In this document: positions 1 through 64,000 of the stretch, one piece after another
Layout of the letters: each line of letters opens with the position of its first letter
How positions within the stretch are numbered: position 1 is the first letter of the stretch
Source: Streptacidiphilus sp. ASG 303
GTDB taxonomy: Bacteria > Actinomycetota > Actinomycetes > Streptomycetales > Streptomycetaceae
Assembly: GCF_020991365.1 (NCBI RefSeq)
Contig: NZ_JAJLRA010000001.1
Location: forward strand, 362,142-426,141
Reading direction: 5' to 3'
Length of the DNA: 64,000 nucleotides
Translations under genes and position numbers: made by a program
Notes under the pieces: model-generated
The model's database searches: none
Seen by the model: the letters and a program-made list of their open reading frames with translations, nothing else
Told to the model about the DNA's origin: nothing

Positions 1-175
1 GGCTCCCGGGCGGGATCCGGTTCGGGGGCGGGTCCGGGCGGGGTGGTCGGCTCGGTCATCGGGGTCCCTTCCGGCGGCGGGGCGGTACGGGCGGGGGTCC
101 GGGACACGGTTCCCGTGCGGCGGCGGTCACTCTCCGCACAACCACCCGTTTGCCGCTTTCCTCATCTATTACTTT

Positions 176-205
176 TTGTCACGATGAGGGCACATTCCGT
201 AGCTC
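176..205 (+). promoter_or_regulatory. Candidate promoter for the first small membrane gene
   Basis: An unusually AT-rich island (about 155-181) ends in TTGTCA at 176-181. After 18 bases comes TAGCTC at 200-205, which is close to the TAnnnT -10 box of Streptomyces housekeeping promoters. It lies about 40 bases ahead of the ATG at 244. The -10 match is imperfect, so this is only a candidate. Confidence 0.3.
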
Positions 206-243
206 CCTCGCGGAATGCTGTCCCCCTCTCGAGGAGCACCCCC

Positions 244-438
244 ATGATCCTCTCGTTTTCCGGCGTCGTCTTCCTCGGCGTGATCGTCTTCCTCCTCTCC
301 CGGAAATGCGGACTGAAGCTCGCCCACGCCCTGGTCTGCGCCCTGTTCGGGTTCTACCTGGCGAGTACAGCCATCGCGCCCAGCATCCACGCCGGAAGCC
401 AGAGCGTGGCCGGCCTGCTCGGCGGCCTCAAGTTCTGA
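244..438 (+). CDS. Small hydrophobic membrane protein (64 aa), unknown function
   Basis: The ATG at 244 follows a strong ribosome binding site, GAGGAG, seven bases upstream. The product is 64 residues: a hydrophobic N-terminal segment (about residues 2-17, ILSFSGVVFLGVIVFLL), a short basic turn (SRKCGLK), and a second hydrophobic segment (about 24-43). That predicts a two-pass membrane peptide with a small Gly/Ser-rich tail. I recognise it only as a type of small conserved streptomycete protein that can sit next to FtsK/TraB-like genes. The next gene starts 193 bases downstream on the same strand and is also membrane-anchored, so the two may act together. An upstream extension to an ATG at 43 is possible in frame but lacks a ribosome binding site and has random-looking composition. 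Confidence 0.7.
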   Translation: MILSFSGVVFLGVIVFLLSRKCGLKLAHALVCALFGFYLASTAIAPSIHAGSQSVAGLLGGLKF

Positions 439-631
439 CCCGGAGCTCCGGCTCCACCCTTCGAGAAGGCCCGGGCGCGGCCCCCACCGCCCCGGGCCTC
501 CTTCCGTCCGCCGCCCGCCGCACGCCCCCGCCCCGCCCGTCCCCCGATCTCCGCGTCCGCACCTCCGCCCTCCGCCCTCCGCCCCTCCGCCTTCCGTCCG
601 CAACCGCCGCTGCACCGCTCGGGGAGAGCCG

Positions 632-2176
632 ATGTCCCTCAACCGCACCCTCGTCCGCGGCCGCGACCTGGCGCGCACCGCCGGGGACCACGCCGCCGAC
701 GTGCTCGGACCGCTGATGCTGGTCGTCCGCGGGCTCCGCCACCACGCCGCCTGGGCGCGCGCCTGGTGGCAGCGCACCCCCGGCGACCGCCGCGGCCCCG
801 CGCTGCTGCTCGTCGCCGCGGTGGCCGCGTCCCTGGCCGTCCTCCCCTACGGGCTGGTGCTGGCCGGGGCCTGCCTCCTCGCGAGCGCCGCGTGGGCGGG
901 CCGCGACCGGGCCCCGGCCGCGGCTCCGGCGCCCGACCCGGTCCAGCTCAAGCTGCAGGCCGTGTACGCGGCGCTCACGCCCTACCTGGCGCGGCCCGAG
1001 GACCCCAAGCCGCTCTACGTGCACGACGGCGACCACCGGGCCGCCTTCCCCGCGTGGGAGTTCGACGCCGACGGGCGCCTCGCCCTCCTGGACCTCGTCT
1101 ACCCGGCGTACTTCCCGGACAGCGAGGCCGCCGCGCGGGCGCGCGTCGAGCAGGTGCTGCAGGGGAAGGCGGGCCGCACCCGCGAGTACCGCTTCCACTG
1201 GGACGAGGAGGGCAACCGGCTGCGCATGGAGGCGCTCCCGGCGCTGCCCGACGACATCGCGGTGCAGCGCTTCGTGGCCGGGCCGGGCGAGCTCGTCCTC
1301 GGCGTCACCGACCCCGGGGACAGCGACCGCACCATCCCCCTGGACCGCAGCGGCGGCCGGGACCACCAGCCCCCCGTGGTGTGGCGCACCGCGGCGCGGT
1401 CGGCCGACGCGCACCTGCTGGCCCTCGGCACCCCCCGCTCCGGCACCTCCACGCTGCTCCGCGGCCTCGCCCTCCAGGCGCTGCCGCACGGCGACGTCGT
1501 GCTCGTCGACGGTGCGGGCACCGGCGAGTACGGCTGCCTGGCGGGACGGCCCGGGGTGCGGCGCGTGGAGACCGGCGTGCAGGGCGCGGTCGCCGCGCTC
1601 CAGTGGGCGGCGGGCGAGACCACCCGGCGGCTCGCGGCGCTCGACCGCGCGCGGCTGGTCGGCTCGGCCCCGCCGCGGCACGCCACCCGGCCGCTCTGGA
1701 TCCTGGTGGACCACCCCGTCGAGCTGAGCGAACTGGCGCACGCCGAGGGCCGTCCCGACCCGCAGGACCTGCTGGAGGTGCCGCTGCGGCAGGGCCGCGC
1801 GGCGCGGGTGTCCGTGGTGGTGGCCGAGCACCTCGCCTCGCTGGAGCGGATCCGGCCCGTGGTCCGGGCCTCCGCGCGGGCGCGGGTGGTGCTGGGCGCC
1901 CCGACGCCGGAGCAGGCGGAGGCCGCCCTGGGCGCGCCGCTGGACATCGCCCCGGCGGCCCGGATGCCCGCCGGGCGCGGCTACGCGCGGCTCGGCGGCG
2001 CGGCCCCGGTGCGGCTGCAGGTGCCCGCCGCGCCCGACCCGCTGGACGAGGACGTGCCCGCCGACCGGCGGGACGCGGTGACCGCCCTGCTGCCCCGCGT
2101 GGAGCCCCGCGGCGAGGCGCCCGCCCCGGCGGCCAGCCTGGTCAAGTCCCCGGTCCGGCCCGGCCCGGCGTCCTGA
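632..2176 (+). CDS. FtsK/TraB-like membrane protein with degenerate ATPase motifs
   Basis: This is a 514-residue protein started by ATG after GGGGAGAGCC. Residues about 55-90 are strongly hydrophobic (LLLVAAVAASLAVLPYGL), suggesting one or two membrane helices, followed by a soluble domain. The architecture (N-terminal membrane anchor, then a RecA-like pump domain) recalls the TraB/FtsK/SpoIIIE DNA translocases encoded by actinomycete integrative elements. However, the P-loop position reads GTPRSGTSTLL (about residues 264-274), so the invariant Lys of GxxxxGK[ST] is Thr. The Walker B position reads WILVDHPVEL (about 355-365) without the catalytic Glu. An active translocase is therefore unlikely. 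It may be a chromosomal paralogue with a structural role, or a relic of a transfer gene. No other element genes are seen nearby. Confidence 0.6.
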   Translation: MSLNRTLVRGRDLARTAGDHAADVLGPLMLVVRGLRHHAAWARAWWQRTPGDRRGPALLLVAAVAASLAVLPYGLVLAGACLLASAAWAGRDRAPAAAPAPDPVQLKLQAVYAALTPYLARPEDPKPLYVHDGDHRAAFPAWEFDADGRLALLDLVYPAYFPDSEAAARARVEQVLQGKAGRTREYRFHWDEEGNRLRMEALPALPDDIAVQRFVAGPGELVLGVTDPGDSDRTIPLDRSGGRDHQPPVVWRTAARSADAHLLALGTPRSGTSTLLRGLALQALPHGDVVLVDGAGTGEYGCLAGRPGVRRVETGVQGAVAALQWAAGETTRRLAALDRARLVGSAPPRHATRPLWILVDHPVELSELAHAEGRPDPQDLLEVPLRQGRAARVSVVVAEHLASLERIRPVVRASARARVVLGAPTPEQAEAALGAPLDIAPAARMPAGRGYARLGGAAPVRLQVPAAPDPLDEDVPADRRDAVTALLPRVEPRGEAPAPAASLVKSPVRPGPAS

Positions 2177-2213
2177 GCGGGCCTCCCCCGCCCCGGACAC
2201 GGCCTCCCGCGGG

Positions 2214-2237
2214 GGCCCGGCCCATCGCGGCCGGGCC
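2214..2237. terminator. Hairpin between two convergent genes
   Basis: A 9-bp GC-only stem (GGCCCGGCC with GGCCGGGCC) and a 6-base loop sit 38 bases after the stop of the FtsK/TraB-like gene. It is in the convergent gap facing the MocR gene, so it could serve either direction. There is no T tract, which is normal for Streptomyces. Confidence 0.45.
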
Positions 2238-2372
2238 TCCGCGGCGCGCCGCGGGCCCGCGGGCCGGGGCGGCGGCGCCAGCGGCAGCGGGGCGGCAGGA
2301 GGACCGGGCGGGCGTCGGCTGCCGCGTGCCGGTCCGCCGGACGGGGACAGCGACCGCGGCACCCCGGACCCG

Positions 2373-2409
2373 CGGCCCGGACCCGCGACCCGGACCCGGC
2401 CTCTCGGGT
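2373..2409. repeat. 13-bp tandem repeat, 2.8 copies
   Basis: Unit CCCGGACCCGCGG at 2373-2385, with a one-base variant at 2386-2398 and a truncated copy at 2399-2409. It lies in the 365-base convergent intergenic gap 2177-2541. That gap otherwise holds only GC-rich hairpins; I see no gene in it. Confidence 0.7.
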
Positions 2410-2541
2410 AGGGGGCGCTCCGGCGCCGGGCCGCCGGGCCGCTCTCCGGCGGCGCCCGGGCCCGGGGGCGGGCGGACCGGCGGCCGTCCCGTACCGGCCT
2501 CCGTCGGGGCGGAGGCCGGCGTGCGCCGCGCGCCGCGCGGA

Positions 2542-4068
2542 TCAGGCGACGAAGACCTCCCCGGGCCGGTCGGCCCCGGCACCCGCCGCCACCGCGTCGG
2601 CGGCGCGGGAGAGGCGGCGGACGGCCTCGCGTACCGTGTCCCCGCCGACGGTGAGCGGCAGGCGGAGGTAGTGCTCGAAGGCGCCGTCGAGGCCGAAGCG
2701 CGGACCTGCGGCCACCCGGACGCCGTGCCGGTCGCCCTCGGCCGCCAGCGCCGCCCCGGAGAGGCCCGCCGTGCGGACCCAGAGCGTGAGGCCGCCCGGC
2801 GGCAGGTCGAAGGACCACTCGGGCCGCTCGTCCCGCAGGGCGGCGGCGAAGGCGTCGCGGTGGGCGCGCAGGCGCAGGCGGCGCTCGGCCAGGGCCGCGT
2901 CCCAGCCGCCGTCGCGGAGCAGCCGGGCCACGGCCAGCTGCTCCAGGACGGGTGAGCCCAGGTCGGCGTAGGCGCGGTCCGCCACCAGGCGGCGGACGAC
3001 GGCGGGGGCCGCCCGCACCCAGCCGATGCGCAGCCCGGCCCACACCGCCTTGCTGGCCGAGCCGACGGTCACCACCGTGCCGCCGGGGTCGTGGGCGGCC
3101 AGCGGCCGCGGCCGGGGGGCCGCGCCGCCGCCCCTGCCGCTGCCCTCGCCGTCGCCGTCGCCGTCGACGTCGGGGAAGGAGAGCTCGGCCATGGTCTCGT
3201 CCGCGACCAGGACGGTGCCCGCCGCCCGCGCCGCGGCGGCGAGGGCGGCGCGCTGGTCGTCGGGGACGAGCGTCCCGGTGGGGTTGTGGAAGTCGGGGAT
3301 GACGTACGCGGCGCGCGGGGCCGCGTCGCGCAGCACCCGCCGCCACTCCCCCGGGTCCCACCCGGAGAGGGCCTCCCCCAGGGCGACCGGGACGAGCCGC
3401 AGGCCGTCGCGGCGCAGCATCTGCAGCACGTTCGCGTAGCTGGGCGCCTCCACGGCGACCCGGTCGCCGGAGCGGGCCAGCAGCCGCCGGACGGCGTCGA
3501 GGGCGCCCATCGCGCCGGTGGTCACCATGACCTGCTCGGGCGTGGTGGGCAGGCCGCGCGCGGTGAAGCGGTCGGCGAGGGCCTCCCGGAGGACCGGCAG
3601 GCCGGCCGGGTGGTCGCCGTGGGTGCGGGTGTGCGCGGGGAGGTCCTGGAGGGCCGCGGTGAAGGCGGCGGTGAGCCAGGGCTCGGGGGCGGGCAGGGCG
3701 GCGCACCCCAGGTCGAGGACGGCTCCGGCGCGGTCCGGGGGCAGGGGTGCGAGGGCTCCGGTGGGCACCGGGTGGCCGTCGGGGAGGACCGTCCAGCTGC
3801 CCGAGCCGCGGCGGCTCGCCAGGTAGCCCCAGTCGCGCAGCTGCTGGTAGCCGGCGGCCACGGTGGTGCGGCTGACGCCGAGGGCGGCGGCGAGCTCCCG
3901 CTCGGCGGGCAGCCGCACCCCGACGCCGAGGCGCCCCTCCAGGAGGAGCAGCCGGACGGAGGCGGCGAGGCCGCGGTAGGCCGGGGTGCGGTCCGCCGGG
4001 GGGAAGCCCGCGCCGCCGAGGAGCCGGGCGAGCCGGGCCGCGCCCAGGGCGGTCGTCCACGCGTGCAT
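2542..4068 (-). CDS. MocR/PdxR-type GntR regulator with aminotransferase fold
   Basis: This is a 508-residue fusion of a GntR winged helix and a fold-type I PLP aminotransferase domain. The DNA-binding part spans about residues 25-80 and contains LPAERELAAALGVSRTTV. The aminotransferase part carries the PLP lysine in GSASKAVWAGLRIG (Lys about 340) and an SYANVLQ segment. Such MocR proteins sense a PLP-reactive ligand and switch neighbouring genes. The ATG at 4068 was chosen because homology-like sequence (MHAWTTALGAARLARLL) begins there; the frame stays open to 4203 but that would overlap the divergent gene. A Gly/Asp-rich insert (GDGDGEGSGRGG) lies shortly before the active-site lysine. The divergent neighbour is a YczE-type membrane protein, a pairing described for MocR regulators. 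The effector is unknown. Confidence 0.85.
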   Translation of the reverse strand: MHAWTTALGAARLARLLGGAGFPPADRTPAYRGLAASVRLLLLEGRLGVGVRLPAERELAAALGVSRTTVAAGYQQLRDWGYLASRRGSGSWTVLPDGHPVPTGALAPLPPDRAGAVLDLGCAALPAPEPWLTAAFTAALQDLPAHTRTHGDHPAGLPVLREALADRFTARGLPTTPEQVMVTTGAMGALDAVRRLLARSGDRVAVEAPSYANVLQMLRRDGLRLVPVALGEALSGWDPGEWRRVLRDAAPRAAYVIPDFHNPTGTLVPDDQRAALAAAARAAGTVLVADETMAELSFPDVDGDGDGEGSGRGGGAAPRPRPLAAHDPGGTVVTVGSASKAVWAGLRIGWVRAAPAVVRRLVADRAYADLGSPVLEQLAVARLLRDGGWDAALAERRLRLRAHRDAFAAALRDERPEWSFDLPPGGLTLWVRTAGLSGAALAAEGDRHGVRVAAGPRFGLDGAFEHYLRLPLTVGGDTVREAVRRLSRAADAVAAGAGADRPGEVFVA

Positions 4069-4193
4069 GCGGATCGGTCCACTTCCTTCGGATTGGCCGT
4101 GGATGTGCAGGCCGGTTGCGGGCCAGAGTGGCACGGACGGGTCCACCGGCGCCACCGGCGCCGACCGCGTCCGCGCAAGGGAGCAGAGGGGCC
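4069..4193. promoter_or_regulatory. Divergent MocR/yczE control region
   Basis: This 125-base gap separates two divergent start codons and should hold both promoters and the MocR operator. Two direct copies of GGTCCAC are visible, at 4076-4082 and 4140-4146, 64 bases apart, about six helical turns. MocR-family regulators such as GabR and PdxR use spaced direct repeats, so this is a plausible but untested operator. Confidence 0.4.
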
Positions 4194-4886
4194 ATGCACG
4201 CACGACGTCTCACGCAGCTGTACACCGGACTGGTGCTGTACGGGGCCAGCTCCGGCCTGCTCGTGCGGACCGGCCTGGGGCTGGACCCCTGGGACGTCTT
4301 CCACCAGGGGGTCGCGCTCCGCACGGGCTGGACGATCGGCACGGTCTCCTGCGTGGTCGGAGCGGCCGTGCTGCTGCTCTGGATCCCGCTGCGGCAGCGG
4401 CCGGGCCTGGGCACGGTCAGCAACGTGGTCGTGGTGGGCACCTCCATGGACGCGACGCTGTGGGCGGTGCCCGCCCCCGGCCCGCTGCCCCTGCGGGTGC
4501 TGCTCCTGGCGGCGGCCGTCCTGCTCAACGGGGCCGCGACCGGCCTGTACATCGGGGCCGGGTACGGGCCGGGCCCGCGCGACGGGCTGATGACGGGGCT
4601 GCACCGGCGGACCGGGCGCTCGGTCCGGCTGGTGCGGACCGGCATCGAGGTGGCGGTGCTGGCGGCGGGCTGGCTGCTGGGCGGCACGGTGGGCGTGGGG
4701 ACGGTGGTGTACGCCCTGGCGATCGGGCCGGCGGCGCAGGTCTTCCTGCGGTGGTTCTCGCGGCCCGCGGCAGGGGCCGTGCGGACCGGCGGGGCGCCTG
4801 CGGCGGCGGACCCGGCCGCACCGGCGGCGGACCCGGCGGCCGTGGCCCCGGCGACGGCGGCCCCGGCGGCGGAGGGCGCGTACTGA
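4194..4886 (+). CDS. YczE/YitT-family integral membrane protein
   Basis: This is a 230-residue polytopic membrane protein started by ATG at 4194 after AGAGGGGCC. It begins MHARRLTQLYTGLVLYGASS and contains the conserved GLDPWDVFHQG loop and GPRDGLMTGL, both typical of the YczE/DUF161 family. About five hydrophobic segments are visible. The last 45 residues are an Ala/Pro-rich tail (APAAADPAAPAADPAAVAPA) that is probably dispensable. Family members have been tied to surfactin synthesis in Bacillus, but transport function is unproven. Divergent pairing with a MocR regulator is a recognised genomic association, so expression is presumably controlled by the protein encoded at 2542-4068. Confidence 0.85.
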   Translation: MHARRLTQLYTGLVLYGASSGLLVRTGLGLDPWDVFHQGVALRTGWTIGTVSCVVGAAVLLLWIPLRQRPGLGTVSNVVVVGTSMDATLWAVPAPGPLPLRVLLLAAAVLLNGAATGLYIGAGYGPGPRDGLMTGLHRRTGRSVRLVRTGIEVAVLAAGWLLGGTVGVGTVVYALAIGPAAQVFLRWFSRPAAGAVRTGGAPAAADPAAPAADPAAVAPATAAPAAEGAY

Positions 4887-5033
4887 GCGGGGGCCGCGGA
4901 CGGACCGGGGCACGGACCGGGGGCATGGGCGGGGCCGGGGCGGGCAGGCGCGAAGTGTACGCCGACGGCGGCTGTCGGGATCGGTCACTGCGTGCAAAAT
5001 CGTGAAAACCCAGGGTGACATCGCACGCCAGAT

Positions 5034-5062
5034 GTGACAAAAGGGGCGCGGATGGGTACAAC
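5034..5062 (+). promoter_or_regulatory. Candidate housekeeping promoter of rbpA
   Basis: GTGACA (5034-5039), a 17-base spacer and TACAAC (5057-5062) form a plausible HrdB-type promoter about 65 bases upstream of the sigma-R promoter. It would give rbpA a basal expression route independent of oxidative stress. Confidence 0.45.
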
Positions 5063-5098
5063 GGGGGCGGCACGACGGACGACGCGCGTCTGGGGACG

Positions 5099-5124
5099 GG
5101 AATCTTCGACAGCGGCCGAGCGTT
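5099..5124 (+). promoter_or_regulatory. Sigma-R (disulfide stress) promoter of rbpA
   Basis: GGAAT at 5099-5103, exactly 18 bases, then GTT at 5122-5124: a perfect match to the sigma-R consensus of Streptomyces (GGAAT-N18-GTT). In S. coelicolor rbpA is an established sigma-R target, so this element is expected here and supports the gene call. The transcript would start near 5131. Confidence 0.9.
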
Positions 5125-5138
5125 GACCGGAACGACGA

Positions 5139-5168
5139 AGACAGCGACCACCTAGACAGCGACCACCA
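5139..5168 (+). repeat. 15-bp tandem duplication in the rbpA leader
   Basis: AGACAGCGACCACCT (5139-5153) is followed at once by AGACAGCGACCACCA (5154-5168). The duplication sits in the 5' untranslated region, between the sigma-R promoter and the ribosome binding site GGGAGG at 5188-5193. Confidence 0.85.
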
Positions 5169-5202
5169 GTCCTGTGGGCCACAAGCCCGGGAGGCACGAT
5201 TC

Positions 5203-5577
5203 ATGAGTGAGCGAGCTCTCCGCGGCACGCGACTCGGGGCCACCAGCTACGAGACCGACCGCGGCATCGATCTGGCCCCGCGCCAGACCGTGGAGTACGC
5301 ATGTCAGAACGGACACCGCTTCGAGGTCCCGTTCTCCGTGGAGGCCGAGATCCCGCCCGTGTGGGAGTGCCGCTTCTGCGGTACGGAGGCCCTCCTTCTC
5401 GACGGGGACGAGCCGGAGGAGAAGAAGGTGAAGCCGGCGCGCACCCATTGGGACATGCTGATGGAGCGCCGCACCAGGGAGGAGCTGGAGGAGGTGCTGG
5501 CCGAGCGCCTGGCCGTGCTCCGCTCCGGCGGGATGAACCTGGCCGTCCACCCGCGGGACAACCGCAAGAGCGCCTGA
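5203..5577 (+). CDS. rbpA: RNA polymerase-binding protein RbpA
   Basis: This is a 124-residue actinobacterial RNA polymerase accessory protein that binds the principal sigma factor and stabilises the open complex. Recognised features: the N-terminal tail MSERALRGTRLGATSYETD, the central core with CQNGHRFEVPFSVEAEIP and the WECRFCGTEALLLDG Cys pair (a zinc-binding type core), and the sigma-interacting C-terminal helix with RTREELEEVLAERLAVLR and the closing NRKSA. Length equals the Streptomyces homologue. The ATG at 5203 follows GGGAGG with good spacing. Transcription probably starts from the sigma-R promoter at 5099-5124 plus a vegetative promoter further up. A 22-bp hairpin downstream ends the unit. 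Confidence 0.98.
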   Translation: MSERALRGTRLGATSYETDRGIDLAPRQTVEYACQNGHRFEVPFSVEAEIPPVWECRFCGTEALLLDGDEPEEKKVKPARTHWDMLMERRTREELEEVLAERLAVLRSGGMNLAVHPRDNRKSA

Positions 5578-5610
5578 GACGACCGTCTCCCCCGGTGAGC
5601 GGCGGGGAGG

Positions 5611-5658
5611 CGAAGGCCCTGGCGCCGGCAGAGCGATCTGCCGGCGCCAGGGCCTTCG
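5611..5658. terminator. 22-bp perfect hairpin, bidirectional terminator rbpA/fxsA
   Basis: CGAAGGCCCTGGCGCCGGCA plus GA (5611-5632) pairs perfectly with 5637-5658 around the tetraloop GCGA. It lies 33 bases after rbpA stops and faces the convergent fxsA, so it probably ends both transcripts. Confidence 0.9.
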
Positions 5659-5757
5659 TCGTGCCGGGACCCCCGCGGCCCGCCGTGGCGCGCCCCCGTC
5701 CGGGACGGACCGGGGGCGGACCGGGGGGACCCGGCCCGCCCCGCCTCCCGCACCCGC

Positions 5758-5778
5758 GCGTCAGGCGTCAGGCGTCAG
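5758..5778. repeat. 7-bp triplication across the fxsA stop codon
   Basis: GCGTCAG is repeated three times in tandem at 5758-5764, 5765-5771 and 5772-5778. Each copy contains TCA, the reverse complement of a TGA stop codon. The first in-frame stop of fxsA is the copy at 5775-5777. Confidence 0.85.
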
Positions 5779-6401
5779 CGCGGCGGCTGCTCCGGCGGCA
5801 GGATCCGGACGGTGCGCGGCGGACGGGCGTCGTCCCGGGACGCGCCGCCGGGGCCGCCGTCGCGGTCCACGACCTCGCCCGGGACGACCCTGCCCCCGGG
5901 CCGGTGGACCCGCAGCTGCTCCTGCAGCCGCAGCGCCTCGGCCAGCGGGTCGCCGGCCCGGCCGCGGCGGACCGCCGCACGGGCCAGACGGACCGGGACG
6001 CGGCGCAGCAGCGCCCTGGTCGGCGGGAAGAGGCAGGCGAGGCCGAGCAGGTCGGAGAGGAAGCCGGGCAGGATCAGCAGCACGCCGCCGGTGATCGTGA
6101 GGGCGGTGTGGGACTCCCCCGCCTCGGGCTCGCGGCCCTGCTCCACGGAGCGGGCCGCGGAGCGCAGGGCGCGCAGGCCGGCGCGTTTGACGGTCCAGCC
6201 CCCGACGAGGGCACCCGCCAGGAACAGCGCCGCCACCGCGAGGCCGCCGAGGACCGAGGCGACCTCCAGGGCCAGCCAGATCTCCAGGACCAGCCAGGCC
6301 GCGACGGCGAGCGGCAGCAGGGTGCGCAGCCGTCCGCCGCGCCCCGCCGGGGCGGCGGAGGCGCGGGCGGTCGGACGGGGGTCGGTCACGGCGGGTTCCA
6401 C
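5775..6401 (-). CDS. fxsA: FxsA-family membrane protein
   Basis: This is a 208-residue protein with the FxsA fold: hydrophobic helices at about residues 27-45 and 48-70 (LLPLAVAAWLVLEIWLALEV), and the conserved core with GGVLLILPGFLSDLLGLACL followed by FPPTRALLRR. In E. coli FxsA is an inner-membrane protein that blocks phage T7 exclusion by F plasmid; its role in actinomycetes is not defined. The C-terminal 60 residues are hydrophilic and Arg/Pro-rich. I take GTG at 6401, after GGAGCGAGGA; GTG at 6389 is an alternative. It is convergent with rbpA and next to ppm, as in S. coelicolor. Confidence 0.9.
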   Translation of the reverse strand: MEPAVTDPRPTARASAAPAGRGGRLRTLLPLAVAAWLVLEIWLALEVASVLGGLAVAALFLAGALVGGWTVKRAGLRALRSAARSVEQGREPEAGESHTALTITGGVLLILPGFLSDLLGLACLFPPTRALLRRVPVRLARAAVRRGRAGDPLAEALRLQEQLRVHRPGGRVVPGEVVDRDGGPGGASRDDARPPRTVRILPPEQPPR

Positions 6402-6557
6402 TCCTCGCTCCGCGGGCGCCCCCGGGCGGGACGCCGGCCTGCCGGGCCGCCCCGCCTCCCGGGTGCCGGGGGCGGGGCGCTCGGCCCTGCGGGGGGTGCG
6501 GACCGGGCCGGCCGGCCGTGCCCGGCGGCGGTGCCGCCGCGGTCGCCGTGCCGGGCG

Positions 6558-7397
6558 TCAGCGGACGGTGCCGCCCGCCCCCGCCTTCGACTCAACGTCC
6601 GGGGCGACGGGGGTGTTCCGGTCGGCCGGCCGCGGGGCGGGCAGCCTGCCGAGGCGGTTCTGCACGCCCCAGGCGGTGACGCGCATCAGCGCCTCGACGA
6701 CGATGCCGCGGCTCATCTTGCTGGCGCCGAGCTCCCGCTCGACGAAGGTGATCGGGACCTCGACCACCCGGAAGCCGGCGCGGACGGCGCGCCAGGCGAG
6801 GTCGACCTGGAAGCAGTAGCCCTGCGAGGCGACCTCGTCCATGCCGAGGCCGAGGAGCGTCCCCTTGCGGAAGGCGCGGTAGCCGCCGGTGATGTCGCGG
6901 AGCTGCGCGCCGAGCATGAGGCGCGAGTAGAGGCTGCCGCCGCGGGAGAGGAACTCGCGGTGCTTGGGCCAGTTGACGACGCTGCCGCCGGGCACCCAGC
7001 GGGAGCCCAGCACCAGGTCGGCGCCGCGCAGCGCGGTCAGCAGCCGGGGCAGCTGCTCCGGCTGGTGGGAGCCGTCGGCGTCCATCTCGACCAGCACGTC
7101 GTAGCCGTTGTCGAGACCCCAGCGGAACCCGGCCAGGTAGGCGGCGCCCAGGCCCTCCTTGCCCTTGCGGTGCATCACGTGGAGGTGGTCGTCGTCGGCG
7201 GCGAGCCCGTCGGCGATCTCCCCGGTGCCGTCGGGGCTGTTGTCGTCCGCGACGAGGATGTGCGCCTCGGGCACCGCGGCGCGGACGCGGGCGGTGATGC
7301 GGGTGACGTTCTCGGCCTCGTTGTAGGTCGGAATGATGACCAGGATTTTGCCGAGTTCGGCGAAGTCATGGGGCTCTTCGACGTGCTTGTCGGTCAC
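6558..7397 (-). CDS. ppm: Polyprenol monophosphomannose synthase
   Basis: This is a 279-residue family 2 glycosyltransferase that transfers mannose from GDP-mannose to polyprenyl phosphate, giving the donor used by protein O-mannosyltransferases on the outer face of the membrane. Motifs: ILVIIPTYNEAENVTRI at the N-terminus, VADDNSPDGTGEIAD, DVLVEMDADGSHQPEQLPRL (the metal-binding DxD region), GSRWVPGGSVVNWPKHREFL, and the GYRAFRKGTLL / QVDLAWRAVRAGFRVVEVPI segments. It lacks transmembrane anchors, like bacterial DPM1-type enzymes. Start: GTG at 7397 (MTDKHVEEPHDF) with AAAGG upstream. It lies 172 bases downstream of lnt, and the order lnt-ppm is the same as in the fused Ppm1 of M. tuberculosis. 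Protein mannosylation by this enzyme is needed for phiC31 infection in S. coelicolor. Confidence 0.95.
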   Translation of the reverse strand: MTDKHVEEPHDFAELGKILVIIPTYNEAENVTRITARVRAAVPEAHILVADDNSPDGTGEIADGLAADDDHLHVMHRKGKEGLGAAYLAGFRWGLDNGYDVLVEMDADGSHQPEQLPRLLTALRGADLVLGSRWVPGGSVVNWPKHREFLSRGGSLYSRLMLGAQLRDITGGYRAFRKGTLLGLGMDEVASQGYCFQVDLAWRAVRAGFRVVEVPITFVERELGASKMSRGIVVEALMRVTAWGVQNRLGRLPAPRPADRNTPVAPDVESKAGAGGTVR

Positions 7398-7569
7398 GGA
7401 CCGGCCTTTCTCTCCCTTGCGGCGGGCGGTGTGGTGCGGCGGAGGCGTCCCCGCGGCGGTGCGGGGACGGGGCGTGCGAGGCAGGCGCGGACGCGCCGCG
7501 TCCCCGCCGGCCTGTCGGCCCCCCGGTGCCGTCCCCCCTGTTCGGCTGCACTCCCGCGCGGTGCACCCG

Positions 7570-9399
7570 TCAGTCGCCGGCGGTCCCGACGGTCGGCGGG
7601 ACAGGCCCGGTACCGCGGCGGGACCTGGTCCGCAGGACGGCCGCCGCGCAGGAGGACAGCCCAACAATAGCGACCGCCCACTCGGGCCAGGCACCGAGAC
7701 GGTCGGCGGGTGTCGTTCCGTCGCGCAGGGGGACCGCCGCCGTCAGCCGGGCCGCGGTCAGCTCGGCCGTGCGCTGCCGGACCGTGCCGTCCGGCCCGAC
7801 CACCGCGCTGATCCCGCTGGTCGCGGCGATCAGCACGGCGCGGCCGTGCTCGACCGCGCGCAGCCGCGACATGGCCAGCTGCTGCTCGGGCTGGCCGCTG
7901 CGGGCGTAGGTGGCGTTGTTGGTCTGGACGACCAGCACCCGGCCGCCGGCGTCGACGGCGTCGCGGACGATCCCGTCGTAGGCGATCTCGAAGCAGATCA
8001 CGTCGCCGACGCGGACCTTCCCCACCTGGAGGACGCCCGTGGTGGTGCCGGGGTAGAAGTCGCGGGCCACCCGGTCGAGCCGGGTGACGACCTTGGACAG
8101 CAGGGAGCGGAACGGCACGTACTCGCCGAACGGCACCGGGTGCTGCTTGGTGTACGAGGCGCCGGGGCCGGTGGCCGGGTCCCAGACGATGCCCTCGTTG
8201 CGGACGTGCTGCCGGTCCGGGCCGTCGACGAGGGTGCCGACCAGCACGGGCACGCCGACCGCCTTCACCGCGCGGTCGACGGCGGCGTACGCCTCGGGGT
8301 TGCGGAAGGGGTCGAGGTCGGAGGAGTTCTCCGGCCAGATCACGGCGTCGGGGCGGGGGCTGCGGCCGGCGGCGACGTCCGCGGCGAGGCGCTCGGTGGC
8401 GCTCACGTGGTTGTTGAGCACCGCCATCGGGCGGCCCAGGAAGTCCATGCCGGGGTGGGGCACGTTGCCCTGGACGACGGCGACCTCCGCGGTGTCGTCC
8501 GGCGCGGTGGGGACGGGGACGGGGACGGCCTGGCCGGCGAGGGCCGCGGCGACGGCGGCGACGGCCGGTACGGCGGCGAGCCGCAGCGTCCGCCGGGGGG
8601 CGGGCGGGGCGTCGGGGGCCGCGGGGGCGTCGGGGAGGGGCGGGACCGGGAGGCGGCGGCGCAGCGCCGCCGGTGCGTGCCGCAGCAGGGGCAGGGCGGC
8701 CGCGGCCAGCAGGGCGCCGGTCAGCGCGACGGCGAAGGTGACCAGGGGCGCGCCCCCCAGCGCGGCGAGCGGCGTGTACGGGGTCGCCGTGTTGGCGAAC
8801 GCCAGCCTGCCCCAGGGGAAGCCGCCGAGCGGCAGGCGGTCGCGGGCCCACTCCTGGGCGACCCAGAGGCAGGCCGTCCACAGCGGCCACGCCCGCAGCC
8901 GGGAGGTGACGGCCAGGCCGGCGCCCATGGCGGCCAGGAAGAGCGCCTCGACCAGCGAGAGCGCGATCCAGGCGTCGGAGCCGATCACCCGCAGCCAGTC
9001 GAGCAGCCAGAGCAGGAAGGGCACGCCGAAGGCGAAGCCCGTCCAGGCGCCCTGCCGGGCCGTGCGGCCGCGGGTGAGCAGCGAGAGGCCGGCGACGGCG
9101 GCCACCGACAGCGGCCACAGGTCGTACGGCGGGAAGGCGGCGGCCAGCATCAGGCCGAAGAGCGCCGCGGCGGCGGTGCGGGGCAGTCCGCGCCGCAGCC
9201 GCTCGCGGCGTGGCGGGCGGCCGTCGGCCCGGGCCGGTGCGGGGGCGGCCGGCGTGCCGCCGGGCGGCTCGGGGGCGGCGGCACCGGTCTGCGGCGCGGC
9301 CGTCGGGTCGGCGGGGGCCGGGCGGCCGTCGGGCGGGCCGGGGACGGGGTCCGCCGCGTCGGTCTGCCCGCGGAGCACGGGGTCTACGGGCACTGCCAC
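7570..9399 (-). CDS. lnt: Apolipoprotein N-acyltransferase
   Basis: This is a 609-residue membrane enzyme that N-acylates the lipid-modified Cys of lipoproteins. It has an unusually long Pro/Ala-rich cytoplasmic N-terminus (about 75 residues), then about seven to eight hydrophobic segments starting ALFGLMLAAAFPPYDLWPLS, then a periplasmic nitrilase domain from TAEVAVVQGNVPHPGMDF. The catalytic triad is visible: Glu in IWPENSSDLD (about 354), Lys in YTKQHPVPFGEYVPF (about 416) and Cys in GDVICFEIAYDG (about 466). A final membrane segment (WAVAIVGLSSCAAAVL) closes the protein. Start chosen: GTG at 9399 preceded by GAGG eight bases upstream; GTG at 9393 is also possible. It is upstream of ppm on the same strand and likely linked to it. 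The leader may be long (see the promoter at 9980-10010). Confidence 0.93.
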   Translation of the reverse strand: MAVPVDPVLRGQTDAADPVPGPPDGRPAPADPTAAPQTGAAAPEPPGGTPAAPAPARADGRPPRRERLRRGLPRTAAAALFGLMLAAAFPPYDLWPLSVAAVAGLSLLTRGRTARQGAWTGFAFGVPFLLWLLDWLRVIGSDAWIALSLVEALFLAAMGAGLAVTSRLRAWPLWTACLWVAQEWARDRLPLGGFPWGRLAFANTATPYTPLAALGGAPLVTFAVALTGALLAAAALPLLRHAPAALRRRLPVPPLPDAPAAPDAPPAPRRTLRLAAVPAVAAVAAALAGQAVPVPVPTAPDDTAEVAVVQGNVPHPGMDFLGRPMAVLNNHVSATERLAADVAAGRSPRPDAVIWPENSSDLDPFRNPEAYAAVDRAVKAVGVPVLVGTLVDGPDRQHVRNEGIVWDPATGPGASYTKQHPVPFGEYVPFRSLLSKVVTRLDRVARDFYPGTTTGVLQVGKVRVGDVICFEIAYDGIVRDAVDAGGRVLVVQTNNATYARSGQPEQQLAMSRLRAVEHGRAVLIAATSGISAVVGPDGTVRQRTAELTAARLTAAVPLRDGTTPADRLGAWPEWAVAIVGLSSCAAAVLRTRSRRGTGPVPPTVGTAGD

Positions 9400-9536
9400 G
9401 CGCGCCGCCTCTCTGGTCGGTGGTTCCGTGCGCGCGCCGTCCGGACGGGTGACGCGACGTGCGACGACGGTACAACGCGCGACGGGGAGGGCCGGATCAG
9501 GGGACCGGGTCGGGAGGGGCGGGAGCGGCCGGGTCC

Positions 9537-9627
9537 GGGGCGCGGGCGGCAGGACGAGCCGGGGCGCGGGGGGTGCCGGGGCGCGGGCGGCAGGACGAGC
9601 CGGGGCGCGGGGGGTGCCGGGGCGCGG
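9537..9627. repeat. 41-bp tandem repeat, 2.2 copies, upstream of lnt
   Basis: Two identical 41-bp units at 9537-9577 and 9578-9618 (each beginning GGGGCGCGGGCGGCAGGACG) are followed by the first nine bases of a third. They lie in the 956-base non-coding stretch 9400-10355, which otherwise holds a leftward promoter, an inverted repeat and a 16-bp repeat. No open frame there looks protein-coding. Confidence 0.9.
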
Positions 9628-9979
9628 TCCGGGCATCCCGGCGGGGGCCGGGCGCGGGAGGGGTGGCCGAGGGGGGCGCGGGTGCGGCGGACCGGGGACC
9701 GGACGCCCTTCGGTCCGACCCGGGACCCGCCGGCTGCGGATCGGCCGAGAGCCGTTGTCTACTGAGCGTCCGGTCCCCGCCCGGGTCGCACCTGCCCGGC
9801 GGGCCCCGGTTGGCCTGCCGGCTGCCACGCGCCCCGTGCCGCGGCGGCTGGACCTGGCTGCCTGTCGGCGGCGCCGCTGGGGCGCCGTCCGTCGGCCCAG
9901 TGCCTGCCACGGGTTTGGCGTGGAGGTTCCCGGTCGGGCGGCCTGCGGGGGGAGTTCCCCCCGGAGGTGGACGGCGTCG

Positions 9980-10010
9980 AACCTACTGGTAGCCGACCGC
10001 CGTCTGTCAA
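9980..10010 (-). promoter_or_regulatory. Strong leftward promoter in the lnt/amidohydrolase gap
   Basis: On the minus strand a perfect TTGACA (10010-10005) is followed after 19 bases by TAGGTT (9985-9980). Just upstream, CCGACCTG (10018-10025) and CAGGTCGG (10045-10052) form an 8-bp inverted repeat that could be an operator. The transcript would begin near 9973 and run leftward about 570 bases before lnt starts, passing a small G6/C6 hairpin at 9947-9962. Confidence 0.6.
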
Positions 10011-10290
10011 CTGCGGCCCGACCTGTGCGGACGGAGCAGAACCGCAGGTCGGAGCGGTCTTCCGGCGTGAGGAGTCCGCCGCGGCGCGTCCCGGAGGGGG
10101 GACCTGGCTCCACCCGATCGGCCGCAGGCGATCTTCGCGGCGCCCGGCGCGCACTCCCCCGGGCGGCCGCCGCCGCGGCGTGCGGCGCGCCGGGCGCGCC
10201 CGGACCGGGACGCGCCGGAACCGCGGCCGGGCGCCCTCCGGCGCCACCGGGCGCCCCTCCCGACACTCCTCCGACCGCCGACGCCCTGCT

Positions 10291-10337
10291 CGGAGGACGC
10301 CGCCCTCGGAGGACGCCGCCCTCGGAGGACGCCGCCC
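10291..10337. repeat. 16-bp tandem repeat, three copies
   Basis: Unit CGGAGGACGCCGCCCT at 10291-10306 and 10307-10322, with a third copy (10323-10337) lacking the last base. It ends 19 bases before the stop codon of the amidohydrolase gene, in its 3' flank. Confidence 0.9.
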
Positions 10338-10355
10338 GTCGGACGCCGTCCCCCG

Positions 10356-12020
10356 TCAGAGGGACCCGTGCACCACCCGGCCGCGCACCGCGGTCGCCAG
10401 GCAGACCGGCAGCGGCGCGCCCGGCGTCAGGTCGGGCAGGCCGGGGGTGCCGGAGCGGGGGTCGGTGGACCAGCCCGCCACCCGCGAGTCCGGGGCCTGC
10501 ACCACCAGGTCCCCCGCCTGCCAGACCGCGAAGTCCGCCGGGGCGCCCGGCACCAGCACGCCCGCGTCGTCGCGGCCGAGCGCCCGCCAGCCGCCCCGGG
10601 TGTGGGCGGTGAAGGCGGCGCGCACGGAGACGCGGTGCGCGGGGTTCCGGTGGAACGCCGCGGCCCGCACGGTGCCCCACGGGTCCAGCGGGGTCACCGG
10701 CGCGTCGGAGCCGAAGGCCAGCGGGACCCCGGCCCGCAGGAGCTGTGCGAACGGGTTGAGCGCCCGGGCCCGCTCGGCGCCCAGCCGGCGGGCGTACATG
10801 CCGTCCTCGCCTCCCCAGGCGGCGTCGAAGGCGGGCTGGACGGAGGCGACCAGGCCGAACTCGGCGAAGGCGGCCACCGCCGCATCGTCCAGCAGCTCCG
10901 CGTGCTCCACCCGGTGGCGCAGCGCCCGCACCCGCCCGGCGCCCAGCCGCCCGGCGGCGGCCCGCACGCCGTCCAGGACGGCGGCCAGGGCGGCGTCCCC
11001 GATGGCGTGGAAGCCCGCCTGGAGGCCCGCCTCCGTGCAGGCGGCGACGTGGTCGGCGACCTCGGCGGCGGTGAGGTAGGCGGCGCCGGTGGAGCCGGGG
11101 GCCCCGGCGTCGTCGGCGTCCGCGTAGGGGGCGTGCAGGCAGGCGGTCCGGGAGCCGATCGCGCCGTCCACGAAGAGGTCGCCGCCCGCGCCGACCGCGC
11201 CCAGGCGCCGGGCGGTCCCGACGGCGCCGAGCTCCCCCCAGTAGCCGAACACCCGCGGCCCGCCGCCCTCGGCGGCCAGGGCGAGCAGGCCGGTGAAGTC
11301 CTCCTCGGAGGAGATGTCGGGGCCGCCGCACTCGTGGACGGAGCCGATGCCGAGGGAGGCGGCACGGCTCAGGGCCGCCTGCTGGGCGTCGCGCCGCTGG
11401 CCGGCGGAGATGCCGTCGAGGGCGGTGCGGCGCACGGCGTGGTGGGCGTCGCGGGTGAGGGGGCCGTCGGGGTGGTGCCCGGCGAGGCCGGAGAGGGCGC
11501 CGGACCGGTCGGCGCGGGCGCGCAGCGCGGTGGAGGCGACGGCGGAGTGCACGTCGGTGCGGGAGAGGTAGACGGCGGCGCCGTCCGCGGCGGTGTCCAG
11601 CTCCTCGCGGGTGGGCGCGCGGTTCTCGGGCCAGCCCGTCTCGTCCCAGCCGTGGCCGACCACGACGCCGTCGCCGCCCCCGCCGGCGGCGAGGCGGCCG
11701 CGGGACCGCTCCTGCCGGACGTGGCGCTCCAGCCGGGCCAGGGCCTCGGCGAGGGAGGGGCAGCCGGTGAGGTCGAGGCCGGTGAGGGCCAGGCCGGTCG
11801 CGGTGGCGTGCACGTGGGCGTCGACGAAGGCCGGGGTGACCAGCGCCCCGGCGAGGTCGACCACCCGGTCGGCCCCGTCGACGTACGCGTCCGCCGCGCC
11901 CTCCGAGCCGATCCAGGCGACGGTGCCGTCCTGGACCACCATGGCGGTGGCGAAGGGGTCGGCGGGGCTGTAGACGGCGCCGCCGCGCAGGAGCACGGTG
12001 CCGGTGGTGCGATCGGTCAT
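10356..12020 (-). CDS. YtcJ-type metal-dependent amidohydrolase
   Basis: This is a 554-residue member of the amidohydrolase 3 group (YtcJ/exoenzyme-regulator AepA-like), zinc-dependent hydrolases of unknown substrate. Motifs in order: an N-terminal beta-sandwich start with VLLRGGAVYSPADP and VVDLAGALVTPAFVDAHVHA (HxH metal ligands, about residue 63), VSLxH-like DVHSAVAST, FVDGAIGSRTACL, HAIGDAALAAVLDG, RHRVEHAELLDD and the C-terminal GSDAPVTPLDPWGTVRAA, where the Asp is the catalytic metal ligand. All metal-binding positions look intact, so it should be active. Start: ATG at 12020 (MTDRTTGTVLLRGG). There is no clear ribosome binding site, and CAGACT lies six bases upstream, so a leaderless transcript is likely. 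It faces an Lrp regulator upstream on the same strand. Confidence 0.9.
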   Translation of the reverse strand: MTDRTTGTVLLRGGAVYSPADPFATAMVVQDGTVAWIGSEGAADAYVDGADRVVDLAGALVTPAFVDAHVHATATGLALTGLDLTGCPSLAEALARLERHVRQERSRGRLAAGGGGDGVVVGHGWDETGWPENRAPTREELDTAADGAAVYLSRTDVHSAVASTALRARADRSGALSGLAGHHPDGPLTRDAHHAVRRTALDGISAGQRRDAQQAALSRAASLGIGSVHECGGPDISSEEDFTGLLALAAEGGGPRVFGYWGELGAVGTARRLGAVGAGGDLFVDGAIGSRTACLHAPYADADDAGAPGSTGAAYLTAAEVADHVAACTEAGLQAGFHAIGDAALAAVLDGVRAAAGRLGAGRVRALRHRVEHAELLDDAAVAAFAEFGLVASVQPAFDAAWGGEDGMYARRLGAERARALNPFAQLLRAGVPLAFGSDAPVTPLDPWGTVRAAAFHRNPAHRVSVRAAFTAHTRGGWRALGRDDAGVLVPGAPADFAVWQAGDLVVQAPDSRVAGWSTDPRSGTPGLPDLTPGAPLPVCLATAVRGRVVHGSL

Positions 12021-12122
12021 GGGGCCAGTCTGCCGGGCACCCCCGGACGCGGCGCAGCGGGGTGGCACCGGGCCCGGGGCCGCGGGCCGGGGCGGGCCGG
12101 GGCCGCGGGCCCGGACACGGGG

Positions 12123-12563
12123 TCAGATCCTGGGCGGGCGGGCCTCGTACGGGGTGCTGAGCACGACGGTGGTGCGGGTGGAGACGCCGGCGGCGGAGCG
12201 GATGCGCGCCAGCAGGTGCTCCAGGTCGCCGGGACCGGCCACCCGGACCTTGAGGATGTAGTTCTCGTCGCCCGCGACACTGTGGCACGCCTCGATCTCG
12301 TCGATCCCGGCGAGGCGGTCGGGCACGTCGTCGGGCGCGCTGGGGTCGAACGGCTTGACCGAGATGAACGCGGTGAGCGGCAGGCCCGCCGCGTCGGGGT
12401 CGACGACCGCGGCGTAGCCGCGGATCACGCCGCGCTGCTCCAGGCGGCGCACCCGCTGGTGCACCGCCGAGGTGGAGAGGCCGGTGGCCTTCCCCAGGTC
12501 GGTGTAACTCATCCGCCCGTCCTGGACGAGCAGCTGCACGATCTGACGGTCGAGATCCTCCAC
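12123..12563 (-). CDS. Lrp/AsnC-family transcriptional regulator
   Basis: This is a 146-residue regulator with the full Lrp/AsnC layout: N-terminal helix-turn-helix (DLDRQIVQLLVQDGRMSYTD then LGKATGLSTSAVHQRVRRLE, residues about 3-45) and a C-terminal RAM ligand-binding domain with VDPDAAGLPLTAFISVKP and CHSVAGDENYILKVRVAG. Such proteins sense amino acids as oligomers. The start is GTG at 12563. A TAGGTT box ends eight bases upstream and no ribosome binding site is present, so the mRNA is probably leaderless. Its targets are not evident; the downstream amidohydrolase on the same strand and the divergent gene at 12740 are candidates. Confidence 0.92.
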   Translation of the reverse strand: MEDLDRQIVQLLVQDGRMSYTDLGKATGLSTSAVHQRVRRLEQRGVIRGYAAVVDPDAAGLPLTAFISVKPFDPSAPDDVPDRLAGIDEIEACHSVAGDENYILKVRVAGPGDLEHLLARIRSAAGVSTRTTVVLSTPYEARPPRI

Positions 12564-12680
12564 AAGGGGCCAACCTACTGGGCGCGGCGCGTCCCTGCCG
12601 ACCCGGCCGGACCCCCGGCGCGCCCGGGGGCGCCGGGGACGGGCGGCAGCGGCGGCGGGGATGGCGGCGGCGGGGCCCCG

Positions 12681-12713
12681 CCGGGGCGCTGCCGGGGCGC
12701 TGTCGGGGCGCTG
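12681..12713. repeat. 11-bp tandem repeat, three copies, in a divergent promoter region
   Basis: CCGGGGCGCTG at 12681-12691 and 12692-12702, and TCGGGGCGCTG at 12703-12713. It ends 14 bases before the -10 box of the gene at 12740, in the gap shared with the Lrp regulator. The 11-bp period places the copies on nearly the same face of the helix. Confidence 0.75.
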
Positions 12714-12739
12714 TCGGTGACGGCTCCTAGGGTGGCCGC

Positions 12740-13720
12740 ATGTCCGAGTCGCAGGGGAGAACGCCGGCGCCGGGAGTGGCCGCGCTGGAGCGGGTGGTCG
12801 AGGAGCTGGCCGCGGAGCCCGGCGTGAGCGGCGCCCGGGCGCGGCAGCTGCGCTGGGTCGCCGGCGAGCTGGCCCGGGCGGTCGAGCGCGGCGGGCTGCC
12901 GCCGGGGGCCGGCGCGTCGCTGGGCGGCCTGCTGGAGCCCGCCGCCGTGGAGTCGTACCTGGAGCTGGCGGCCCGCGGCGAGCTGCGGCGCCGCGCGGTG
13001 CCCGACCCGGGCCGGTCGTCGGACGCCAGCATGCGGGTGCGCGCCGACTGCCTGGTGATCGTGGCCCGGCGCGCCGGGGTGGCGCTGGAGGTGCCGGAGC
13101 GCCCGCTGGTGCCCGAGCCGAAGCCGGTGGTGGACCCGCGCCGCCGCGGCCTGCTGCTGCGGTACCTGGCGGACGGGGCCGAGCGGTACGCGCGGGCGGA
13201 CCCGGGGCGGGTCCGGCTGCTGGCGCTCGTGGGCGTGGTCCTGGACACGGGGGCGCGGGCCGGGGAGCTGTGCGCCCTGCGGACGGGCGACCTGGGCGGG
13301 GGCAGCGGCGGCGGCCCGAGCGGGGACCTCGGCGAGGTGCGGCTGGTCCGGCGGCCGCAGGCCAGGTCGGTGAGCCCGCCGCACACCGAGGTGCTGCCGC
13401 TGTCCGGGCCGACGCGGGCGGCCCTGCGGCGGTGGCTGCCGGTCCGGGAGGAGCTGGTCGCGGCCGCGCAGGGTCCGGTGCACGCGCTGTGGGTGTCGGT
13501 GCGCGGCAACCACGCGGGCCTGCCGGACGCGGACGGCCGGGTGCGTCGGCGGCCGCCGGGGATGCCGCTGATGCCCCGGGGGCTGGCGCGCGCCTACACC
13601 CGGACCGTGGCCGAGCTGAACGTGGAGCTGGCCGGCACCCCCGGGTGGGAGCCGCTGCCCCGGCGGCTGGAGCAGCTGCGCCGGGCGGTGGCGGCGGAGC
13701 TGGAGGCGGCCGGCGGCTGA
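12740..13720 (+). CDS. Degenerate tyrosine-recombinase-like protein
   Basis: This is a 326-residue protein with an N-terminal helical region (about 1-130) that resembles a core-binding domain and a C-terminal region (about 135-320) that resembles the catalytic domain of tyrosine recombinases. The box I arginine signature is present as LDTGARAGELCALRTGDL (Arg about 174), followed by a strand with HTEVLPLSGPTRAALRRWLP. The expected HxxR box and nucleophile Tyr are not found; the C-terminus instead reads PRGLARAYTRTVAELNVELA. It is therefore likely a non-catalytic DNA-binding relative. The ATG at 12740 lies six bases after TAGGGT (12728-12733), with no ribosome binding site, so it is probably leaderless. 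There are no att-like repeats or mobile genes alongside. The function is unknown. Confidence 0.65.
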   Translation: MSESQGRTPAPGVAALERVVEELAAEPGVSGARARQLRWVAGELARAVERGGLPPGAGASLGGLLEPAAVESYLELAARGELRRRAVPDPGRSSDASMRVRADCLVIVARRAGVALEVPERPLVPEPKPVVDPRRRGLLLRYLADGAERYARADPGRVRLLALVGVVLDTGARAGELCALRTGDLGGGSGGGPSGDLGEVRLVRRPQARSVSPPHTEVLPLSGPTRAALRRWLPVREELVAAAQGPVHALWVSVRGNHAGLPDADGRVRRRPPGMPLMPRGLARAYTRTVAELNVELAGTPGWEPLPRRLEQLRRAVAAELEAAGG

Positions 13721-13973
13721 CCCGGCGCGGGGGCGGCGGCCGGCAGGCCCCGGACCGGCGGACCCCGGCCGGAGGGCCCCGCCGGGGGGCGCTGCCGGGA
13801 CGTGCCGGGGGCGCGTGCCGGAGCGCGGAGGGCGCTCCGCGGGGCCCCGTGTGACCAAGGACACACCGGGCGCATGACAGTGCGTCGGTCCGCAGGGTTA
13901 TGTGGGGCAGGTGGAGGGAATTGCTGCTTGTGGTCACGGCCGTGGCGGCCTGGCCCACCCGAGGGGGATGAAC

Positions 13974-14414
13974 ATGCCTGTACTTGACCGGCGCACCCGC
14001 GACACCGAGGCGGAGCTGCGCGCCGACGAGCCCGAGCCCTGCGAAACCCGGGCGCCCTTCCCGGGCGCCGACCCCGGCGACGGCGAGACCTGGGAGATCC
14101 TCCGGCTCCGCTGCCCCGAGTGCGACCGCCCCATCGCCCTGCTCGAGGACGAGGAGCGCCTCCCCCAGCACGCGGTCCTGCGCAGCGCGTGGAACCCGTT
14201 CGCCTCGGTGGTCTGCCCCGGATCCGGCCAGCCGGTGGACGACGCCGCCGACTTCGACGAGGACCCCGCCCTCGACGCCGGGCCGGCCCTGGAGGCCCTG
14301 CTGACGCTGCCGCCGGAGCTGGACTGGCGGACCCAGCCGTTCTCGCACGTCGGCGGCCCCGGCTCCCGGCCGGTGCGCGTCCCGCGGCAGGAGCTGCGCC
14401 CCGCCCGGAGCTGA
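13974..14414 (+). CDS. Conserved small protein with a Cys motif, unknown function
   Basis: This is a 146-residue acidic protein started by ATG at 13974, where AGGGGG (13962-13967) is well placed; an ATG at 13968 is too close to it. The central part reads RLRCPECDRPIALLEDEERL, then VVCPGSGQPVDDAADFDED. The CPEC pair and a downstream Cys with nearby His could form a small metal site, but a full zinc-ribbon (four Cys) is not evident. I do not recognise a function. A perfect hairpin 92 bases after the stop ends the unit and is shared with the convergent acyl-CoA dehydrogenase. Upstream, ATGACA and TTATGT near 13874-13903 are a weak promoter candidate. Confidence 0.75.
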   Translation: MPVLDRRTRDTEAELRADEPEPCETRAPFPGADPGDGETWEILRLRCPECDRPIALLEDEERLPQHAVLRSAWNPFASVVCPGSGQPVDDAADFDEDPALDAGPALEALLTLPPELDWRTQPFSHVGGPGSRPVRVPRQELRPARS

Positions 14415-14505
14415 CCCGCCGCCGGCCGGGCGCACGGGCGGGGCCGCCCCGCCCGGCGCCGGTCGCCGACCGCACCGGCCGCACTGAACAGCACGGAACA
14501 GCACG

Positions 14506-14534
14506 GACCCCGCCGGGCACTGCCCGGCGGGGTC
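14506..14534. terminator. Bidirectional terminator hairpin
   Basis: A 12-bp perfect stem (GACCCCGCCGGG with CCCGGCGGGGTC) around a 5-base loop lies between two convergent genes (stops at 14414 and 14572). Just before it, ACAGCACGGA is duplicated in tandem (about 14488-14507). Confidence 0.85.
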
Positions 14535-14571
14535 GTCGTACGGGTCGGGCGCGCGGCGGCCGCCGCGCGTC

Positions 14572-15744
14572 TCAGCGGCCGGCGCCGCCCGTGAGGCGGC
14601 GGCCGATCACCATGCGCTGGATCTGGTTGGTGCCCTCGACGATCTGGAGCACCTTGGCCTCCCGCATGTAGCGCTCGACCGGGTAGTCCTGGGTGTAGCC
14701 GTAGCCGCCGAGGACCTGGACGGCGTCGGTGGTCACCCGCATGGCCGCGTCGGTGCAGAACAGCTTCGCCATGGCCGCCTCCTTGGTGAAGGAGAGGCCC
14801 GCGTCGCGGCGGCGGGCCGCCGACAGGTACAGGGCGCGGCCGGCCTCGACCTGGGTGGCCATGTCGGCGAGCATGAACGACAGGCCCTGGAAGTCGGCGA
14901 TCGGCCGGCCGAACTGGCGGCGGTCCCGGGCGTACTCCACGGCGTGGTCCAGGGCGGCCTGGGCGACGCCGACCGCGCAGGCCGCGATGCCGAGGCGGCC
15001 GGAGTCGAGGGCGGACAGCGCTATGGAGAAGCCCTGGCCCTCCTCCCCGATCAGGCGGTCGGCGGGCACCCGCGCGCCGTCGAAGTGGATCTGGGCGGTG
15101 GGCGAGCTCCTCAGGCCCATCTTGCGCTCCGGCGGGGCGGCGCTCAGACCGGGGGTGTCGGCCGCGACCAGCAGGGCGCTGATGCCGCCGGGGCCCTCGC
15201 CGCCGGTGCGGACCAGGGCGCTGTAGAAGTCGGCGGCGCCGCCGTGGGTGATCCAGGCCTTGGTCCCGTTGACCGTGTAGGTCCCGCCGTCGCGGACGGC
15301 GGAGGTGCGCAGCGCGGCGGCGTCGGAGCCGGACTGCGGCTCCGAGAGGCAGTACGCGCCCAGCAGGGAGCCGCCCAGCATGTCCGGCAGGAACCGGCGC
15401 CGCTGGTCGTCGCTGCCGAAGGTGGCGAGGGCGTGGCAGGAGAGGGTGTGGACGCTGACGCCGAGGCCGACGGCGAGCCAGCCGGCCGACAGCTCCTCCA
15501 GGACCTGCAGGTAGACCTCGTACGGCTGGCCGCCGCCGCCGTACTCCTCGGGGTAGGGCAGGCCCAGCAGCCCGGACTCGCCGAGGGTGCGGAGGACCTC
15601 CCGCGGGAAGCGCCCCTCGGCCTCGTCGTCGGCGGCCCGGGGCAGCAGCTCGTGGTCGACCAGCTCGCGGGTGAGGGCCAGCAGGTCGCGGGCCTCCTCG
15701 GTGGGCAGCTGGCGTTCCACCGGCTTGCTCGGGGAGATGCTCAT
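14572..15744 (-). CDS. Acyl-CoA dehydrogenase
   Basis: This is a 390-residue FAD-dependent acyl-CoA dehydrogenase that oxidises acyl-CoA to trans-2-enoyl-CoA. Signatures: the N-terminal helical domain (LGESGLLGLPYPEEYGGGG), the middle beta domain with YCLSEPQSGSDAAALRTSA (FAD/substrate binding) and AWITHGGAADFY, and the C-terminal helical domain with RRQFGRPIADFQGLSFMLAD, QVLGGYGYTQDYPVERYMRE and AKVLQIVEGTNQIQRMVIGR. The catalytic Glu sits in VEGTNQIQR as in short-chain or isobutyryl-type enzymes. Start: ATG at 15744 with AGGAGG upstream. It stands alone between two terminators, so substrate class cannot be deduced from neighbours. Confidence 0.95.
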   Translation of the reverse strand: MSISPSKPVERQLPTEEARDLLALTRELVDHELLPRAADDEAEGRFPREVLRTLGESGLLGLPYPEEYGGGGQPYEVYLQVLEELSAGWLAVGLGVSVHTLSCHALATFGSDDQRRRFLPDMLGGSLLGAYCLSEPQSGSDAAALRTSAVRDGGTYTVNGTKAWITHGGAADFYSALVRTGGEGPGGISALLVAADTPGLSAAPPERKMGLRSSPTAQIHFDGARVPADRLIGEEGQGFSIALSALDSGRLGIAACAVGVAQAALDHAVEYARDRRQFGRPIADFQGLSFMLADMATQVEAGRALYLSAARRRDAGLSFTKEAAMAKLFCTDAAMRVTTDAVQVLGGYGYTQDYPVERYMREAKVLQIVEGTNQIQRMVIGRRLTGGAGR

Positions 15745-16166
15745 GGCGGGGTCGCCTCCTCGGTCGCACCCCGGGCCCGTGGTGGGGGCCCGGCGGGGTC
15801 GTCGTGCCTCGTCGGAGGCGGTCCCACCGGTTCGCAGTGAACGGCCATTAACCGACGCGGCGAAGTGAGTATGCCCGATCCCGGGGCGTCCGTCACCGCG
15901 AGGGCCCGGCGGGCGGCGGCGAGGGGTAGCGCGGGGGGGGCGGCCGGGGCGGGTGCGGGCCGGGCGCGGCGGCCGGGCGGCACCCGGACGGCCGGGGCTG
16001 CGCGGCGGCGGCGCGGCCGGGGCGGGGCCGCCCGGCCGGGCCGGCGGCCGGTCCGGCCGCGGGCATGCGGAGGGCCGGCCGCACCCGGCGCAGCAGCCCC
16101 CCGTGCTGCTGTGCCGGCGCGACCGGCCCTCCCCCCTGTCCCCCCGTCCCCGGCTCCCCTCCGGGG

Positions 16167-16195
16167 ACCGCCTCCGCCCAGGGCGCGGAGGCGGT
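16167..16195 (-). terminator. Terminator of the 36-residue peptide gene
   Basis: An 11-bp perfect stem (ACCGCCTCCGC with GCGGAGGCGGT) and a 7-base loop lie 45 bases after the stop of the small gene at 16240-16350. The gap 15745-16166 beyond it contains no gene, only GC-rich low-complexity sequence and the acyl-CoA dehydrogenase promoter region. Confidence 0.7.
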
Positions 16196-16239
16196 GTCCG
16201 CCGTCCCCCCGGGCGGCGGAAGCTCATGCGCTGCGGGCG

Positions 16240-16350
16240 CTACTTGCGGGTGGCGCCGTTGCCGGTGGGCGACTCGGTGCCGGTGCCCGTCCCGGTGTCC
16301 GTCCCGGTGTCCGGCGTGTCGGGGGTGGGCTCCTCCGGCGGCGTGCTCAT
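16240..16350 (-). CDS. 36-residue Thr/Asp/Gly/Pro-rich peptide, unknown
   Basis: A very short gene whose ATG at 16350 is preceded by an excellent ribosome binding site (GAGGAG, seven bases upstream) and whose end is followed by a terminator hairpin, so it looks like a real transcription unit. The 36 residues are Thr/Asp/Gly/Pro-rich: MSTPPEEPTPDTPDTGTDTG, then TGTGTESPTGNGATRK. There is no hydrophobic segment, no Cys and no recognisable fold; it is probably disordered. It is divergent from the SARP regulator at 16463, and the SARP-like direct repeat at 16475-16493 lies about 130 bases upstream of it. In S. coelicolor AfsR acts through the small protein AfsS, so a comparable regulator-small protein pairing is a tempting inference, but there is no clear sequence similarity. 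Confidence 0.6.
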   Translation of the reverse strand: MSTPPEEPTPDTPDTGTDTGTGTGTESPTGNGATRK

Positions 16351-16462
16351 GTCGTTGCTCCTCGGTGGTGGTCTGGCGGCCCGTCCGGCGGGCCCCGGGG
16401 TCCGGCCGCTCCCCCGGCGGGCCTCCGCGCGGGGAGGCCTGGGGAGAACGACCGGAGCAAGC

Positions 16463-19400
16463 ATGGCGAAGGCCGATAAACATCTGATAAACAGCACCTG
16501 CGGTGCCGTGGGACGCAGCGCACCGCAGGGGGAGAGCCGCTCCGAGCCGGTCGGGGCGGGCATCGGGGAAGCCGGGGGGCGCGCAGCCTTGCAGACCGAC
16601 GCGGACGCCGCACAGCCGAATCTGCACTTCGAGGTCCTGGGCCCGCTGCAGGCGTGGCGCTCCTCCCGGGAGGTCGAGCTGGGACCGCCGCAGCAGCGCG
16701 CGCTGCTGGCCGTGCTGCTCCGGCGGGCGGGCCGGCCCACCGGGCTCCGGGAGGCGGTCGAGGGGGTCTGGGGCGAGGACCCGCCCCCGAACGCCGTGGC
16801 CGCCGTCCGCACGTACGTCTCCCGGCTGCGCCGCTCCCTGGAGCCCGACCGCAGGTCCAGGACGGCCGCGGACACCCTCGTCTCGGTCGCGGACGGCTAC
16901 GCCCTGCGCCTGCCGCCGGGGGCCGTCGACGCCGACCGGTTCGAGCAGGACGTCAGCCGGGCGGGCCGGGCGCTGGCCGCCGGGGACGCCGAGGGCTGCC
17001 ACGCGGCGGCGGCTGCGGCGCTCGCCCTGTGGCGGGCCGCCCCGCTCCCGGGCCTGCCGGGCCCCTCGGCCGACGCCTGGCGCAGGCGGCTGGAGGAGCT
17101 GCGCTGCACCGCGCTGGAGCTGCGCCTCGGCGCCGGGATCGACCTCGGCCGGGCCCAGGAGGCCGTCGCGGAGCTGGCGGACCTGGTCGTGGAGCACCCG
17201 CTGCGGGAGCGGTTCCGGGCCCTGCTGATGCTGGCGCTGTACCGCGGGGGGCGGCAGGCCGAGGCGCTCGCCGCCTACGCCGACGCCCGCCGCCTGCTGG
17301 TCGCCGAGCTCGGCGTGGAGCCGGGGCCCGAACTCGGCGAGCTGCACGCGCGCATCCTGGCCTCGGACGCCTCCCTGCTGCGGCCCGCGCCCCCGGTCGC
17401 GGTGTCCCGCGGCCCCGGGGAGCGGCCGGCCGCGGCGGTCCCCGCGCAGCTCCCCGCGGACCCGGCCGACTTCACCGGCCGGGAGGCGATGACCCGGGAG
17501 CTGGAGGCGGTGCTCCGCGGCGGGGACGGCGGTCAGGGCGGTCGGGGCGGTCGGGGCGGGGACGGCGGCGTCCGCCTCTGCGCGGTGTCGGGCATCGGCG
17601 GGGTCGGCAAGACGACGCTGGCCGTGCACGCCGGGCACCGGGTCCGCGCGGAGTTCCCCGACGGCCAGCTCCACGTGGACCTGCGCGGCGCCGGGGACGG
17701 CCCCGCCGACCCGGAGGCCGTGCTCGGCGACTTCCTCACCGCCCTGGGCCAGGATCCGGACGGCGTCCCGGAGGGCCTGGAGCAGCGGGCGCGGCTCTAC
17801 CGCTCCCTGCTGGCCGACCGCCGGGTCCTGGTCGTGCTGGACAACGCCCTGGACACCGCCCAGGTCCTGCCGCTGCTGCCCGGCGGCCCCGGGTGCGCCG
17901 TGGTGGTCACCAGCCGGGCCCGGCTCACCGACCTGACCGGGGCCCGCCACGTCGACCTGGACGTCCTGGACCCGCAGGAGGCCGTGCGGCTGTTCGCCGC
18001 CATCGCCGGGACCGAGCGGGTGGAGGCCGAGCGGGAGGCGGCCCTGGACGTCGTGTCCGCCTGCAGCTTCCTGCCGCTCGCGGTGCGGATCGTGGCGTCC
18101 CGGCTGGCGGCGCGCCGCTCCTGGACGGTGTCGGTGCTGGCCGAGCGCCTCGCCGACGAGCAGCGCCGCCTGGACGAGCTGCAGACCGGGCGGCTCGGCG
18201 TGGAGGCCACGTTCGAGCTGGGCTACCGGCAGCTCTCCCCCGCCCTGGCCCGGGCGTTCAGGCTGCTGGCGCTCCCGGACAGCCCGGACCTCTCGCTGGC
18301 CTCCGCCGCGGCCGTGCTGGGGCTGCAGGTGCAGGACGCGGAGGACCTGGCGGAGGCGCTGGTCGACGCCGGGATGCTGGAGTCCCCCGCCCCCGGCCGC
18401 TACCGCCACCACGACCTGCTGCGGCTCTTCGCGCGGCGGCGGAGCGGGCGGGCCGACACGGCCGGGGAGCGGGACCTGGCCTCCGGCCGGCTGCTGGACT
18501 TCCTCTTCGCCAGCGTCTCGGCGGCGTCCCGGCTGCTGGAGCCGGGCGACGTCCTGACGGACCACCTGCGGCCGCCGCAGGCGCAGGCGGCGCCCCTGCG
18601 GGACACCGAGGCCGCCCGCACCTGGCTCCGCTCCGAGCAGGCGACGCTCTTCGCGGTCGTCTCGCAGCGGGCCGGCGAGGACCGCGAGGGCGCCCTGCGG
18701 ACGCTGGTCGACCTGCTGATGGCCTGGGTGTGGCTGATCGACGGCGTGGTCCACCAGCGGCAGATCGAGCGGGTCCTGCGGCCGGTGGTGGCCACCGCCC
18801 ACCGCGCCGGCGACCGGGTCGCGGAGTCGCGCGCCCGCTGCGTCCGCGCGTTCCTGCTGTACTCCTGCGACCGGTACGAGGCGGCCGAGGAGGAGCTGCG
18901 AACCGCCCTGGAGCTCGCCCGCGCCTGCGGGGACGGCGTGGCGCACTTCAGCGCGGCGAACCTGCTGGGCGTCGTCACGGGCGGCACCGGCCGCTCGGTG
19001 GAGGCGCTGCCGTACCTGCACGAGGCCCTGGAGCAGTGCGAGCTGCTGGGGAACACCAGCGTCTCGGCACTGATCATGGGCAACACGGCCCGGTCGCTGA
19101 TGGACCTCGGCCGCGCGGCGGAGGCCCGGGCCATGGCGGAGGCGGCGCTGGCGGCCGCCGAGTCCTCCGGCAACGACTCCACGGTGGCCGAGACGCGGTA
19201 CGCCGCGAGCGTGGTGATGCGCCAGTCCGGCGAGCCGGAGCCCGCCGCCGTCCACCTGCACCACGCCCTGCGGCTCTTCCGCGAGCAGGGGCGCCGGAGC
19301 TGGGAGGGCCTGGTCCTGGCGCGGCTGGCGGAGTGCCTGCTCGCCCTGGACCGGGACGCGGACGCGGCGCTGACGGCGGAGCAGGCGCTGGCGGTGGCGG

Positions 19401-19612
19401 TGGAGATCGACGACGCGTATTGCGAGGGGCTGGCCCACGCGGCCCGCGGGCGCGCCCTGGTCCGGCTGGGGCACGCCGAGCGGGGCCGGGCGGCCCTGGA
19501 GGGCGCGGCCGCGGTGTTCGGCCGGCTGGGGGTGCCGGAGGCCGAGGAGGTCGGGGACCTCCTGCGGCAGGCGGGCGACCGGACGGCGGCGGCGGTGCAG
19601 GCCTCCCCCTGA
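16463..19612 (+). CDS. AfsR-type SARP regulator with NB-ARC and TPR domains
   Basis: This is a 1049-residue multidomain regulator. From about residue 50 it has the SARP winged helix (LHFEVLGPLQAWRSSREVEL, VWGEDPPPNAVAAVRTYVSR), then the bacterial transcriptional activation domain (to about 285, with GRQAEALAAYADARRLLVAE). An NB-ARC ATPase follows (about 335-620), with Walker A GIGGVGKTTLA (about 377), Walker B-like RRVLVVLDNA and the RNBS/GLPL-like CSFLPLAVRIVAS. The last 400 residues carry tetratricopeptide repeats. This is the AfsR plan (993 residues in S. coelicolor), so it is expected to activate secondary-metabolism or developmental genes in an ATP-dependent way. ATG at 16463 is preceded by GGAG at good spacing; GTG 16508 and TTG 16589 are alternatives because the first codons overlap a direct repeat. 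Confidence 0.88.
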   Translation: MAKADKHLINSTCGAVGRSAPQGESRSEPVGAGIGEAGGRAALQTDADAAQPNLHFEVLGPLQAWRSSREVELGPPQQRALLAVLLRRAGRPTGLREAVEGVWGEDPPPNAVAAVRTYVSRLRRSLEPDRRSRTAADTLVSVADGYALRLPPGAVDADRFEQDVSRAGRALAAGDAEGCHAAAAAALALWRAAPLPGLPGPSADAWRRRLEELRCTALELRLGAGIDLGRAQEAVAELADLVVEHPLRERFRALLMLALYRGGRQAEALAAYADARRLLVAELGVEPGPELGELHARILASDASLLRPAPPVAVSRGPGERPAAAVPAQLPADPADFTGREAMTRELEAVLRGGDGGQGGRGGRGGDGGVRLCAVSGIGGVGKTTLAVHAGHRVRAEFPDGQLHVDLRGAGDGPADPEAVLGDFLTALGQDPDGVPEGLEQRARLYRSLLADRRVLVVLDNALDTAQVLPLLPGGPGCAVVVTSRARLTDLTGARHVDLDVLDPQEAVRLFAAIAGTERVEAEREAALDVVSACSFLPLAVRIVASRLAARRSWTVSVLAERLADEQRRLDELQTGRLGVEATFELGYRQLSPALARAFRLLALPDSPDLSLASAAAVLGLQVQDAEDLAEALVDAGMLESPAPGRYRHHDLLRLFARRRSGRADTAGERDLASGRLLDFLFASVSAASRLLEPGDVLTDHLRPPQAQAAPLRDTEAARTWLRSEQATLFAVVSQRAGEDREGALRTLVDLLMAWVWLIDGVVHQRQIERVLRPVVATAHRAGDRVAESRARCVRAFLLYSCDRYEAAEEELRTALELARACGDGVAHFSAANLLGVVTGGTGRSVEALPYLHEALEQCELLGNTSVSALIMGNTARSLMDLGRAAEARAMAEAALAAAESSGNDSTVAETRYAASVVMRQSGEPEPAAVHLHHALRLFREQGRRSWEGLVLARLAECLLALDRDADAALTAEQALAVAVEIDDAYCEGLAHAARGRALVRLGHAERGRAALEGAAAVFGRLGVPEAEEVGDLLRQAGDRTAAAVQASP
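16475..16493. promoter_or_regulatory. SARP-like 11-bp-spaced direct repeat
   Basis: GATAAACA at 16475-16482 is repeated exactly at 16486-16493, an 11-bp period, in otherwise GC-rich DNA. SARP proteins bind direct heptamer repeats with 11-bp spacing. The element lies in the first codons of the SARP frame as annotated, or in its leader if translation starts downstream; it also lies upstream of the divergent 36-residue peptide gene. Confidence 0.4.
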
Positions 19613-19674
19613 GCCCCGGACCGGTGACGGTGCGTGCCGCCGCCGGCGCGCTGCGCTTCGCGCCGGACGGCGGC

Positions 19675-19704
19675 TTGACCTGGGCCGGGGCCAGGTCCTA
19701 CCTT
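19675..19704 (+). promoter_or_regulatory. Strong promoter of the candidate small RNA
   Basis: TTGACC (19675-19680), an 18-base spacer and TACCTT (19699-19704) fit the Streptomyces housekeeping consensus. GACCTGG (19677-19683) and CCAGGTC (19691-19697) form a 7-bp inverted repeat that overlaps the -35 box and spacer, an ideal place for a repressor. It starts 63 bases after the SARP gene stops. Confidence 0.65.
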
Positions 19705-19710
19705 GTCCCC

Positions 19711-19790
19711 GTCGCGAGATTGGTTGATCCCGCAACAACAGACGCGAAGCCCCTCGGCCGTTCCCCCGTGGCCGAGGGGCTTCGTCCTGT
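19711..19790 (+). ncRNA. Candidate small RNA of about 80 nucleotides
   Basis: A complete promoter (19675-19704) would start transcription near 19711, and a 15-bp terminator stem ends it at 19784. The intervening 34 bases are atypically AT-rich for this genome (GAGATTGGTTGATCCCGCAA, then CAACAGACGCG). There is no start codon with a ribosome binding site, so the product is probably RNA. TCGCG near 19712 could pair with CGCGA near 19743-19747, in competition with the base of the terminator stem. The single-stranded ATTGGTTGATCC and CAACAACAGA stretches would be free for base pairing. The RNA lies between the SARP gene and the AAA+ ATPase gene. I cannot assign it to a named RNA family. Alternatively it is just the SARP terminator with a fortuitous promoter. 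Confidence 0.55.
19745..19784 (+). terminator. 15-bp intrinsic terminator of the small RNA and SARP unit
   Basis: CGAAGCCCCTCGGCC (19745-19759) pairs perfectly with GGCCGAGGGGCTTCG (19770-19784) around a 10-base loop. The gap 19785-20122 beyond it holds no gene that I can support. Confidence 0.85.
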
Positions 19791-20122
19791 CCCGGGCGGG
19801 ACCGGCACCGCCCCGGCCGGGGGATCCGCCGTGCCCGGGGCCGCGGCGGCGCGGCGCCCTTCCGGATCTGCGGGGCGCCGGTACGATGCCGGGAGGAGCG
19901 GCGCACGGGGTGGTGCGGGCCGGGGGCGGCGAAGGGCTCTCCGCCACTCCCCCGGGCCCCGCGGAGTCTGCGGGGACGGCCGCGTTCCGCGTCGGCCCCC
20001 GCAGGGTCATCATGGTGGCCGGACGGCCTGGCCCGCGGTGCGGCGGGCGGCACGAGGGGGCGGTGCTCATGGGTGCGGGAGCGGCGGCAGGCACGCGGCG
20101 GGACCCACGGCGGGGGGCCTGA

Positions 20123-22120
20123 GTGGGCGGGGCCGAGGACCCGGGCGGCGCCGGGACGGCGGGGCTCGCCGACCGGGCGTGGCTGCGGGCCATGGACGCG
20201 TACACGGCGGGGGCCTACTCCCGGGCCGAGGAGGAGTTCCGCACGGCGGTGCAGCTGGACCCCGGCATGGCGGACGCCTGGCTGGGGCTGCACGCCCTGC
20301 GGTCCGACACCTCCGGGGCGCTGCTGGCCATGCACCGCCACCGCGACCGGTTCGGCGAGCAGCGGGGCCGCCACCGCAGGCCGCTGAGCTCCTGGTACTG
20401 GCTCGGCTGGTGGGTGCAGCCGGTGCTGGAGGACCGGCGCGACCTGGCGCTGGCGCACGCCTCGCACTGGCTCGACGGCCGCCACCTGCCCGAGCTGGAC
20501 CGGGCCCTGGACCTCTGCCCGCCCGCCGGGGAGGACCCCTCGGTGCGGTTCCTGCACGCCTGCCGCTCCTACCTGGTCAAGGACTGGGAGCAGCTGATCC
20601 GCGACACCGACGGCCTGCTGGACGACCCCCTGCTGGGCATCGAGGCCGGCCTCTTCAGCGGGATGGCCCGGGTCCGGCTCGACATGTGCCCGCAGGCGGA
20701 GGCCCCGCTGGCGGCCTCGCTCGCGCGCTGCCGCTCCGAGCAGCCGCAGCGCAAGGAGCTGCGCTACTGGCTGGCGCGGGCGTACGAGGGCGCGGGCCGC
20801 AGCGCCGCGGCGCTGCCGCTGTACCGGGCGGTGCACCGGGCCGACCCGGCGTTCATGGACACCGCCGCCCGGCTCGCGGCGATCATGTCGGAGGACGGGG
20901 TCGACCCGGAGCTGCTGGAGGCCGAGCTGGACGGCGCGGCCGGGGCCGCGGGCACCGGGGCGGCGCAGTCCGCCGCCGGGGGCGAGGACGGCGGCTTCGG
21001 CGCGGCCGGGACCGCGGGCGGCGGCGGGACGGCGGGGGGCACCGGGCCCGCGGCCGAGGCCGCGGACCCGGTGGCGGCGACCGCGGCCGACCGGGCCGAG
21101 TCCGCCGGGGGCACCGCGGGGGCGGGCGGTCCCGGCGGCACGGCGAGCCCCGACGCGGGAGGCGCGGACGGCGGGGGCTCCGACGCCTCCCTGCGCGACC
21201 GGGTGGTGCTGCCGGTCCAGCCGCGGCCGGCGTCCGGCGCGGCCGCCGGGGCGGGCGGACCGGACCGCGGGCAGCTGGACGCGGCCCTGGCCGAGCTGGA
21301 CCGGATGGTCGGCATGGGACCGGTGAAGCGGCAGGTGCTGGCGCTGTCGGCGCAGCTGCGGATGGCGCGGCTGCGGGCCGGCCAGGGCCTGCCCGTGCAG
21401 CCGCCCAAGCGGCACTTCGTCTTCTCCGGGCCGTCCGGGACGGGCAAGACCACGGTGGCGCGGATCCTGGGCCGGGTGTTCTACGCCCTGGGGCTGCTCT
21501 CCGGCGACCACCTGGTGGAGGCGCAGCGCGCCGACCTGGTGGGCGAGTTCCTGGGGCAGACGGCGGTGAAGGCCAACGAGCTGATCGACTCGGCGCTGGA
21601 CGGCGTGCTCTTCATCGACGAGGCGTACTCGCTGGCCAACTCCGGCTACAGCAAGGGCGACGCGTACGGCGACGAGGCGCTGCAGGTGCTGCTGAAGCGC
21701 GCGGAGGACAACCGGGACCGGCTGGTCGTGATACTCGCCGGCTACCCGGAGGGCATGAACCGGCTGCTGGCCGCCAACCCCGGGCTCGCCTCGCGCTTCA
21801 CCACCCGGGTCGACTTCCCCAGCTACCGCCCGTCCGAGCTCACCGCGATCGGGCAGGCGCTGGCCGCCCGCGACGGCGACGGCTGGGACGCGGACGCCCT
21901 GGAGGAGCTGCACAGCATCTGCGCCCACGTGGTGGGCGAGGGCTGGATCGACGAACTGGGGAACGGCCGCTTCATGCGCACCCTGTACGAGAAGTCGTGC
22001 GCCTACCGGGACCTGCGCCTGTCGGTGCTGGCCGCGGCGCCCGGCCGGGAGGACCTGGCAACGCTCCGGCTGCCGGACCTGATGCAGGCGTACGGCGAGC
22101 TGATCGACGGGCGCGGCTGA
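20123..22120 (+). CDS. EccA/CbbX-like AAA+ ATPase with N-terminal TPR region
   Basis: This is a 665-residue protein. The N-terminal 270 residues are helical and TPR-like (YTAGAYSRAEEEFRTAVQLD, AWLGLHALRSDTSG, WYWLGWWVQP), matching the EccA N-domain of type VII secretion. A low-complexity Gly/Ala linker of about 85 residues follows. The C-terminal AAA+ domain of the CbbX/SpoVK type has Walker A GPSGTGKTTVARI (about 436-444), Walker B GVLFIDEAYSL (about 495-505) and the arginine-finger region NPGLASRFTTRVDFPSY. All ATPase residues look intact. Typical EccA is about 570-620 residues; the long linker explains the excess. Start: GTG at 20123 after GGGGGG. No esx, eccB-E or mycP genes are in the window, so it is either an orphan EccA-like ATPase or has another client. 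Confidence 0.8.
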   Translation: MGGAEDPGGAGTAGLADRAWLRAMDAYTAGAYSRAEEEFRTAVQLDPGMADAWLGLHALRSDTSGALLAMHRHRDRFGEQRGRHRRPLSSWYWLGWWVQPVLEDRRDLALAHASHWLDGRHLPELDRALDLCPPAGEDPSVRFLHACRSYLVKDWEQLIRDTDGLLDDPLLGIEAGLFSGMARVRLDMCPQAEAPLAASLARCRSEQPQRKELRYWLARAYEGAGRSAAALPLYRAVHRADPAFMDTAARLAAIMSEDGVDPELLEAELDGAAGAAGTGAAQSAAGGEDGGFGAAGTAGGGGTAGGTGPAAEAADPVAATAADRAESAGGTAGAGGPGGTASPDAGGADGGGSDASLRDRVVLPVQPRPASGAAAGAGGPDRGQLDAALAELDRMVGMGPVKRQVLALSAQLRMARLRAGQGLPVQPPKRHFVFSGPSGTGKTTVARILGRVFYALGLLSGDHLVEAQRADLVGEFLGQTAVKANELIDSALDGVLFIDEAYSLANSGYSKGDAYGDEALQVLLKRAEDNRDRLVVILAGYPEGMNRLLAANPGLASRFTTRVDFPSYRPSELTAIGQALAARDGDGWDADALEELHSICAHVVGEGWIDELGNGRFMRTLYEKSCAYRDLRLSVLAAAPGREDLATLRLPDLMQAYGELIDGRG

Positions 22121-22187
22121 CCGGACGGGCGGGACGGACGGGGCGGGCGGGAGCAGGAACGGGGGCGGTCCGGAGCAGGAACGGGGA

Positions 22188-22230
22188 CGGCGGGCGGGCC
22201 CGGGGCGGTGCGCCCCGGGCCCGCCCGCCG
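22188..22230. terminator. 20-bp hairpin, bidirectional terminator
   Basis: A perfect stem of 20 bp (22188-22207 with 22211-22230) and a GTG loop lie in the 114-base gap between the AAA+ ATPase gene and the convergent CBS-domain gene; the far arm ends just before that gene's stop codon at 22235. Confidence 0.85.
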
Positions 22231-22234
22231 CGGC

Positions 22235-23290
22235 TCAGGCCCGGCCGCGGACGGCCGCGGCCCGCCGGTGGTCCGGGTCGTGGACCTCCCCCACCAGCTC
22301 CTCCAGCACGTCCTCCAGGGTGACCAGGCCCAGCGTGCGGCCCTCCCGGTCGACGACGGCCGCCAGGTGGGCGGCGGCGCGGCGCATCGCGCCGAGGGCG
22401 TCGTCCAGCGCGGTGCGGTCGCGCACCGAGGTCATCCGCCGCCACGTCTGGCGGGGCACCGGCGCGGTGCGGTCGTCCAGGTCGAGGACGTCCTTGACGT
22501 GCAGGTACCCGAGGAAGCCGCCGTCCGGGCCGGTGACCGGGAAGCGGGAGAAGCCGGTGGAGACGGCGAGCTCCTCCAGCCGCGCCGGGGTGACGGAGGC
22601 GTCCACGGTGACGAGCTTCGCGGTCGGCAGCAGCACGTCGGTGACGGGGCGGCGGCCGAGCTCCAGGGCGTCCTCCAGCCGCTCCTGCTCGCGCGGGGCC
22701 AGCAGGCCGGCCTCACGGGAGTCCTCCACCAGGTGGGCCAGCTGCTCGCTGGTGAAGACGGACTCCACCTCGTCCTTGGGCTCCACGCGGAAGGCGCGCA
22801 GCACCAGGTTGGCGAAGGCGTTGAGGAAGCGGATGAACGGGCCCAGCAGCCGGGCCAGGGTGTCCAGCGGCGGTCCGAGCCACAGGACGGCCCGCTCCGG
22901 GCTCGCCAGGGCGATGTTCTTGGGGACCATCTCGCCGACCACCATGTGGAGGAAGACCACCACGGCCAGCGCGATGACGTACGAGGCCAGGTGCGTGGCC
23001 GCGTCCGGCACGCCGAGGGCCTGGAACGGGCCGTGCAGCAGGTGCGCGATGGTGGGCTCGGCGAGGGCGCCGAGGAGCAGCGAGCAGACGGTGATGCCGA
23101 GCTGCGCCGCGGCGAGCATGGAGGAGACGTTCTCCAGCGCGTGCAGCACGGTGCGGGCGCGGCGGTTGCCGGCCGCGGCGAGCGGCTCGACCTGGCTGCG
23201 CCGGACCGAGATGACCGCGAACTCGGCGCCGACGAAGAAGGCGTTGCCGAGGAGGAGCAGGAGGGAGGCGAGGATCTGCAGGACGGTCAT
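22235..23290 (-). CDS. DUF21/CBS-pair membrane protein (second of a pair)
   Basis: This is a 351-residue CNNM/CorC-HlyC family protein. The N-terminus is a DUF21 membrane domain with three to four helices ([20 protein letters not shown], the family GAEFA hallmark) and the signature [18 protein letters not shown]. It is followed by two CBS domains ([40 protein letters not shown], then [20 protein letters not shown]). The CorC transporter-associated domain at the C-terminus is missing: the protein stops shortly after [13 protein letters not shown]. The family is linked to Mg2+/divalent cation transport, with CBS domains sensing Mg-ATP. Its ATG overlaps the TGA of the upstream homologue by four bases (ATGA), so the two are translationally coupled and may form a heteromer. 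Confidence 0.92.
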
Positions 23291-24684
23291 CGGGCCCGCC
23301 CCCCGTTGCCGTCGGCTCCCCTGCCGTTGCCCCTGCCGTCGTCCCCGGGGCCGTCCGCCGCGGCGGGGCCGCCGGGCAGCCGGCCGGTGCGCTCCAGGCG
23401 CACCCGGGAGGTGCGGTGCCGGTCGGTGTCCAGGACGGTCAGCCGCCAGCCGGGCAGCCGGGCCGTGTCGCCGGGTGCGGGGATCCGGCCCAGGAGGTGG
23501 GCGACCAGGCCGCCCAGGGTCTCGTAGGGGCCCTCGGGCGCGCGGAGGCCGACGGCCTCCAGCTGGTCGACGCGGGTGCGCCCGTCGGCGTCCCAGGCGG
23601 GCATGCCGCCGACGGGGGCGAGGGCGACCAGGTCGGGGAGGTCCTCGGGGTCGTGCTCGTCGACGACCTCGCCGACCATCTCCTCGATGATGTCCTCCAG
23701 GGTGACGACGCCCGCGGTGCCGCCGTACTCGTCGACGACCACGGCCATCTGCTGGCTGCGGCGCAGCACCTCCAGGAGGCGGCCCGCCGGGAGGGTCTCG
23801 GGCACCAGCAGCGGGGGGACCTTGATCTGCGAGACCGGTACGACGGAGCGGCGGCCGGCGGGCACGGCGAGGGCCTCCTTGAGGGAGACGAAGCCGGTGA
23901 CGTCGTCCAGGGTGTCGGTGTAGACGGGGAAGCGGGACAGGCCGGTGGCCCGGGTCAGGTTGAGCACGTCGGCGGCGGTGGCGGCGCCGTGGAGGGCGGA
24001 GACGTCGACCCGGGGGGTCATCACGCTCTGGGCGGTGAGCCCGGTGAGGCCGAGGGTGCGGACGAAGAGGTCCGCGGTCTCCTCCTCGATGGCTCCCGCC
24101 TTGGCCGAGTGCTGGGCGAGCGCCACCAGTTCGGAGGGGGTGCGGGCGTGGGCGAGCTCCTCGGCGGGCTCCATGCCTAGCGCGCGCACGGCGCGGTTGG
24201 CGGAGCCGTTGAGGAAGGCGATGACCGGGCGGCAGGCGGCCGAGAAGGCGCGGTGCGGTCCGGCCACGGCGCGGGCGACGCGCAGGGGCTGGGCGATGGC
24301 CCAGTTCTTGGGCACCAGCTCGCCGATGACCATCTGGAGGACGGTCGCCAGCACCATGCCGACGGCGACGGCCAGGCCGCGGGAGGCGGACTCGGGGACG
24401 CCGACGGCGGCGAGGAGCGGGCCGAGCAGCTCGGAGAGGGCGGGCTCGGCGAGCATGCCGACCACCAGGGAGGTGACGGTGATGCCGAGCTGGGCGCCGG
24501 AGAGCTCGAAGGAGAGGCGGCGCAGAGCCTGGGCGACGCCCTCGGCGCGGCGGTCGCCGGCGGCGGCCGCACGCTCGACCGCGCCGCGTTCGACGGTGAC
24601 GAGGGAGAACTCGGCGGCCACGAAGAGGCCGTTGGCGAGGATGAGGGCGAACGCCGCGATCAGCAGGATCCAGGCGGTGGTCAC
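23287..24684 (-). CDS. DUF21/CBS/CorC-type membrane protein (first of a pair)
   Basis: This is a 465-residue protein with the complete layout: DUF21 membrane domain ([58 protein letters not shown]), paired CBS domains ([59 protein letters not shown]) and a C-terminal CorC/HlyC domain ([39 protein letters not shown]), then a Gly/Asp-rich tail. It probably mediates or regulates divalent cation transport. Start GTG at 24684. The pair 24684-22235 is one transcription unit whose control region (24685-25048) contains TTTAC-CAGC-GTAAA and a G10 tract. Confidence 0.93.
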
Positions 24685-24884
24685 CGTACCGCCTCCCCGC
24701 GGGCCGCACGCGCGGCCGGGCGGTGCGGAGGCTCAGGGGACGGGACGGCGTTCGTACTGCCGGACGGATCGTCCATCGAGGGGAGGTGTCACTCCTCTGG
24801 TCGGGGGTGGGGGCGCGTGCTCGCCGGTGGAGCGGCCCCCGAAGGGACCGGACGCGCCGTGGCCTGCGGGGTGTTTGCCCCGCC

Positions 24885-24920
24885 TTTACCAGCGTAAACG
24901 ACGGGCGGGCGGGGGGGGGG
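24885..24920. promoter_or_regulatory. AT-rich dyad and G10 tract upstream of the CBS pair
   Basis: TTTAC (24885-24889) and GTAAA (24894-24898) flank CAGC as a small perfect inverted repeat, about 200 bases upstream of the first CBS-domain gene; it may be an operator. It is followed by ten consecutive G residues (24911-24920) inside a longer G-rich run. The 364-base gap 24685-25048 contains no gene. Confidence 0.35.
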
Positions 24921-25048
24921 CAGGGCTCCCGGGGACGCCGGTGCGGACCGGTCCGGGGGCCTGGCGCGGGCCGGCCGGGGGGCCTGGCGGCGGCCGGTGC
25001 GGGAGCGGGCCCGGCCCAGGGGCCGGGGCCGGACCCGGGGCGCCGGGC

Positions 25049-25570
25049 TCAGCGGCCGGGGGCGGCGGCGCCGTGCGCGTCGACGAGGTCGCGCAGCGCG
25101 CGGGCGGCGGCGACGGCCTGCTCCCGGCCGGCGGCGGGCTGGATGCCGACGGTGGCCAGGGTGGTGCCGTCGGCCAGGTCCAGGACGGCCCAGGGGTCGC
25201 CCTGGCGGAGGTTGACGCGGACGATCTCGGCCCAGGCCAGTCGGCGGCTGCGGACGAAGTTGACCACGGTGACCCCGGCGGGGTCGGCGGTGACCCGGGG
25301 CCGGGAGAGCATCACCAGGGCCGCCGCGAAGAGCAGGCCGGTGACGACCAGGGCGCCGCGGTCGTAGGCGTGCCAGTTGGAGGGCAGCGCCGCCGCCATG
25401 GCGGCGAACATCACCACCAGCAGGGCGGCGGTCGGCAGCAGGACGGCGCGGGTGCGGGAGGCCCGCCAGGTCACCGGCAGCGCGGGGGGTCCCGCGGTCC
25501 GGTCGCGGCCGGTCCCCCGGTCGTGGCCGGCGCCCCGGTCGTGGTCGGCGGGCGGCGGGGTGGCGGGCAT
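25049..25570 (-). CDS. PH-like domain membrane protein
   Basis: This is a 173-residue protein with a disordered His/Asp/Arg-rich N-terminus (about 35 residues), two hydrophobic helices (TRAVLLPTAALLVVMFAAMA and GALVVTGLLFAAALVML) and a cytosolic domain (RVTADPAGVTVVNFVRSRRL, WAVLDLADGTTLATVGIQPA) typical of actinobacterial PH-like proteins. The function is unknown. I chose ATG at 25570 because GGAG precedes it at suitable distance; the frame extends to a GTG at 25585 without one. It is the last gene downstream of hisG, separated by a strong terminator, as seen in other streptomycetes. Confidence 0.85.
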   Translation of the reverse strand: MPATPPPADHDRGAGHDRGTGRDRTAGPPALPVTWRASRTRAVLLPTAALLVVMFAAMAAALPSNWHAYDRGALVVTGLLFAAALVMLSRPRVTADPAGVTVVNFVRSRRLAWAEIVRVNLRQGDPWAVLDLADGTTLATVGIQPAAGREQAVAAARALRDLVDAHGAAAPGR

Positions 25571-25594
25571 GGCGGCGGGCTCCACGGGAGGGTG

Positions 25595-25628
25595 CGGGGC
25601 GGGGACGGCCGGTGCCGTCCCCGCCCCG
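25595..25628 (-). terminator. 15-bp hairpin after hisG
   Basis: CGGGGCGGGGACGGC pairs with GCCGTCCCCGCCCCG around the loop CGGT, 6 bases after the hisG stop codon and 24 bases before the next start, so it should end the hisE-hisG transcript. Confidence 0.85.
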
Positions 25629-25634
25629 GCGGGG

Positions 25635-26480
25635 TCAGAGGCGGCAGGCGTGGATGTTGGTGACCAGGATGGCGCGGGCGCCGATGGCCCACAGGTCGTC
25701 CATGATCCGCTGGGCCTCCTTGCGGAGCACCATGGAGCGGACGGCCACCCAGCCCTCGCTGTGCAGCGGCGAGACGGTCGGCGACTCCAGGCCGGGGGTG
25801 AGGGCGACGGCGTCGCCGACCCGCTCGGCGCGGATGTCGTAGTCCATCATCACGTAGCGGCGGGCCACCAGGACGCCCTGGAGACGGCGCAGGAACTGCT
25901 CGACCCGCGGGTCCTCGCCCGCGCCCCGGGGCCGGACGACGACGGCGTCCGACTCCAGGATCGGGTCGCCGAAGACCTCCAGGCCCGCGTTGCGCAGCGT
26001 GGTGCCGGTCTCCACGACGTCGGCGATCACGTCGGCGACGCCGAGCTGGATGGCGGTCTCGACGGCGCCGTCGAGGCGGGTGACGGAGGCCTCGACGCCG
26101 TGATCGGCGAGGTGGCGGCGGACCAGGCCGGGGTAGGAGGTCGCGATCCGCAGGCCCTGGAGGCCCTGGACGTCCTTGGCGGTGCCGACCGGCCCGGCGA
26201 AGCGGAAGGTGGAGCCGGCGAAGCCGAGCGCGAGCACTTCCTCGGCCTCGGCGCCGGAGTCCAGCAGCAGGTCGCGGCCGGTGACGCCGATGTCCAGGCG
26301 GCCGGAGCCGACGTAGATCGCGATGTCCCGCGGGCGCAGGAAGAAGAACTCGACGCTGTTGTCGGCGTCGACGAGGACGAGCTCCTTCGAGTCCTTGCGC
26401 TGGCGGTAGCCGGCCTCATGGAGCATCTCCGCCGCGGGACCCGAGAGAGAACCCTTGTTGGGTACGGCGATGCGCAGCAT
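25635..26480 (-). CDS. hisG: ATP phosphoribosyltransferase (HisG, long form)
   Basis: This 281-residue enzyme condenses ATP with PRPP, the first committed step of histidine synthesis, and is feedback-inhibited by histidine. It is the long form with a C-terminal ACT-like regulatory domain. Motifs: MLRIAVPNKGSLSGPAAEML, DIAIYVGSGRLDIGVTGRDL, the PRPP loop DVVETGTTLRNAGLEVFGDP, and the regulatory end with GLESPTVSPLHSEGWVAVRS. Start: ATG at 26480, exactly at the family N-terminus. It lies 82 bases downstream of hisE, with which it is presumably co-transcribed; the other his genes are elsewhere. Confidence 0.98.
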   Translation of the reverse strand: MLRIAVPNKGSLSGPAAEMLHEAGYRQRKDSKELVLVDADNSVEFFFLRPRDIAIYVGSGRLDIGVTGRDLLLDSGAEAEEVLALGFAGSTFRFAGPVGTAKDVQGLQGLRIATSYPGLVRRHLADHGVEASVTRLDGAVETAIQLGVADVIADVVETGTTLRNAGLEVFGDPILESDAVVVRPRGAGEDPRVEQFLRRLQGVLVARRYVMMDYDIRAERVGDAVALTPGLESPTVSPLHSEGWVAVRSMVLRKEAQRIMDDLWAIGARAILVTNIHACRL

Positions 26481-26562
26481 GGGAGGCAGGTCCTTCACTT
26501 GTTCGCGGATGTGCGGTTGCGGACGTGGTCGCGCGGGGGGCGGCACGCGCCCCTGCGGCGGG

Positions 26563-26835
26563 TCACAGATGAGCGTATACGTCCTCGAGGGACAGGCCGC
26601 GGGCGACCATCATCACCTGGAGGTGGTAGAGCAGCTGGGAGATCTCCTCGGCCGTCCGCTCGTCCGACTCGTGCTCGGCGGCCATCCAGACCTCGGCGGC
26701 CTCCTCCACCACCTTCTTGCCGATGGCGTGCACGCCCTGCTGGACGAGCTGCGCGGTGCGGGAGGAACCGGGGTCGCCGGAGGCGGCCTTCTGCTGGAGC
26801 TCGGTGAAGAGCTCCTCGAATGTCTTCAGCGCCAT
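26563..26835 (-). CDS. hisE: Phosphoribosyl-ATP pyrophosphohydrolase (HisE)
   Basis: This 90-residue enzyme hydrolyses phosphoribosyl-ATP to phosphoribosyl-AMP, step two of histidine synthesis. It is all-helical, with the MazG-like metal motif [18 protein letters not shown] and [20 protein letters not shown]; length matches actinobacterial HisE. The ATG at 26835 is preceded by TAGGGT (26850-26845) nine bases upstream and has no ribosome binding site, so it is probably leaderless. In this lineage HisE is a separate protein, not fused to HisI, and it precedes hisG. Confidence 0.97.
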
Positions 26836-26950
26836 GATGGGGACACCCTACGGCCTGGGGGCGGGACGCCGGGGGACGGTCCGCGGCGCGGACACCCGTG
26901 TCCGCGACGCGGGACGGCCGCCGGGACCGCGGGACGGTCCCGGCGGGCCG

Positions 26951-26989
26951 GGGTTCAGCGCCGGGGTTCAGCGCAAGGGCTCAGCGCCA
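26951..26989. repeat. 13-bp triplication across the ribH stop codon
   Basis: GGGTTCAGCGCCG, GGGTTCAGCGCAA and GGGCTCAGCGCCA follow each other at 26951, 26964 and 26977. Each carries TCA (TGA on the coding strand); the copy at 26981-26983 is the ribH stop. Confidence 0.85.
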
Positions 26990-27472
26990 GGGCTCCGAGA
27001 CGGCGCGCAGCGCGGCGACGGTGGCGACGGCGGCGGTGACCGCCTCGTGGCCCTTGTCCTCGTGGGAGCCGGGCAGCCCCGCGCGGTCCAGCGCCTGGGC
27101 CTCGTCGTCGCAGGTCAGGACGCCGAAGCCGACCGGGACTCCGGTGGAGGCCGCCACCTGGGTCAGGCCCATGGTGGCCGCCTGGCAGACGTAGTCGAAG
27201 TGCGGCGTGCCGCCCCGGATGACCACGCCCAGCGCCACCACCGCGTCGTAGCCGCGGTCGGCGAGCTGCTTGGCCGCCACCGGGAGCTCGAAGGCCCCCG
27301 GCACCCGCAGCACGGTCGGCTCGTCGATGCCGAGCTCGTGCAGGGCGCGCACGGCGCCGTCGAGCAGCCCCTGCATGATCTGCTCGTGCCACTGGGCGGC
27401 CACGACCGCGACCCGCAGGTCGCGGCAGTTCCTGGCGGTCAGCGTCAGCTCGGGGGCTCCCTTGCCGCTCAC
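26981..27472 (-). CDS. ribH: 6,7-dimethyl-8-ribityllumazine synthase (RibH)
   Basis: This 163-residue lumazine synthase joins the ribityl-aminouracil and dihydroxybutanone phosphate to form the precursor of riboflavin; it assembles as a pentamer or icosahedron. Motifs: [80 protein letters not shown] and the final [19 protein letters not shown]. Start GTG at 27472 with AGAGGA upstream. It is the last gene of the riboflavin operon, separated from ribBA by a 126-base gap carrying two tandem repeats, unlike the overlapping genes before it. Confidence 0.97.
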
Positions 27473-27484
27473 GGGCGTTCCTCT

Positions 27485-27588
27485 CCGTCGTACCGGTCCG
27501 TCGTACCGGTCGGTCTCGTCCCCGCCCGGGTCGTGCTCGGGCCGGGGGGTGGGGCGTGGGTGGGTGGGGCGTGGGTGGGTGGGGCGTG
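27485..27588. repeat. Two tandem repeats between ribBA and ribH
   Basis: CCGTCGTACCGGT occurs twice in tandem (27485-27497, 27498-27510), directly upstream of the ribH ribosome binding site. Then GTGGGGCGTGGGTGG is repeated 2.7 times with a 15-bp period (27549-27588). The plus strand of the second array has runs of three to four G at short intervals and could form a G-quadruplex on the template strand. Confidence 0.85.
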
Positions 27589-27598
27589 CGGGGCGGGC

Positions 27599-28965
<1,367 letters not shown>

Positions 28966-28969
<4 letters not shown>

Positions 28970-29613
28970 GCCACTGCTCCTTCCAGTGCGGACTGCTGCC
29001 GGGGACGGACGGTGCGGGTGCGCAGCCACCAGGCGCGCAGGCCGAGCAGGACGAGGACGAAGTAGACGACGTAGACGAGGCCGGAGAAGGCCAGCCCGCC
29101 GGAGAAGGCGAGCGGCACGCCGACCAGGTCGACGGCGAGCCAGGCGAACCAGAACTCCACCCAGCCGCGGGCCTGGGCGACCATCGCGGCGAGGGTGCCG
29201 GTGAAGATGTAGGCGTCCGGCCAGGGGTTCCAGGAGAGCGCGGGGACGGCGGTGAACAGGCCGCCGACGGCGAGGGTGCCCAGGGCGGTGCCGGCCGCCA
29301 GCAGGCCGCGCTCGCGCCAGGTGGCGAAGCGGACCTGCAGCTCGCCGTCGTCGCCGCGGCCGCGCCGCCACCGGTCCCAGCCCCAGAGGGCGACCCCGAT
29401 CACCAGGAGCTGCTTGCCGACGCCGCCGCTGAGGTGGGCGGACCAGTAGGCGGAGACGAGGACGGCGCCGGAGAGGAGCTGGACCGGCCAGGCGGCCAGG
29501 GAGCGGCGCCAGCCGAGGGCGAGGGCCGCCAGGCCGAGCAGGTTGCCGACCATGTCGGACCAGATGACGGTCTGCCCGAAGGCGGTGAAGGCGGTGCTGT
29601 TGAGCCAGCTCAT
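28966..29613 (-). CDS. ribM: Riboflavin transporter RibM (PnuC/PnuX family)
   Basis: This is a 215-residue membrane protein with about seven hydrophobic segments and PnuC-family hallmarks: [11 protein letters not shown]-like [39 protein letters not shown] and the [20 protein letters not shown] / [20 protein letters not shown] segments. PnuC proteins transport nicotinamide riboside, but in actinomycete rib operons the member (PnuX/RibM) is a facilitator for riboflavin and roseoflavin, shown in S. davawensis and Corynebacterium. The location between ribE and ribBA, with overlaps on both sides (stop of ribE at 29610 and start of ribBA at 28969), supports RibM. Confidence 0.92.
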
Positions 29614-30314
29614 CGCAGGTCTCCGGCGGTCGCGGCGGGGGCGCCGGACCCGGCGGTCGCGGTGCCGGCGGGGAGGAGCGGCGCGGCGCGGTCGGCGAGC
29701 AGCCGCTCGACGTACTTGGCGAGGACGTCGACCTCCAGGTTGACCGGCTCTCCGGGCCGCCGGAGGCCGAGGGTGGTGAGGGCGAGGGTGGCCGGGATGA
29801 GGCTGACGGTGAAGAAGTCCGCCCCTGCCTCGACCACGGTGAGGCTGACGCCGTCGACGGTGATCGAGCCCTTCTCGACCAGGTACCGGGAGATGCCGGC
29901 CGGCAGCGAGAAGCGCAGCACCTCCCACTGCGGCCTGCCGTCGGCGCCCGCCTCGCCGGGCGTGCGGGAGAGCAGGGTGGCGGTGGCGTCGACGTGGCCC
30001 TGGACGAGGTGGCCGCCCAGCCGGTCGCCGAGCGCCATCGCCCGCTCCAGGTTGACGCGCGAGCCGGGCGCGAGGACGCCGAGGCTGGAGCGCTTCAGCG
30101 TCTCGGCCATGACGTCGGCGGAGAAGGCGCCGGTGCCGGCGGCCAGTTCCTCGGCGGTGTCCACGACGGTGAGGCAGACGCCGTTCACGGCGATGGAGTC
30201 GCCGTGGCGGGCGCCCTGCGTGACGAGGGGTCCGCGCAGGCGGATGCGGGAGGAGTCCCCGAGGTCCTCGACGGAGACGACCTCGCCCAGCTCTTCGACG
30301 ATTCCGGTGAACAC
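29610..30314 (-). CDS. ribE: Riboflavin synthase alpha subunit
   Basis: This 234-residue enzyme dismutates two lumazines to riboflavin and the pyrimidine substrate. Two homologous lumazine-binding halves are visible: [20 protein letters not shown] with [17 protein letters not shown], and the second half with [20 protein letters not shown]. The hallmark MFTGIVE start and [17 protein letters not shown] are intact. The C-terminal 25 residues ([20 protein letters not shown]) are a lineage-specific extension. Start GTG at 30314 after GAGGAG. It is three bases after ribD. Some naming schemes call this gene ribB or ribC. Confidence 0.97.
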
Positions 30315-30317
30315 AGC

Positions 30318-31526
30318 TCAGCTCTCCTCGGTGGCGGGCACGGTGACGGGCCGTTCGGTGGTGCTGTTCCCGGGGGCGGCGCTCCGGGCGGAGGCGCGTC
30401 CGGCGGCGGCCGGGCGCCGGGGGTAGGCGGTGAGGCGGAGGTCCGCCCCGACGCGGACGACGTCGTCGACGTCGAGCCGCAACGCGTCGCCGACCGTGTC
30501 GATTCCCGCGTCCAGCAGCGCCGCGGGTCCGGCGCCGAGCAGGGCGGGGGCCAGGTAGCCGACGGCCTTGTCGACGAGTCCGGCGGCCCAGAAGGCGCCG
30601 GCCAGCGTGGGGCCGCCCTCCAGCAGGACCGAACGCACGCCGCGCGCGTGCAGTTCGGCGAGCAGGGCCCGGGGGTCCAGGCCGCGGCCGTCCGCGGCGC
30701 GCGGCACCTCGGCGACCTCGGCCCGTCCGGCGCGGACGGCGTCGGCGAGGCGGGAGGTGTCGGCGCCGGGTGCGACGGCCAGCAGCGTGGGGGCGGCGCC
30801 GTCGAGGACCCGGGCCCCGGGCGGGGTGGCGGCGGCGGTGTCGGCGACGACCCGCAGCGGCTGGCGGACGTCCCCGTCCGCGCCGTGGCGGACCGCCAGG
30901 TGGGGGTCGTCGGCGCGCAGGGTGCCGGAGCCGACGAGGACGGCGTCCGCCTCGGCGCGCAGCCGGTGCACGTCGGCGCGGGCCTCGGGGCCGGTGATCC
31001 AGCGGCTGGTGCCGTCGGCGGCGGCGGAGCGGCCGTCGAGGGTGGCCGCGTACTTCCAGAGCACGAACGGGCGTCCGAGGCGCACGGAGGCCAGCCACGC
31101 CTCGTTGCCGCGCTCCGCCTCCGCGGCGAGGAGCCCGGCCTCGACGGCGACCCCGGCGGCGCGCAGCGCCTCGGCTCCGCCGGCGGCCTGGTCGGTGGGG
31201 TCCGCCACGGCGTACACGACGCGGGCCACCCCGGCGTCGACCAGCGCCTGCGCGCAGGGGCCGGTGCGGCCGGTGTGGCTGCAGGGCTCGAGGGTGACGA
31301 CGGCGGTGCCGCCGCGGGCGCGGTCGCCGGCGGCGCGCAGGGCGTGGACCTCGGCGTGGGGGCCGCCGGCCTGCCGGTGGTACCCCTCCCCCGCCACCTC
31401 GCCGTCGGCGTCGAGGACGACGCACCCGACGACGGGGTTGGGGCTGGTACGGCCGAGGCCGAGGGCCGCGAGGGCGACGGCGCGGCGCATCGCCTCGGCG
31501 GTGCGGCTTTCCGTCAGGGGGGCCAC
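30318..31526 (-). CDS. ribD: Riboflavin deaminase/reductase RibD
   Basis: This 402-residue bifunctional enzyme has an N-terminal zinc deaminase (about 1-150), with GGPHAEVHALRAAGDRARGG and VTLEPCSHTGRTGPCAQAL carrying the His/Cys/Cys zinc ligands and the catalytic Glu. A C-terminal NADPH-dependent reductase (about 155-370) follows, with FVLWKYAATLDGRSAAADG, SRWITGPEARADVHRLRAE and VLLEGGPTLAGAFWAAGLVD. The last 30 residues are disordered. GTG at 31526 is used, with AGGAGG six bases upstream. This ribosome binding site lies inside a hairpin (31526-31561) that could be the expression platform of the FMN riboswitch 135 bases upstream. Confidence 0.97.
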   Translation of the reverse strand: MAPLTESRTAEAMRRAVALAALGLGRTSPNPVVGCVVLDADGEVAGEGYHRQAGGPHAEVHALRAAGDRARGGTAVVTLEPCSHTGRTGPCAQALVDAGVARVVYAVADPTDQAAGGAEALRAAGVAVEAGLLAAEAERGNEAWLASVRLGRPFVLWKYAATLDGRSAAADGTSRWITGPEARADVHRLRAEADAVLVGSGTLRADDPHLAVRHGADGDVRQPLRVVADTAAATPPGARVLDGAAPTLLAVAPGADTSRLADAVRAGRAEVAEVPRAADGRGLDPRALLAELHARGVRSVLLEGGPTLAGAFWAAGLVDKAVGYLAPALLGAGPAALLDAGIDTVGDALRLDVDDVVRVGADLRLTAYPRRPAAAGRASARSAAPGNSTTERPVTVPATEES

Positions 31527-31561
31527 CGGAGTCCTCCTCGCGCTTGGTGCGCGGGCTCCGG
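31526..31561 (-). promoter_or_regulatory. Hairpin enclosing the ribD ribosome binding site
   Basis: On the minus strand CCGGAG (31561-31556) pairs with CTCCGG (31531-31526) and CGCGC (31553-31549) with GCGCG (31543-31539) around the loop ACCAA. AGGAGG and the first base of the GTG start lie inside or at the edge. This is a plausible translational switch for the upstream riboswitch. Confidence 0.5.
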
Positions 31562-31661
31562 GGCGTGGGGAGAGGACGCGGACGAGGAGAAGCCGGGCAC
31601 GGCCGTGGGCGGACGCCCCGCAGGGGGCGCGCCGACGGCGCGGGTACGGCCGGACGTCCGC

Positions 31662-31789
31662 CGCGCACTGCCTCCCATCCGGACTTTCACCGTCGGTCCA
31701 GGAATTTCACCTGGTCAACCGGCCGCTGGCTGCGGACGGGTCGCGGACTGTAACCGCCGGTTCGGAATTACACCGACCCCGGAGTGCGC
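31662..31789 (-). promoter_or_regulatory. FMN riboswitch (RFN element) controlling the rib operon
   Basis: A complete RFN aptamer reads leftward. The closing P1 strands are GCGCACTCC (31789) and GGAGGCAGTGCGCG (31662). Conserved junction segments are all present: GGTGTAATTCCGAACCGGCG, GGTTACAGTCCGCGACCC, a variable arm, TGACCAGGTGAAATTCCTGG, then ACCGACGGTGAAAGTCCGGA and TGGGAGGCAG. The first base of P1 is near 31789, and ribD starts 135 bases downstream of the aptamer. FMN binding should reduce expression of ribD-ribE-ribM-ribBA-ribH. A second small hairpin (CGCGCC-GAC-GGCGCG, about 31628-31642) lies between aptamer and gene. Confidence 0.97.
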
Positions 31790-31917
31790 AAACGTCACTG
31801 GTACTGGATCAGAGTGTGCCATGCCCGGCCGCCCCGCGGGGAGGCGGGGGCACTGTGGAATCGCTCACGTTCCCGACCGGGGCCGGCGCGCGGCGCGTAC
31901 GGACACCCGCAGGCGTC

Positions 31918-31949
31918 CGCCGACGGCCGCCGACGGCCGCCGACGGCCG
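31918..31949. repeat. 10-bp tandem repeat upstream of the MarR gene
   Basis: CCGCCGACGG is repeated about three times with a 10-bp period. It lies in the 354-base divergent region 31790-32143 between the FMN riboswitch and the MarR regulator, which must contain both promoters; I could not fix either one. Confidence 0.6.
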
Positions 31950-32143
31950 GGGGCGTGCGCGGGAGCGCGGGCGCCGCCCGCTCGGCCGTACCCGCGGGGC
32001 GCACCCCTGGGTACCATCGGTCGCCCCACCCCCGGCGCAGCCCCTGCGGGACGATCCCGCACCGGCCGGCGCGGGGGCCCGGACGGCCGCCGGAGACGGG
32101 ACGGCCGCCGGAGGGGACATCTCCCGGAGAGGGGACAGCGCAC

Positions 32144-32647
32144 GTGGAGGACGCCGTCGCGGTGGTGCTGCGCCAGTGGCAGCAGCTGTTCCCCGGACTG
32201 GACCTGGCGCCGGTCGCCCTGGTCGGGCGCCTGGGGCGCTGTGCGGCCCTGCTGCAGCAGGCGGCCGACGCGCCGCTGGCCGGGGCGGGGATCAGCCGCC
32301 CGGAGTACGAGGTGCTCGCCGCGCTGCGCCGGGTCGGCGGGGAGCTGACCCCAGGCCGGCTGGCCCGGGAGACGTTCGCCTCCGGGGCGGCGGTCACCAA
32401 GCGGGTCCGGCAGCTGGAGGAGCGGGGGCTGGTGGTGCGCCGCGCCGACGGGCGCGACCGCCGGGTGGCGCACCTGTCGCTCACCGTCCGGGGCCGGGAG
32501 CTGGTGGACCGGCTGCTGCCCGCCCAGGTCGGCCACGAGGGCGCGCTGCTGGAGGGGCTGCCGGAGGAGCGCAGGCGGCAGCTCGCCGAGGGCCTCGGCG
32601 AGCTGCTGGTCCTGCTGGAGGGGCGGCTGGGCGGCCTCCCGGGCTGA
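32144..32647 (+). CDS. MarR-family transcriptional regulator
   Basis: This 167-residue winged-helix regulator has LAGAGISRPEYEVLAALRRV, then the recognition helix and wing GRLARETFASGAAVTKRVRQ, LEERGLVVRRADGRDRRVAH and LSLTVRGRELVDRLLPAQV, followed by the dimerisation helix rich in Leu/Glu. MarR proteins are usually repressors released by small aromatic ligands. Start: GTG at 32144 after GGAGAGGGG; the frame stays open upstream, but that portion has random composition. It is divergent from the riboswitch-controlled rib operon and convergent with the phospholipase-type gene. Its target and ligand are unknown. Confidence 0.9.
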   Translation: MEDAVAVVLRQWQQLFPGLDLAPVALVGRLGRCAALLQQAADAPLAGAGISRPEYEVLAALRRVGGELTPGRLARETFASGAAVTKRVRQLEERGLVVRRADGRDRRVAHLSLTVRGRELVDRLLPAQVGHEGALLEGLPEERRRQLAEGLGELLVLLEGRLGGLPG

Positions 32648-32737
32648 CCGGCCGGCAGGCCGGCCGGTGGGCAGGCCGGCTGCGGGCGGCCTCCCGGGCG
32701 GGACGGGCCCCGGACGGCGCCCGCCGGGGCCGCGGGA

Positions 32738-33952
32738 CTACAGGAAGCGCCGGATCGGCAGCACGGACAGCTCGCGCAGCCGCTGGCCGGTCCCGCGGCG
32801 CCGCCAGCGGTGCGGGTCGACCGGGTCGCTGCGCCGCAGGTCGGTGTCGAAGTCCTCGTCGAGCCGGGCCGTCAGCTCCTCGTCGAGGACGGCGAGCATG
32901 ACCTCCTCGTCGTGCTCCAGCGAGCGCCGGTTGAAGTTGGTGGAGCCGACGAGCGAGAGCACGCCGTCGACGGTGAGCACCTTGGCGTGCATCATCGTCG
33001 GCGCGTACTCCCACAGCTTCACGCCGCACTCCATCAGCTGCGCGTAGTGGTGCTGCCCCGCGAGCCGGCAGACCCGCTTGTCGGTGTGGCTGCCCGGGAG
33101 CAGGATCTCCACCTCGACGCCGCGGGCGGCCGCCTCGCACAGCAGGCCGACGAAGTAGGCGTCCGGGGCGAAGTAGGCGGAGGCGACCCGGATGCGGCGC
33201 TCGGCGCCGGTGATGGCGACGCGCAGCAGGGTCTGCATGTCCTGCCAGCCGATGCTGGCGGAGCCGCGCACCACCTGGACGACGGCGTCGCCGGCCGGCT
33301 CGTGCTCGGTGAAGCGGTCGCAGGCGTCGTAGAGCTCGTCGTCGCAGCACTCGGCCCAGTTCTGGGCGAAGGCGGCGGCGATGCCGTCGACGGAGGGGCC
33401 GCGGACCTCGACGTGGGTGTCCCGCCACTCGTTCTCGTTGCGGGCGTCGCCGCACCACTCCTCGGCGATGCCGACCCCGCCGGTGAAGGCGACCCGCTCG
33501 TCGACGACCAGGACCTTGCGGTGGCAGCGGTGGTTCTGCTTGAACGGGGAGAGCCACAGCGGCTTGCGGAACCAGGCGACCCGGACGCCGGACCCCTCCA
33601 TCAGCTCCAGCAGGTCGCGCTCGATGAGGCGGCCGCCGAAGCCGTCGAGGAGCAGCCGCACGCGCAGGCCCTCGCGGGCCTTGGCGGCGAGCTCCTGGGC
33701 GAACTGCCGGGCGATGTCGCCGCGCCAGTAGACGAAGGTCATCATGTCGACGGTGCGCCGGGCGCCGCGGACGGCGTCGAGCATGGCGGGGAAGATCTGG
33801 TCCCCGTTGCGCAGCGGGCGCACCGCGTTGCCCTCGGTGGCCGCGATGCCGATGAGCCGCTCCAGCCGGCGGCGCAGCAGCTGCTTCCGGTCGGCGGCCG
33901 GGCCGGGGCCGGGCACGCCGGGTGCGGTGCGGGCGGGCAGCGGCAGGGTCAC
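32738..33952 (-). CDS. Phospholipase D-superfamily protein (cardiolipin synthase-like)
   Basis: This 404-residue protein has two HxKxxxxD motifs of the phospholipase D superfamily: HRCHRKVLVVDERVAFTGG (about residues 135-155) and MMHAKVLTVDGVLSLVGSTN (about 315-335), both intact. Around them are IFPAMLDAVRGARRTVDMMT, FVYWRGDIARQFAQELAAKA and the C-terminal FNRRSLEHDEEVMLAVLDEE typical of bacterial cardiolipin synthases. It lacks the two N-terminal membrane helices of ClsA, resembling the soluble ClsB type. Streptomyces also has a CDP-alcohol type cardiolipin synthase, so the role here may be transphosphatidylation with other alcohols. Start GTG at 33952 with GAGGTG upstream. Confidence 0.88.
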   Translation of the reverse strand: MTLPLPARTAPGVPGPGPAADRKQLLRRRLERLIGIAATEGNAVRPLRNGDQIFPAMLDAVRGARRTVDMMTFVYWRGDIARQFAQELAAKAREGLRVRLLLDGFGGRLIERDLLELMEGSGVRVAWFRKPLWLSPFKQNHRCHRKVLVVDERVAFTGGVGIAEEWCGDARNENEWRDTHVEVRGPSVDGIAAAFAQNWAECCDDELYDACDRFTEHEPAGDAVVQVVRGSASIGWQDMQTLLRVAITGAERRIRVASAYFAPDAYFVGLLCEAAARGVEVEILLPGSHTDKRVCRLAGQHHYAQLMECGVKLWEYAPTMMHAKVLTVDGVLSLVGSTNFNRRSLEHDEEVMLAVLDEELTARLDEDFDTDLRRSDPVDPHRWRRRGTGQRLRELSVLPIRRFL

Positions 33953-34121
33953 GGGGTCACCTCGCGTGCGTCTGGCCGGGCCGTGGGGCGGCCCGGGCGT
34001 TGTCGCAACCCGTCTGCCCCGACACGCCGGATCGCATGCCTGCCCCGTTCCCGGCCGCTCGGCCCCGTTCCCGGCCGCCCGCCGGGTCCGGGGCCCGGCG
34101 GGCGGAGGCGGTCCGGGGGGA

Positions 34122-36692
34122 TCAGGCGGTCCGGGGGGCGGCGGCGAAGGACAGGGCGTCGCCCTCGACCTCGACGCGGACGTGGTCCCCGGAGGTGAGC
34201 CGTCCGTCCAGGAGCAGCCGGGAGAGGTGGTTGTCGACCTCGCGCTGGATGGTGCGGCGCAGCGGCCGGGCGCCGTACTCGGGCTGGTGGCCGCGGCGGG
34301 CGAGCCAGTCGACGGCGGCCGGGGAGAAGTCGACGGTGACGTCCTGGGCGCGCAGCCGGCGGCGGGTCTCCTCCAGCAGCAGGTCGGTGATCTGCCGCAG
34401 CTGGTCGTCGGCGAGGCGGCGGAAGATGACGATCTCGTCGATGCGGTTGAGGAACTCGGGCCGGAAGTGGTCGCGCAGCGGCCGCAGGACCCGCTCGCGG
34501 CGCGCCTCCTCGTCGGTCCCGGCCTCGGCGCTGCCGAAGCCGAGCACCGAGCCGCGTCCGCCGAGGGCCTCGGAGCCGAGGTTGCTGGTCATGACGATGA
34601 CGGTGTTCTTGAAGTCCACCGTGCGGCCCTGGGAGTCGGTGAGCCGCCCGTCGTCGAGGACCTGGAGGAGCACGTTGAAGACGTCGGGGTGGGCCTTCTC
34701 CACCTCGTCGAGGAGGAGCAGCGAGTACGGGTGGCGGCGCACGGCCTCGGTGAGCTGCCCGGCCTCCTCGTGGCCGACGTAGCCGGGGGGCGCGCCGACC
34801 AGGCGGCTGACGGTGTGCTTCTCCTGGAACTCGCTCATGTCGAGCCGGATCATGCGGTCCTCGCTGCCGAACAGCGCCTCGGCGAGCGCCCGGGCCAGCT
34901 CGGTCTTGCCGACGCCGGTGGGGCCGAGGAAGAGGAAGCTGCCGATCGGCCGGCCGGGGTCGGCGAGGCCGGCCCGGGAGCGCAGCACCGCCTCCGAGAC
35001 GGCGGTGACGGCCTCGTCCTGCCCGATGACCCGCTTGTGGAGGTGGGCCTCCAGGCCGAGCAGGCGGTCCTTCTCCTCCTGGGTGAGGCTGCTGACGGGG
35101 ATGCCGGTGCGCCGGGAGACGATGTCGGCGACGTCCTCGGCGGTGACCTTGGCGACGCGGTCGTGGACCTGGCTGTCGCGGGGCCGGTCGCGGACGTCCG
35201 CGATGCGGCGCTGGAGGTCGGCGATCCGGTCGCGCAGCTCGGTGGCGCGCTCGTACTGCTCGTCGGCGACGGCCTGGTCCTTGTCCCGGGTGAGCTGCTC
35301 GGCCTCGCGCTCCATGGCACGCACGTCGGTGGTCTTGGTGACGCAGCGCAGCCGGACGCGGGCGCCCGCCTGATCCATGAGGTCGATGGCCTTGTCGGGC
35401 AGGAACCGGTCGGTGATGTACCGGTCGGAGAGCTCGACGGCGGCCAGCAGCGCCTCCTTGGTGTACCGGACCTGGTGGTGCGCCTCGTAGCGGTCGCACA
35501 GGCCGCGCAGGATCTGCAGGGCGTCCTCGGGGCTGGGCTCGGGGACGAGGACGGGCTGGAAGCGGCGGGCGAGGGCCGCGTCCTTCTCGATGTAGCGGCG
35601 GTACTCCTCCAGCGTGGTGGCGCCGATGACGTGGAGCTCGCCGCGGGCCAGGGCGGGCTTGAGCATGTTGCCGGCGTCCATGCCGCCGCCCTCGGCGCCG
35701 CTGCCGGCGCCGACGACGGTGTGCAGCTCGTCGATGAAGACGACGAGCTCGTCGGAGTGGGCGCGGATCTCGTCGATGACGCCGGTGAGCCGCTCCTCGA
35801 AGTCGCCGCGGAAGCGGGTGCCGGCGACCATGCCGGGGATGTCGAGCTGGACGACGCGCCGCCCGAGCAGGGTGCCGGGGACGTCGCCGTCGGCGATGCG
35901 CTGCGCGAGCCCCTCCACGATGGCGGTCTTGCCGACGCCCGCGTCGCCGATGAGCACCGGGTTGTTCTTGCCGCGGCGGGAGAGGACCTCGACGGTCTGC
36001 TCGATCTCCTGGTCGCGGCCGATCACGGGGTCGATGCGGTCCTCGCGGGCGAGCTCGGTGAGGTCGCGGCCGAACTTGTCCAGGTTGGGCGTGCCGTGCC
36101 GGTCGGGGGCGCGGTGGTCGGCGCCGGAGGGGGCGGGCGGGCGCGGCTGCCCTCCGCCCGGGGGGACGGCTCCCGGGTCGAAGTGGGCGGCGCTGAGGAT
36201 GTGGCCGGCGGCGGAGTCGCTGTTGGCGGCGAGGGCGGCCAGCACGTGCTCGGGGCCGATGTAGGAGGCGCCGGTGGCGCGGGCCAGCTCGTGGGCGTCC
36301 AGCAGGGCCCGCTTGACGGCGGGGGTGACGGCCAGCGAGGTCAGCGGGGGCCGTTCGGCGTCCTGGACGACCGGCTCGCCGGCCTGCTGGTCGATCTGCG
36401 CGGCCAGCGCGTCGGGGTCGGCGCCCGCCTGGCTGAGCATGTTGCGGGTCGGTTCGACGGTGAGGGCGGCGCGCAGCAGGTGCTCGGTGTCGAGGTCGGT
36501 GCTGCCGTGCTCGGCCGCGTACTCGGCGGCGCCGGCGACCAGGTTGCGGGTGGGCTCGCTCATCAGGCGGCCGATGTCGATCCGCCGGGGGCCCGGCTGC
36601 GGCGCGCCGGGCCCGGCGCCGAAGAAGCGTGCGAGGAACTCGGTGAACGGGTCCGGGCCGTAGCCCTCCGGACCCATGAACCCGCTGCTCAT
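34122..36692 (-). CDS. ClpC-type AAA+ chaperone ATPase (Clp/Hsp100)
   Basis: This is an 856-residue Hsp100 protein. It begins with a Gly/Pro-rich segment ([20 protein letters not shown]), then a Clp N-domain with two repeats (about 55-195, [20 protein letters not shown] and [20 protein letters not shown]). NBD1 has [15 protein letters not shown] (about 248) and the [20 protein letters not shown] Walker B region. A short middle domain contains a UVR motif ([20 protein letters not shown], about 475). NBD2 has [20 protein letters not shown] (about 590). The UVR motif and an LGF tripeptide in NBD2 ([10 protein letters not shown]), the usual ClpP-docking element, favour ClpC over ClpB. Residues up to about 45 are unlike ClpC. 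It is a paralogue of the housekeeping ClpC. Start ATG at 36692; upstream control is unclear. Confidence 0.9.
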
Positions 36693-37038
36693 AGCCGTCC
36701 GTTCCGGCGTCCCGGCGGACCGGGACACGCTGTGCTGGTAGGCGTGCTCGTACCTGGGCGCGGGTGCCCGACCCGGGTGTGGATACACCTGTGTCGGCCC
36801 CTTGAGGACCCTTTGTGGCGAAACTACCCGATATGCCGGCGGGGCGCCGTTCCGGACGGGGCGGGACGGGGCGGGAGGGGCTGGTGGGGCGGGGGTGCGG
36901 GGCGGGGCCGGGGGCGGCGGCGTCCGGGTGACGGGCGGCCGCCGGACCGCGTGGGGTGCGGCCGGGCGCGGGGGCGGGCTGCGAGGGTGGTCCGCGGCCT
37001 CCGGAGCGGGTCCGGCGGCCGGCGCGCGGGAGGCGGCG

Positions 37039-37854
37039 GTGGAGACGTGGACCGGGGCGCCCGGGCACGCCGGTACGGGCGGCCGCGCGGGGGCCGACGG
37101 CAGCACGGGGGCCGGCGGCCGGGCGGGGGCGGACGGCCGGGCGGGGGCCGGCGGGTGCGACGGGCCGGGCGGCCGCACGGCCGTGGACGGCGTCGTGGCG
37201 CGGCTGCGGGAGCTGGACGCGCTGCTGCCCGCCCGCGACGGCGTGGCGGTCTTCAACCGCGTGTACCTGGCGGTCACCGAGGAGGTGCGCGACCGCCTGG
37301 CCGGACCGTGCTTCGGCGACCCGGCGGCGGTGGCCGAGCTGGACGCGGTCTTCGCCGCCCGCTACCTGGCGGCGGTCGCCGACGACCTCGCCGGGCGGCG
37401 GCCCCCGGCCTGCTGGCGGCCGCTGTTCGCGCTGCGGGCGCACCCCGGCCTCCACCCGGTGCAGTTCGCGCTCGCCGGGATCACCGCCCACATCGGGCAC
37501 GACCTGCCGCTGGCCGTGGTGGAGACCTGCCGTCGCCGCGGCTGCTCGCCGCAGGACGTGGCCGCCGACTACGACCGGGTGGACGGCGTCCTCGCCGGGC
37601 TGGAGGAGCGGGTCCGGGAGATGCTGCTGCCGGGCCCGGACCTGCTCGACGCCACCGGCCCGCTGGCCCACCTGGCGGGCGCCTGGGGCGTCGGCCGGGC
37701 CCGCGACGCGGCCTGGGCGGGCGCGCGGGCGCTGTGGGCGGTGCGCGCCCTGCCCCCGGCGTACGCGGCGCTGGCCGCCGGCCTGGACGAGGCGGTCGGC
37801 CGGGTCGGCGGGCGGCTGCTGGTGCCGCTGGGCGCCGCGGCGCCCGGCCGCTGA
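37039..37854 (+). CDS. DUF5995-family protein
   Basis: Residues from VDGVVARLRELDALL on match the DUF5995 family: GVAVFNRVYLAVTEEVRDRL, the core ELDAVFAARYLAAVADDLAG, RRPPACWRPLFALRAHPGLH, PVQFALAGITAHIGHDLPLA, and a C-terminal helix pair. The conserved HPGLHPVQFALAG and HIGHDLPLAV segments carry several His that could bind metal; the function is unknown. The N-terminus is uncertain. I use GTG at 37039, preceded by GGGAGG, which gives 271 residues with a Gly/Ala repeat region (GRAGADG/GRAGAGG) before the domain; GTG at 37183 would give just the domain. It is convergent with guaB1 with only 26 bases between stop codons. Confidence 0.75.
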   Translation: METWTGAPGHAGTGGRAGADGSTGAGGRAGADGRAGAGGCDGPGGRTAVDGVVARLRELDALLPARDGVAVFNRVYLAVTEEVRDRLAGPCFGDPAAVAELDAVFAARYLAAVADDLAGRRPPACWRPLFALRAHPGLHPVQFALAGITAHIGHDLPLAVVETCRRRGCSPQDVAADYDRVDGVLAGLEERVREMLLPGPDLLDATGPLAHLAGAWGVGRARDAAWAGARALWAVRALPPAYAALAAGLDEAVGRVGGRLLVPLGAAAPGR

Positions 37855-37880
37855 GGGCCGGGCACCGCGGCGCGGACGGG

Positions 37881-39413
<1,533 letters not shown>

Positions 39414-39472
39414 TCATCCGGTACCGCACCGGACGGCGCCAATCCCCGTGCGATGTCCGGAGGAAGCACACA

Positions 39473-39545
39473 AGCGGCCGCCCGTGCGCCGGGCGGCCGC
39501 TCGTACGATCCTCCAAACGGCGGCGGCCGCCCTACGGCCGCCGCC
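39473..39545 (-). terminator. Two tandem hairpins between rpe and guaB1
   Basis: A 10-bp stem (GGCGGCGGCC with GGCCGCCGCC, 39519-39545) and a 12-bp stem (AGCGGCCGCCCG with CGGGCGGCCGCT, 39473-39501) follow the rpe stop codon at 39594. Together they should end the rpe transcript before the guaB1 promoter region (39321-39470), where no other gene is seen. Confidence 0.8.
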
Positions 39546-39593
39546 TTCCGACCGCCGCCCTCCGGCCGGGGCCGGGGCGGCGGCCCGGGCGCG

Positions 39594-40259
39594 TCAGTGG
39601 CGGCAGGCCTCCGACGCCTGCTTGCGCAGGCCGCGGACGGCCTCGGCCGGGTCGGCCGCGCCGTAGACGGCGGACCCCGCCACGAAGACGTCCGCGCCGG
39701 CCTCCGCGCACCGCTCGATGGTGGCGGCCGAGACGCCGCCGTCGACCTGGAGCCACATCTGCAGGCCGTGCCGGTCGATGAGCTGCCGGGTGCGGCGGAT
39801 CTTGGGCAGCATGACGTCCAGGAACGCCTGCCCGCCGAAGCCCGGCTCCACGGTCATGATCAGGACCATGTCGAGCTCGGGCAGCAGGTCCTCGTAGGGC
39901 TCGATCGGGGTCGCGGGCCGCAGGGCCATGGAGGCCCGGGCGCCCTTGGCGCGGATCTCGCGGGCGAGCCGCACGGGCGCGGAGGCGGCCTCCACGTGGA
40001 AGGTCACCGAGCCCGCCCCGGCCTCGACGTACTGGGGGGCCCAGCGGTCGGGGTCCTCGATCATGAGGTGGCAGTCGAGGGGCGTGTCCGTCGCCTTGCG
40101 CAGGGACTCCACCACCGGGACGCCCAGGGTGAGGTTGGGCACGAAGTGGTTGTCCATGACGTCGACGTGGAGCCAGTCGGCGCCGCGCACCGCCTCGGCC
40201 TCGTCGGCGAGGCGGGCGAAGTCGGCGGAGAGGATGCTCGGATTGATCTGCACGGCCAT
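39594..40259 (-). CDS. rpe: Ribulose-phosphate 3-epimerase
   Basis: This 221-residue TIM-barrel enzyme interconverts ribulose 5-phosphate and xylulose 5-phosphate in the pentose phosphate pathway. Motifs: [40 protein letters not shown] (metal-binding His and catalytic Asp), [20 protein letters not shown] (second His), [40 protein letters not shown] (catalytic Asp) and [20 protein letters not shown] (phosphate-binding loop). Length and N-terminus match the family; ATG at 40259. It is a single-gene unit ended by the tandem hairpins at 39473-39545 and divergent from an aldo/keto reductase. Confidence 0.98.
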
Positions 40260-40469
40260 GGGTTCAGTATGTCGCGGCGGGCGGCGGCCGAGGAGGCCGC
40301 CCGGGTGCGGCGGGCGGCGGGCCGGGATGACGCGCCGTCAGTCCGCCTGCCGCGGCGGGAGGGTGCGGCGCGCCGGGAGGGGGCGGCCGGGGCGCGGCCG
40401 GGCCCGTACGGCGGAGCCGGCGCGGTGTCCTCTTGCGCGGAGCGGACGCGGGGGCGTTGGCTGGGCCCC

Positions 40470-41459
40470 ATGGAGTACACGCAGCTGGGACGCACAGGAC
40501 TCACGGTCAGCCGCATCGTGCTGGGCACGATGAACTTCGGACCGGAGACGGACGAACCCACCAGTCACGCGATCATGGACGCCGCCCTCGACGCGGGCCT
40601 GAACTTCTTCGACACGGCCAACGTCTACGGGTGGGGCGAGAACAAGGGCCGCACCGAGGAGATCATCGGCTCCTGGTTCGCCAAGGGCGGCGACCGCCGG
40701 GACCGCACGGTCCTGGCGACGAAGGTCTACGGGAACATGGGCCCGGACGGGGAGGCGTGGCCCAACCACGACCGCCTGTCGGCGCTGAACATCCGCCGCG
40801 CCGTGGAGGCGTCGCTGAAGCGGCTCGGCACGGACCACATCGATGTCTACCAGTTCCACCACGTCGACCGCCGGACCCCGTTCGAGGAGATCTGGCAGGC
40901 GGTCGACGTGCTGATCCGGCAGGGCAAGATCCTGTACGCCGGGTCGTCGAACTTCCCCGGCTACAAGATCGCGCAGGCCAACGAGACCGCCGCCCGGCAG
41001 GGCATGGTCGGGCTGGTCTCCGAGCAGTGCCTCTACAACCTCGCCGAGCGCCGCGCCGAGATGGAGGTGATCCCGGCCGCCCAGGAGTACGGCCTCGGGG
41101 TGATCCCGTGGTCGCCGCTGCACGGCGGACTGCTCGGCGGCGTGATCAGGAAGCAGGCCGAGGGCGGGCGGCGGGCGAGCGGCCGCACCGTCGACGCCCT
41201 CGCCGACACCGCCATGCGCGACCGGGTCCAGGCCTACGAGGACCTGCTGGACAAGCACGGGCTGGAGCCGGGCGAGACGGCGCTCGCCTGGCTGCTCACC
41301 CGGCCCGGCGTGACCGGGCCGATCGTCGGGCCCCGCACGCCGGAGCAGCTCCGGGGCGCGCTGCGCGCGGTGGAGCTGGAGCTGGACGACGAGCTGCTGG
41401 CCGCACTGGACGAGGTCTTCCCCGGTCCGGGGCCGTCGCCCGAGGCGTTCGCCTGGTGA
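40470..41459 (+). CDS. Aldo/keto reductase
   Basis: This 329-residue NADPH-dependent reductase resembles the YakC/YhdN branch. The catalytic tetrad is visible: Asp in NFFDTANVYGWGENKGRTEE (with Tyr in the same segment), Lys in TVLATKVYGNMGPDGEAW and His in DVYQFHHVDRRTPFEEIWQA. Cofactor-binding C-terminal elements include GVTGPIVGPRTPEQLRGALR. It starts MEYTQLGRTGLTVSRIVLGT at ATG 40470. No ribosome binding site is evident within 15 bases, so translation may be leaderless. The substrate cannot be told from context. It converges on the betaine transporter operon across a shared terminator. Confidence 0.93.
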   Translation: MEYTQLGRTGLTVSRIVLGTMNFGPETDEPTSHAIMDAALDAGLNFFDTANVYGWGENKGRTEEIIGSWFAKGGDRRDRTVLATKVYGNMGPDGEAWPNHDRLSALNIRRAVEASLKRLGTDHIDVYQFHHVDRRTPFEEIWQAVDVLIRQGKILYAGSSNFPGYKIAQANETAARQGMVGLVSEQCLYNLAERRAEMEVIPAAQEYGLGVIPWSPLHGGLLGGVIRKQAEGGRRASGRTVDALADTAMRDRVQAYEDLLDKHGLEPGETALAWLLTRPGVTGPIVGPRTPEQLRGALRAVELELDDELLAALDEVFPGPGPSPEAFAW

Positions 41460-41473
41460 GGCCCGCCGGGTGA

Positions 41474-41517
41474 CCGCGGCCCCCGGTCCTCCCCGCGGGG
41501 AGGAGCGGGGGCCGCGG
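41474..41517. terminator. Long bidirectional terminator
   Basis: CCGCGGCCCCCG (41474-41485) pairs with CGGGGGCCGCGG (41506-41517), enclosing a further inner CCTCCC/GGGAGG stem. It lies in the 70-base gap between convergent stop codons at 41459 and 41530. Confidence 0.88.
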
Positions 41518-41529
41518 GGCCGGGCCGGG

Positions 41530-42480
41530 TCAGGACAGCCCGACCGACTTCAGCCACTCGGTGGCGACGTCCATCGGGTCCTTCTTCTCCGTCTGGACCT
41601 TCGTGTCCAGGGAGAGCAGGGTGGCGGTGTCGAGCTTGGCCGAGACCGCGTCGAGCGCGGCCGCGCCCTCCTTCGGCAGGTCGGCGGAGCGGACCAGCGG
41701 CACCACGTTCTGGAAGCCGAAGAGGTTCTTCGGGTCCTTCAGGGTGACGAACTTCTCCTTGGCGATGGTGGGGTCGGTGGTGAACAGGTCGGCGGCCTGC
41801 ACGTCGTCGTTCTTCAGCGCCGCCTCGGAGAGCTGGCCGCCGGCGTCGAGCGCCTTGAAGGACTTGAAGTGCAGCCCGTAGACCGACTCCAGGCCCTTGA
41901 GGCCCTGCTGGCGGGTCTGGAACTCCGGGGAGCCGCCGATCACGAGGCCCGGGGCGGCCTTCGCCAGGTCGCCGATGGAGGAGTCGCCGGTCAGCCCGAG
42001 CTTCGCGGCGGTCTTCGCGTTGAGGACCAGGGCGTCCTTGTCCTCGGCGGCCGCGTGCCGCAGCAGCTCGAGCCCGGGGGCGAGCTTCGCGGCGGCGGCG
42101 GAGTCGGTCGCGTCCGCCGACGTCGGCGCGGCCTTGGCGTCGAGGTAGGCGAGGAGCGCGCCGTTGTACTCGGGCAGCACGGTGAGCGTGCCGTTCTTGA
42201 CGAAGCCGTAGGTGGTCTCCCGGCTGCCGATGTTGGGCCGGTAGGAGACCTTCAGGCCCTTGGCCTTCAGGGCCTCGCCGTAGATGTCGGCGAGCAGGAT
42301 GCTCTCGGCGAAGTTGTTGGATCCGACGACGATCTGGCCGGACGCCGCCTTGCCGGGCCCCAGCGGGTTGTCGCCCCCGCCCGAGGAGCCGCAGCCCGCG
42401 AGCAGCGCGGCGGTGGCGGTGGCGGTGGCGAGGACGGCGGTCGCGCGGAGGCGGCGGCCCTGGATTCTGCTGTCGGTCAC
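41530..42480 (-). CDS. Glycine betaine/quaternary amine ABC transporter, binding lipoprotein
   Basis: This 316-residue lipoprotein is the receptor of the ABC importer encoded upstream. The signal peptide (MTDSRIQGRRLRATAVLATA, hydrophobic to about residue 28) ends in the lipobox LLAGC. The mature part belongs to the OpuAC family: GQIVVGSNNFAESILLADIY, NIGSRETTYGFVKNGTLTVL, PEYNGALLAYLDAKA and the C-terminal ATEWLKSVGLS. Start GTG at 42480 with AAAAGGA upstream. It is the last gene of the operon, after a 173-base gap containing a hairpin at 42610-42630, so its level may be set separately. It should bind betaine, choline or a related osmoprotectant. Confidence 0.92.
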   Translation of the reverse strand: MTDSRIQGRRLRATAVLATATATAALLAGCGSSGGGDNPLGPGKAASGQIVVGSNNFAESILLADIYGEALKAKGLKVSYRPNIGSRETTYGFVKNGTLTVLPEYNGALLAYLDAKAAPTSADATDSAAAAKLAPGLELLRHAAAEDKDALVLNAKTAAKLGLTGDSSIGDLAKAAPGLVIGGSPEFQTRQQGLKGLESVYGLHFKSFKALDAGGQLSEAALKNDDVQAADLFTTDPTIAKEKFVTLKDPKNLFGFQNVVPLVRSADLPKEGAAALDAVSAKLDTATLLSLDTKVQTEKKDPMDVATEWLKSVGLS

Positions 42481-42609
42481 GGTGTCCTTTTCCGGGTGCG
42501 TTCGGTGGTCCCCGAGCTCTGTCTCGGGTCGATCCTGCGGGGTGGTGCGGGTGCGGCGACAGGTCCTGCCGTCGCTTGTCACGAAGTCTTGACATGCCGT
42601 CCGGACGGA

Positions 42610-42630
42610 CCGGGCGGACGGTCCGCCCGG
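42610..42630 (-). terminator. Intra-operon hairpin before the binding-protein gene
   Basis: CCGGGCGGAC-G-GTCCGCCCGG is a near-perfect palindrome just downstream of the last permease gene (stop at 42654). It could reduce read-through or protect the upstream mRNA end. Confidence 0.55.
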
Positions 42631-42653
42631 CGCCGGGGCCCGGTGGGGCGCGG

Positions 42654-43319
42654 TCAGCTCCTGCGCACCCCCGGTGAGACGGCGAACCTGGCGGCCAGTC
42701 GGAACAGGCCGAGGGTGGCGAGGGCGAGCGCCGCCACGAGGACGGCGCCGCCCACGACCTTCGTGTAGTCCCGCTGGTACAGGCCGTCGATGATGTACCG
42801 GCCCAGTCCGCCGAAGCTGACGTAGGCGGCGATGGTGGCGGTGGAGACGATCTGGACGGCCGCCGACCGCAGGCCGCTGAGGATGAGCGGCAGCGCGACC
42901 GGGAGCTCGACCTGGAACAGGACCCGCGCGGGGCCCATGCCCATCCCGCGTGCGGCGTCCACCGGCGCGCGGTCCACGCTGCGGACCGCCTCGTAGGTGG
43001 TGACCAGGATCGGCGGGACGGCCAGCACGACGAGCGGGATCATCACCGGCGCCAGGCCGAGGCCCATGACCGTGAAGAGCAGCACCAGCAGGCCGAAGCT
43101 GGGCAGCGCGCGCCCGGCGGTGGCCAGCATGGCCAGCGCGTTGCCGCCGCGCCCGGTGTGCCCGGTGACCAGGCCGACCGGGAGGGCGACGGCCGCGGCG
43201 AGCAGGAGGGCCAGCAGGGAGTACTCCAGGTGCTCCGCCAGGCGCTGCGGGATGCCGTCGTAGCCGTGCCACTGGCCGCTGCGGCCGAAGAAGTCGGTGA
43301 CGAAGTGGAGGAGGTTCAC
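42654..43319 (-). CDS. Glycine betaine-type ABC transporter permease
   Basis: This is a 221-residue OpuCB/OpuCD-like permease with about six hydrophobic segments and the EAA cytoplasmic loop (VDAARGMGMGPARVLFQVEL, PVALPLILSGLRSAAVQIVS). The C-terminus FGGLGRYIIDGLYQRDYTKV is typical. The GTG start at 43319 overlaps the stop of the preceding permease gene by four bases. The two permeases presumably form a heterodimer energised by the ATPase at 44023-45210. Confidence 0.93.
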   Translation of the reverse strand: MNLLHFVTDFFGRSGQWHGYDGIPQRLAEHLEYSLLALLLAAAVALPVGLVTGHTGRGGNALAMLATAGRALPSFGLLVLLFTVMGLGLAPVMIPLVVLAVPPILVTTYEAVRSVDRAPVDAARGMGMGPARVLFQVELPVALPLILSGLRSAAVQIVSTATIAAYVSFGGLGRYIIDGLYQRDYTKVVGGAVLVAALALATLGLFRLAARFAVSPGVRRS

Positions 43320-44023
43320 CGGGCCTCCTCCACGGCCGGGGCGGCGGGCACGGCCGCGGGCCGCGGCGCCGCCGTCCGCCTGCGGCGGTCCGGCGACCAG
43401 GGGGTGAGCAGGCGGCGGCAGAGCACCAGGAGGGCGTCGGCGGCGACGGCCAGCAGCGCGGTGGTGGCCACCGAGGTGACCGCGAGCTCCGGGCGGTGGT
43501 AGGACATCGCGTCCGCGAGCAGGTTGCCGAGCGCGCCCTGGTTGCCGATGAGGGCGCCGACGCTGACCAGGCTGATGCTGGAGACGGTGGCGACCCGGAG
43601 GCCGGCGAAGACCGCGGGCACGGCGATCGGCAGCTCGACCTGGAGGTAGCGGCGGAGCGGGCCGAAGCCCATCGCGGTGGCGGCGGCGTGGGTCTCCTCC
43701 GGCACCGAGCGGACGCCGTCGACGATCGCGGGCACCAGGACCACCAGGCTGTAGAGGGCGAGCGGGATCATCACGGTGACCTCGCTCTGGCCGGTCCAGT
43801 CGATGAGCAGGACGAAGAAGGCCAGGGACGGGACCGCGTACAGCACCGTGGTCGTCCAGAGCACCGGCGGGTACAGCCGGGGGAACCGGACGCAGAGCTG
43901 GGCGAGGGGCAGGGACAGCAGCAGTCCGGCGAGGACCGGGACCAGCGCCTCCTCCAGGTGCCACCCGACGAGGCCGAGGTAGCTGTGCTGGAGGTCGCTG
44001 GGCATGCGGAAGAACTCGTCCAT
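43316..44023 (-). CDS. Glycine betaine-type ABC transporter permease
   Basis: This is a 235-residue permease with about six membrane segments, homologous to the next gene: EEALVPVLAGLLLSLPLAQL, the EAA loop EETHAAATAMGFGPLRRYLQ, VELPIAVPAVFAGLRVATVS and SISLVSVGALIGNQGALGNL. A disordered Ala/Pro-rich tail ends it. The ATG at 44023 overlaps the ATPase stop codon (TGATG), consistent with coupled translation; a GTG one codon upstream is also possible. Confidence 0.92.
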   Translation of the reverse strand: MDEFFRMPSDLQHSYLGLVGWHLEEALVPVLAGLLLSLPLAQLCVRFPRLYPPVLWTTTVLYAVPSLAFFVLLIDWTGQSEVTVMIPLALYSLVVLVPAIVDGVRSVPEETHAAATAMGFGPLRRYLQVELPIAVPAVFAGLRVATVSSISLVSVGALIGNQGALGNLLADAMSYHRPELAVTSVATTALLAVAADALLVLCRRLLTPWSPDRRRRTAAPRPAAVPAAPAVEEAR

Positions 44024-45210
44024 CACGCGACCCCGGCGGGCTCGGTGCCCTCGGGCGCGCCCCCGTCGCGCGCGTCCGCGTCGTCGGCGCCCTCGGCCTC
44101 CGGGTACCGTCCGGCGGCGTGCGCCGCGCGGATCGCGGCGGCGACGGCCTCCTGGGAGGCCACGCCGACCACCCGGCCGTCGCCGTCGACGCCGACGGCC
44201 CAGCCGGTCGGCGAGAGGACGGCGCTGTCCAGGGCGGAGCGCAGCGAGCCGCGGCCCGCCTCGAAGGTGCGGCCGTACGGGACCAGCTCCCGGTCGCCGG
44301 CGGCGCGGCGGGCCGGGTCGGCCCAGCCGAGGGGACGGCCCTCGGCGTCGGTGACCAGCAGGTACGGCGCACCGCCGCGGTCGGCCGCCGCTCCGGCCGG
44401 GTCCCCGGCGGGGGCGTCGTCGCGGACGACGGGGGCGGTGGTGAGCTCCAGGCCGGAGGCGGCGAAGAAGGAGAGCCGCCGGATGCCGCGGTCAGCGCCG
44501 AGGAAGTCCTCGACGAAGGCGTCGGCGGGGGCGGAGAGCAGCCGGTCGGGCGGTGCGAACTGGGCGAGGCGCCCGCCGGTGCGCAGCACCGCGACCATGT
44601 CGCCGAGGCGGATCGCCTCGTCGATGTCGTGGGTGACGAAGACGATGGTCTTGCCCAGCTCCGCCTGGATCCGCAGCAGCTCCTCCTGGAGGCCCTTGCG
44701 GACGACGGGGTCCACCGCCGAGAAGGGCTCGTCCATGAGCAGGACCGGCGGGTCGGCGGCGAGGGCCCGGGCCACGCCCACGCGCTGCTGCTGGCCGCCG
44801 GAGAGCTGGTACGGGTAGCGGCCGGCCATGGCGGTGTCCAGGCCCACCCGCTCCATCAGCTCCAGGGAGCGGGCACGGGCGCGGCGCCGGTCCCAGCCGA
44901 GCAGGCGGGGGACGGTGGCGATGTTGTCGGCGACGGTGCGGTGCGGGAAGAGCCCGGCGTGCTGGATGACGTAGCCCATGGAGCGGCGCAGGCCGTGGAC
45001 CGGCTGCTCCCGCAGGTCGGCGCCGTCCAGCAGGATGCGGCCGCCGGTGGGCTCGATCATGCGGTTGACCATGCGCAGCGAGGTGGTCTTGCCGCAGCCG
45101 GACGGGCCGACCAGGACCGTGATCGACCGGTCGGGCATCTCCAGGGAGAGCCCGTCGACCGCGACCGTGCCGTCCGGGTAGCGCTTCGTGACGGATTCAA
45201 AACGTATCAA
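44023..45210 (-). CDS. Glycine betaine-type ABC transporter ATPase with CBS domains
   Basis: This is a 395-residue ATPase. The nucleotide-binding domain has Walker A VLVGPSGCGKTTSLRMVNRM, Q-loop YVIQHAGLFPHRTVADNIAT, signature YPYQLSGGQQQRVGVARALA and Walker B VLLMDEPFSAVDPVVRKGLQ, with the H-loop FVTHDIDEAIRLGDMVAV. A C-terminal region (about 270-395) with VGVDGDGRVVGVASQEAVAA is a degenerate CBS pair; in OpuA, CBS domains sense ionic strength. The start is TTG at 45210 (MIRFESVTKRYPDGTVAVDG) with AAGGA upstream. A TACACT box at 45300-45295 is a candidate -10. It is the first gene of a four-gene operon. Confidence 0.92.
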   Translation of the reverse strand: MIRFESVTKRYPDGTVAVDGLSLEMPDRSITVLVGPSGCGKTTSLRMVNRMIEPTGGRILLDGADLREQPVHGLRRSMGYVIQHAGLFPHRTVADNIATVPRLLGWDRRRARARSLELMERVGLDTAMAGRYPYQLSGGQQQRVGVARALAADPPVLLMDEPFSAVDPVVRKGLQEELLRIQAELGKTIVFVTHDIDEAIRLGDMVAVLRTGGRLAQFAPPDRLLSAPADAFVEDFLGADRGIRRLSFFAASGLELTTAPVVRDDAPAGDPAGAAADRGGAPYLLVTDAEGRPLGWADPARRAAGDRELVPYGRTFEAGRGSLRSALDSAVLSPTGWAVGVDGDGRVVGVASQEAVAAAIRAAHAAGRYPEAEGADDADARDGGAPEGTEPAGVA

Positions 45211-45401
45211 AGCGGCGGTCGTCCTTCGGGTAGGTCGGTCGGGCACGGCGGCGGCCGCTCCTCCCCCGTCGCGGCGCGCCGAGGGAAGTGGCCGAGTGTA
45301 GACCTGCCCACTGACGGCGGGCCGGAACACCGCGCCGTGGTGACGACCGTCTCAGTGCAGGTCACAGCGGATTGCGGGGCGTCGCGGCAGAGGGGTGGCA
45401 C

Positions 45402-45478
45402 GTCACGCGGGGGCGCGGCGGAAGGGGCCGGGAGGCGGCGTCACGCGAGGGGCGCGGCGGAAGGGGCCGGAAGGCGGC
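45402..45478. repeat. 38/39-bp imperfect tandem duplication
   Basis: GTCACGCGGGGGCGCGGCGG... (45402-45439) is repeated with few changes as GTCACGCGAGGGGCGCGGCG... (45440-45478), followed by the rsmB terminator. It lies in the 348-base gap 45211-45558 between rsmB and the ABC operon, which contains no gene. Confidence 0.75.
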
Positions 45479-45484
45479 GGAGGG

Positions 45485-45522
45485 CACCCGACCCCGCCGG
45501 CGGGCGCCGGCGGGGTCGGGTG
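45485..45522 (-). terminator. 17-bp hairpin after rsmB
   Basis: CACCCGACCCCGCCGGC pairs perfectly with GCCGGCGGGGTCGGGTG around the loop GGGC, 36 bases after the rsmB stop codon. Confidence 0.88.
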
Positions 45523-45558
45523 GCGGGGTCCCGGTCGCGGGAAGGGCGACGGGGCCTG

Positions 45559-47007
45559 TCAGGACGTGCGGCGCAGCAGCGCCAGGTACATCGCGTCGGT
45601 GCCGTGCAGGTGCGGCCAGAGCTGGACGTCCGGGCCGTCGCCGAGGCCGGGGAGTCCGGGCAGCAGCGGGCGGGCGTCGATCCACTCGGTGTCGGTGCGG
45701 CCGCGCAGCACGTCGTCGACGACGGAGCGGGTCTCGGCCAGGTGCGGGGAGCAGGTGGCGTACCCGACGACGCCGCCGGGCCGGGCCGCGTCCAGGGCGG
45801 AGCGCAGCAGGCCGCGCTGGAGCGGGCCGAAGGCGGCCAGGTCGTCGGGGCGGCGGCGCCAGCGGGCCTCCGGGCGGCGGCGCAGCGCGCCGAGGCCGGA
45901 GCAGGGCACGTCGACCAGGACCCGGTCGAAGGTGCCGGGCCGCCACGCCGGGCGGGTGCCGTCGGCGGTGACGACGGCGTACGGGCCGGGGTTGCCGTCC
46001 AGGGCGCGGGCGACCAGGCGGGCGCGGTGCGGCTGCTTCTCGGAGGCGACCAGGGCGGCGCCGCGGCCGGCGGCGAGGGCGGCGAGCAGGGCGGCCTTGC
46101 CGCCGGGGCCCGCACAGCCGTCCAGCCAGAGCCGGTCGGGGCCGTCCAGGGGCGCGGCGGCCAGGGCGGCGGCGACGAGCTGGCTGCCCTCGTCCTGGAC
46201 GCCGGCCCGGTTCTCGCGGACGGCGTCGACGGCCGCCGGGTCGCCGCCCTCGGCGAGGCGGACCGCGTACGGGGACCAGCGGCCGGGCGCGGTCGTCTCC
46301 TCGGGCAGGGAGGCGCGGATCTCGTCGGCGGTGGAGCGGCCGGGGCGGGCGACCAGGGTGACCTCGGGCCGGGCGTTGTCGGCCTCGAGCAGGTCCTCGA
46401 TGCCGGCGCGGCCGGAGGCGTCGGGCTGCCAGCGGCCGAGGGAGTCCCAGAGGGCGGAGACCACCCAGCGGGGGTGGGAGTGGACGACGGCGAGGTGGTC
46501 CTCGGCGTCCTTCTCGTAGGGCGGGGCGACCTCGGCCAGCCAGCCGTCGAGGTCGCGGGCGGCGATGCGGCGCAGCACGGCGTTGACGAACTTGGCGCGG
46601 CCGTCGCCGAGCACCACCCGGGCCAGCTCCACGGTGGCGGAGACGGCGGCGTGCGGGGGGATGCGGGTGCCGAGCAGCTGGTGGGCGCCGAGGACGAGGA
46701 CGTCCAGGACCGGCGGGTCGACCTCGCGCAGCGGCCGGTCGACGCAGGCCGCGACGACGGCGTCGTAGGTGCCCTGGCGGCGCAGCGCGCCGTAGACCAG
46801 CTCGGTGGCCAGGGCGGCGTCGCGGCGGTCGAGGCCGCTCCTGCGCTCGGCCTCGCGGAGCAGGGAGGGCAGGATCAGGTTGGCGTAGGCGTCGCGCTCG
46901 TCGACGGCGCGCAGCGCCTCGAAGGCGACCATGCGCGCCGCGTCCTTCTTGGGGCGGCGGTACGGGCGCGGGGCGCGGCGGCCGCGGGCGGGGGGCGGGG
47001 TGGTCAT
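45559..47007 (-). CDS. rsmB: 16S rRNA (cytosine-967 C5) methyltransferase RsmB
   Basis: This 482-residue SAM-dependent rRNA methyltransferase has an N-terminal NusB-like RNA-binding domain (about 25-165, ARMVAFEALRAVDERDAYAN, ELVYGALRRQGTYDAVVAAC, KFVNAVLRRIAARDL). A catalytic Rossmann domain (about 190-480) carries RAGVQDEGSQLVAAALAAAP, LWLDGCAGPGGKAALLAALA (SAM loop) and the two catalytic Cys in VLVDVPCSGLGALRRRPEAR and GVVGYATCSPHLAETRSVV. The N-terminal 20 residues are Arg/Pro-rich. It follows fmt with a 202-base gap holding the 19-bp array, an arrangement common in def-fmt-rsmB operons. Confidence 0.96.
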   Translation of the reverse strand: MTTPPPARGRRAPRPYRRPKKDAARMVAFEALRAVDERDAYANLILPSLLREAERRSGLDRRDAALATELVYGALRRQGTYDAVVAACVDRPLREVDPPVLDVLVLGAHQLLGTRIPPHAAVSATVELARVVLGDGRAKFVNAVLRRIAARDLDGWLAEVAPPYEKDAEDHLAVVHSHPRWVVSALWDSLGRWQPDASGRAGIEDLLEADNARPEVTLVARPGRSTADEIRASLPEETTAPGRWSPYAVRLAEGGDPAAVDAVRENRAGVQDEGSQLVAAALAAAPLDGPDRLWLDGCAGPGGKAALLAALAAGRGAALVASEKQPHRARLVARALDGNPGPYAVVTADGTRPAWRPGTFDRVLVDVPCSGLGALRRRPEARWRRRPDDLAAFGPLQRGLLRSALDAARPGGVVGYATCSPHLAETRSVVDDVLRGRTDTEWIDARPLLPGLPGLGDGPDVQLWPHLHGTDAMYLALLRRTS

Positions 47008-47045
47008 GCGGGGCCTCGCGGGAAGGTGCGTCGGATCACGGATCG

Positions 47046-47159
47046 GTGCGGCGGTGCGGGTTCGGTGCGGCGGTGCGGGTTCAGTACGGCGGTGCGGGTT
47101 CGGTGCGGCGGTGCGGGTTCGGTGCGGCGGTGCGGGTTCAGTACGGCGGTGCGGGCAGG
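47046..47159. repeat. 19-bp x 6 tandem array between fmt and rsmB
   Basis: Six head-to-tail copies of GTGCGGCGGTGCGGGTTCG start at 47046, 47065, 47084, 47103, 47122 and 47141; the last diverges at its end. Copies 1-3 (variants ...TTCG, ...TTCA, GTA...) are repeated exactly as copies 4-6, a 57-bp superunit. It lies between the fmt stop (47210) and the rsmB start (47007), so the co-transcribed mRNA would carry it. Confidence 0.95.
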
Positions 47160-47209
47160 CGGGGGCGGGAAGGGGTGCGGGTCCGGTGGGGCTGGGGCGG
47201 GCGGCCCGG

Positions 47210-48145
47210 TCAGGCGCCCAGGAACTCGCCCGACCCGATGCGGACGCCCCTGGCCCAGTCTCCCGCGCCCATCCGCCTCTTGCCCTGCGGCTGGACGTCG
47301 CCCAGCTCGACCTCGTGGCTGCCGGTGCCGACCCGCACGCTGTTCTTGGCGACGGCCAGTTCGCCGGGGGCCAGCTCCGCGCGGTCGGTGAGCAGCCGGA
47401 CGGGCCCGGCGAGCTTGAGGCGCTCGCCCCGGAAGACGGTCCAGGCGCCGGGAGCGGGGGCGCAGCCGCGCACCACGCGGTCGACCCGCAGGGCGGGGGC
47501 CCTCCAGTCGACGCGCGCGTCCTCGACGGTGATCTTCGGGGCGAGGGTGACGCCGTCGGCGGGCTGCGGGACGGCGTGCAGGGAGCCGTCCTCGATGCCG
47601 TCCATGGTGGCGGCCAGCAGCCGGGCGCCCGAGCGGGAGAGGCGGTCGAGGAGTTCGCCGCTGGTGTCGGTGGGGCGGATCTCCTCGGTGAGGACGCCGT
47701 AGACCGGCCCGGAGTCCAGGCCCTCCTCGATGAGGAAGGTGGAGGCGCCGGTGACCTCGTCGCCGGCCATCACCGCGTGCTGCACCGGGGCGGCGCCGCG
47801 CCAGGCGGGCAGCAGCGAGAAGTGCAGGTTGACCCAGCCCAGCCGCGGGACGTCGAGGGCGGCCCGGGGCAGCAGCGCCCCGTACGCGACCACCGGGCAG
47901 CAGTCCGGGGCGATGGCGGCCAGCCGCTCCAGGAAGTCCGGGTCGCGGAGACGGGCGGGCTTGAGGACCTCGACGCCCGCCTCCTCGGCCCGCTGGGCGA
48001 CCGGGCTCGCCACCAGGCGGCGGCCGCGTCCGGCGGGCGCGTCGGGCCGGGTGACGACCGCTGCGACCTGGTGCCGGTCGGAGGCGAGCAGGGCCTCCAG
48101 CGCGGGGACGGCGACCTCGGGGGTGCCGGCGAAGACGAGCCTCAT
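47210..48145 (-). CDS. fmt: Methionyl-tRNA formyltransferase
   Basis: This 311-residue enzyme formylates initiator Met-tRNA using 10-formyltetrahydrofolate. Motifs: [40 protein letters not shown], the folate/catalytic segment [20 protein letters not shown] (Asn, His and Ser-Leu-Leu-Pro), [20 protein letters not shown] (catalytic Asp) and [10 protein letters not shown]. The C-terminal OB-like domain binds tRNA. It is downstream of def (85-base gap), the two forming the classical formylation/deformylation pair. Confidence 0.97.
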
Positions 48146-48230
48146 GCGGGGGTGGGGCCTTCCTGGGGCGGAGCGGGCTGGGTCGGAGCGGGCGGGACGG
48201 GCGCGGGGCCGGCCGGCCGGCGGGACGGGG

Positions 48231-48776
48231 CTAGCGGGCGCCGCCGAAGGTGCTGTGCGGGGAGACCTTCACCTGCGGGGCCGGACCGCCGGACCACTCG
48301 GCCTCGCGGATGGCCCGCAGCGCCGCCTTGCGCTGCTCGCGGTCGAGGCGGTCGATGAAGATGATGCCGTCGAGGTGGTCCGTCTCGTGCTGGATGCAGC
48401 GGGCCAGCAGCTGCGTGCCCTCGACGGTCACCGGGTCGCCGTGCATGTTGAGGCCGCGGGCGACCACGCCGTACGCGCGGCGGGTGTCGAACGTCAGGCC
48501 GGGCAGGGAGAGGCAGCCCTCGGGGCCCTCCTGCTCCTCGTCGGTGAGCGACAGGTCGGGGTTGACCAGGTGGCCGATCTCGCCGTCGACGACGTAGGTG
48601 AAGACCCGCAGCGAGACGCCGAGCTGGGGGGCGGCCAGGCCCGCGCCGGGCGCGTCCAGCATGGTGTCCGTGAGGTCCTTGACCAGGGTGCGCAGCTCCT
48701 TGTCGAAGGTGGTCACCGGCCGGGCCGGGGTGCGCAGGACCGGGTCGCCGAAGATGCGGATCGGCTGTATCGCCAC
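48231..48776 (-). CDS. def: Peptide deformylase
   Basis: This 181-residue metalloenzyme removes the formyl group from nascent N-termini. The three family motifs are intact: [16 protein letters not shown] (motif 1), [15 protein letters not shown] (motif 2, metal-binding Cys) and [20 protein letters not shown] (motif 3, HExxH). The start is GTG at 48776, with codons GCG ATA CAG CCG next and GGGAG upstream. The C-terminal tail [19 protein letters not shown] is actinobacterial. It heads the def-fmt-rsmB unit. Confidence 0.97.
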
Positions 48777-49064
48777 CGGAGGGTGCTCCCGTCGGGTCGA
48801 GGCAGGGACGGCGTACCAGTCTACGGGGACGGGGCCGCCGTTCCGCACGGGCGGCGGCCGGGCCGGGCCGGGCGGGCGGCGGGCGGCCGGGCGGGCGCGG
48901 GTGCGGGAGGGGCGGGACCGGGGGCGGCTCCCGTACCGGTTCCGCCGAAAGCGTGACCAGGGGGCGGGTCGGGCGTTGGTCAAGGCGAGATTGACCGCGC
49001 GGACGGATCCGGCCGTGGCAGCAGCGCCCCGGCCGCTCCCCGCCGTCCTGGAGGCTCCGGTTCT

Positions 49065-49601
49065 ATGGCCGACCACACGACACACGACGCCCGGGCTCGG
49101 GCCAGCCTGCACCTGCTCGTCCGCGACATCGAGAGAGTGCGCCGCCAGGTGGACGCGCTGCGGACGCTCACCGCCCAGCTGGGCAACGTCTACCGGCCGC
49201 GCAGGGCCGGCGGCTCCACCGGCTTCGTGGTGTACGGACGGGCGCCCGCGCCGACCGTACGGCTGGCGCAGGAGCTGCGGGACAGCATCGAATCGCTGGT
49301 GGGCGCGGCGGTGGAGTTCGACCGCTCGCTGGGGTTCTCGTGGGACTCGGTGGGTTCGGCCCTGGGCGTGACCAAGCAGGCGGTGCACCGCCGCTACGGC
49401 ATGCGCCGCACACCGGTGGGCCAGGCCGCGGGGGGCCCGGTGCCCGCACCCGCCGGGCCTGCGGACGGTCCGCCGGCGGTGCCGTCCGTGCCGCACCAGC
49501 CGACGGCGCCCCAGCCGGTGGCGGCCGCCGCCCGGTCCGCCGTGATCCCGCCGGCCCGGCAGGCGGGCTCTATCCGGCCGCTGCAGCGGCCGGTGCACTG
49601 A
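49065..49601 (+). CDS. Putative HTH-containing protein, unknown function
   Basis: This is a 178-residue protein. Residues about 8-45 are a charged helix ([20 protein letters not shown]) that could be coiled-coil. Residues about 85-115 read [20 protein letters not shown] and [19 protein letters not shown], which looks like a sigma-factor/Fis-like helix-turn-helix. The last 60 residues are a disordered Ala/Pro tail. I do not recognise a named family. ATG at 49065 has GGAGG ten bases upstream. It is the only rightward gene in the 41.5-64 kb leftward block, set divergently from def, and its gap to def (48777-49064) shows no second gene. Confidence 0.8.
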
Positions 49602-49737
49602 CGGGGCTCCCCGGGGCGCGGGCCGGGACGGTCCGGCCCGCGCCGGGCGCGGCGGCCGACGTCCGGACGCGGGCCGTCCGCAGGCCGGACGCGGCGGCCC
49701 GCGCCGGGCTCCCGCGCCGCCGCGGACGCGGCCGCCG

Positions 49738-51906
49738 TCAGCCGATGTCCGGCGGGTCGATGCGGATCCGCACGGGCTCGGGCTGCTTGCGGGCGAGCCG
49801 GGCCACCCGGGCGGCCTTGAGGGCGGCGGCGAGCGCACCGCCCTGCCCCGGGGGGACGCGGACCAGCGCCCGCTGCTGCGGCTCCCCCCCGGCCTCGGGC
49901 GGCCCGGGGACGGGCACCGGCCCGAGGACGTCCGCGCCCTCGGGCAGCCGGGTGAGGGCGAGCAGGTCGGCGACGGCGGCCGGCGACCCGGTGACCGCGG
50001 CCATCCGGGAGACCGGCGGGAAGCCGAGCTGCTCCCGCTCCTGGAGCTCGGTGGCGGCGTGTCCGGCCGGGTCCCACCGCACCAGGGCCTGGACGGGCCG
50101 CAGCGTCGGCTCGGCGACGACCACCACCGTCCCGCCCTCGGCGTGCGGCCGCACCAGGGCGGCGGCGCCCAGCCAGCGGCGCAGCGCCTCCTCCCCCGCC
50201 CGCAGGTCGGGCCGGTTCAGCAGGGCCCAGCCGTCGAGCAGCAGGGCGGCGGCGTAGCCGCCGTCGGCGACGGGTTCGGCGCCGGGGGTGGCCACGACGA
50301 GGGCCGGTTCGCCGGACACCGCGGCGAGGACCGCGTCCCGCCCGGAGGTCCGCACCGGGACGGCGGGGAAGGCGCGCCCGAGCTCGTCCGCGGTGCGGCG
50401 GGCGCCGACCACCTGGGCGCGCAGCCGGAAGGAGCCGCACTCGGGGCAGTGCCAGTCGGCCTCGGGGCGCCCGCACCAGACGCAGTGCAGCAGCCCGTCG
50501 CCGCCGCGGGCCTCCAGCGGGCCGGCGCAGTGGGCGCAGCGGGCCTGCTCGCGGCAGCGGGCGCAGGCGAGCCGGGGCACGTAGCCGCGGCGCGGCACCT
50601 GGACGAGGACCGGGCCGCGGGCGAGGGCGTCGCGGGCGGTCCGCCAGGCGAGGGTGGGCAGGCGGGCGGCCCGGGCGGCCCCGTCGCGGTCCAGGTCGCG
50701 GTCGTCGACGGTGCGGACCAGGGGCGCGGCGCGGCGGAGCCCGTCCCGGTCGGGGACCAGCGGCCTGGCCCACCGGGTGGCGACGAGCCGGGCGGCCTCC
50801 ACGGTCACGGCGAAGCCGCCGATCAGCACGCCGGCGCCCTCCTCGGCGGCCCGCATCAGGGCGACGTCGCGGGCGTGCGGATGGGGGGCGTGCAGGTCGG
50901 AGTGGCTGGAGTCGCCGTCGTCCCAGACGACGAGCAGGCCGAGGTCGCGGACGGGCGCGAACATCGCGGCGCGGGTGCCGGCGACGGCGCGGACGGAGCC
51001 GCGGCTGACGGCGAGCCAGCGGCGGTAGCGCTCCTCCTGGCCGAGCTCGGCGGTGAGGGCGGTGTGGCGGCCGGGGCCGAGGACGGCGGCGAGGGCGGCG
51101 TCGACGCGGGCGGTGGCGCGGCCGTCGGGCAGCACGACGAGGACGCCGCGTCCCGAGGCGAGGGTGGCGGCGGCCGCGCGGGCGACCTCCTCGGGCCACT
51201 GGGGGCCGGGCAGGGCGGTCCACACGGCGCGTGGGGACCGCCCGGCGGCGAGGGCGTCGAGGAAGGCCGGACCGGCGGGGTAGCGGGCCCAGCCGCCCGG
51301 CGCGGGCGCGGGCGGGGCGGGCAGCGGGTCCGGCGAGGGGTCGGCCTCGGCCCGGGCGTGGCGGGGCGGTACGGCGAGGCTGAGCACGTCGGCGAGGGTG
51401 CCCGCGTACCGGTCGGCGACGGCCCGGCACAGGCGGAGCAGGGCGGGCGTGAGGACCGGCTCGGGCGAGAGCACCTGGGAGAGCGGGGCGAGCGGGCCGG
51501 GGTAGTCGGAGGCGGCGCGGCGCTCGACGACGTACCCGTCGACGAGGCCGCCGCCGGCCCGGCGGCCGTCCACGACGCGGGCGCCGAACCGCACCCGGAC
51601 GCGGACGCCGGGCTGCGCGGCCCCGGCCATCTTCGCGGGCACGGCGTAGTCGTAGTACTGGTCCAGGTGGGCCAGACCCTTGTCCACCAGCACCCGGGCG
51701 ACGGGCAGCTCGTCGGCGAGCGGCTGCGGCCCGCGGGCGCGCGGCCGCGCCCGGCGGACGGACGCGCGGAGCAGGGCCAGCTGCTCGGGCGGTCCGGCCT
51801 CCGGGGGGGTCACCGGGGCGGCCTCCGCGCCGGGCCCGGGGCCGGTCACGGGCCCCGCCCCGGAGCCGGTCACGGGGCCGGGCTGCTGCGGGTCGGTGGT
51901 GCTCAT
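49738..51906 (-). CDS. priA: Probable replication restart protein PriA (helicase motifs degenerate)
   Basis: This is a 722-residue protein of the PriA family. After a Pro-rich N-terminus comes the 3' DNA-binding domain (LPVARVLVDKGLAHLDQYYD, VRVRFGARVVDGRRAGGGLV). The helicase core lacks a Walker A loop: the position reads VLVVLPDGRATARVD (about 250-265). The DEAH box is WDDGDSS (about 327). The eight Cys of the two zinc sites are intact (CARCREQARCAHC, LHCVWCGRPEADWHCPECGS, about 445-490). Actinobacterial PriA homologues are known to lack helicase motifs, so it probably acts as a structural restart or DNA-binding factor. It is downstream of metK, separated by a terminator. Confidence 0.9.
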   Translation of the reverse strand: MSTTDPQQPGPVTGSGAGPVTGPGPGAEAAPVTPPEAGPPEQLALLRASVRRARPRARGPQPLADELPVARVLVDKGLAHLDQYYDYAVPAKMAGAAQPGVRVRVRFGARVVDGRRAGGGLVDGYVVERRAASDYPGPLAPLSQVLSPEPVLTPALLRLCRAVADRYAGTLADVLSLAVPPRHARAEADPSPDPLPAPPAPAPGGWARYPAGPAFLDALAAGRSPRAVWTALPGPQWPEEVARAAAATLASGRGVLVVLPDGRATARVDAALAAVLGPGRHTALTAELGQEERYRRWLAVSRGSVRAVAGTRAAMFAPVRDLGLLVVWDDGDSSHSDLHAPHPHARDVALMRAAEEGAGVLIGGFAVTVEAARLVATRWARPLVPDRDGLRRAAPLVRTVDDRDLDRDGAARAARLPTLAWRTARDALARGPVLVQVPRRGYVPRLACARCREQARCAHCAGPLEARGGDGLLHCVWCGRPEADWHCPECGSFRLRAQVVGARRTADELGRAFPAVPVRTSGRDAVLAAVSGEPALVVATPGAEPVADGGYAAALLLDGWALLNRPDLRAGEEALRRWLGAAALVRPHAEGGTVVVVAEPTLRPVQALVRWDPAGHAATELQEREQLGFPPVSRMAAVTGSPAAVADLLALTRLPEGADVLGPVPVPGPPEAGGEPQQRALVRVPPGQGGALAAALKAARVARLARKQPEPVRIRIDPPDIG

Positions 51907-52032
51907 CGCTCCCAGTGGTACCAGACGGGACGGACAGGCCGGGACGGCGGCGCCGGCCGGCGGCGGGGGCGGGCCGGGCGGCCCCCGGGGTCCCGTCCGG
52001 CGACGGACGGCGGGGGCGCGCGCCGGACGCGG

Positions 52033-52065
52033 CGGTGGCCCCGCGACGTCGTCGCGGGGCCACCG
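52033..52065 (-). terminator. 15-bp hairpin after metK
   Basis: CGGTGGCCCCGCGAC pairs perfectly with GTCGCGGGGCCACCG around the loop GTC, 38 bases after the metK stop codon. Confidence 0.9.
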
Positions 52066-52102
52066 TGGCGTTCCGTGCGGGAGCGTGCGTCCCGCGGGGG
52101 CG

Positions 52103-53311
52103 TCAGGCCTCGACGGCCTTGCGCAGCTCCTCGGCGCGGTCGGTCCGCTCCCAGGTGAAGTCCGGCAGGTCGCGGCCGAAGTGGCCGTACGCCGCCGTCT
52201 GGGCGTAGATCGGGCGCAGCAGGTCGAGGTCGCGGATGATCGCGGCCGGCCGCAGGTCGAAGACCTGGGCCACGGCGGCCTGGATCCTCTCGACCGGGGC
52301 GGTCTCGGTGCCGAAGGTCTCCACGAAGAGGCCCACCGGCTCGGCCTTGCCGATGGCGTAGGCGACCTGGACCTCGGCGCGGCGGGCCAGGCCCGCGGCG
52401 ACGATGTTCTTGGCGACCCAGCGCATCGCGTACGCGGCCGAGCGGTCCACCTTGGACGGGTCCTTGCCGGAGAAGGCGCCGCCGCCGTGGCGGGCCATGC
52501 CGCCGTAGGTGTCGATGATGATCTTGCGGCCGGTCAGGCCGGCGTCGCCCATCGGGCCGCCGATCTCGAAGCGGCCGGTCGGGTTGACCAGCAGCCGGTA
52601 GCCCTCGGTGGCCAGCGTGATGCCGTCCTCCGCCAGGCGGGCCAGCTCCGGCTCCACCACGAACTCGCGGATGTCGGGGGCGAGCAGCGAGTCCAGGTCG
52701 ATGTCGCTGGCGTGCTGGCTGGAGACGACCACGGTGTCCAGGCGGACCGGGCGGTCGCCGTCGTACTCGATGGTGACCTGGGTCTTGCCGTCCGGGCGCA
52801 GGTAGGGGATGGTCCCGTTCTTGCGCACCTCGGAGAGGCGGCGGGCCAGGCGGTGGGCCAGCGTGATCGGCAGCGGCATCAGCTCGGGGGTGTCGTCGCA
52901 CGCGTAGCCGAACATCAGGCCCTGGTCGCCGGCGCCCTGGCGGTCCAGCTCGTCGTCGTCGCCCTCCACGCGGTTCTCGTACGCCGCGTCCACACCCTGG
53001 GCGATGTCGGGCGACTGCGCGCCGATGGAGACCGAGACGCCGCAGGAGGCGCCGTCGAAGCCCTTCTTGGAGCTGTCGTAGCCGATCTCCAGGATCCTGT
53101 CCCGGACGAGCGTCGCGATCGGCGCGTACGCCTTGGTGGTGACCTCGCCGGCCACGTGCACCTGGCCGGTGGTGATCAGCGTCTCGACGGCGACCCGGGA
53201 GGACGGGTCGTCCTTGAGGAGCGCGTCGAGGATGGTGTCGCTGATCTGGTCAGCGATCTTGTCGGGGTGGCCCTCGGTGACGGACTCCGAGGTGAACAGG
53301 CGGCGAGACAC
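52103..53311 (-). CDS. metK: S-adenosylmethionine synthetase
   Basis: This 402-residue enzyme makes SAM from methionine and ATP. Motifs: [20 protein letters not shown] (ATP-binding), [20 protein letters not shown] (methionine-binding loop region), [20 protein letters not shown] and the P-loop-like [20 protein letters not shown], followed by [20 protein letters not shown]. Start: GTG at 53311 after AGGGAG. A TAGACT box at 53396-53391 suggests transcription from about 53384, giving a 70-base leader with a 10-bp hairpin (53346-53369). SAM level influences antibiotic production in Streptomyces, so the leader is of interest. It is downstream of coaBC. Confidence 0.98.
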
Positions 53312-53345
53312 AGCGCTCCCTGGGGTTGCAGCGGCTGCTGACTGA

Positions 53346-53396
53346 ACGCCCCCGGCGGGCCGGGGGCGTCCGGAAAGACTTCTGAGGGCGAGTCTA
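53346..53396 (-). promoter_or_regulatory. metK -10 box and leader hairpin
   Basis: TAGACT (53396-53391, minus strand) is a candidate -10 box. The leader then folds ACGCCCCCGG/CCGGGGGCGT (53369-53346) around CCCG, 34 bases before the GTG start. I see no SAM riboswitch; the hairpin may instead be the coaBC terminator. Confidence 0.4.
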
Positions 53397-53544
53397 ACCG
53401 TGATGACCTGGGAAAGGACATGCGGTCTCGGGTGGTGGATGGCACATCCGGACCGAACGGTCACCTGACGTGTACGTTTGGGCCATCCGTACACCCGTTC
53501 GGCCGCCGCCCGTGCGGGCGCCCTCCCCCGGGGGCCGGGCCGGG

Positions 53545-54795
53545 TCAGGCCAGCCGGGCCGCCACCAGGTCCCAGACCCGCTCCGCCAGGGCGTCCTTCG
53601 GCCCGTACGGGACCGGCGTCTCGGTGCCGTCGGCGGCGAGGACCACCGCCTCGTTGGTGTCGCCGCCGAAGACCTTGTGCTCGCCCACCTCGTTGACGAC
53701 GAGCAGGTCGCAGCCCTTGCGCGCCAGCTTGGCGCGGCCGTTGGCCAGCACGTCGTCCGTCTCGGCGGCGAAGCCGACGACGACCTGGCCGGGGCGGGCG
53801 CGGTCGGCGGAGAGCTCGGCGAGGATGTCGGGATTGCGCTCCAGGGCGACCGGCGCGGGCTCCCGCCCCTCCACCTTCTTGATCTTCCCGGCGGCGTAGT
53901 GCGCCGGCCGGAAGTCGGCGACGGCGGCCGCCATCACCACGGCGTCCGCGTCGGCGGCGGCCTTGAGCGCGGCCTCCCGCAGCTGGAGGGCGGTCGACAC
54001 CCGGACCACGTCCACCCCGGCCGGGTCCGGCAGGGCGGTGTTGGCGGCCAGCAGGGTGACCCGGGCGCCGCGGGCGGCGGCCGCGGCGGCCAGGGCGTAG
54101 CCCTGCTTGCCGGAGGAGCGGTTGCCGAGGAAGCGGACCGGGTCCAGCGGCTCGCGGGTGCCGCCCGCGGAGACCACCACGTGCCGGCCGGCGAGGTCGG
54201 CGGCCGGGGCGCCGCCGCGGGCGAGCACCCGGCGGCAGGCGTCGAAGATCGCAGCGGGGTCCGGGAGGCGCCCCTTGCCGGTGTCCGCGCCGGTGAGCCG
54301 GCCGACCGCCGGGTCGAGGACGACCGCGCCGCGGCGGCGCAGGGTCGCGACGTTCTCCTGCGTGGCCGGGTGCTCCCACATCTCGGTGTGCATGGCCGGG
54401 GCGAAGACCACCGGGCAGCGGGCCGTCAGCAGGGTGTTGGTGAGCAGGTCGTCGGCGAGGCCGTGGGCGGCCCTCGCGAGCATGTCGGCGGTGGCGGGGG
54501 CGACGACCACCAGGTCGGCCTGCTGGCCGATCCGCACGTGCGGGACCTCGTGGACGCTCTCCCACACCTCGGTCGCCACCCGGTTGCCGGAGAGCGCGGC
54601 CCAGGTCGCCTCGCCGACGAAGTGCAGCGCGGAGGCGGTGGGGACCACCGTCACCGCGTGGCCGGACTCGGTGAGGCGACGCAGCAGCTCGCATGCCTTG
54701 TAGGCGGCGATGCCGCCGCAGACGCCGAGGACGACGCGCGGCTGGGCGGCGGACTCCGCCGCCGCGCTCGGCTCGGGTTCGGGGCGCCCGTTCAT
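53545..54795 (-). CDS. coaBC: Phosphopantothenoylcysteine synthase/decarboxylase (CoaBC)
   Basis: This 416-residue bifunctional enzyme performs the second and third steps of CoA synthesis. The N-terminal flavin-dependent decarboxylase has [40 protein letters not shown] (catalytic His), [20 protein letters not shown] and [20 protein letters not shown]. The C-terminal CTP-dependent synthase has [51 protein letters not shown] (Lys) and [20 protein letters not shown]. Start: ATG at 54795 with GGAG nine bases upstream. It lies between rpoZ and metK, an order conserved in actinomycetes. Confidence 0.97.
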
Positions 54796-54912
54796 GCTGA
54801 TCGGCTCCGGCTCGTGGGGGTGGCTCCTGGGATCAGCCCACACTGTACGGGCGGCGCCGAGGCCGCCGCGACGGGGCCGGGGCGGGCGCGGAACCGGGCC
54901 GGGCGCGGACAT

Positions 54913-54966
54913 GCGGACGCCGCGGGTCCGCCGGTGCACGGCGGGACCCGCGGCGGACGTCCGCGG
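54913..54966 (-). terminator. Large imperfect hairpin between rpoZ and coaBC
   Basis: CGCCGCGGGTCCGCCG and CGGCGGGACCCGCGGCG (about 54919-54955) pair with a single bulged base, flanked by further GCGGAC/GTCCGC complementarity. It follows the rpoZ stop (54981) and may end or attenuate the gmk-rpoZ transcript before coaBC. Confidence 0.6.
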
Positions 54967-54980
54967 AGGGAGGCGCGACC

Positions 54981-55250
54981 CTACGGAGCGGTCTCGATGG
55001 CCTCGGCGGTCAGCATGCCGGCGTTGATCTCGCGGAGCGCGATCGACAGCGGCTTCTCGTGCACGTGGGTGTCGACCAGCGGCCCGACGTACTCCAGCAG
55101 GCCCTCGCCCAGCTGCGAGTAGTAGGCGTTGATCTGCCGCGCACGCTTCGCCGCGTAGATCACCAGGCTGTACTTCGAGTCCGTGGCCTCGAGCAGCTCG
55201 TCGATCGGCGGGTTGATGATGCCCTCGGGCGCGGTCATGGAAGAGGACAC
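54981..55250 (-). CDS. rpoZ: RNA polymerase omega subunit
   Basis: This 89-residue subunit assists assembly of the beta-prime subunit. The sequence has the actinobacterial pattern [60 protein letters not shown] and the terminal [17 protein letters not shown]. It starts [10 protein letters not shown] at GTG 55250, preceded by GGAAGG at eight bases; this agrees with the N-terminus known in S. coelicolor. It lies 30 bases after gmk and is probably co-transcribed with it. Confidence 0.98.
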
Positions 55251-55280
55251 GCGAGAAACCTTCCGAAAGGGTGGAAAAGA

Positions 55281-55838
55281 TCAGACAACGTTCATCAAGG
55301 CTAGCAGTTCGGCCGCTACCTGCTCGACGGAGGTGTTGACAAGCGTCACGTCGAACTCCGACTCCGCCGCCAGCTCCACCCGGGCCGCGGCCAGCCGCTC
55401 CTCGATGACCTCCTGCGGCTCGGTGCCGCGGCCGGTGAGCCGGCGCACCAGTTCGTCCCAGGAGGGCGGGGCGAGGAAGACCAGCTGGGCGTCGGGCATC
55501 GACTCGCGGACCTGGCGGGCGCCCTGGAGGTCGATCTCCAGCAGCACGGGCTCGCCGCGCTCCAGCCGCTCCAGGACCGGTCCGCGCGGGGTGCCGTAGC
55601 GATTGCCCGCGAAGACGGCCCACTCCAGCAGCTCGCCGTTGGCGACCAGCTTGCCGAACTCGTCCTCGCCGGTGAACCAGTACTGGACACCGTGCCGCTC
55701 CCCCGGCCGGGGCCTGCGGGTGGTCGCCGACACGGAGAGCCAGACCTCGGGGTGTGCCTTGCGCATATGGGCGACGACCGTGCTCTTGCCGACACCGGAG
55801 GGGCCGGAGAGCACGGTCAGCCGCGGACGTTCACTCAT
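55281..55838 (-). CDS. gmk: Guanylate kinase
   Basis: This 185-residue enzyme phosphorylates GMP to GDP. P-loop [20 protein letters not shown], the GMP-binding [20 protein letters not shown] and the lid region [20 protein letters not shown] with [11 protein letters not shown] are intact, followed by [20 protein letters not shown] and the C-terminal ATP-binding [21 protein letters not shown] at 55838. It lies between mihF and rpoZ, a conserved actinobacterial arrangement. Confidence 0.98.
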
Positions 55839-55893
55839 GCACCGATTATCCCGGACGCGGGGCGTGCCGGGACACCGGTGCGGCTGCGGGGCC

Positions 55894-56220
55894 TCAGGAG
55901 GCGGTCGCGCCGCCGAACTCGCGCTCCAGCGAGGCGATCTGGTTGGAGCCGAGACCGCGGACGCGGCGGGACTCGGAGATGCCGAGGCGCTCCATGATCT
56001 GCTTGGCGCGGACCTTGCCGACGCCGGGGAGGGACTCGAGCAGGGCGGAGACCTTCATCTTGCCGATGACGTCGTTCTCCTGGCCCTGCTTGATGACCTC
56101 GCTCAGCGAAGCACCGCTGTGCTTCAGCCTGTTCTTCACCTCGGCGCGCTCCCGGCGAGCCTCAGCGGCCTTGGCGAGCGCAGCAGCGCGCTGTTCAGGG
56201 GTCAGGGGCGGAAGTGCCAC
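55894..56220 (-). CDS. mihF: Actinobacterial integration host factor (mIHF/sIHF)
   Basis: This 108-residue nucleoid-associated protein binds and bends DNA without sequence specificity and is unrelated to IHF of enterobacteria. It has a basic N-terminal helix ([40 protein letters not shown]) and a helix-hairpin-helix/H2TH core ([40 protein letters not shown]). In Streptomyces the homologue affects sporulation and antibiotic production. I chose GTG at 56220 ([12 protein letters not shown]) because GAGGTG lies six bases upstream; GTG at 56229 adds three residues but lacks a site. A good promoter lies at 56275-56303. Confidence 0.96.
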
Positions 56221-56274
56221 GCCGTTCACCTCAGGGTTCGAACGAATGGGATGTCCAACTAGCGATCGCAGAGG

Positions 56275-56303
56275 AACCTAGCTGCTCTGACCTGCAGGAG
56301 CAA
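56275..56303 (-). promoter_or_regulatory. Promoter of mihF
   Basis: On the minus strand TTGCTC (56303-56298), a 17-base spacer and TAGGTT (56280-56275) match the Streptomyces housekeeping consensus well. Transcription would start near 56268, about 48 bases before the mihF start. Confidence 0.7.
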
Positions 56304-56376
56304 CGACAAACGCGCTCCACTTGCGACCTACCGCCGGAGACTACCCCCCCTGGGGGCCCACGTCAGGAGAAGGGAC

Positions 56377-56410
56377 GGAAAAGTCCTGGTCAGCGCAGAT
56401 CGACCAGGAC
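56377..56410 (-). terminator. Rho-independent terminator of the pyr operon
   Basis: On the minus strand GTCCTGGTC (56410-56402) pairs with GACCAGGAC (56391-56383) around a 10-base loop and is followed by TTTTCC, the only clear U-tract terminator in this window. It lies 72 bases after the pyrF stop codon. Confidence 0.85.
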
Positions 56411-56481
56411 ATTTCCGCGCATACATCCCCGCGACGGGCCCCGGTGTGACGGCCCTCACGCCCCGGCCCGCCGGCCGGGGC

Positions 56482-57204
56482 TCAGGCCCTGAGGGCGGCG
56501 GCGAGCGCGGCGGCCGCCGCGCCCGGGTCCGCCGCGGCGGTGACCGGACGGCCGACGACCAGCAGGTCGGCGCCGTCGGCGAGGGCCTGCTCGGGGGTGG
56601 CGACCCGGGTCTGGTCGCCCAGCGCCGCGCCCGCCGGACGCACGCCGGGGGTCACCAGGTGGACGTCCGGGCCCACCTCGGCCCGCACCGCGGCGACCTC
56701 GCGCGGCGAGCAGACCAGGGCGCGGGCGCCCGCGCCGACGGCGAGCACGGCGAGGCGGCGCACCGCGTCGAGGGCCGGGCCGGCGAGGCCGACCGCGTCC
56801 AGGTCCTCCTCGGACATCGAGGTGAGGACGGTGACGGCGGTGATCCGGGTCTGCGGCAGCGCCTCGGCGGCGGCGCGGACCATGGCGGCGCCGCCGGAGG
56901 CGTGCACCGTGAGGTAGGCGGGGGCGAGGTCGGCGACCGAGCGGGCGGCCCCGGCGACGGTGTTGGGGATGTCGTGGAGCTTGAGGTCGAGGAAGAGGTC
57001 GCGGCCGCCGCTGGCCCCGCGCACCCGGCGGACGGCGTCGTGGCCGTGGGCGAGGTACAGCTCCAGGCCCACCTTGACGGTGGAGACGTGCGGACCGACG
57101 GCCTCGGCCCAGCCGGTGGCGGTGGCGAGGTCGGGGGCGTCGAGGGCGACGGCGATCGGGGCGGGCGCGGGGGCCTTGCGGGTGGCGGTCACGGGGGTCC
57201 TCAC
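56482..57204 (-). CDS. pyrF: Orotidine 5'-phosphate decarboxylase
   Basis: This 240-residue enzyme makes UMP from OMP, the last step of de novo pyrimidine synthesis. Motifs: [39 protein letters not shown], the active-site [20 protein letters not shown] (Asp-Lys-Asp), [20 protein letters not shown] and [20 protein letters not shown]; the Cys-Ser-Pro motif ([11 protein letters not shown]) marks the long actinobacterial type 2 form. GTG at 57204 overlaps the pyrD stop by four bases (GTGA), so translation is coupled; GTG at 57192 is an alternative. It is the last gene of the operon. Confidence 0.97.
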
Positions 57205-58361
57205 TGCTCGTCGCGGGCGGGGTCGTTCGGGGCGGCGCCGTCCGGGGACGTGCCGTCCGGCGCGGACACGGGGGCCGCACCGGCGCCGACGGCGTCGGCG
57301 AGGGTCGCGTACCCGCTCGCCCGCAGGCGGGCGGCGAGGCCCCGGTGGACCCGCCGGGCCCAGAAGGGGCCCTGGTAGATGAAGGCGCTGTAGCCCTGGA
57401 CCAGGGTGGCCCCGGCCAGGATGCGCTCCCAGGCGTCGGCGGCGGTCTCGACGCCGCCGACCCCGACGAGGGTGAGGCGGCCTCCGGTGCGGGCGTGCAG
57501 GCGGCGCAGCACCTCCAGCGAGCGCTCCTTCAGCGGCGCGCCGGACAGGCCGCCGGCGCCCGCCGCCGCCACGGTGGCCGCGTCGGTGCGCAGGCCCTCG
57601 CGGCCGATGGTGGTGTTGGTGGCGATGACGCCGTCCAGGCCCAGCTCCAGGGCGAGGTCGGCGACGGCGTCGACGTCGGCGTCGGCCAGGTCGGGGGCGA
57701 TCTTCACCAGCAGCGGGACCCGGCGGTCGGTGGAGCGGTCGGCGGCCTCGCGGACGGCGGTGAGCAGCGGGCGGAGCTGGTCGACGGCCTGGAGGTTCCG
57801 CAGCCCGGGGGTGTTGGGCGAGCTGACGTTGACGACGAGGTAGTCGGCGTGGCGGGCCAAGCGCTCGGTGCTGGTGACGTAGTCGGCGACGGCCTCCGCC
57901 TCCGGGACGGCCTTGGTCTTGCCGATGTTGACGCCGACGACGGTGGAGGTGCGGGGCCGGGCGGCGAGGCGGGCGGCGACGGCGGCGGAGCCGTCGTTGT
58001 TGAAGCCCATCCGGTTGACCAGGGCGCGGTCCTCGACGAGGCGGAAGAGGCGCGGGGCGGGGTTGCCGGGCTGGGGCTGCCCGGTGACGGTGCCGATCTC
58101 GACGTGGTCGAAGCCGGCCATGGCGAGGCCGTCGATGCCGACGGCGTTCTTGTCGAAGCCCGCGGCCAGGCCGAAGGGGCCGGGCATGTCCAGGCCGAGG
58201 GCGGTCACCCGCAGCGCGGGGTCGCGGGGGGCGAGCACCCGGCGGACCAGGGTGCGCAGGCCGGGGACGGCGGAGGCGGCGCGGATCCAGCCGAAGGCCA
58301 GGTGGTGAGCCTTCTCGGGGTCCATGCGGCGGAAGAGGAGGTCGAAGAGGAGGCGGTACAC
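57201..58361 (-). CDS. pyrD: Dihydroorotate dehydrogenase, class 2 (quinone)
   Basis: This 386-residue membrane-associated flavoenzyme oxidises dihydroorotate, passing electrons to menaquinone. The N-terminal helices that insert in the membrane are present ([20 protein letters not shown]). Further motifs are [37 protein letters not shown], the catalytic Ser loop [20 protein letters not shown] and [20 protein letters not shown], with the FMN-binding end [20 protein letters not shown]. The class 2 form is set by the N-terminal extension and catalytic Ser. It carries an extra 40-residue Ala/Pro/Asp-rich tail. Start GTG at 58361 after GGAAGG. Confidence 0.97.
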
Positions 58362-58481
58362 GGGGCGGTGCCTTCCGGTGGGCCGGGCGGAGGGGGCCGG
58401 CGGAGGGGGCCGGGCGGGCCGGCCGGGGTGCGGGGGGCCGGGCGGTGGGGTCCGGGACCCGGGGCGGGGCCGGGCAGGACT

Positions 58482-58517
58482 GTGGGGGGCACCCCGTCGG
58501 TACGGCGTGCCCCCCAC
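58482..58517 (-). promoter_or_regulatory. Hairpin between carB and pyrD
   Basis: GTGGGGGGCAC (58482-58492) pairs with GTGCCCCCCAC (58507-58517), with an inner CCGT/ACGG stem. It lies in the 164-base gap between the carB stop (58526) and the pyrD start (58361), the only sizeable gap inside the pyr operon apart from the overlaps. It may be an mRNA processing or attenuation site. Confidence 0.55.
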
Positions 58518-58525
58518 GGGTCGCG

Positions 58526-61832
<3,307 letters not shown>

Positions 61833-61840
<8 letters not shown>

Positions 61841-63047
61841 GCTGGCCCTCCATGAGCTTCACGAAGCGGTCGAACAGGTAGGCGGCGTCGTGCGGGCCGG
61901 CGGCCGCTTCGGGGTGGTACTGGACGCTGAAGGCGGGGGTGTCGAGCAGGCGCAGGCCCTCGACCACGTCGTCGTTGAGGCAGACGTGGGAGACCTCGAC
62001 CCGGCCGTAGGGGGTGTCGGTGACCCGGTCGAGGGGCGCGTCCACGGCGAAGCCGTGGTTGTGCGCGGTGACCTCCACCGTGCCGGTGGCGCGGTCCTGC
62101 ACGGGCTGGTTGATGCCGCGGTGGCCGTACTTCAGCTTGTAGGTGCCGAAGCCGACGGCGCGGCCGAGGAGCTGGTTGCCGAAGCAGATGCCGAAGAGCG
62201 GGGTCCTCCGCTCCAGCACGCCGCGGACCACGGTGAGGTCGGCGGTGGCGGGGTCGCCGGGGCCGTTGGAGAGGAACACGCCGTCGGGTTCGACGGCGTA
62301 CACCTCCTCCAGGGTGGCGGTGGCGGGCAGCACGTGCACCTCGATGCCGCGCTCGGCCATCCGCTGCGGGGTCATGGCCTTGATGCCGAGGTCGAGGGCG
62401 GCGACGGTGAACCGCGCGGTGCCCAGGGGCAGGGCCTGGCCGTCGGGCCCGAGGGCGGGCACGACGTACGGCTCGGCGGTGGCGACCTCGGCGGAGAGGT
62501 CGGCGCCCGTCATCTGCGGGGCCCGCCGGACCCGCTCCAGCAGCGCGGCGTCGTCGGCGGCGGCCGCGAGCGCCGGGCCGGAGAAGATGCCGACGCGCAT
62601 GGCGCCGCGCTCGCGCAGGTGGCGGGTGAGGGCGCGGGTGTCGATGCCGCTGATGCCGACGACGCCCTGCCGCTCCAGCTCGTCGTCCAGGGAGCGCACC
62701 GAGCGCCAGTTGGAGGGCACCCGGGCGGGGTCGCGGACCACGTAGCCGGCGACCCAGATGCGGGACGACTCGGGGTCCTCGTCGTTGACGCCGGTGTTGC
62801 CGACGTGCGGGGCGGTCATCACGACCACCTGGCGGTGGTACGAGGGGTCGGTGAGGGTCTCCTGGTAGCCGGTCATGCCGGTGTTGAAGACCGCCTCGCC
62901 GAAGGTCTCGCCGACGGCGCCGTACGCCTGGCCGCGGAAGGTGCGCCCGTCCTCCAGGACGAGGACGGCCGGGACGCGCTCCCGGCGGGCGGCGCGGCGC
63001 TGCCCGGCCGACGGCCGGGCCTGCGTGGCGGGGGCGGGTGCGGTCAT
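61833..63047 (-). CDS. carA: Carbamoyl-phosphate synthase small subunit
   Basis: This 404-residue glutaminase subunit releases ammonia for CarB. The N-terminal domain starts [20 protein letters not shown]. The class I amidotransferase domain shows the nucleophile Cys in [20 protein letters not shown] and the His-Glu pair in [20 protein letters not shown]. The N-terminal 25 residues ([20 protein letters not shown]) are a lineage-specific extension; ATG at 63047 has GGAAGG six bases upstream. It overlaps the preceding PH-like gene by four bases (ATGA). Confidence 0.98.
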
Positions 63048-63634
63048 GACGTGCCTTCCGTGTCGTGTCGTGCGGCGGGGGCGGCGGCGGCGATGCGGTC
63101 GATCGCGGCGACCCACGCGGGGTGCTGGTCGGGGTGGTCGGCGCGGAAGCCGGAGTCGAGGCGCGTGTCGCCGAGGCGCCAGGTGACGACCAGCAGCCCG
63201 GAGGGGACGACCTTGCCGGCGATCCCGGAGTCGGTGCGGGCGCCGGCCAGGTCCCCGGCGGGGATCCACAGGTCCCCGGCGCCGGGGCGGCGGGCGAGCA
63301 GGCCGCGCTCGGTGAGGGTGAGCTCGGCGAGGCTGCGGGCCCCCAGGCCGTGGGCGACGATCCGCTCCAGCCACTCCCCCGCCCGGGTGGTGCCGTGGTA
63401 GCGGCCGGTGGCGGTGAGGAGGACCGGTCCCGGGTCCTCGGGGGGCTCGGGCAGCGGCGGCAGGTCGGACTGGAGGGTGGAGCGCCAGTTCCAGCCCTGG
63501 CGCATCAGCCAGTAGACGAGGACGACGAGGAGGACGAGCCCGGCGCTCCAGCCCAGGTACTGCTCCCAGTGCCGGACCGGTGCGGAGTGCGGGGCCTCCG
63601 CGAGGAGGGCGAGGGGTGCGCTCGGGAGGGTCAC
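63044..63634 (-). CDS. PH-like membrane-anchored protein inside the pyr operon
   Basis: This is a 196-residue protein with a single membrane segment ([20 protein letters not shown], about residues 26-45) and a cytosolic PH-like domain ([60 protein letters not shown]) ending [18 protein letters not shown]. It has the actinobacterial gene order pyrC-this-carA with overlapping ends (GTG at 63634 overlaps pyrC stop; stop overlaps carA ATG), so it is co-translated with pyrimidine enzymes. Its function is unknown; it may anchor enzymes at the membrane, but there is no direct evidence. Confidence 0.9.
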
Positions 63635-64000
63635 GCCGCGCCCCCGGCGACGGCCTCGGGCGCCACCGGCTCGCCGTCGACGACGGTCGGCACGCCGCGC
63701 AGGAAGGTCGCGCGGACCCGTCCGGGCAGCTCCAGGCCGCGGTAGGGGGTGTTGCGGCTGCGGGTGGCGAAGCTCTCGGGGGTCACCGTTCCACGGTACG
63801 CGGGGTCGACCAGGACGAGGTTGGCCGGCTCACCCGGCGAGACGGGGCGGCCGTGGCCGGCGAGGCGGCCGATCCGGGCGGGCCGGAAGGACATGCGGTC
63901 GGCGACGCCGGCCCAGTCCAGCAGGCCGGTGTCGACCATGGTGTGCTGGACGACGGAGAGCGCGGTCTCCAGGCCGACCATGCCCATGGCGGCGACGGCC
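63631..64000 (-). CDS. pyrC: Dihydroorotase, C-terminal part (cut by the window edge)
   Basis: The frame is open to the right edge, so only the last about 122 residues of this enzyme are present. They read [80 protein letters not shown] and end in [14 protein letters not shown]. These are hallmarks of class I dihydroorotase, which cyclises carbamoyl aspartate. An internal ATG at 63987 is not the start because the family sequence continues upstream. It is the first gene of the pyr operon visible here; pyrB and pyrR are expected beyond the edge. Confidence 0.97.

Follow-up and report, generated by a model that had tools for sequence, protein, structure and literature searches.

A small RNA gene conserved across Streptomycetaceae, very probably the ortholog of scr1434, combines a covarying stem with a nearly invariant C-rich loop

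Several actinobacterial small RNAs (sRNAs) carry C-rich loops or are conserved across a genus, and they provide the closest comparisons for the gene described here. The 6C RNA of Actinobacteria is small and intergenic and has two C-rich-loop hairpins, and scr5239, a 159-nt Streptomyces sRNA conserved in the genus, acts on dagA and metE by pairing with their mRNAs. Moody et al. (2013; PMC3765725), who name sRNAs after the right-flanking gene, present scr1434/sar6912/svr1031 (S. coelicolor, S. avermitilis, S. venezuelae) as a highly expressed, northern-verified intergenic sRNA that forms a very stable stem-loop with a C-rich loop and reaches its highest level during aerial hyphae formation and sporulation; they also mention scr5583/sar2652/svr5279, a Streptomyces sRNA that is abundant too and whose terminal loop is C-rich. 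Our literature search found no published function for the scr1434 ortholog and no further paper naming scr1434.

We analysed a 64,000-nt stretch of the Streptacidiphilus sp. ASG 303 genome (contig NZ_JAJLRA010000001.1; hereafter the window), in which a first-pass annotation had proposed an sRNA gene equipped with a promoter and a terminator of its own. The predicted RNA is about 75-80 nt long (19711..19790, + strand), with its start placed by the distance from the promoter and its end by the hairpin. It lies between a SARP-type regulator gene (Trans_reg_C-BTAD-NB-ARC-TPR; 16577..19612, +; start codon provisional) and an EccA1-like AAA+ ATPase gene (20123..22120, +). In a Streptomyces locus, the genes running from riboflavin synthase up to the ATPase are, in order, RibE, PnuC, RibAB, RibH, (HisE), HisG, bPH, CNNM, CNNM, EccA, where HisE was entered from the window (26563-26835) and the remainder was read from that locus. 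SCO1443 is the riboflavin synthase that follows the FMN riboswitch (PMC4681348), and counting genes from it identifies the EccA-like gene as SCO1434. The window sRNA thus sits directly upstream of the SCO1434 ortholog, where scr1434 is expected, and like scr1434 it is an independent intergenic sRNA with a single very stable stem-loop and a C-rich loop, conserved among Streptomyces. By synteny and by the published text description, rather than by comparison of the sequences themselves, it is very probably the ortholog of scr1434. The gene is genuine and its ortholog has already been published; what is new in this genome is the annotation.

The other comparisons are more distant. The window sRNA resembles 6C RNA in being small and intergenic with a C-rich loop, but has one such hairpin instead of two, and the Rfam 6C model found no match in the window at its gathering score and none in the sRNA interval at E<=10. 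Its likeness to scr5583/sar2652/svr5279 is one of description, that RNA having a separate locus and gene number, and scr5239 differs in its length, its locus and its known targets. In this interval no Rfam 15 family scored above its gathering threshold, and membership was rejected as the best sRNA matches were at chance level (P37, 22 of the 50 bits required; Scr3202, 16.3 of 52). Elsewhere in the window, Rfam models detected an FMN riboswitch (RF00050, 98 bits; 31661-31791, minus strand) ahead of the riboflavin genes and a Streptomyces-metK RNA (RF03063, 53 bits; 53316-53431, minus strand).

The gene is found throughout the family. A 141-bp blastn query gave matches in 326/395 Streptomycetaceae genomes, and the search among relatives that the first-pass annotation had suggested, run with a covariance model (R1) built from 29 sequences at a cut-off of E<=0.01, matched 381/395, most of them strongly, and none of the 15 genomes from the order's other two families. 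In the order-level list, strong matches scored 65-91 bits and the next class among the matches listed reached 41 bits or less, so that in this list the orthologs stand clear of the noise; a multi-copy element was rejected, since each genome listed had one strong match, any weaker ones being at or below 41 bits. All 17 genera were matched, weakly in g2, g5, g11 and g15. The g15 locus, when read, had the promoter, the 5' hairpin and the EccA-like gene in place, together with a different stem bearing the same loop; one g5 site inspected by its loop sequence was no ortholog, and the sRNA is apparently missing from a few family genomes. Across 20 loci, the EccA1-like gene lay directly downstream on the same strand in 19, with two convergent CNNM genes usually coming next, and in the exception, genome G002, the contig enters an inserted element. 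The SARP gene adjoins the sRNA only in the three genomes of the window's genus, for which reason the suggested action on the flanking SARP is unlikely to be its general role. The stable neighbour encodes an ATPase whose N-terminal domain is of the EccA1 type (type VII secretion); its surroundings in the window comprise CNNM, HisG/HisE and riboflavin genes and no recognised secretion cluster.

The proposed promoter held up in full, its coordinates being correct: the -35 hexamer TTGACC (19675..19680), a spacer of exactly 18 nt (19681..19698) and the -10 hexamer TACCTT (19699..19704), all on the + strand. CTTGAC is present in 195/197 orthologs, the family consensus of the -10 hexamer is TACGTT, and the promoter consensus in orthologs across Streptomycetaceae is CTTGACCnggGGgccgtaCAGGncTTACGTT. 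The 18-nt spacer was kept in 29/29 orthologs of the first set and in 197/197 recovered by a script that admitted spacers of 16-19 nt, and this conservation is the strongest test against chance. G19711 sits at the usual distance from the -10 hexamer, which agrees with the start near 19711 predicted from promoter distance. A 7-bp inverted repeat noted over the promoter, GACCTGG/CCAGGTC, is indeed present, but its suggested role as an operator is weak because the repeat was not seen in the relatives inspected by eye. A generic pattern scanner called neither promoter nor terminator in the sRNA interval, which is no surprise for a promoter of the Streptomyces type and a hairpin that lacks a U-tract; composition alone is therefore insufficient to decide the case.

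The 80-nt RNA was predicted to fold at -47.4 kcal/mol, compared with -26.7 kcal/mol for dinucleotide shuffles (z = -7.0; 0/200 shuffles as good). This RNA includes a terminator-like stem-loop at 19744..19785 (+), with arms at 19744-19760 and 19769-19785; the 15 perfect pairs described at first are all there and two closing G-U pairs extend the stem to 17 bp, but a U-tract is absent. The stem is conserved with compensatory changes across Streptomycetaceae, a conclusion that is well supported: 99.1% of cells in the alignment of 29 sequences were paired, 9/16 pairs showed two-sided changes, and the covariation score was higher than in any of the 500 shuffles or any slid control. Upstream of it, ATTGGTTGATCC, which the first-pass annotation had taken to be single-stranded and suited to base-pairing, instead makes up most of a 5' hairpin (19711..19736, +) with A.C and other mismatches. 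Different genera form this hairpin from differing sequences, and in the window copy the hairpin is GCGAGAU...GAUCCCGC, unlike the GUGCGG type of most Streptomyces copies. Conservation of the 5' helix is suggestive rather than proven, given that its stability is only modestly above that of shuffles (mean z -1.6; p<0.05 in 29% of sequences). The stretch 19711-19745, described as AT-rich, has about 53% G+C by eye and is AT-rich only against this genome. A leaderless small protein was considered and rejected, as the ATG near the start in many Streptomyces copies occurs in none from the window's genus or genus g14. Collectively, the spacing, the 5' hairpin and the terminator stem are conserved and a syntenic northern-verified sRNA has been published, which bears out the proposed small RNA gene, promoter and terminator included.

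The loop contrasts with the varying stem. In the predicted fold, UUCCCCCG (19761-19768, +) is unpaired, and the surrounding region GTTCCCCCGTG (19760..19770, +), a candidate seed, was exact in 119/120 loci, the remaining locus having one C fewer. These loci had been picked by the promoter and 5' pattern CTTGACC-N18-TACGTTCTCAATGTGCGG only and not by the loop; the first alignment was chosen to contain GTTCCCCCGTG, and loop invariance there is uninformative. In genus g15, the same loop is carried on an unrelated stem. The invariance of the loop, together with an insertion in G002, points to GUUCCCCCGUG as the active part while the stem varies, so that the C-rich terminator loop, rather than ATTGGTTGATCC as first suggested, is the conserved and probably active segment. 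The covarying stem with its nearly invariant loop, and the family-wide evidence for that loop as the functional part, are new here.

In G002, a genome of the same genus, the sRNA gene is split over two contigs, L058 (G002:C420) and L330 (G002:C183). On L058, the host 5' half, ending in CGAAGCCCCTCGGTTGTTCCC, continues into TAGGAACACC..., and the next gene encodes a large serine recombinase (4495-6114; Resolvase-Recombinase-Zn ribbon); on L330, the host 3' half CCCCGTGACCGAGGGGCTTCG is preceded by TTACAGATGTCGTTA and followed by the ATPase promoter element. The segments assigned to the integrative element are L058 4495-6229 and L330 about 8730-8790. Joining the host halves yields the ordinary sRNA hairpin, and joining the foreign halves around CCC yields an imperfect palindrome, as would be expected for attP. 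The element end holds CCGGAAG-TTGTTCCCCCGTGA-CTTCCGG as well as a CCGAGGGGCTTCG copy pairing with the host 5' arm, and as a result the chimeric G002 RNA is predicted to fold with its loop still displayed (z = -8.2). From these two contigs of one draft genome, we infer that a serine-integrase element inserted into the sRNA loop and that its end rebuilds a hairpin with the same loop; selection for retaining the loop is the simplest reading of this single event. To our knowledge, large serine integrases do not usually integrate in this way. Among phage integrases, the nearest are serine integrases of Streptomyces phages (40-49% identity), and relatives of the integrase were found in 15 further genomes (39-52% identity). 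The relative that could be placed, in G192, lies far from that genome's sRNA, so it was rejected as another element at the same site. Phage carriers of the hairpin were likewise rejected: 61 viral contigs contained the 14-mer loop, and the stem was present in none of those checked.

How the loop might act can be sketched as follows. An RNA of about 75-80 nt, transcribed from its own promoter, would carry a 5' hairpin and, at its 3' end, a very stable stem-loop at which transcription also stops. It would act in trans, presenting the C-rich loop GUUCCCCCGUG to G-rich stretches of mRNA, for example ribosome-binding regions, in the phases of aerial growth and sporulation. A variable stem, a nearly invariant C-rich loop, abundance and an own promoter all fit trans pairing through the loop, and we lean modestly towards base pairing as the mechanism. 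Gram-positive sRNAs that have C-rich loops usually use them to pair with G-rich mRNA, and this general background also speaks against a competing account, in which the RNA binds a protein through UUCCCCCG as a sponge or decoy instead of pairing with mRNA. Such a role has no candidate protein, but a protein site, too, typically shows as a loop that stays constant while its stem varies, and the outcome of the search for mRNA targets counts in its favour. Among perfect 10-mers near start codons, the loop complement CACGGGGGAA was sought 2-11 nt before the start codon in 41 genomes (60 sites fetched, spread over many genera), and no gene recurred across genera; among these perfect complements no conserved ribosome-binding-site target was found, the one recurrent gene being confined to genus g3. 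In two genomes of that genus (L308 and L314), CACGGGGGAACG stands just before the start codon of one protein family, whose start looks chorismate mutase-like by eye. A lack of cross-genus targets means that pairing may be short, imperfect or away from the start codon, or that the loop may bind protein, and we regard protein binding as possible but rather unlikely. In a genome of >70% G+C, a C-rich loop is also less specific, a point made by Moody et al. as well (PMC3765725).

Base pairing by a trans-acting RNA must further be weighed against a cis-acting role, in which the element would be a leader or attenuator of the EccA-like gene and transcription would either stop at the hairpin or read through. 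In the loci examined the element is always upstream of this gene and on its strand, with about 250-470 nt between hairpin and gene, an arrangement that suits attenuation. However, the ATPase gene appears to have a promoter of its own downstream of the hairpin: a -10-like GGTAC.ATG element lies about 120 nt past the hairpin in 177/191 orthologs, and in the window TACGAT (19882..19887, +), within the conserved GGTACGATGC (19880-19889), is its probable -10 hexamer, which makes attenuation less likely. Nor was an alternative anti-terminator pairing seen in the folds made; the 5' part is kept as a hairpin and not as sequence, attenuation would not call for a loop that never changes, and the orthologs are reported as intergenic sRNAs (PMC3765725). 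Attenuation is accordingly improbable. That the region is merely a conserved bidirectional terminator and promoter lacking any RNA function is very improbable, for although the hairpin would also halt transcription from the upstream gene, terminators do not require a fixed loop, the promoter is conserved with fixed spacing, and the orthologs are reported to be abundant RNAs (PMC3765725).

The trans-acting sRNA remains our preferred reading. Genome annotation misses the gene, as no Rfam family covers it, and few Streptomyces sRNAs have an assigned function; this one is near-universal in the family, single-copy, and abundant during sporulation in three species. Its nearly invariant 11-nt loop makes a precise mutational test feasible. 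As a tentative proposal, this family-wide sRNA may have its single C-rich loop as its working part, important enough for a serine-integrase element that uses the loop as its attachment site to bring along a substitute hairpin in which the loop is unchanged. Through pairing or protein binding the loop may regulate development genes.

Follow-up and report, generated by a model that had tools for sequence, protein, structure and literature searches.

A nested tandem array in the fmt-rsmB spacer of a Streptacidiphilus genome, one minisatellite among many in its spacers

Background

What is a tandem array of six 19-bp units doing in the short spacer between two translation-related genes, and does it matter to the gene that follows it? 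The array lies in a 64,000-nucleotide stretch of contig NZ_JAJLRA010000001.1 of Streptacidiphilus sp. ASG 303, hereafter referred to as the window. It resembles bacterial intergenic minisatellites or VNTR loci, such as the MIRU-VNTR loci of mycobacteria, in being composed of near-identical units arranged head to tail in a spacer, in being restricted to one lineage and in its nested duplication. MIRUs constitute a dispersed repeat family; unlike them, the array has a unit that is not dispersed, and it is extreme in GC. Prokaryote satellites are surveyed in the accessible part of PMC6749651, and no paper on this array was apparent among search results for tandem repeats of Streptomyces or Actinobacteria.

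Here we analyse the array, its spacer and the corresponding spacers of related genomes. The explanation we favour, with a probability of about 0.68, is that the array is a species-specific minisatellite without sequence-specific function, whose role would go no further than that of a passive, structure-free linker within an mRNA read through from fmt into rsmB.

Structure of the array

The first-pass annotation had placed the array in the gap between co-directional translation-related genes, and these are fmt and rsmB, both on the minus strand. Gene calls come from a codon-usage script rather than from annotation. The upstream gene, fmt (47210..48145, minus strand), encodes methionyl-tRNA formyltransferase and matches TIGR00460 with 225.9 bits, above the cut-off. 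The downstream gene, rsmB (45559..47007, minus strand), encodes the 16S rRNA C967 methyltransferase; its best matches are the RsmB models PRK14901 and TIGR00563, under the curated cut-offs of those models. The spacer of 202 bp consists, in the direction of the mRNA, of a C-rich part of 54 nt after the fmt stop (47156..47209, minus strand; C 35, G 12), the array itself (47043..47155, minus strand; 113 bp) and a segment of 35 nt ahead of the rsmB ATG (47008..47042, minus strand), the presumed ribosome-binding region.

TRF finds the array at periods of 19 bp (5.9 copies) and 57 bp (2.0 copies, 100% match), and by unit listing it amounts to 5.95 x 19 bp or 2 x 57 bp. Its TRF score is 226, compared with a best score of 82 when the window was dinucleotide-shuffled 20 times. 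The six-copy 19-bp array with a 57-bp superunit that was first described is thus real, while the limits given for it, 47046-47159, are off by 3-4 bases: the sixth unit retains 18 of its 19 bases and the array ends at 47155. On the minus strand, which is the mRNA sense, the units follow each other in the order B A A B A A'. The A unit is CCCGCACCGCCGCACCGAA, and the B unit, CCCGCACCGCCGTACTGAA, departs from it by two C/T changes. A can itself be written as C + CCGCACCG + CCGCACCG + AA, an 8-mer doubled inside the unit, giving three nested levels of duplication (8, 19 and 57). The proposed duplication of a three-copy block holds, both triplets being identical wherever both have bases. The mRNA strand, previously described as C/A-rich, is better called C-rich (C 62, G 24, A 23 and T 4 of 113). 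With head-to-tail copies above chance and a non-coding position, the array has both hallmarks of an intergenic minisatellite.

It is highly improbable that the six copies arose during assembly from a smaller repeat. In favour of such an artefact, the genome is a draft of 200 contigs and 6.99 Mb, and contigs of a congener (G002) terminate in or beside the same spacer. However, an array of 113 bp is short, this one occupies the middle of a 624-kb contig, and its units vary at two sites according to a regular pattern.

More remote still is the idea that the array is coding, either as an N-terminal extension of RsmB or within a frameshifted fusion of Fmt and RsmB. The 57-bp superunit corresponds to 19 codons and keeps the frame, the frame of rsmB stays open over the 762 nt that precede the ATG, the entire array included, and the spacers of 202 nt here and 61 nt in another congener (G001) differ in length by a multiple of 3. 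Yet an open frame upstream of the downstream gene is ordinary, being found in 65 of 106 similar spacers and in 68% of shuffles, and no in-frame ATG, GTG or TTG lies upstream of 47007, the first start. The codon score in the rsmB frame is -0.41 per codon, with no gene piece scoring lower (mean +0.58), and every one of the six spacer frames has a negative score. We rejected the coding reading on this score.

Distribution in relatives

By Fmt, Peterkaempfera griseoplana is the closest named relative (93%), and the window probably comes from a Peterkaempfera (Streptomycetaceae); no paper bearing the name Peterkaempfera was among the results of a search for literature on its genome or GC content. 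Two further genomes of the genus, G001 and G002, were compared, each species being represented by a single genome. The order fmt-rsmB is found at 108 of 110 loci (L009-L118, counting the window's own); L011 and L039 show one of the two genes followed by a contig end, and gave no spacer. The spacer of G001 is 61 bp long and has no array, and it largely matches the last 35 bases of the window's spacer. In G002 the contigs stop in or beside the spacer, and the 28 nt visible past the fmt stop comprise 18 C and 4 G.

A search for the 29-base unit junction, allowing at most 1 mismatch, found it in 1 of 394 family genomes, the window's own. Together with the arrayless spacer of G001, this bears out the recent origin suggested by the first-pass annotation. 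Instead of a fixed copy number and constraint pointing to a known motif, we found a sequence that is not conserved and an array region with no Rfam match up to E = 1; an Rfam element was accordingly rejected. The unit had also been considered as one that might recur elsewhere in the genome. This is not the case, as the 19-mer has a 0-mismatch match at the fmt-rsmB locus only and the other places are degenerate: looser look-alikes occur at 16 other places in the same genome (71-86% over parts of a 201-base query). With its exact match confined to this locus, the 19-mer does not form a family of the MIRU kind, and a dispersed element was rejected.

Other fmt-rsmB spacers have peculiarities of their own. 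Two Streptomyces loci, L070 and L083, carry tandem repeats of about 75 bp with GCGCAGTTCCCCGCGCCCC, a core also present in L053. Long gaps separate the two genes at L056 (2297 nt), L081 (1436 nt) and L016 (835 nt), which suggests inserted genes or elements.

Tandem repeats across the spacers of the genome

We counted repeats with a TRF score of at least 60 in spacers of 15 nt to less than 1500 nt, dropping shorter or longer ones, in an 800-kb sample of the window's genome (G000; L128-L147 and L168-L187). Such repeats are present in 177 of 536 spacers, compared with 20 of 536 after base shuffling. An array that had looked like a peculiarity of fmt and rsmB therefore belongs to a genome in which about one third of the sampled spacers carry tandem repeats. 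The window alone contains 53 TRF rows scoring at least 60 (mean in shuffles 1.95), which merge into 36 arrays, 21 of them chiefly in spacers, though 84% of the window is called coding. One spacer array lies immediately downstream of rsmB (window 45401-45479; 39 bp x 2.1, 95% match) and another at window 9531-9627 (41 bp x 2.4, 98% match).

Repeat-bearing spacers number 30 of 275 in G001, 27 of 147 in G005 and 10 of 123 in G011. G018, from another genus (L188-L207), has a share similar to that of the window's genome, 77 of 268, without raised spacer GC. The G000 sample has a GC content of 76.5% overall, 76.0% in coding sequence and 79.1% in spacers; in the four other sampled genomes spacer GC is equal to or slightly below coding GC. 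Among 127 orthologous spacer pairs shared with G001 (median protein identity 86%), the spacer is longer here in 92 and shorter in 33. Repeats occur in 46 of the 127 here and in 13 of the 127 in G001, with 5 shared, and the GC content is 80.1% versus 73.6%. The array is thus a lineage-specific minisatellite, one among many produced by a wave of recent spacer duplications. Loss of NucS, the actinobacterial mismatch-repair nuclease, was considered as the cause of this wave and rejected, a NucS match being present in all three genus genomes.

The spacers also show a compositional trend. In a k-mer test from which the array spacer itself was excluded, CCGCACC was the top over-represented 7-mer of same-direction spacers in G000 (100 of 312, 35.1 expected), and it is biased to the sense strand, its reverse complement occurring in 47 spacers. 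Whichever way the genes point, the sense strand in the 800-kb sample has more C than G (0.438/0.365 between minus-minus pairs, 0.400/0.383 between plus-plus pairs). Because the bias is stronger in minus-minus pairs and is unclear in two of the four other sampled genomes (G018 and G005), the C excess may, with low probability, stem from the replication strand.

CCGCACC is found in every unit of the array, and its abundance elsewhere, along with a regular spacing of 19 bp that approaches two helical turns, could be taken to mean that the array is a set of DNA sites through which a regulator or nucleoid protein controls rsmB. We consider this very unlikely. The unit junction is absent from all other genomes among the 394 searched, no known motif could be named for the 19-bp unit, and the sense-strand bias of CCGCACC is more in keeping with RNA composition than with a DNA site.

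Predicted structure of the spacer RNA

Folding was compared among same-direction spacers of 60-300 nt. The 202-nt spacer has a minimum free energy (MFE) of -0.156 kcal/mol per nt, against a mean of -0.550, and is the least structured of 223. Its folding z-score was +3.70 to +3.87 in two runs, with -0.48 for the antisense. The arrayless 61-nt spacer of G001 also ranks 1 of 120 by MFE per nt, and 11th of 120 by z-score (z +0.58 with 200 shuffles). Ranked by C minus G, the fmt-rsmB spacer of the window comes 5th of 313 and that of G001 1st of 161. Beyond the genus the pattern is weaker, the G011 spacer ranking 15 of 47 by MFE and 4 of 47 by C minus G. That the least-structured rank recurs in two species, despite differing spacer length and sequence, suggests that the composition is constrained and not fully neutral, which counts against a purely passive linker. 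A search of the spacer for a terminator-like GC-rich hairpin followed by a T run found none, and an intrinsic terminator was rejected on this ground.

Promoter motifs and probable read-through

For the comparison of promoters we used 96-100 fmt-rsmB spacers, each taken from the fmt stop as far as the first residue matched to RsmB, and a few rsmB codons are included in some of them; two source sets overlap, L024 and L045 at least seeming to be one contig, and kinship is uncorrected. Of 96 such spacers, 67 are less structured on the sense strand than on the antisense. The element GTAsGCT occurs in 64 of 100 (relatives L012-L118) against 1.4 expected in shuffles, and usually precedes the matched part of rsmB by 57-105 nt. 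It resembles a Streptomyces -10 element (TANNNT), and the conserved element is probably the rsmB promoter.

GTAsGCT was not found in the spacers of the window or of G001. In the window, no TANNNT occurs in roughly the last 300 nt of fmt or from there to the rsmB ATG, and the spacer has no match to a sigma-70 promoter, so that the array was rejected as one. TANNNT is missing from 21 of the 100 spacers as well; promoters lacking TANNNT exist, which counts against a reading in terms of read-through. Spacers without GTAsGCT are less structured than those with it (-0.312 versus -0.416; 35 versus 61 spacers, p 0.002, kinship uncorrected) and more biased to C over G (0.107 versus 0.039; 35 versus 61, p 0.001, kinship likewise uncorrected). 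Since they are, the data fit a change in some lineages in which rsmB would have passed from its own promoter to read-through. The literature search found nothing usable on fmt/rsmB transcription in S. coelicolor. An effect of the array on rsmB mRNA, raised by the first-pass annotation, is possible.

Rho prefers C-rich, unstructured RNA, and its action would hinder read-through. The main rival to the passive linker is accordingly that the array is a rut-like segment on which Rho would be loaded once ribosomes leave at the fmt stop, attenuating rsmB transcription. We regard this as unlikely, if deserving of weight. The array is like rut sites in its excess of C over G, low structure, length of about 110 nt and position soon after a stop codon, and a Rho gene is present in the genome. 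Scoring followed our own coding of RhoTermPredict step 1, with the sequence criteria (78 nt, C/G above 1, regularly spaced C) given in the accessible part of PMC6407284; the array was given 100-nt flanks and the other spacers 60. The best 78-nt window has a C/G of 3.27 with C at 11-13-nt steps and ranks 14 of 313 spacers on this first step alone. A C/G of at least 3 is reached by 25 of 313 sense spacers, compared with 2 of 313 antisense spacers and 2 of 443 gene pieces.

By C/G (3.27) and folding (z +3.87) the array thus fits the sequence description of a Rho utilisation site, which is a permissive one: a C/G of at least 2 is common, in 126 of 313 spacers and 118 of 443 gene pieces. The accessible part of PMC12207403 suggests that Rho use may be heavier in Streptomyces. 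Together with the corresponding part of PMC8269248, it suggests that Rho-dependent ends may be common there, and the two describe 3' ends within operons that have little structure and high read-through. Unlike at rut sites, the gene downstream of the array seems to need read-through, and the array sequence is not conserved. Strong termination would leave rsmB silent, since no promoter belonging to it is visible here.

Discussion

In the minisatellite and passive-linker explanation, the array would have grown by successive tandem duplications, through replication slippage or unequal recombination: an 8-mer doubled within the 19-bp unit, the unit brought to three copies and the resulting 57-bp block doubled. 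The spacer would already have been C-rich and unstructured before the array grew. In this genus rsmB has no recognisable spacer promoter and its transcription probably reads through from fmt, which would make the spacer part of a two-gene fmt-rsmB mRNA. A C-rich, G-poor repeat would form almost no hairpin, and would neither stop transcription nor hide the rsmB start. Counting against this account, the duplication history is reconstructed from one assembly.

A broader and more doubtful proposal is that, in this lineage, C-rich units of the CCGCACC type, tandemly duplicated on the sense strand, build transcribed spacers as structure-free RNA that replaces hairpin terminators and promoters. An extremely GC-rich genome could not easily keep such terminators and promoters, and the structure-free spacers would serve as Rho-loading or read-through linkers. 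If this were true, the fmt-rsmB array would be its purest example, replacing a lost rsmB promoter.

The array is a candidate marker for strain typing. In both samples no same-direction spacer is less structured than that of fmt-rsmB, which offers a simple test of how the spacers of operons stay transcribable against a background in which nearly every random sequence would fold. The wider point is that, within one genus, the spacers of one genome exceed those of its congener in length and in GC (80% versus 74% for orthologous spacers), and greatly so in repeat content.
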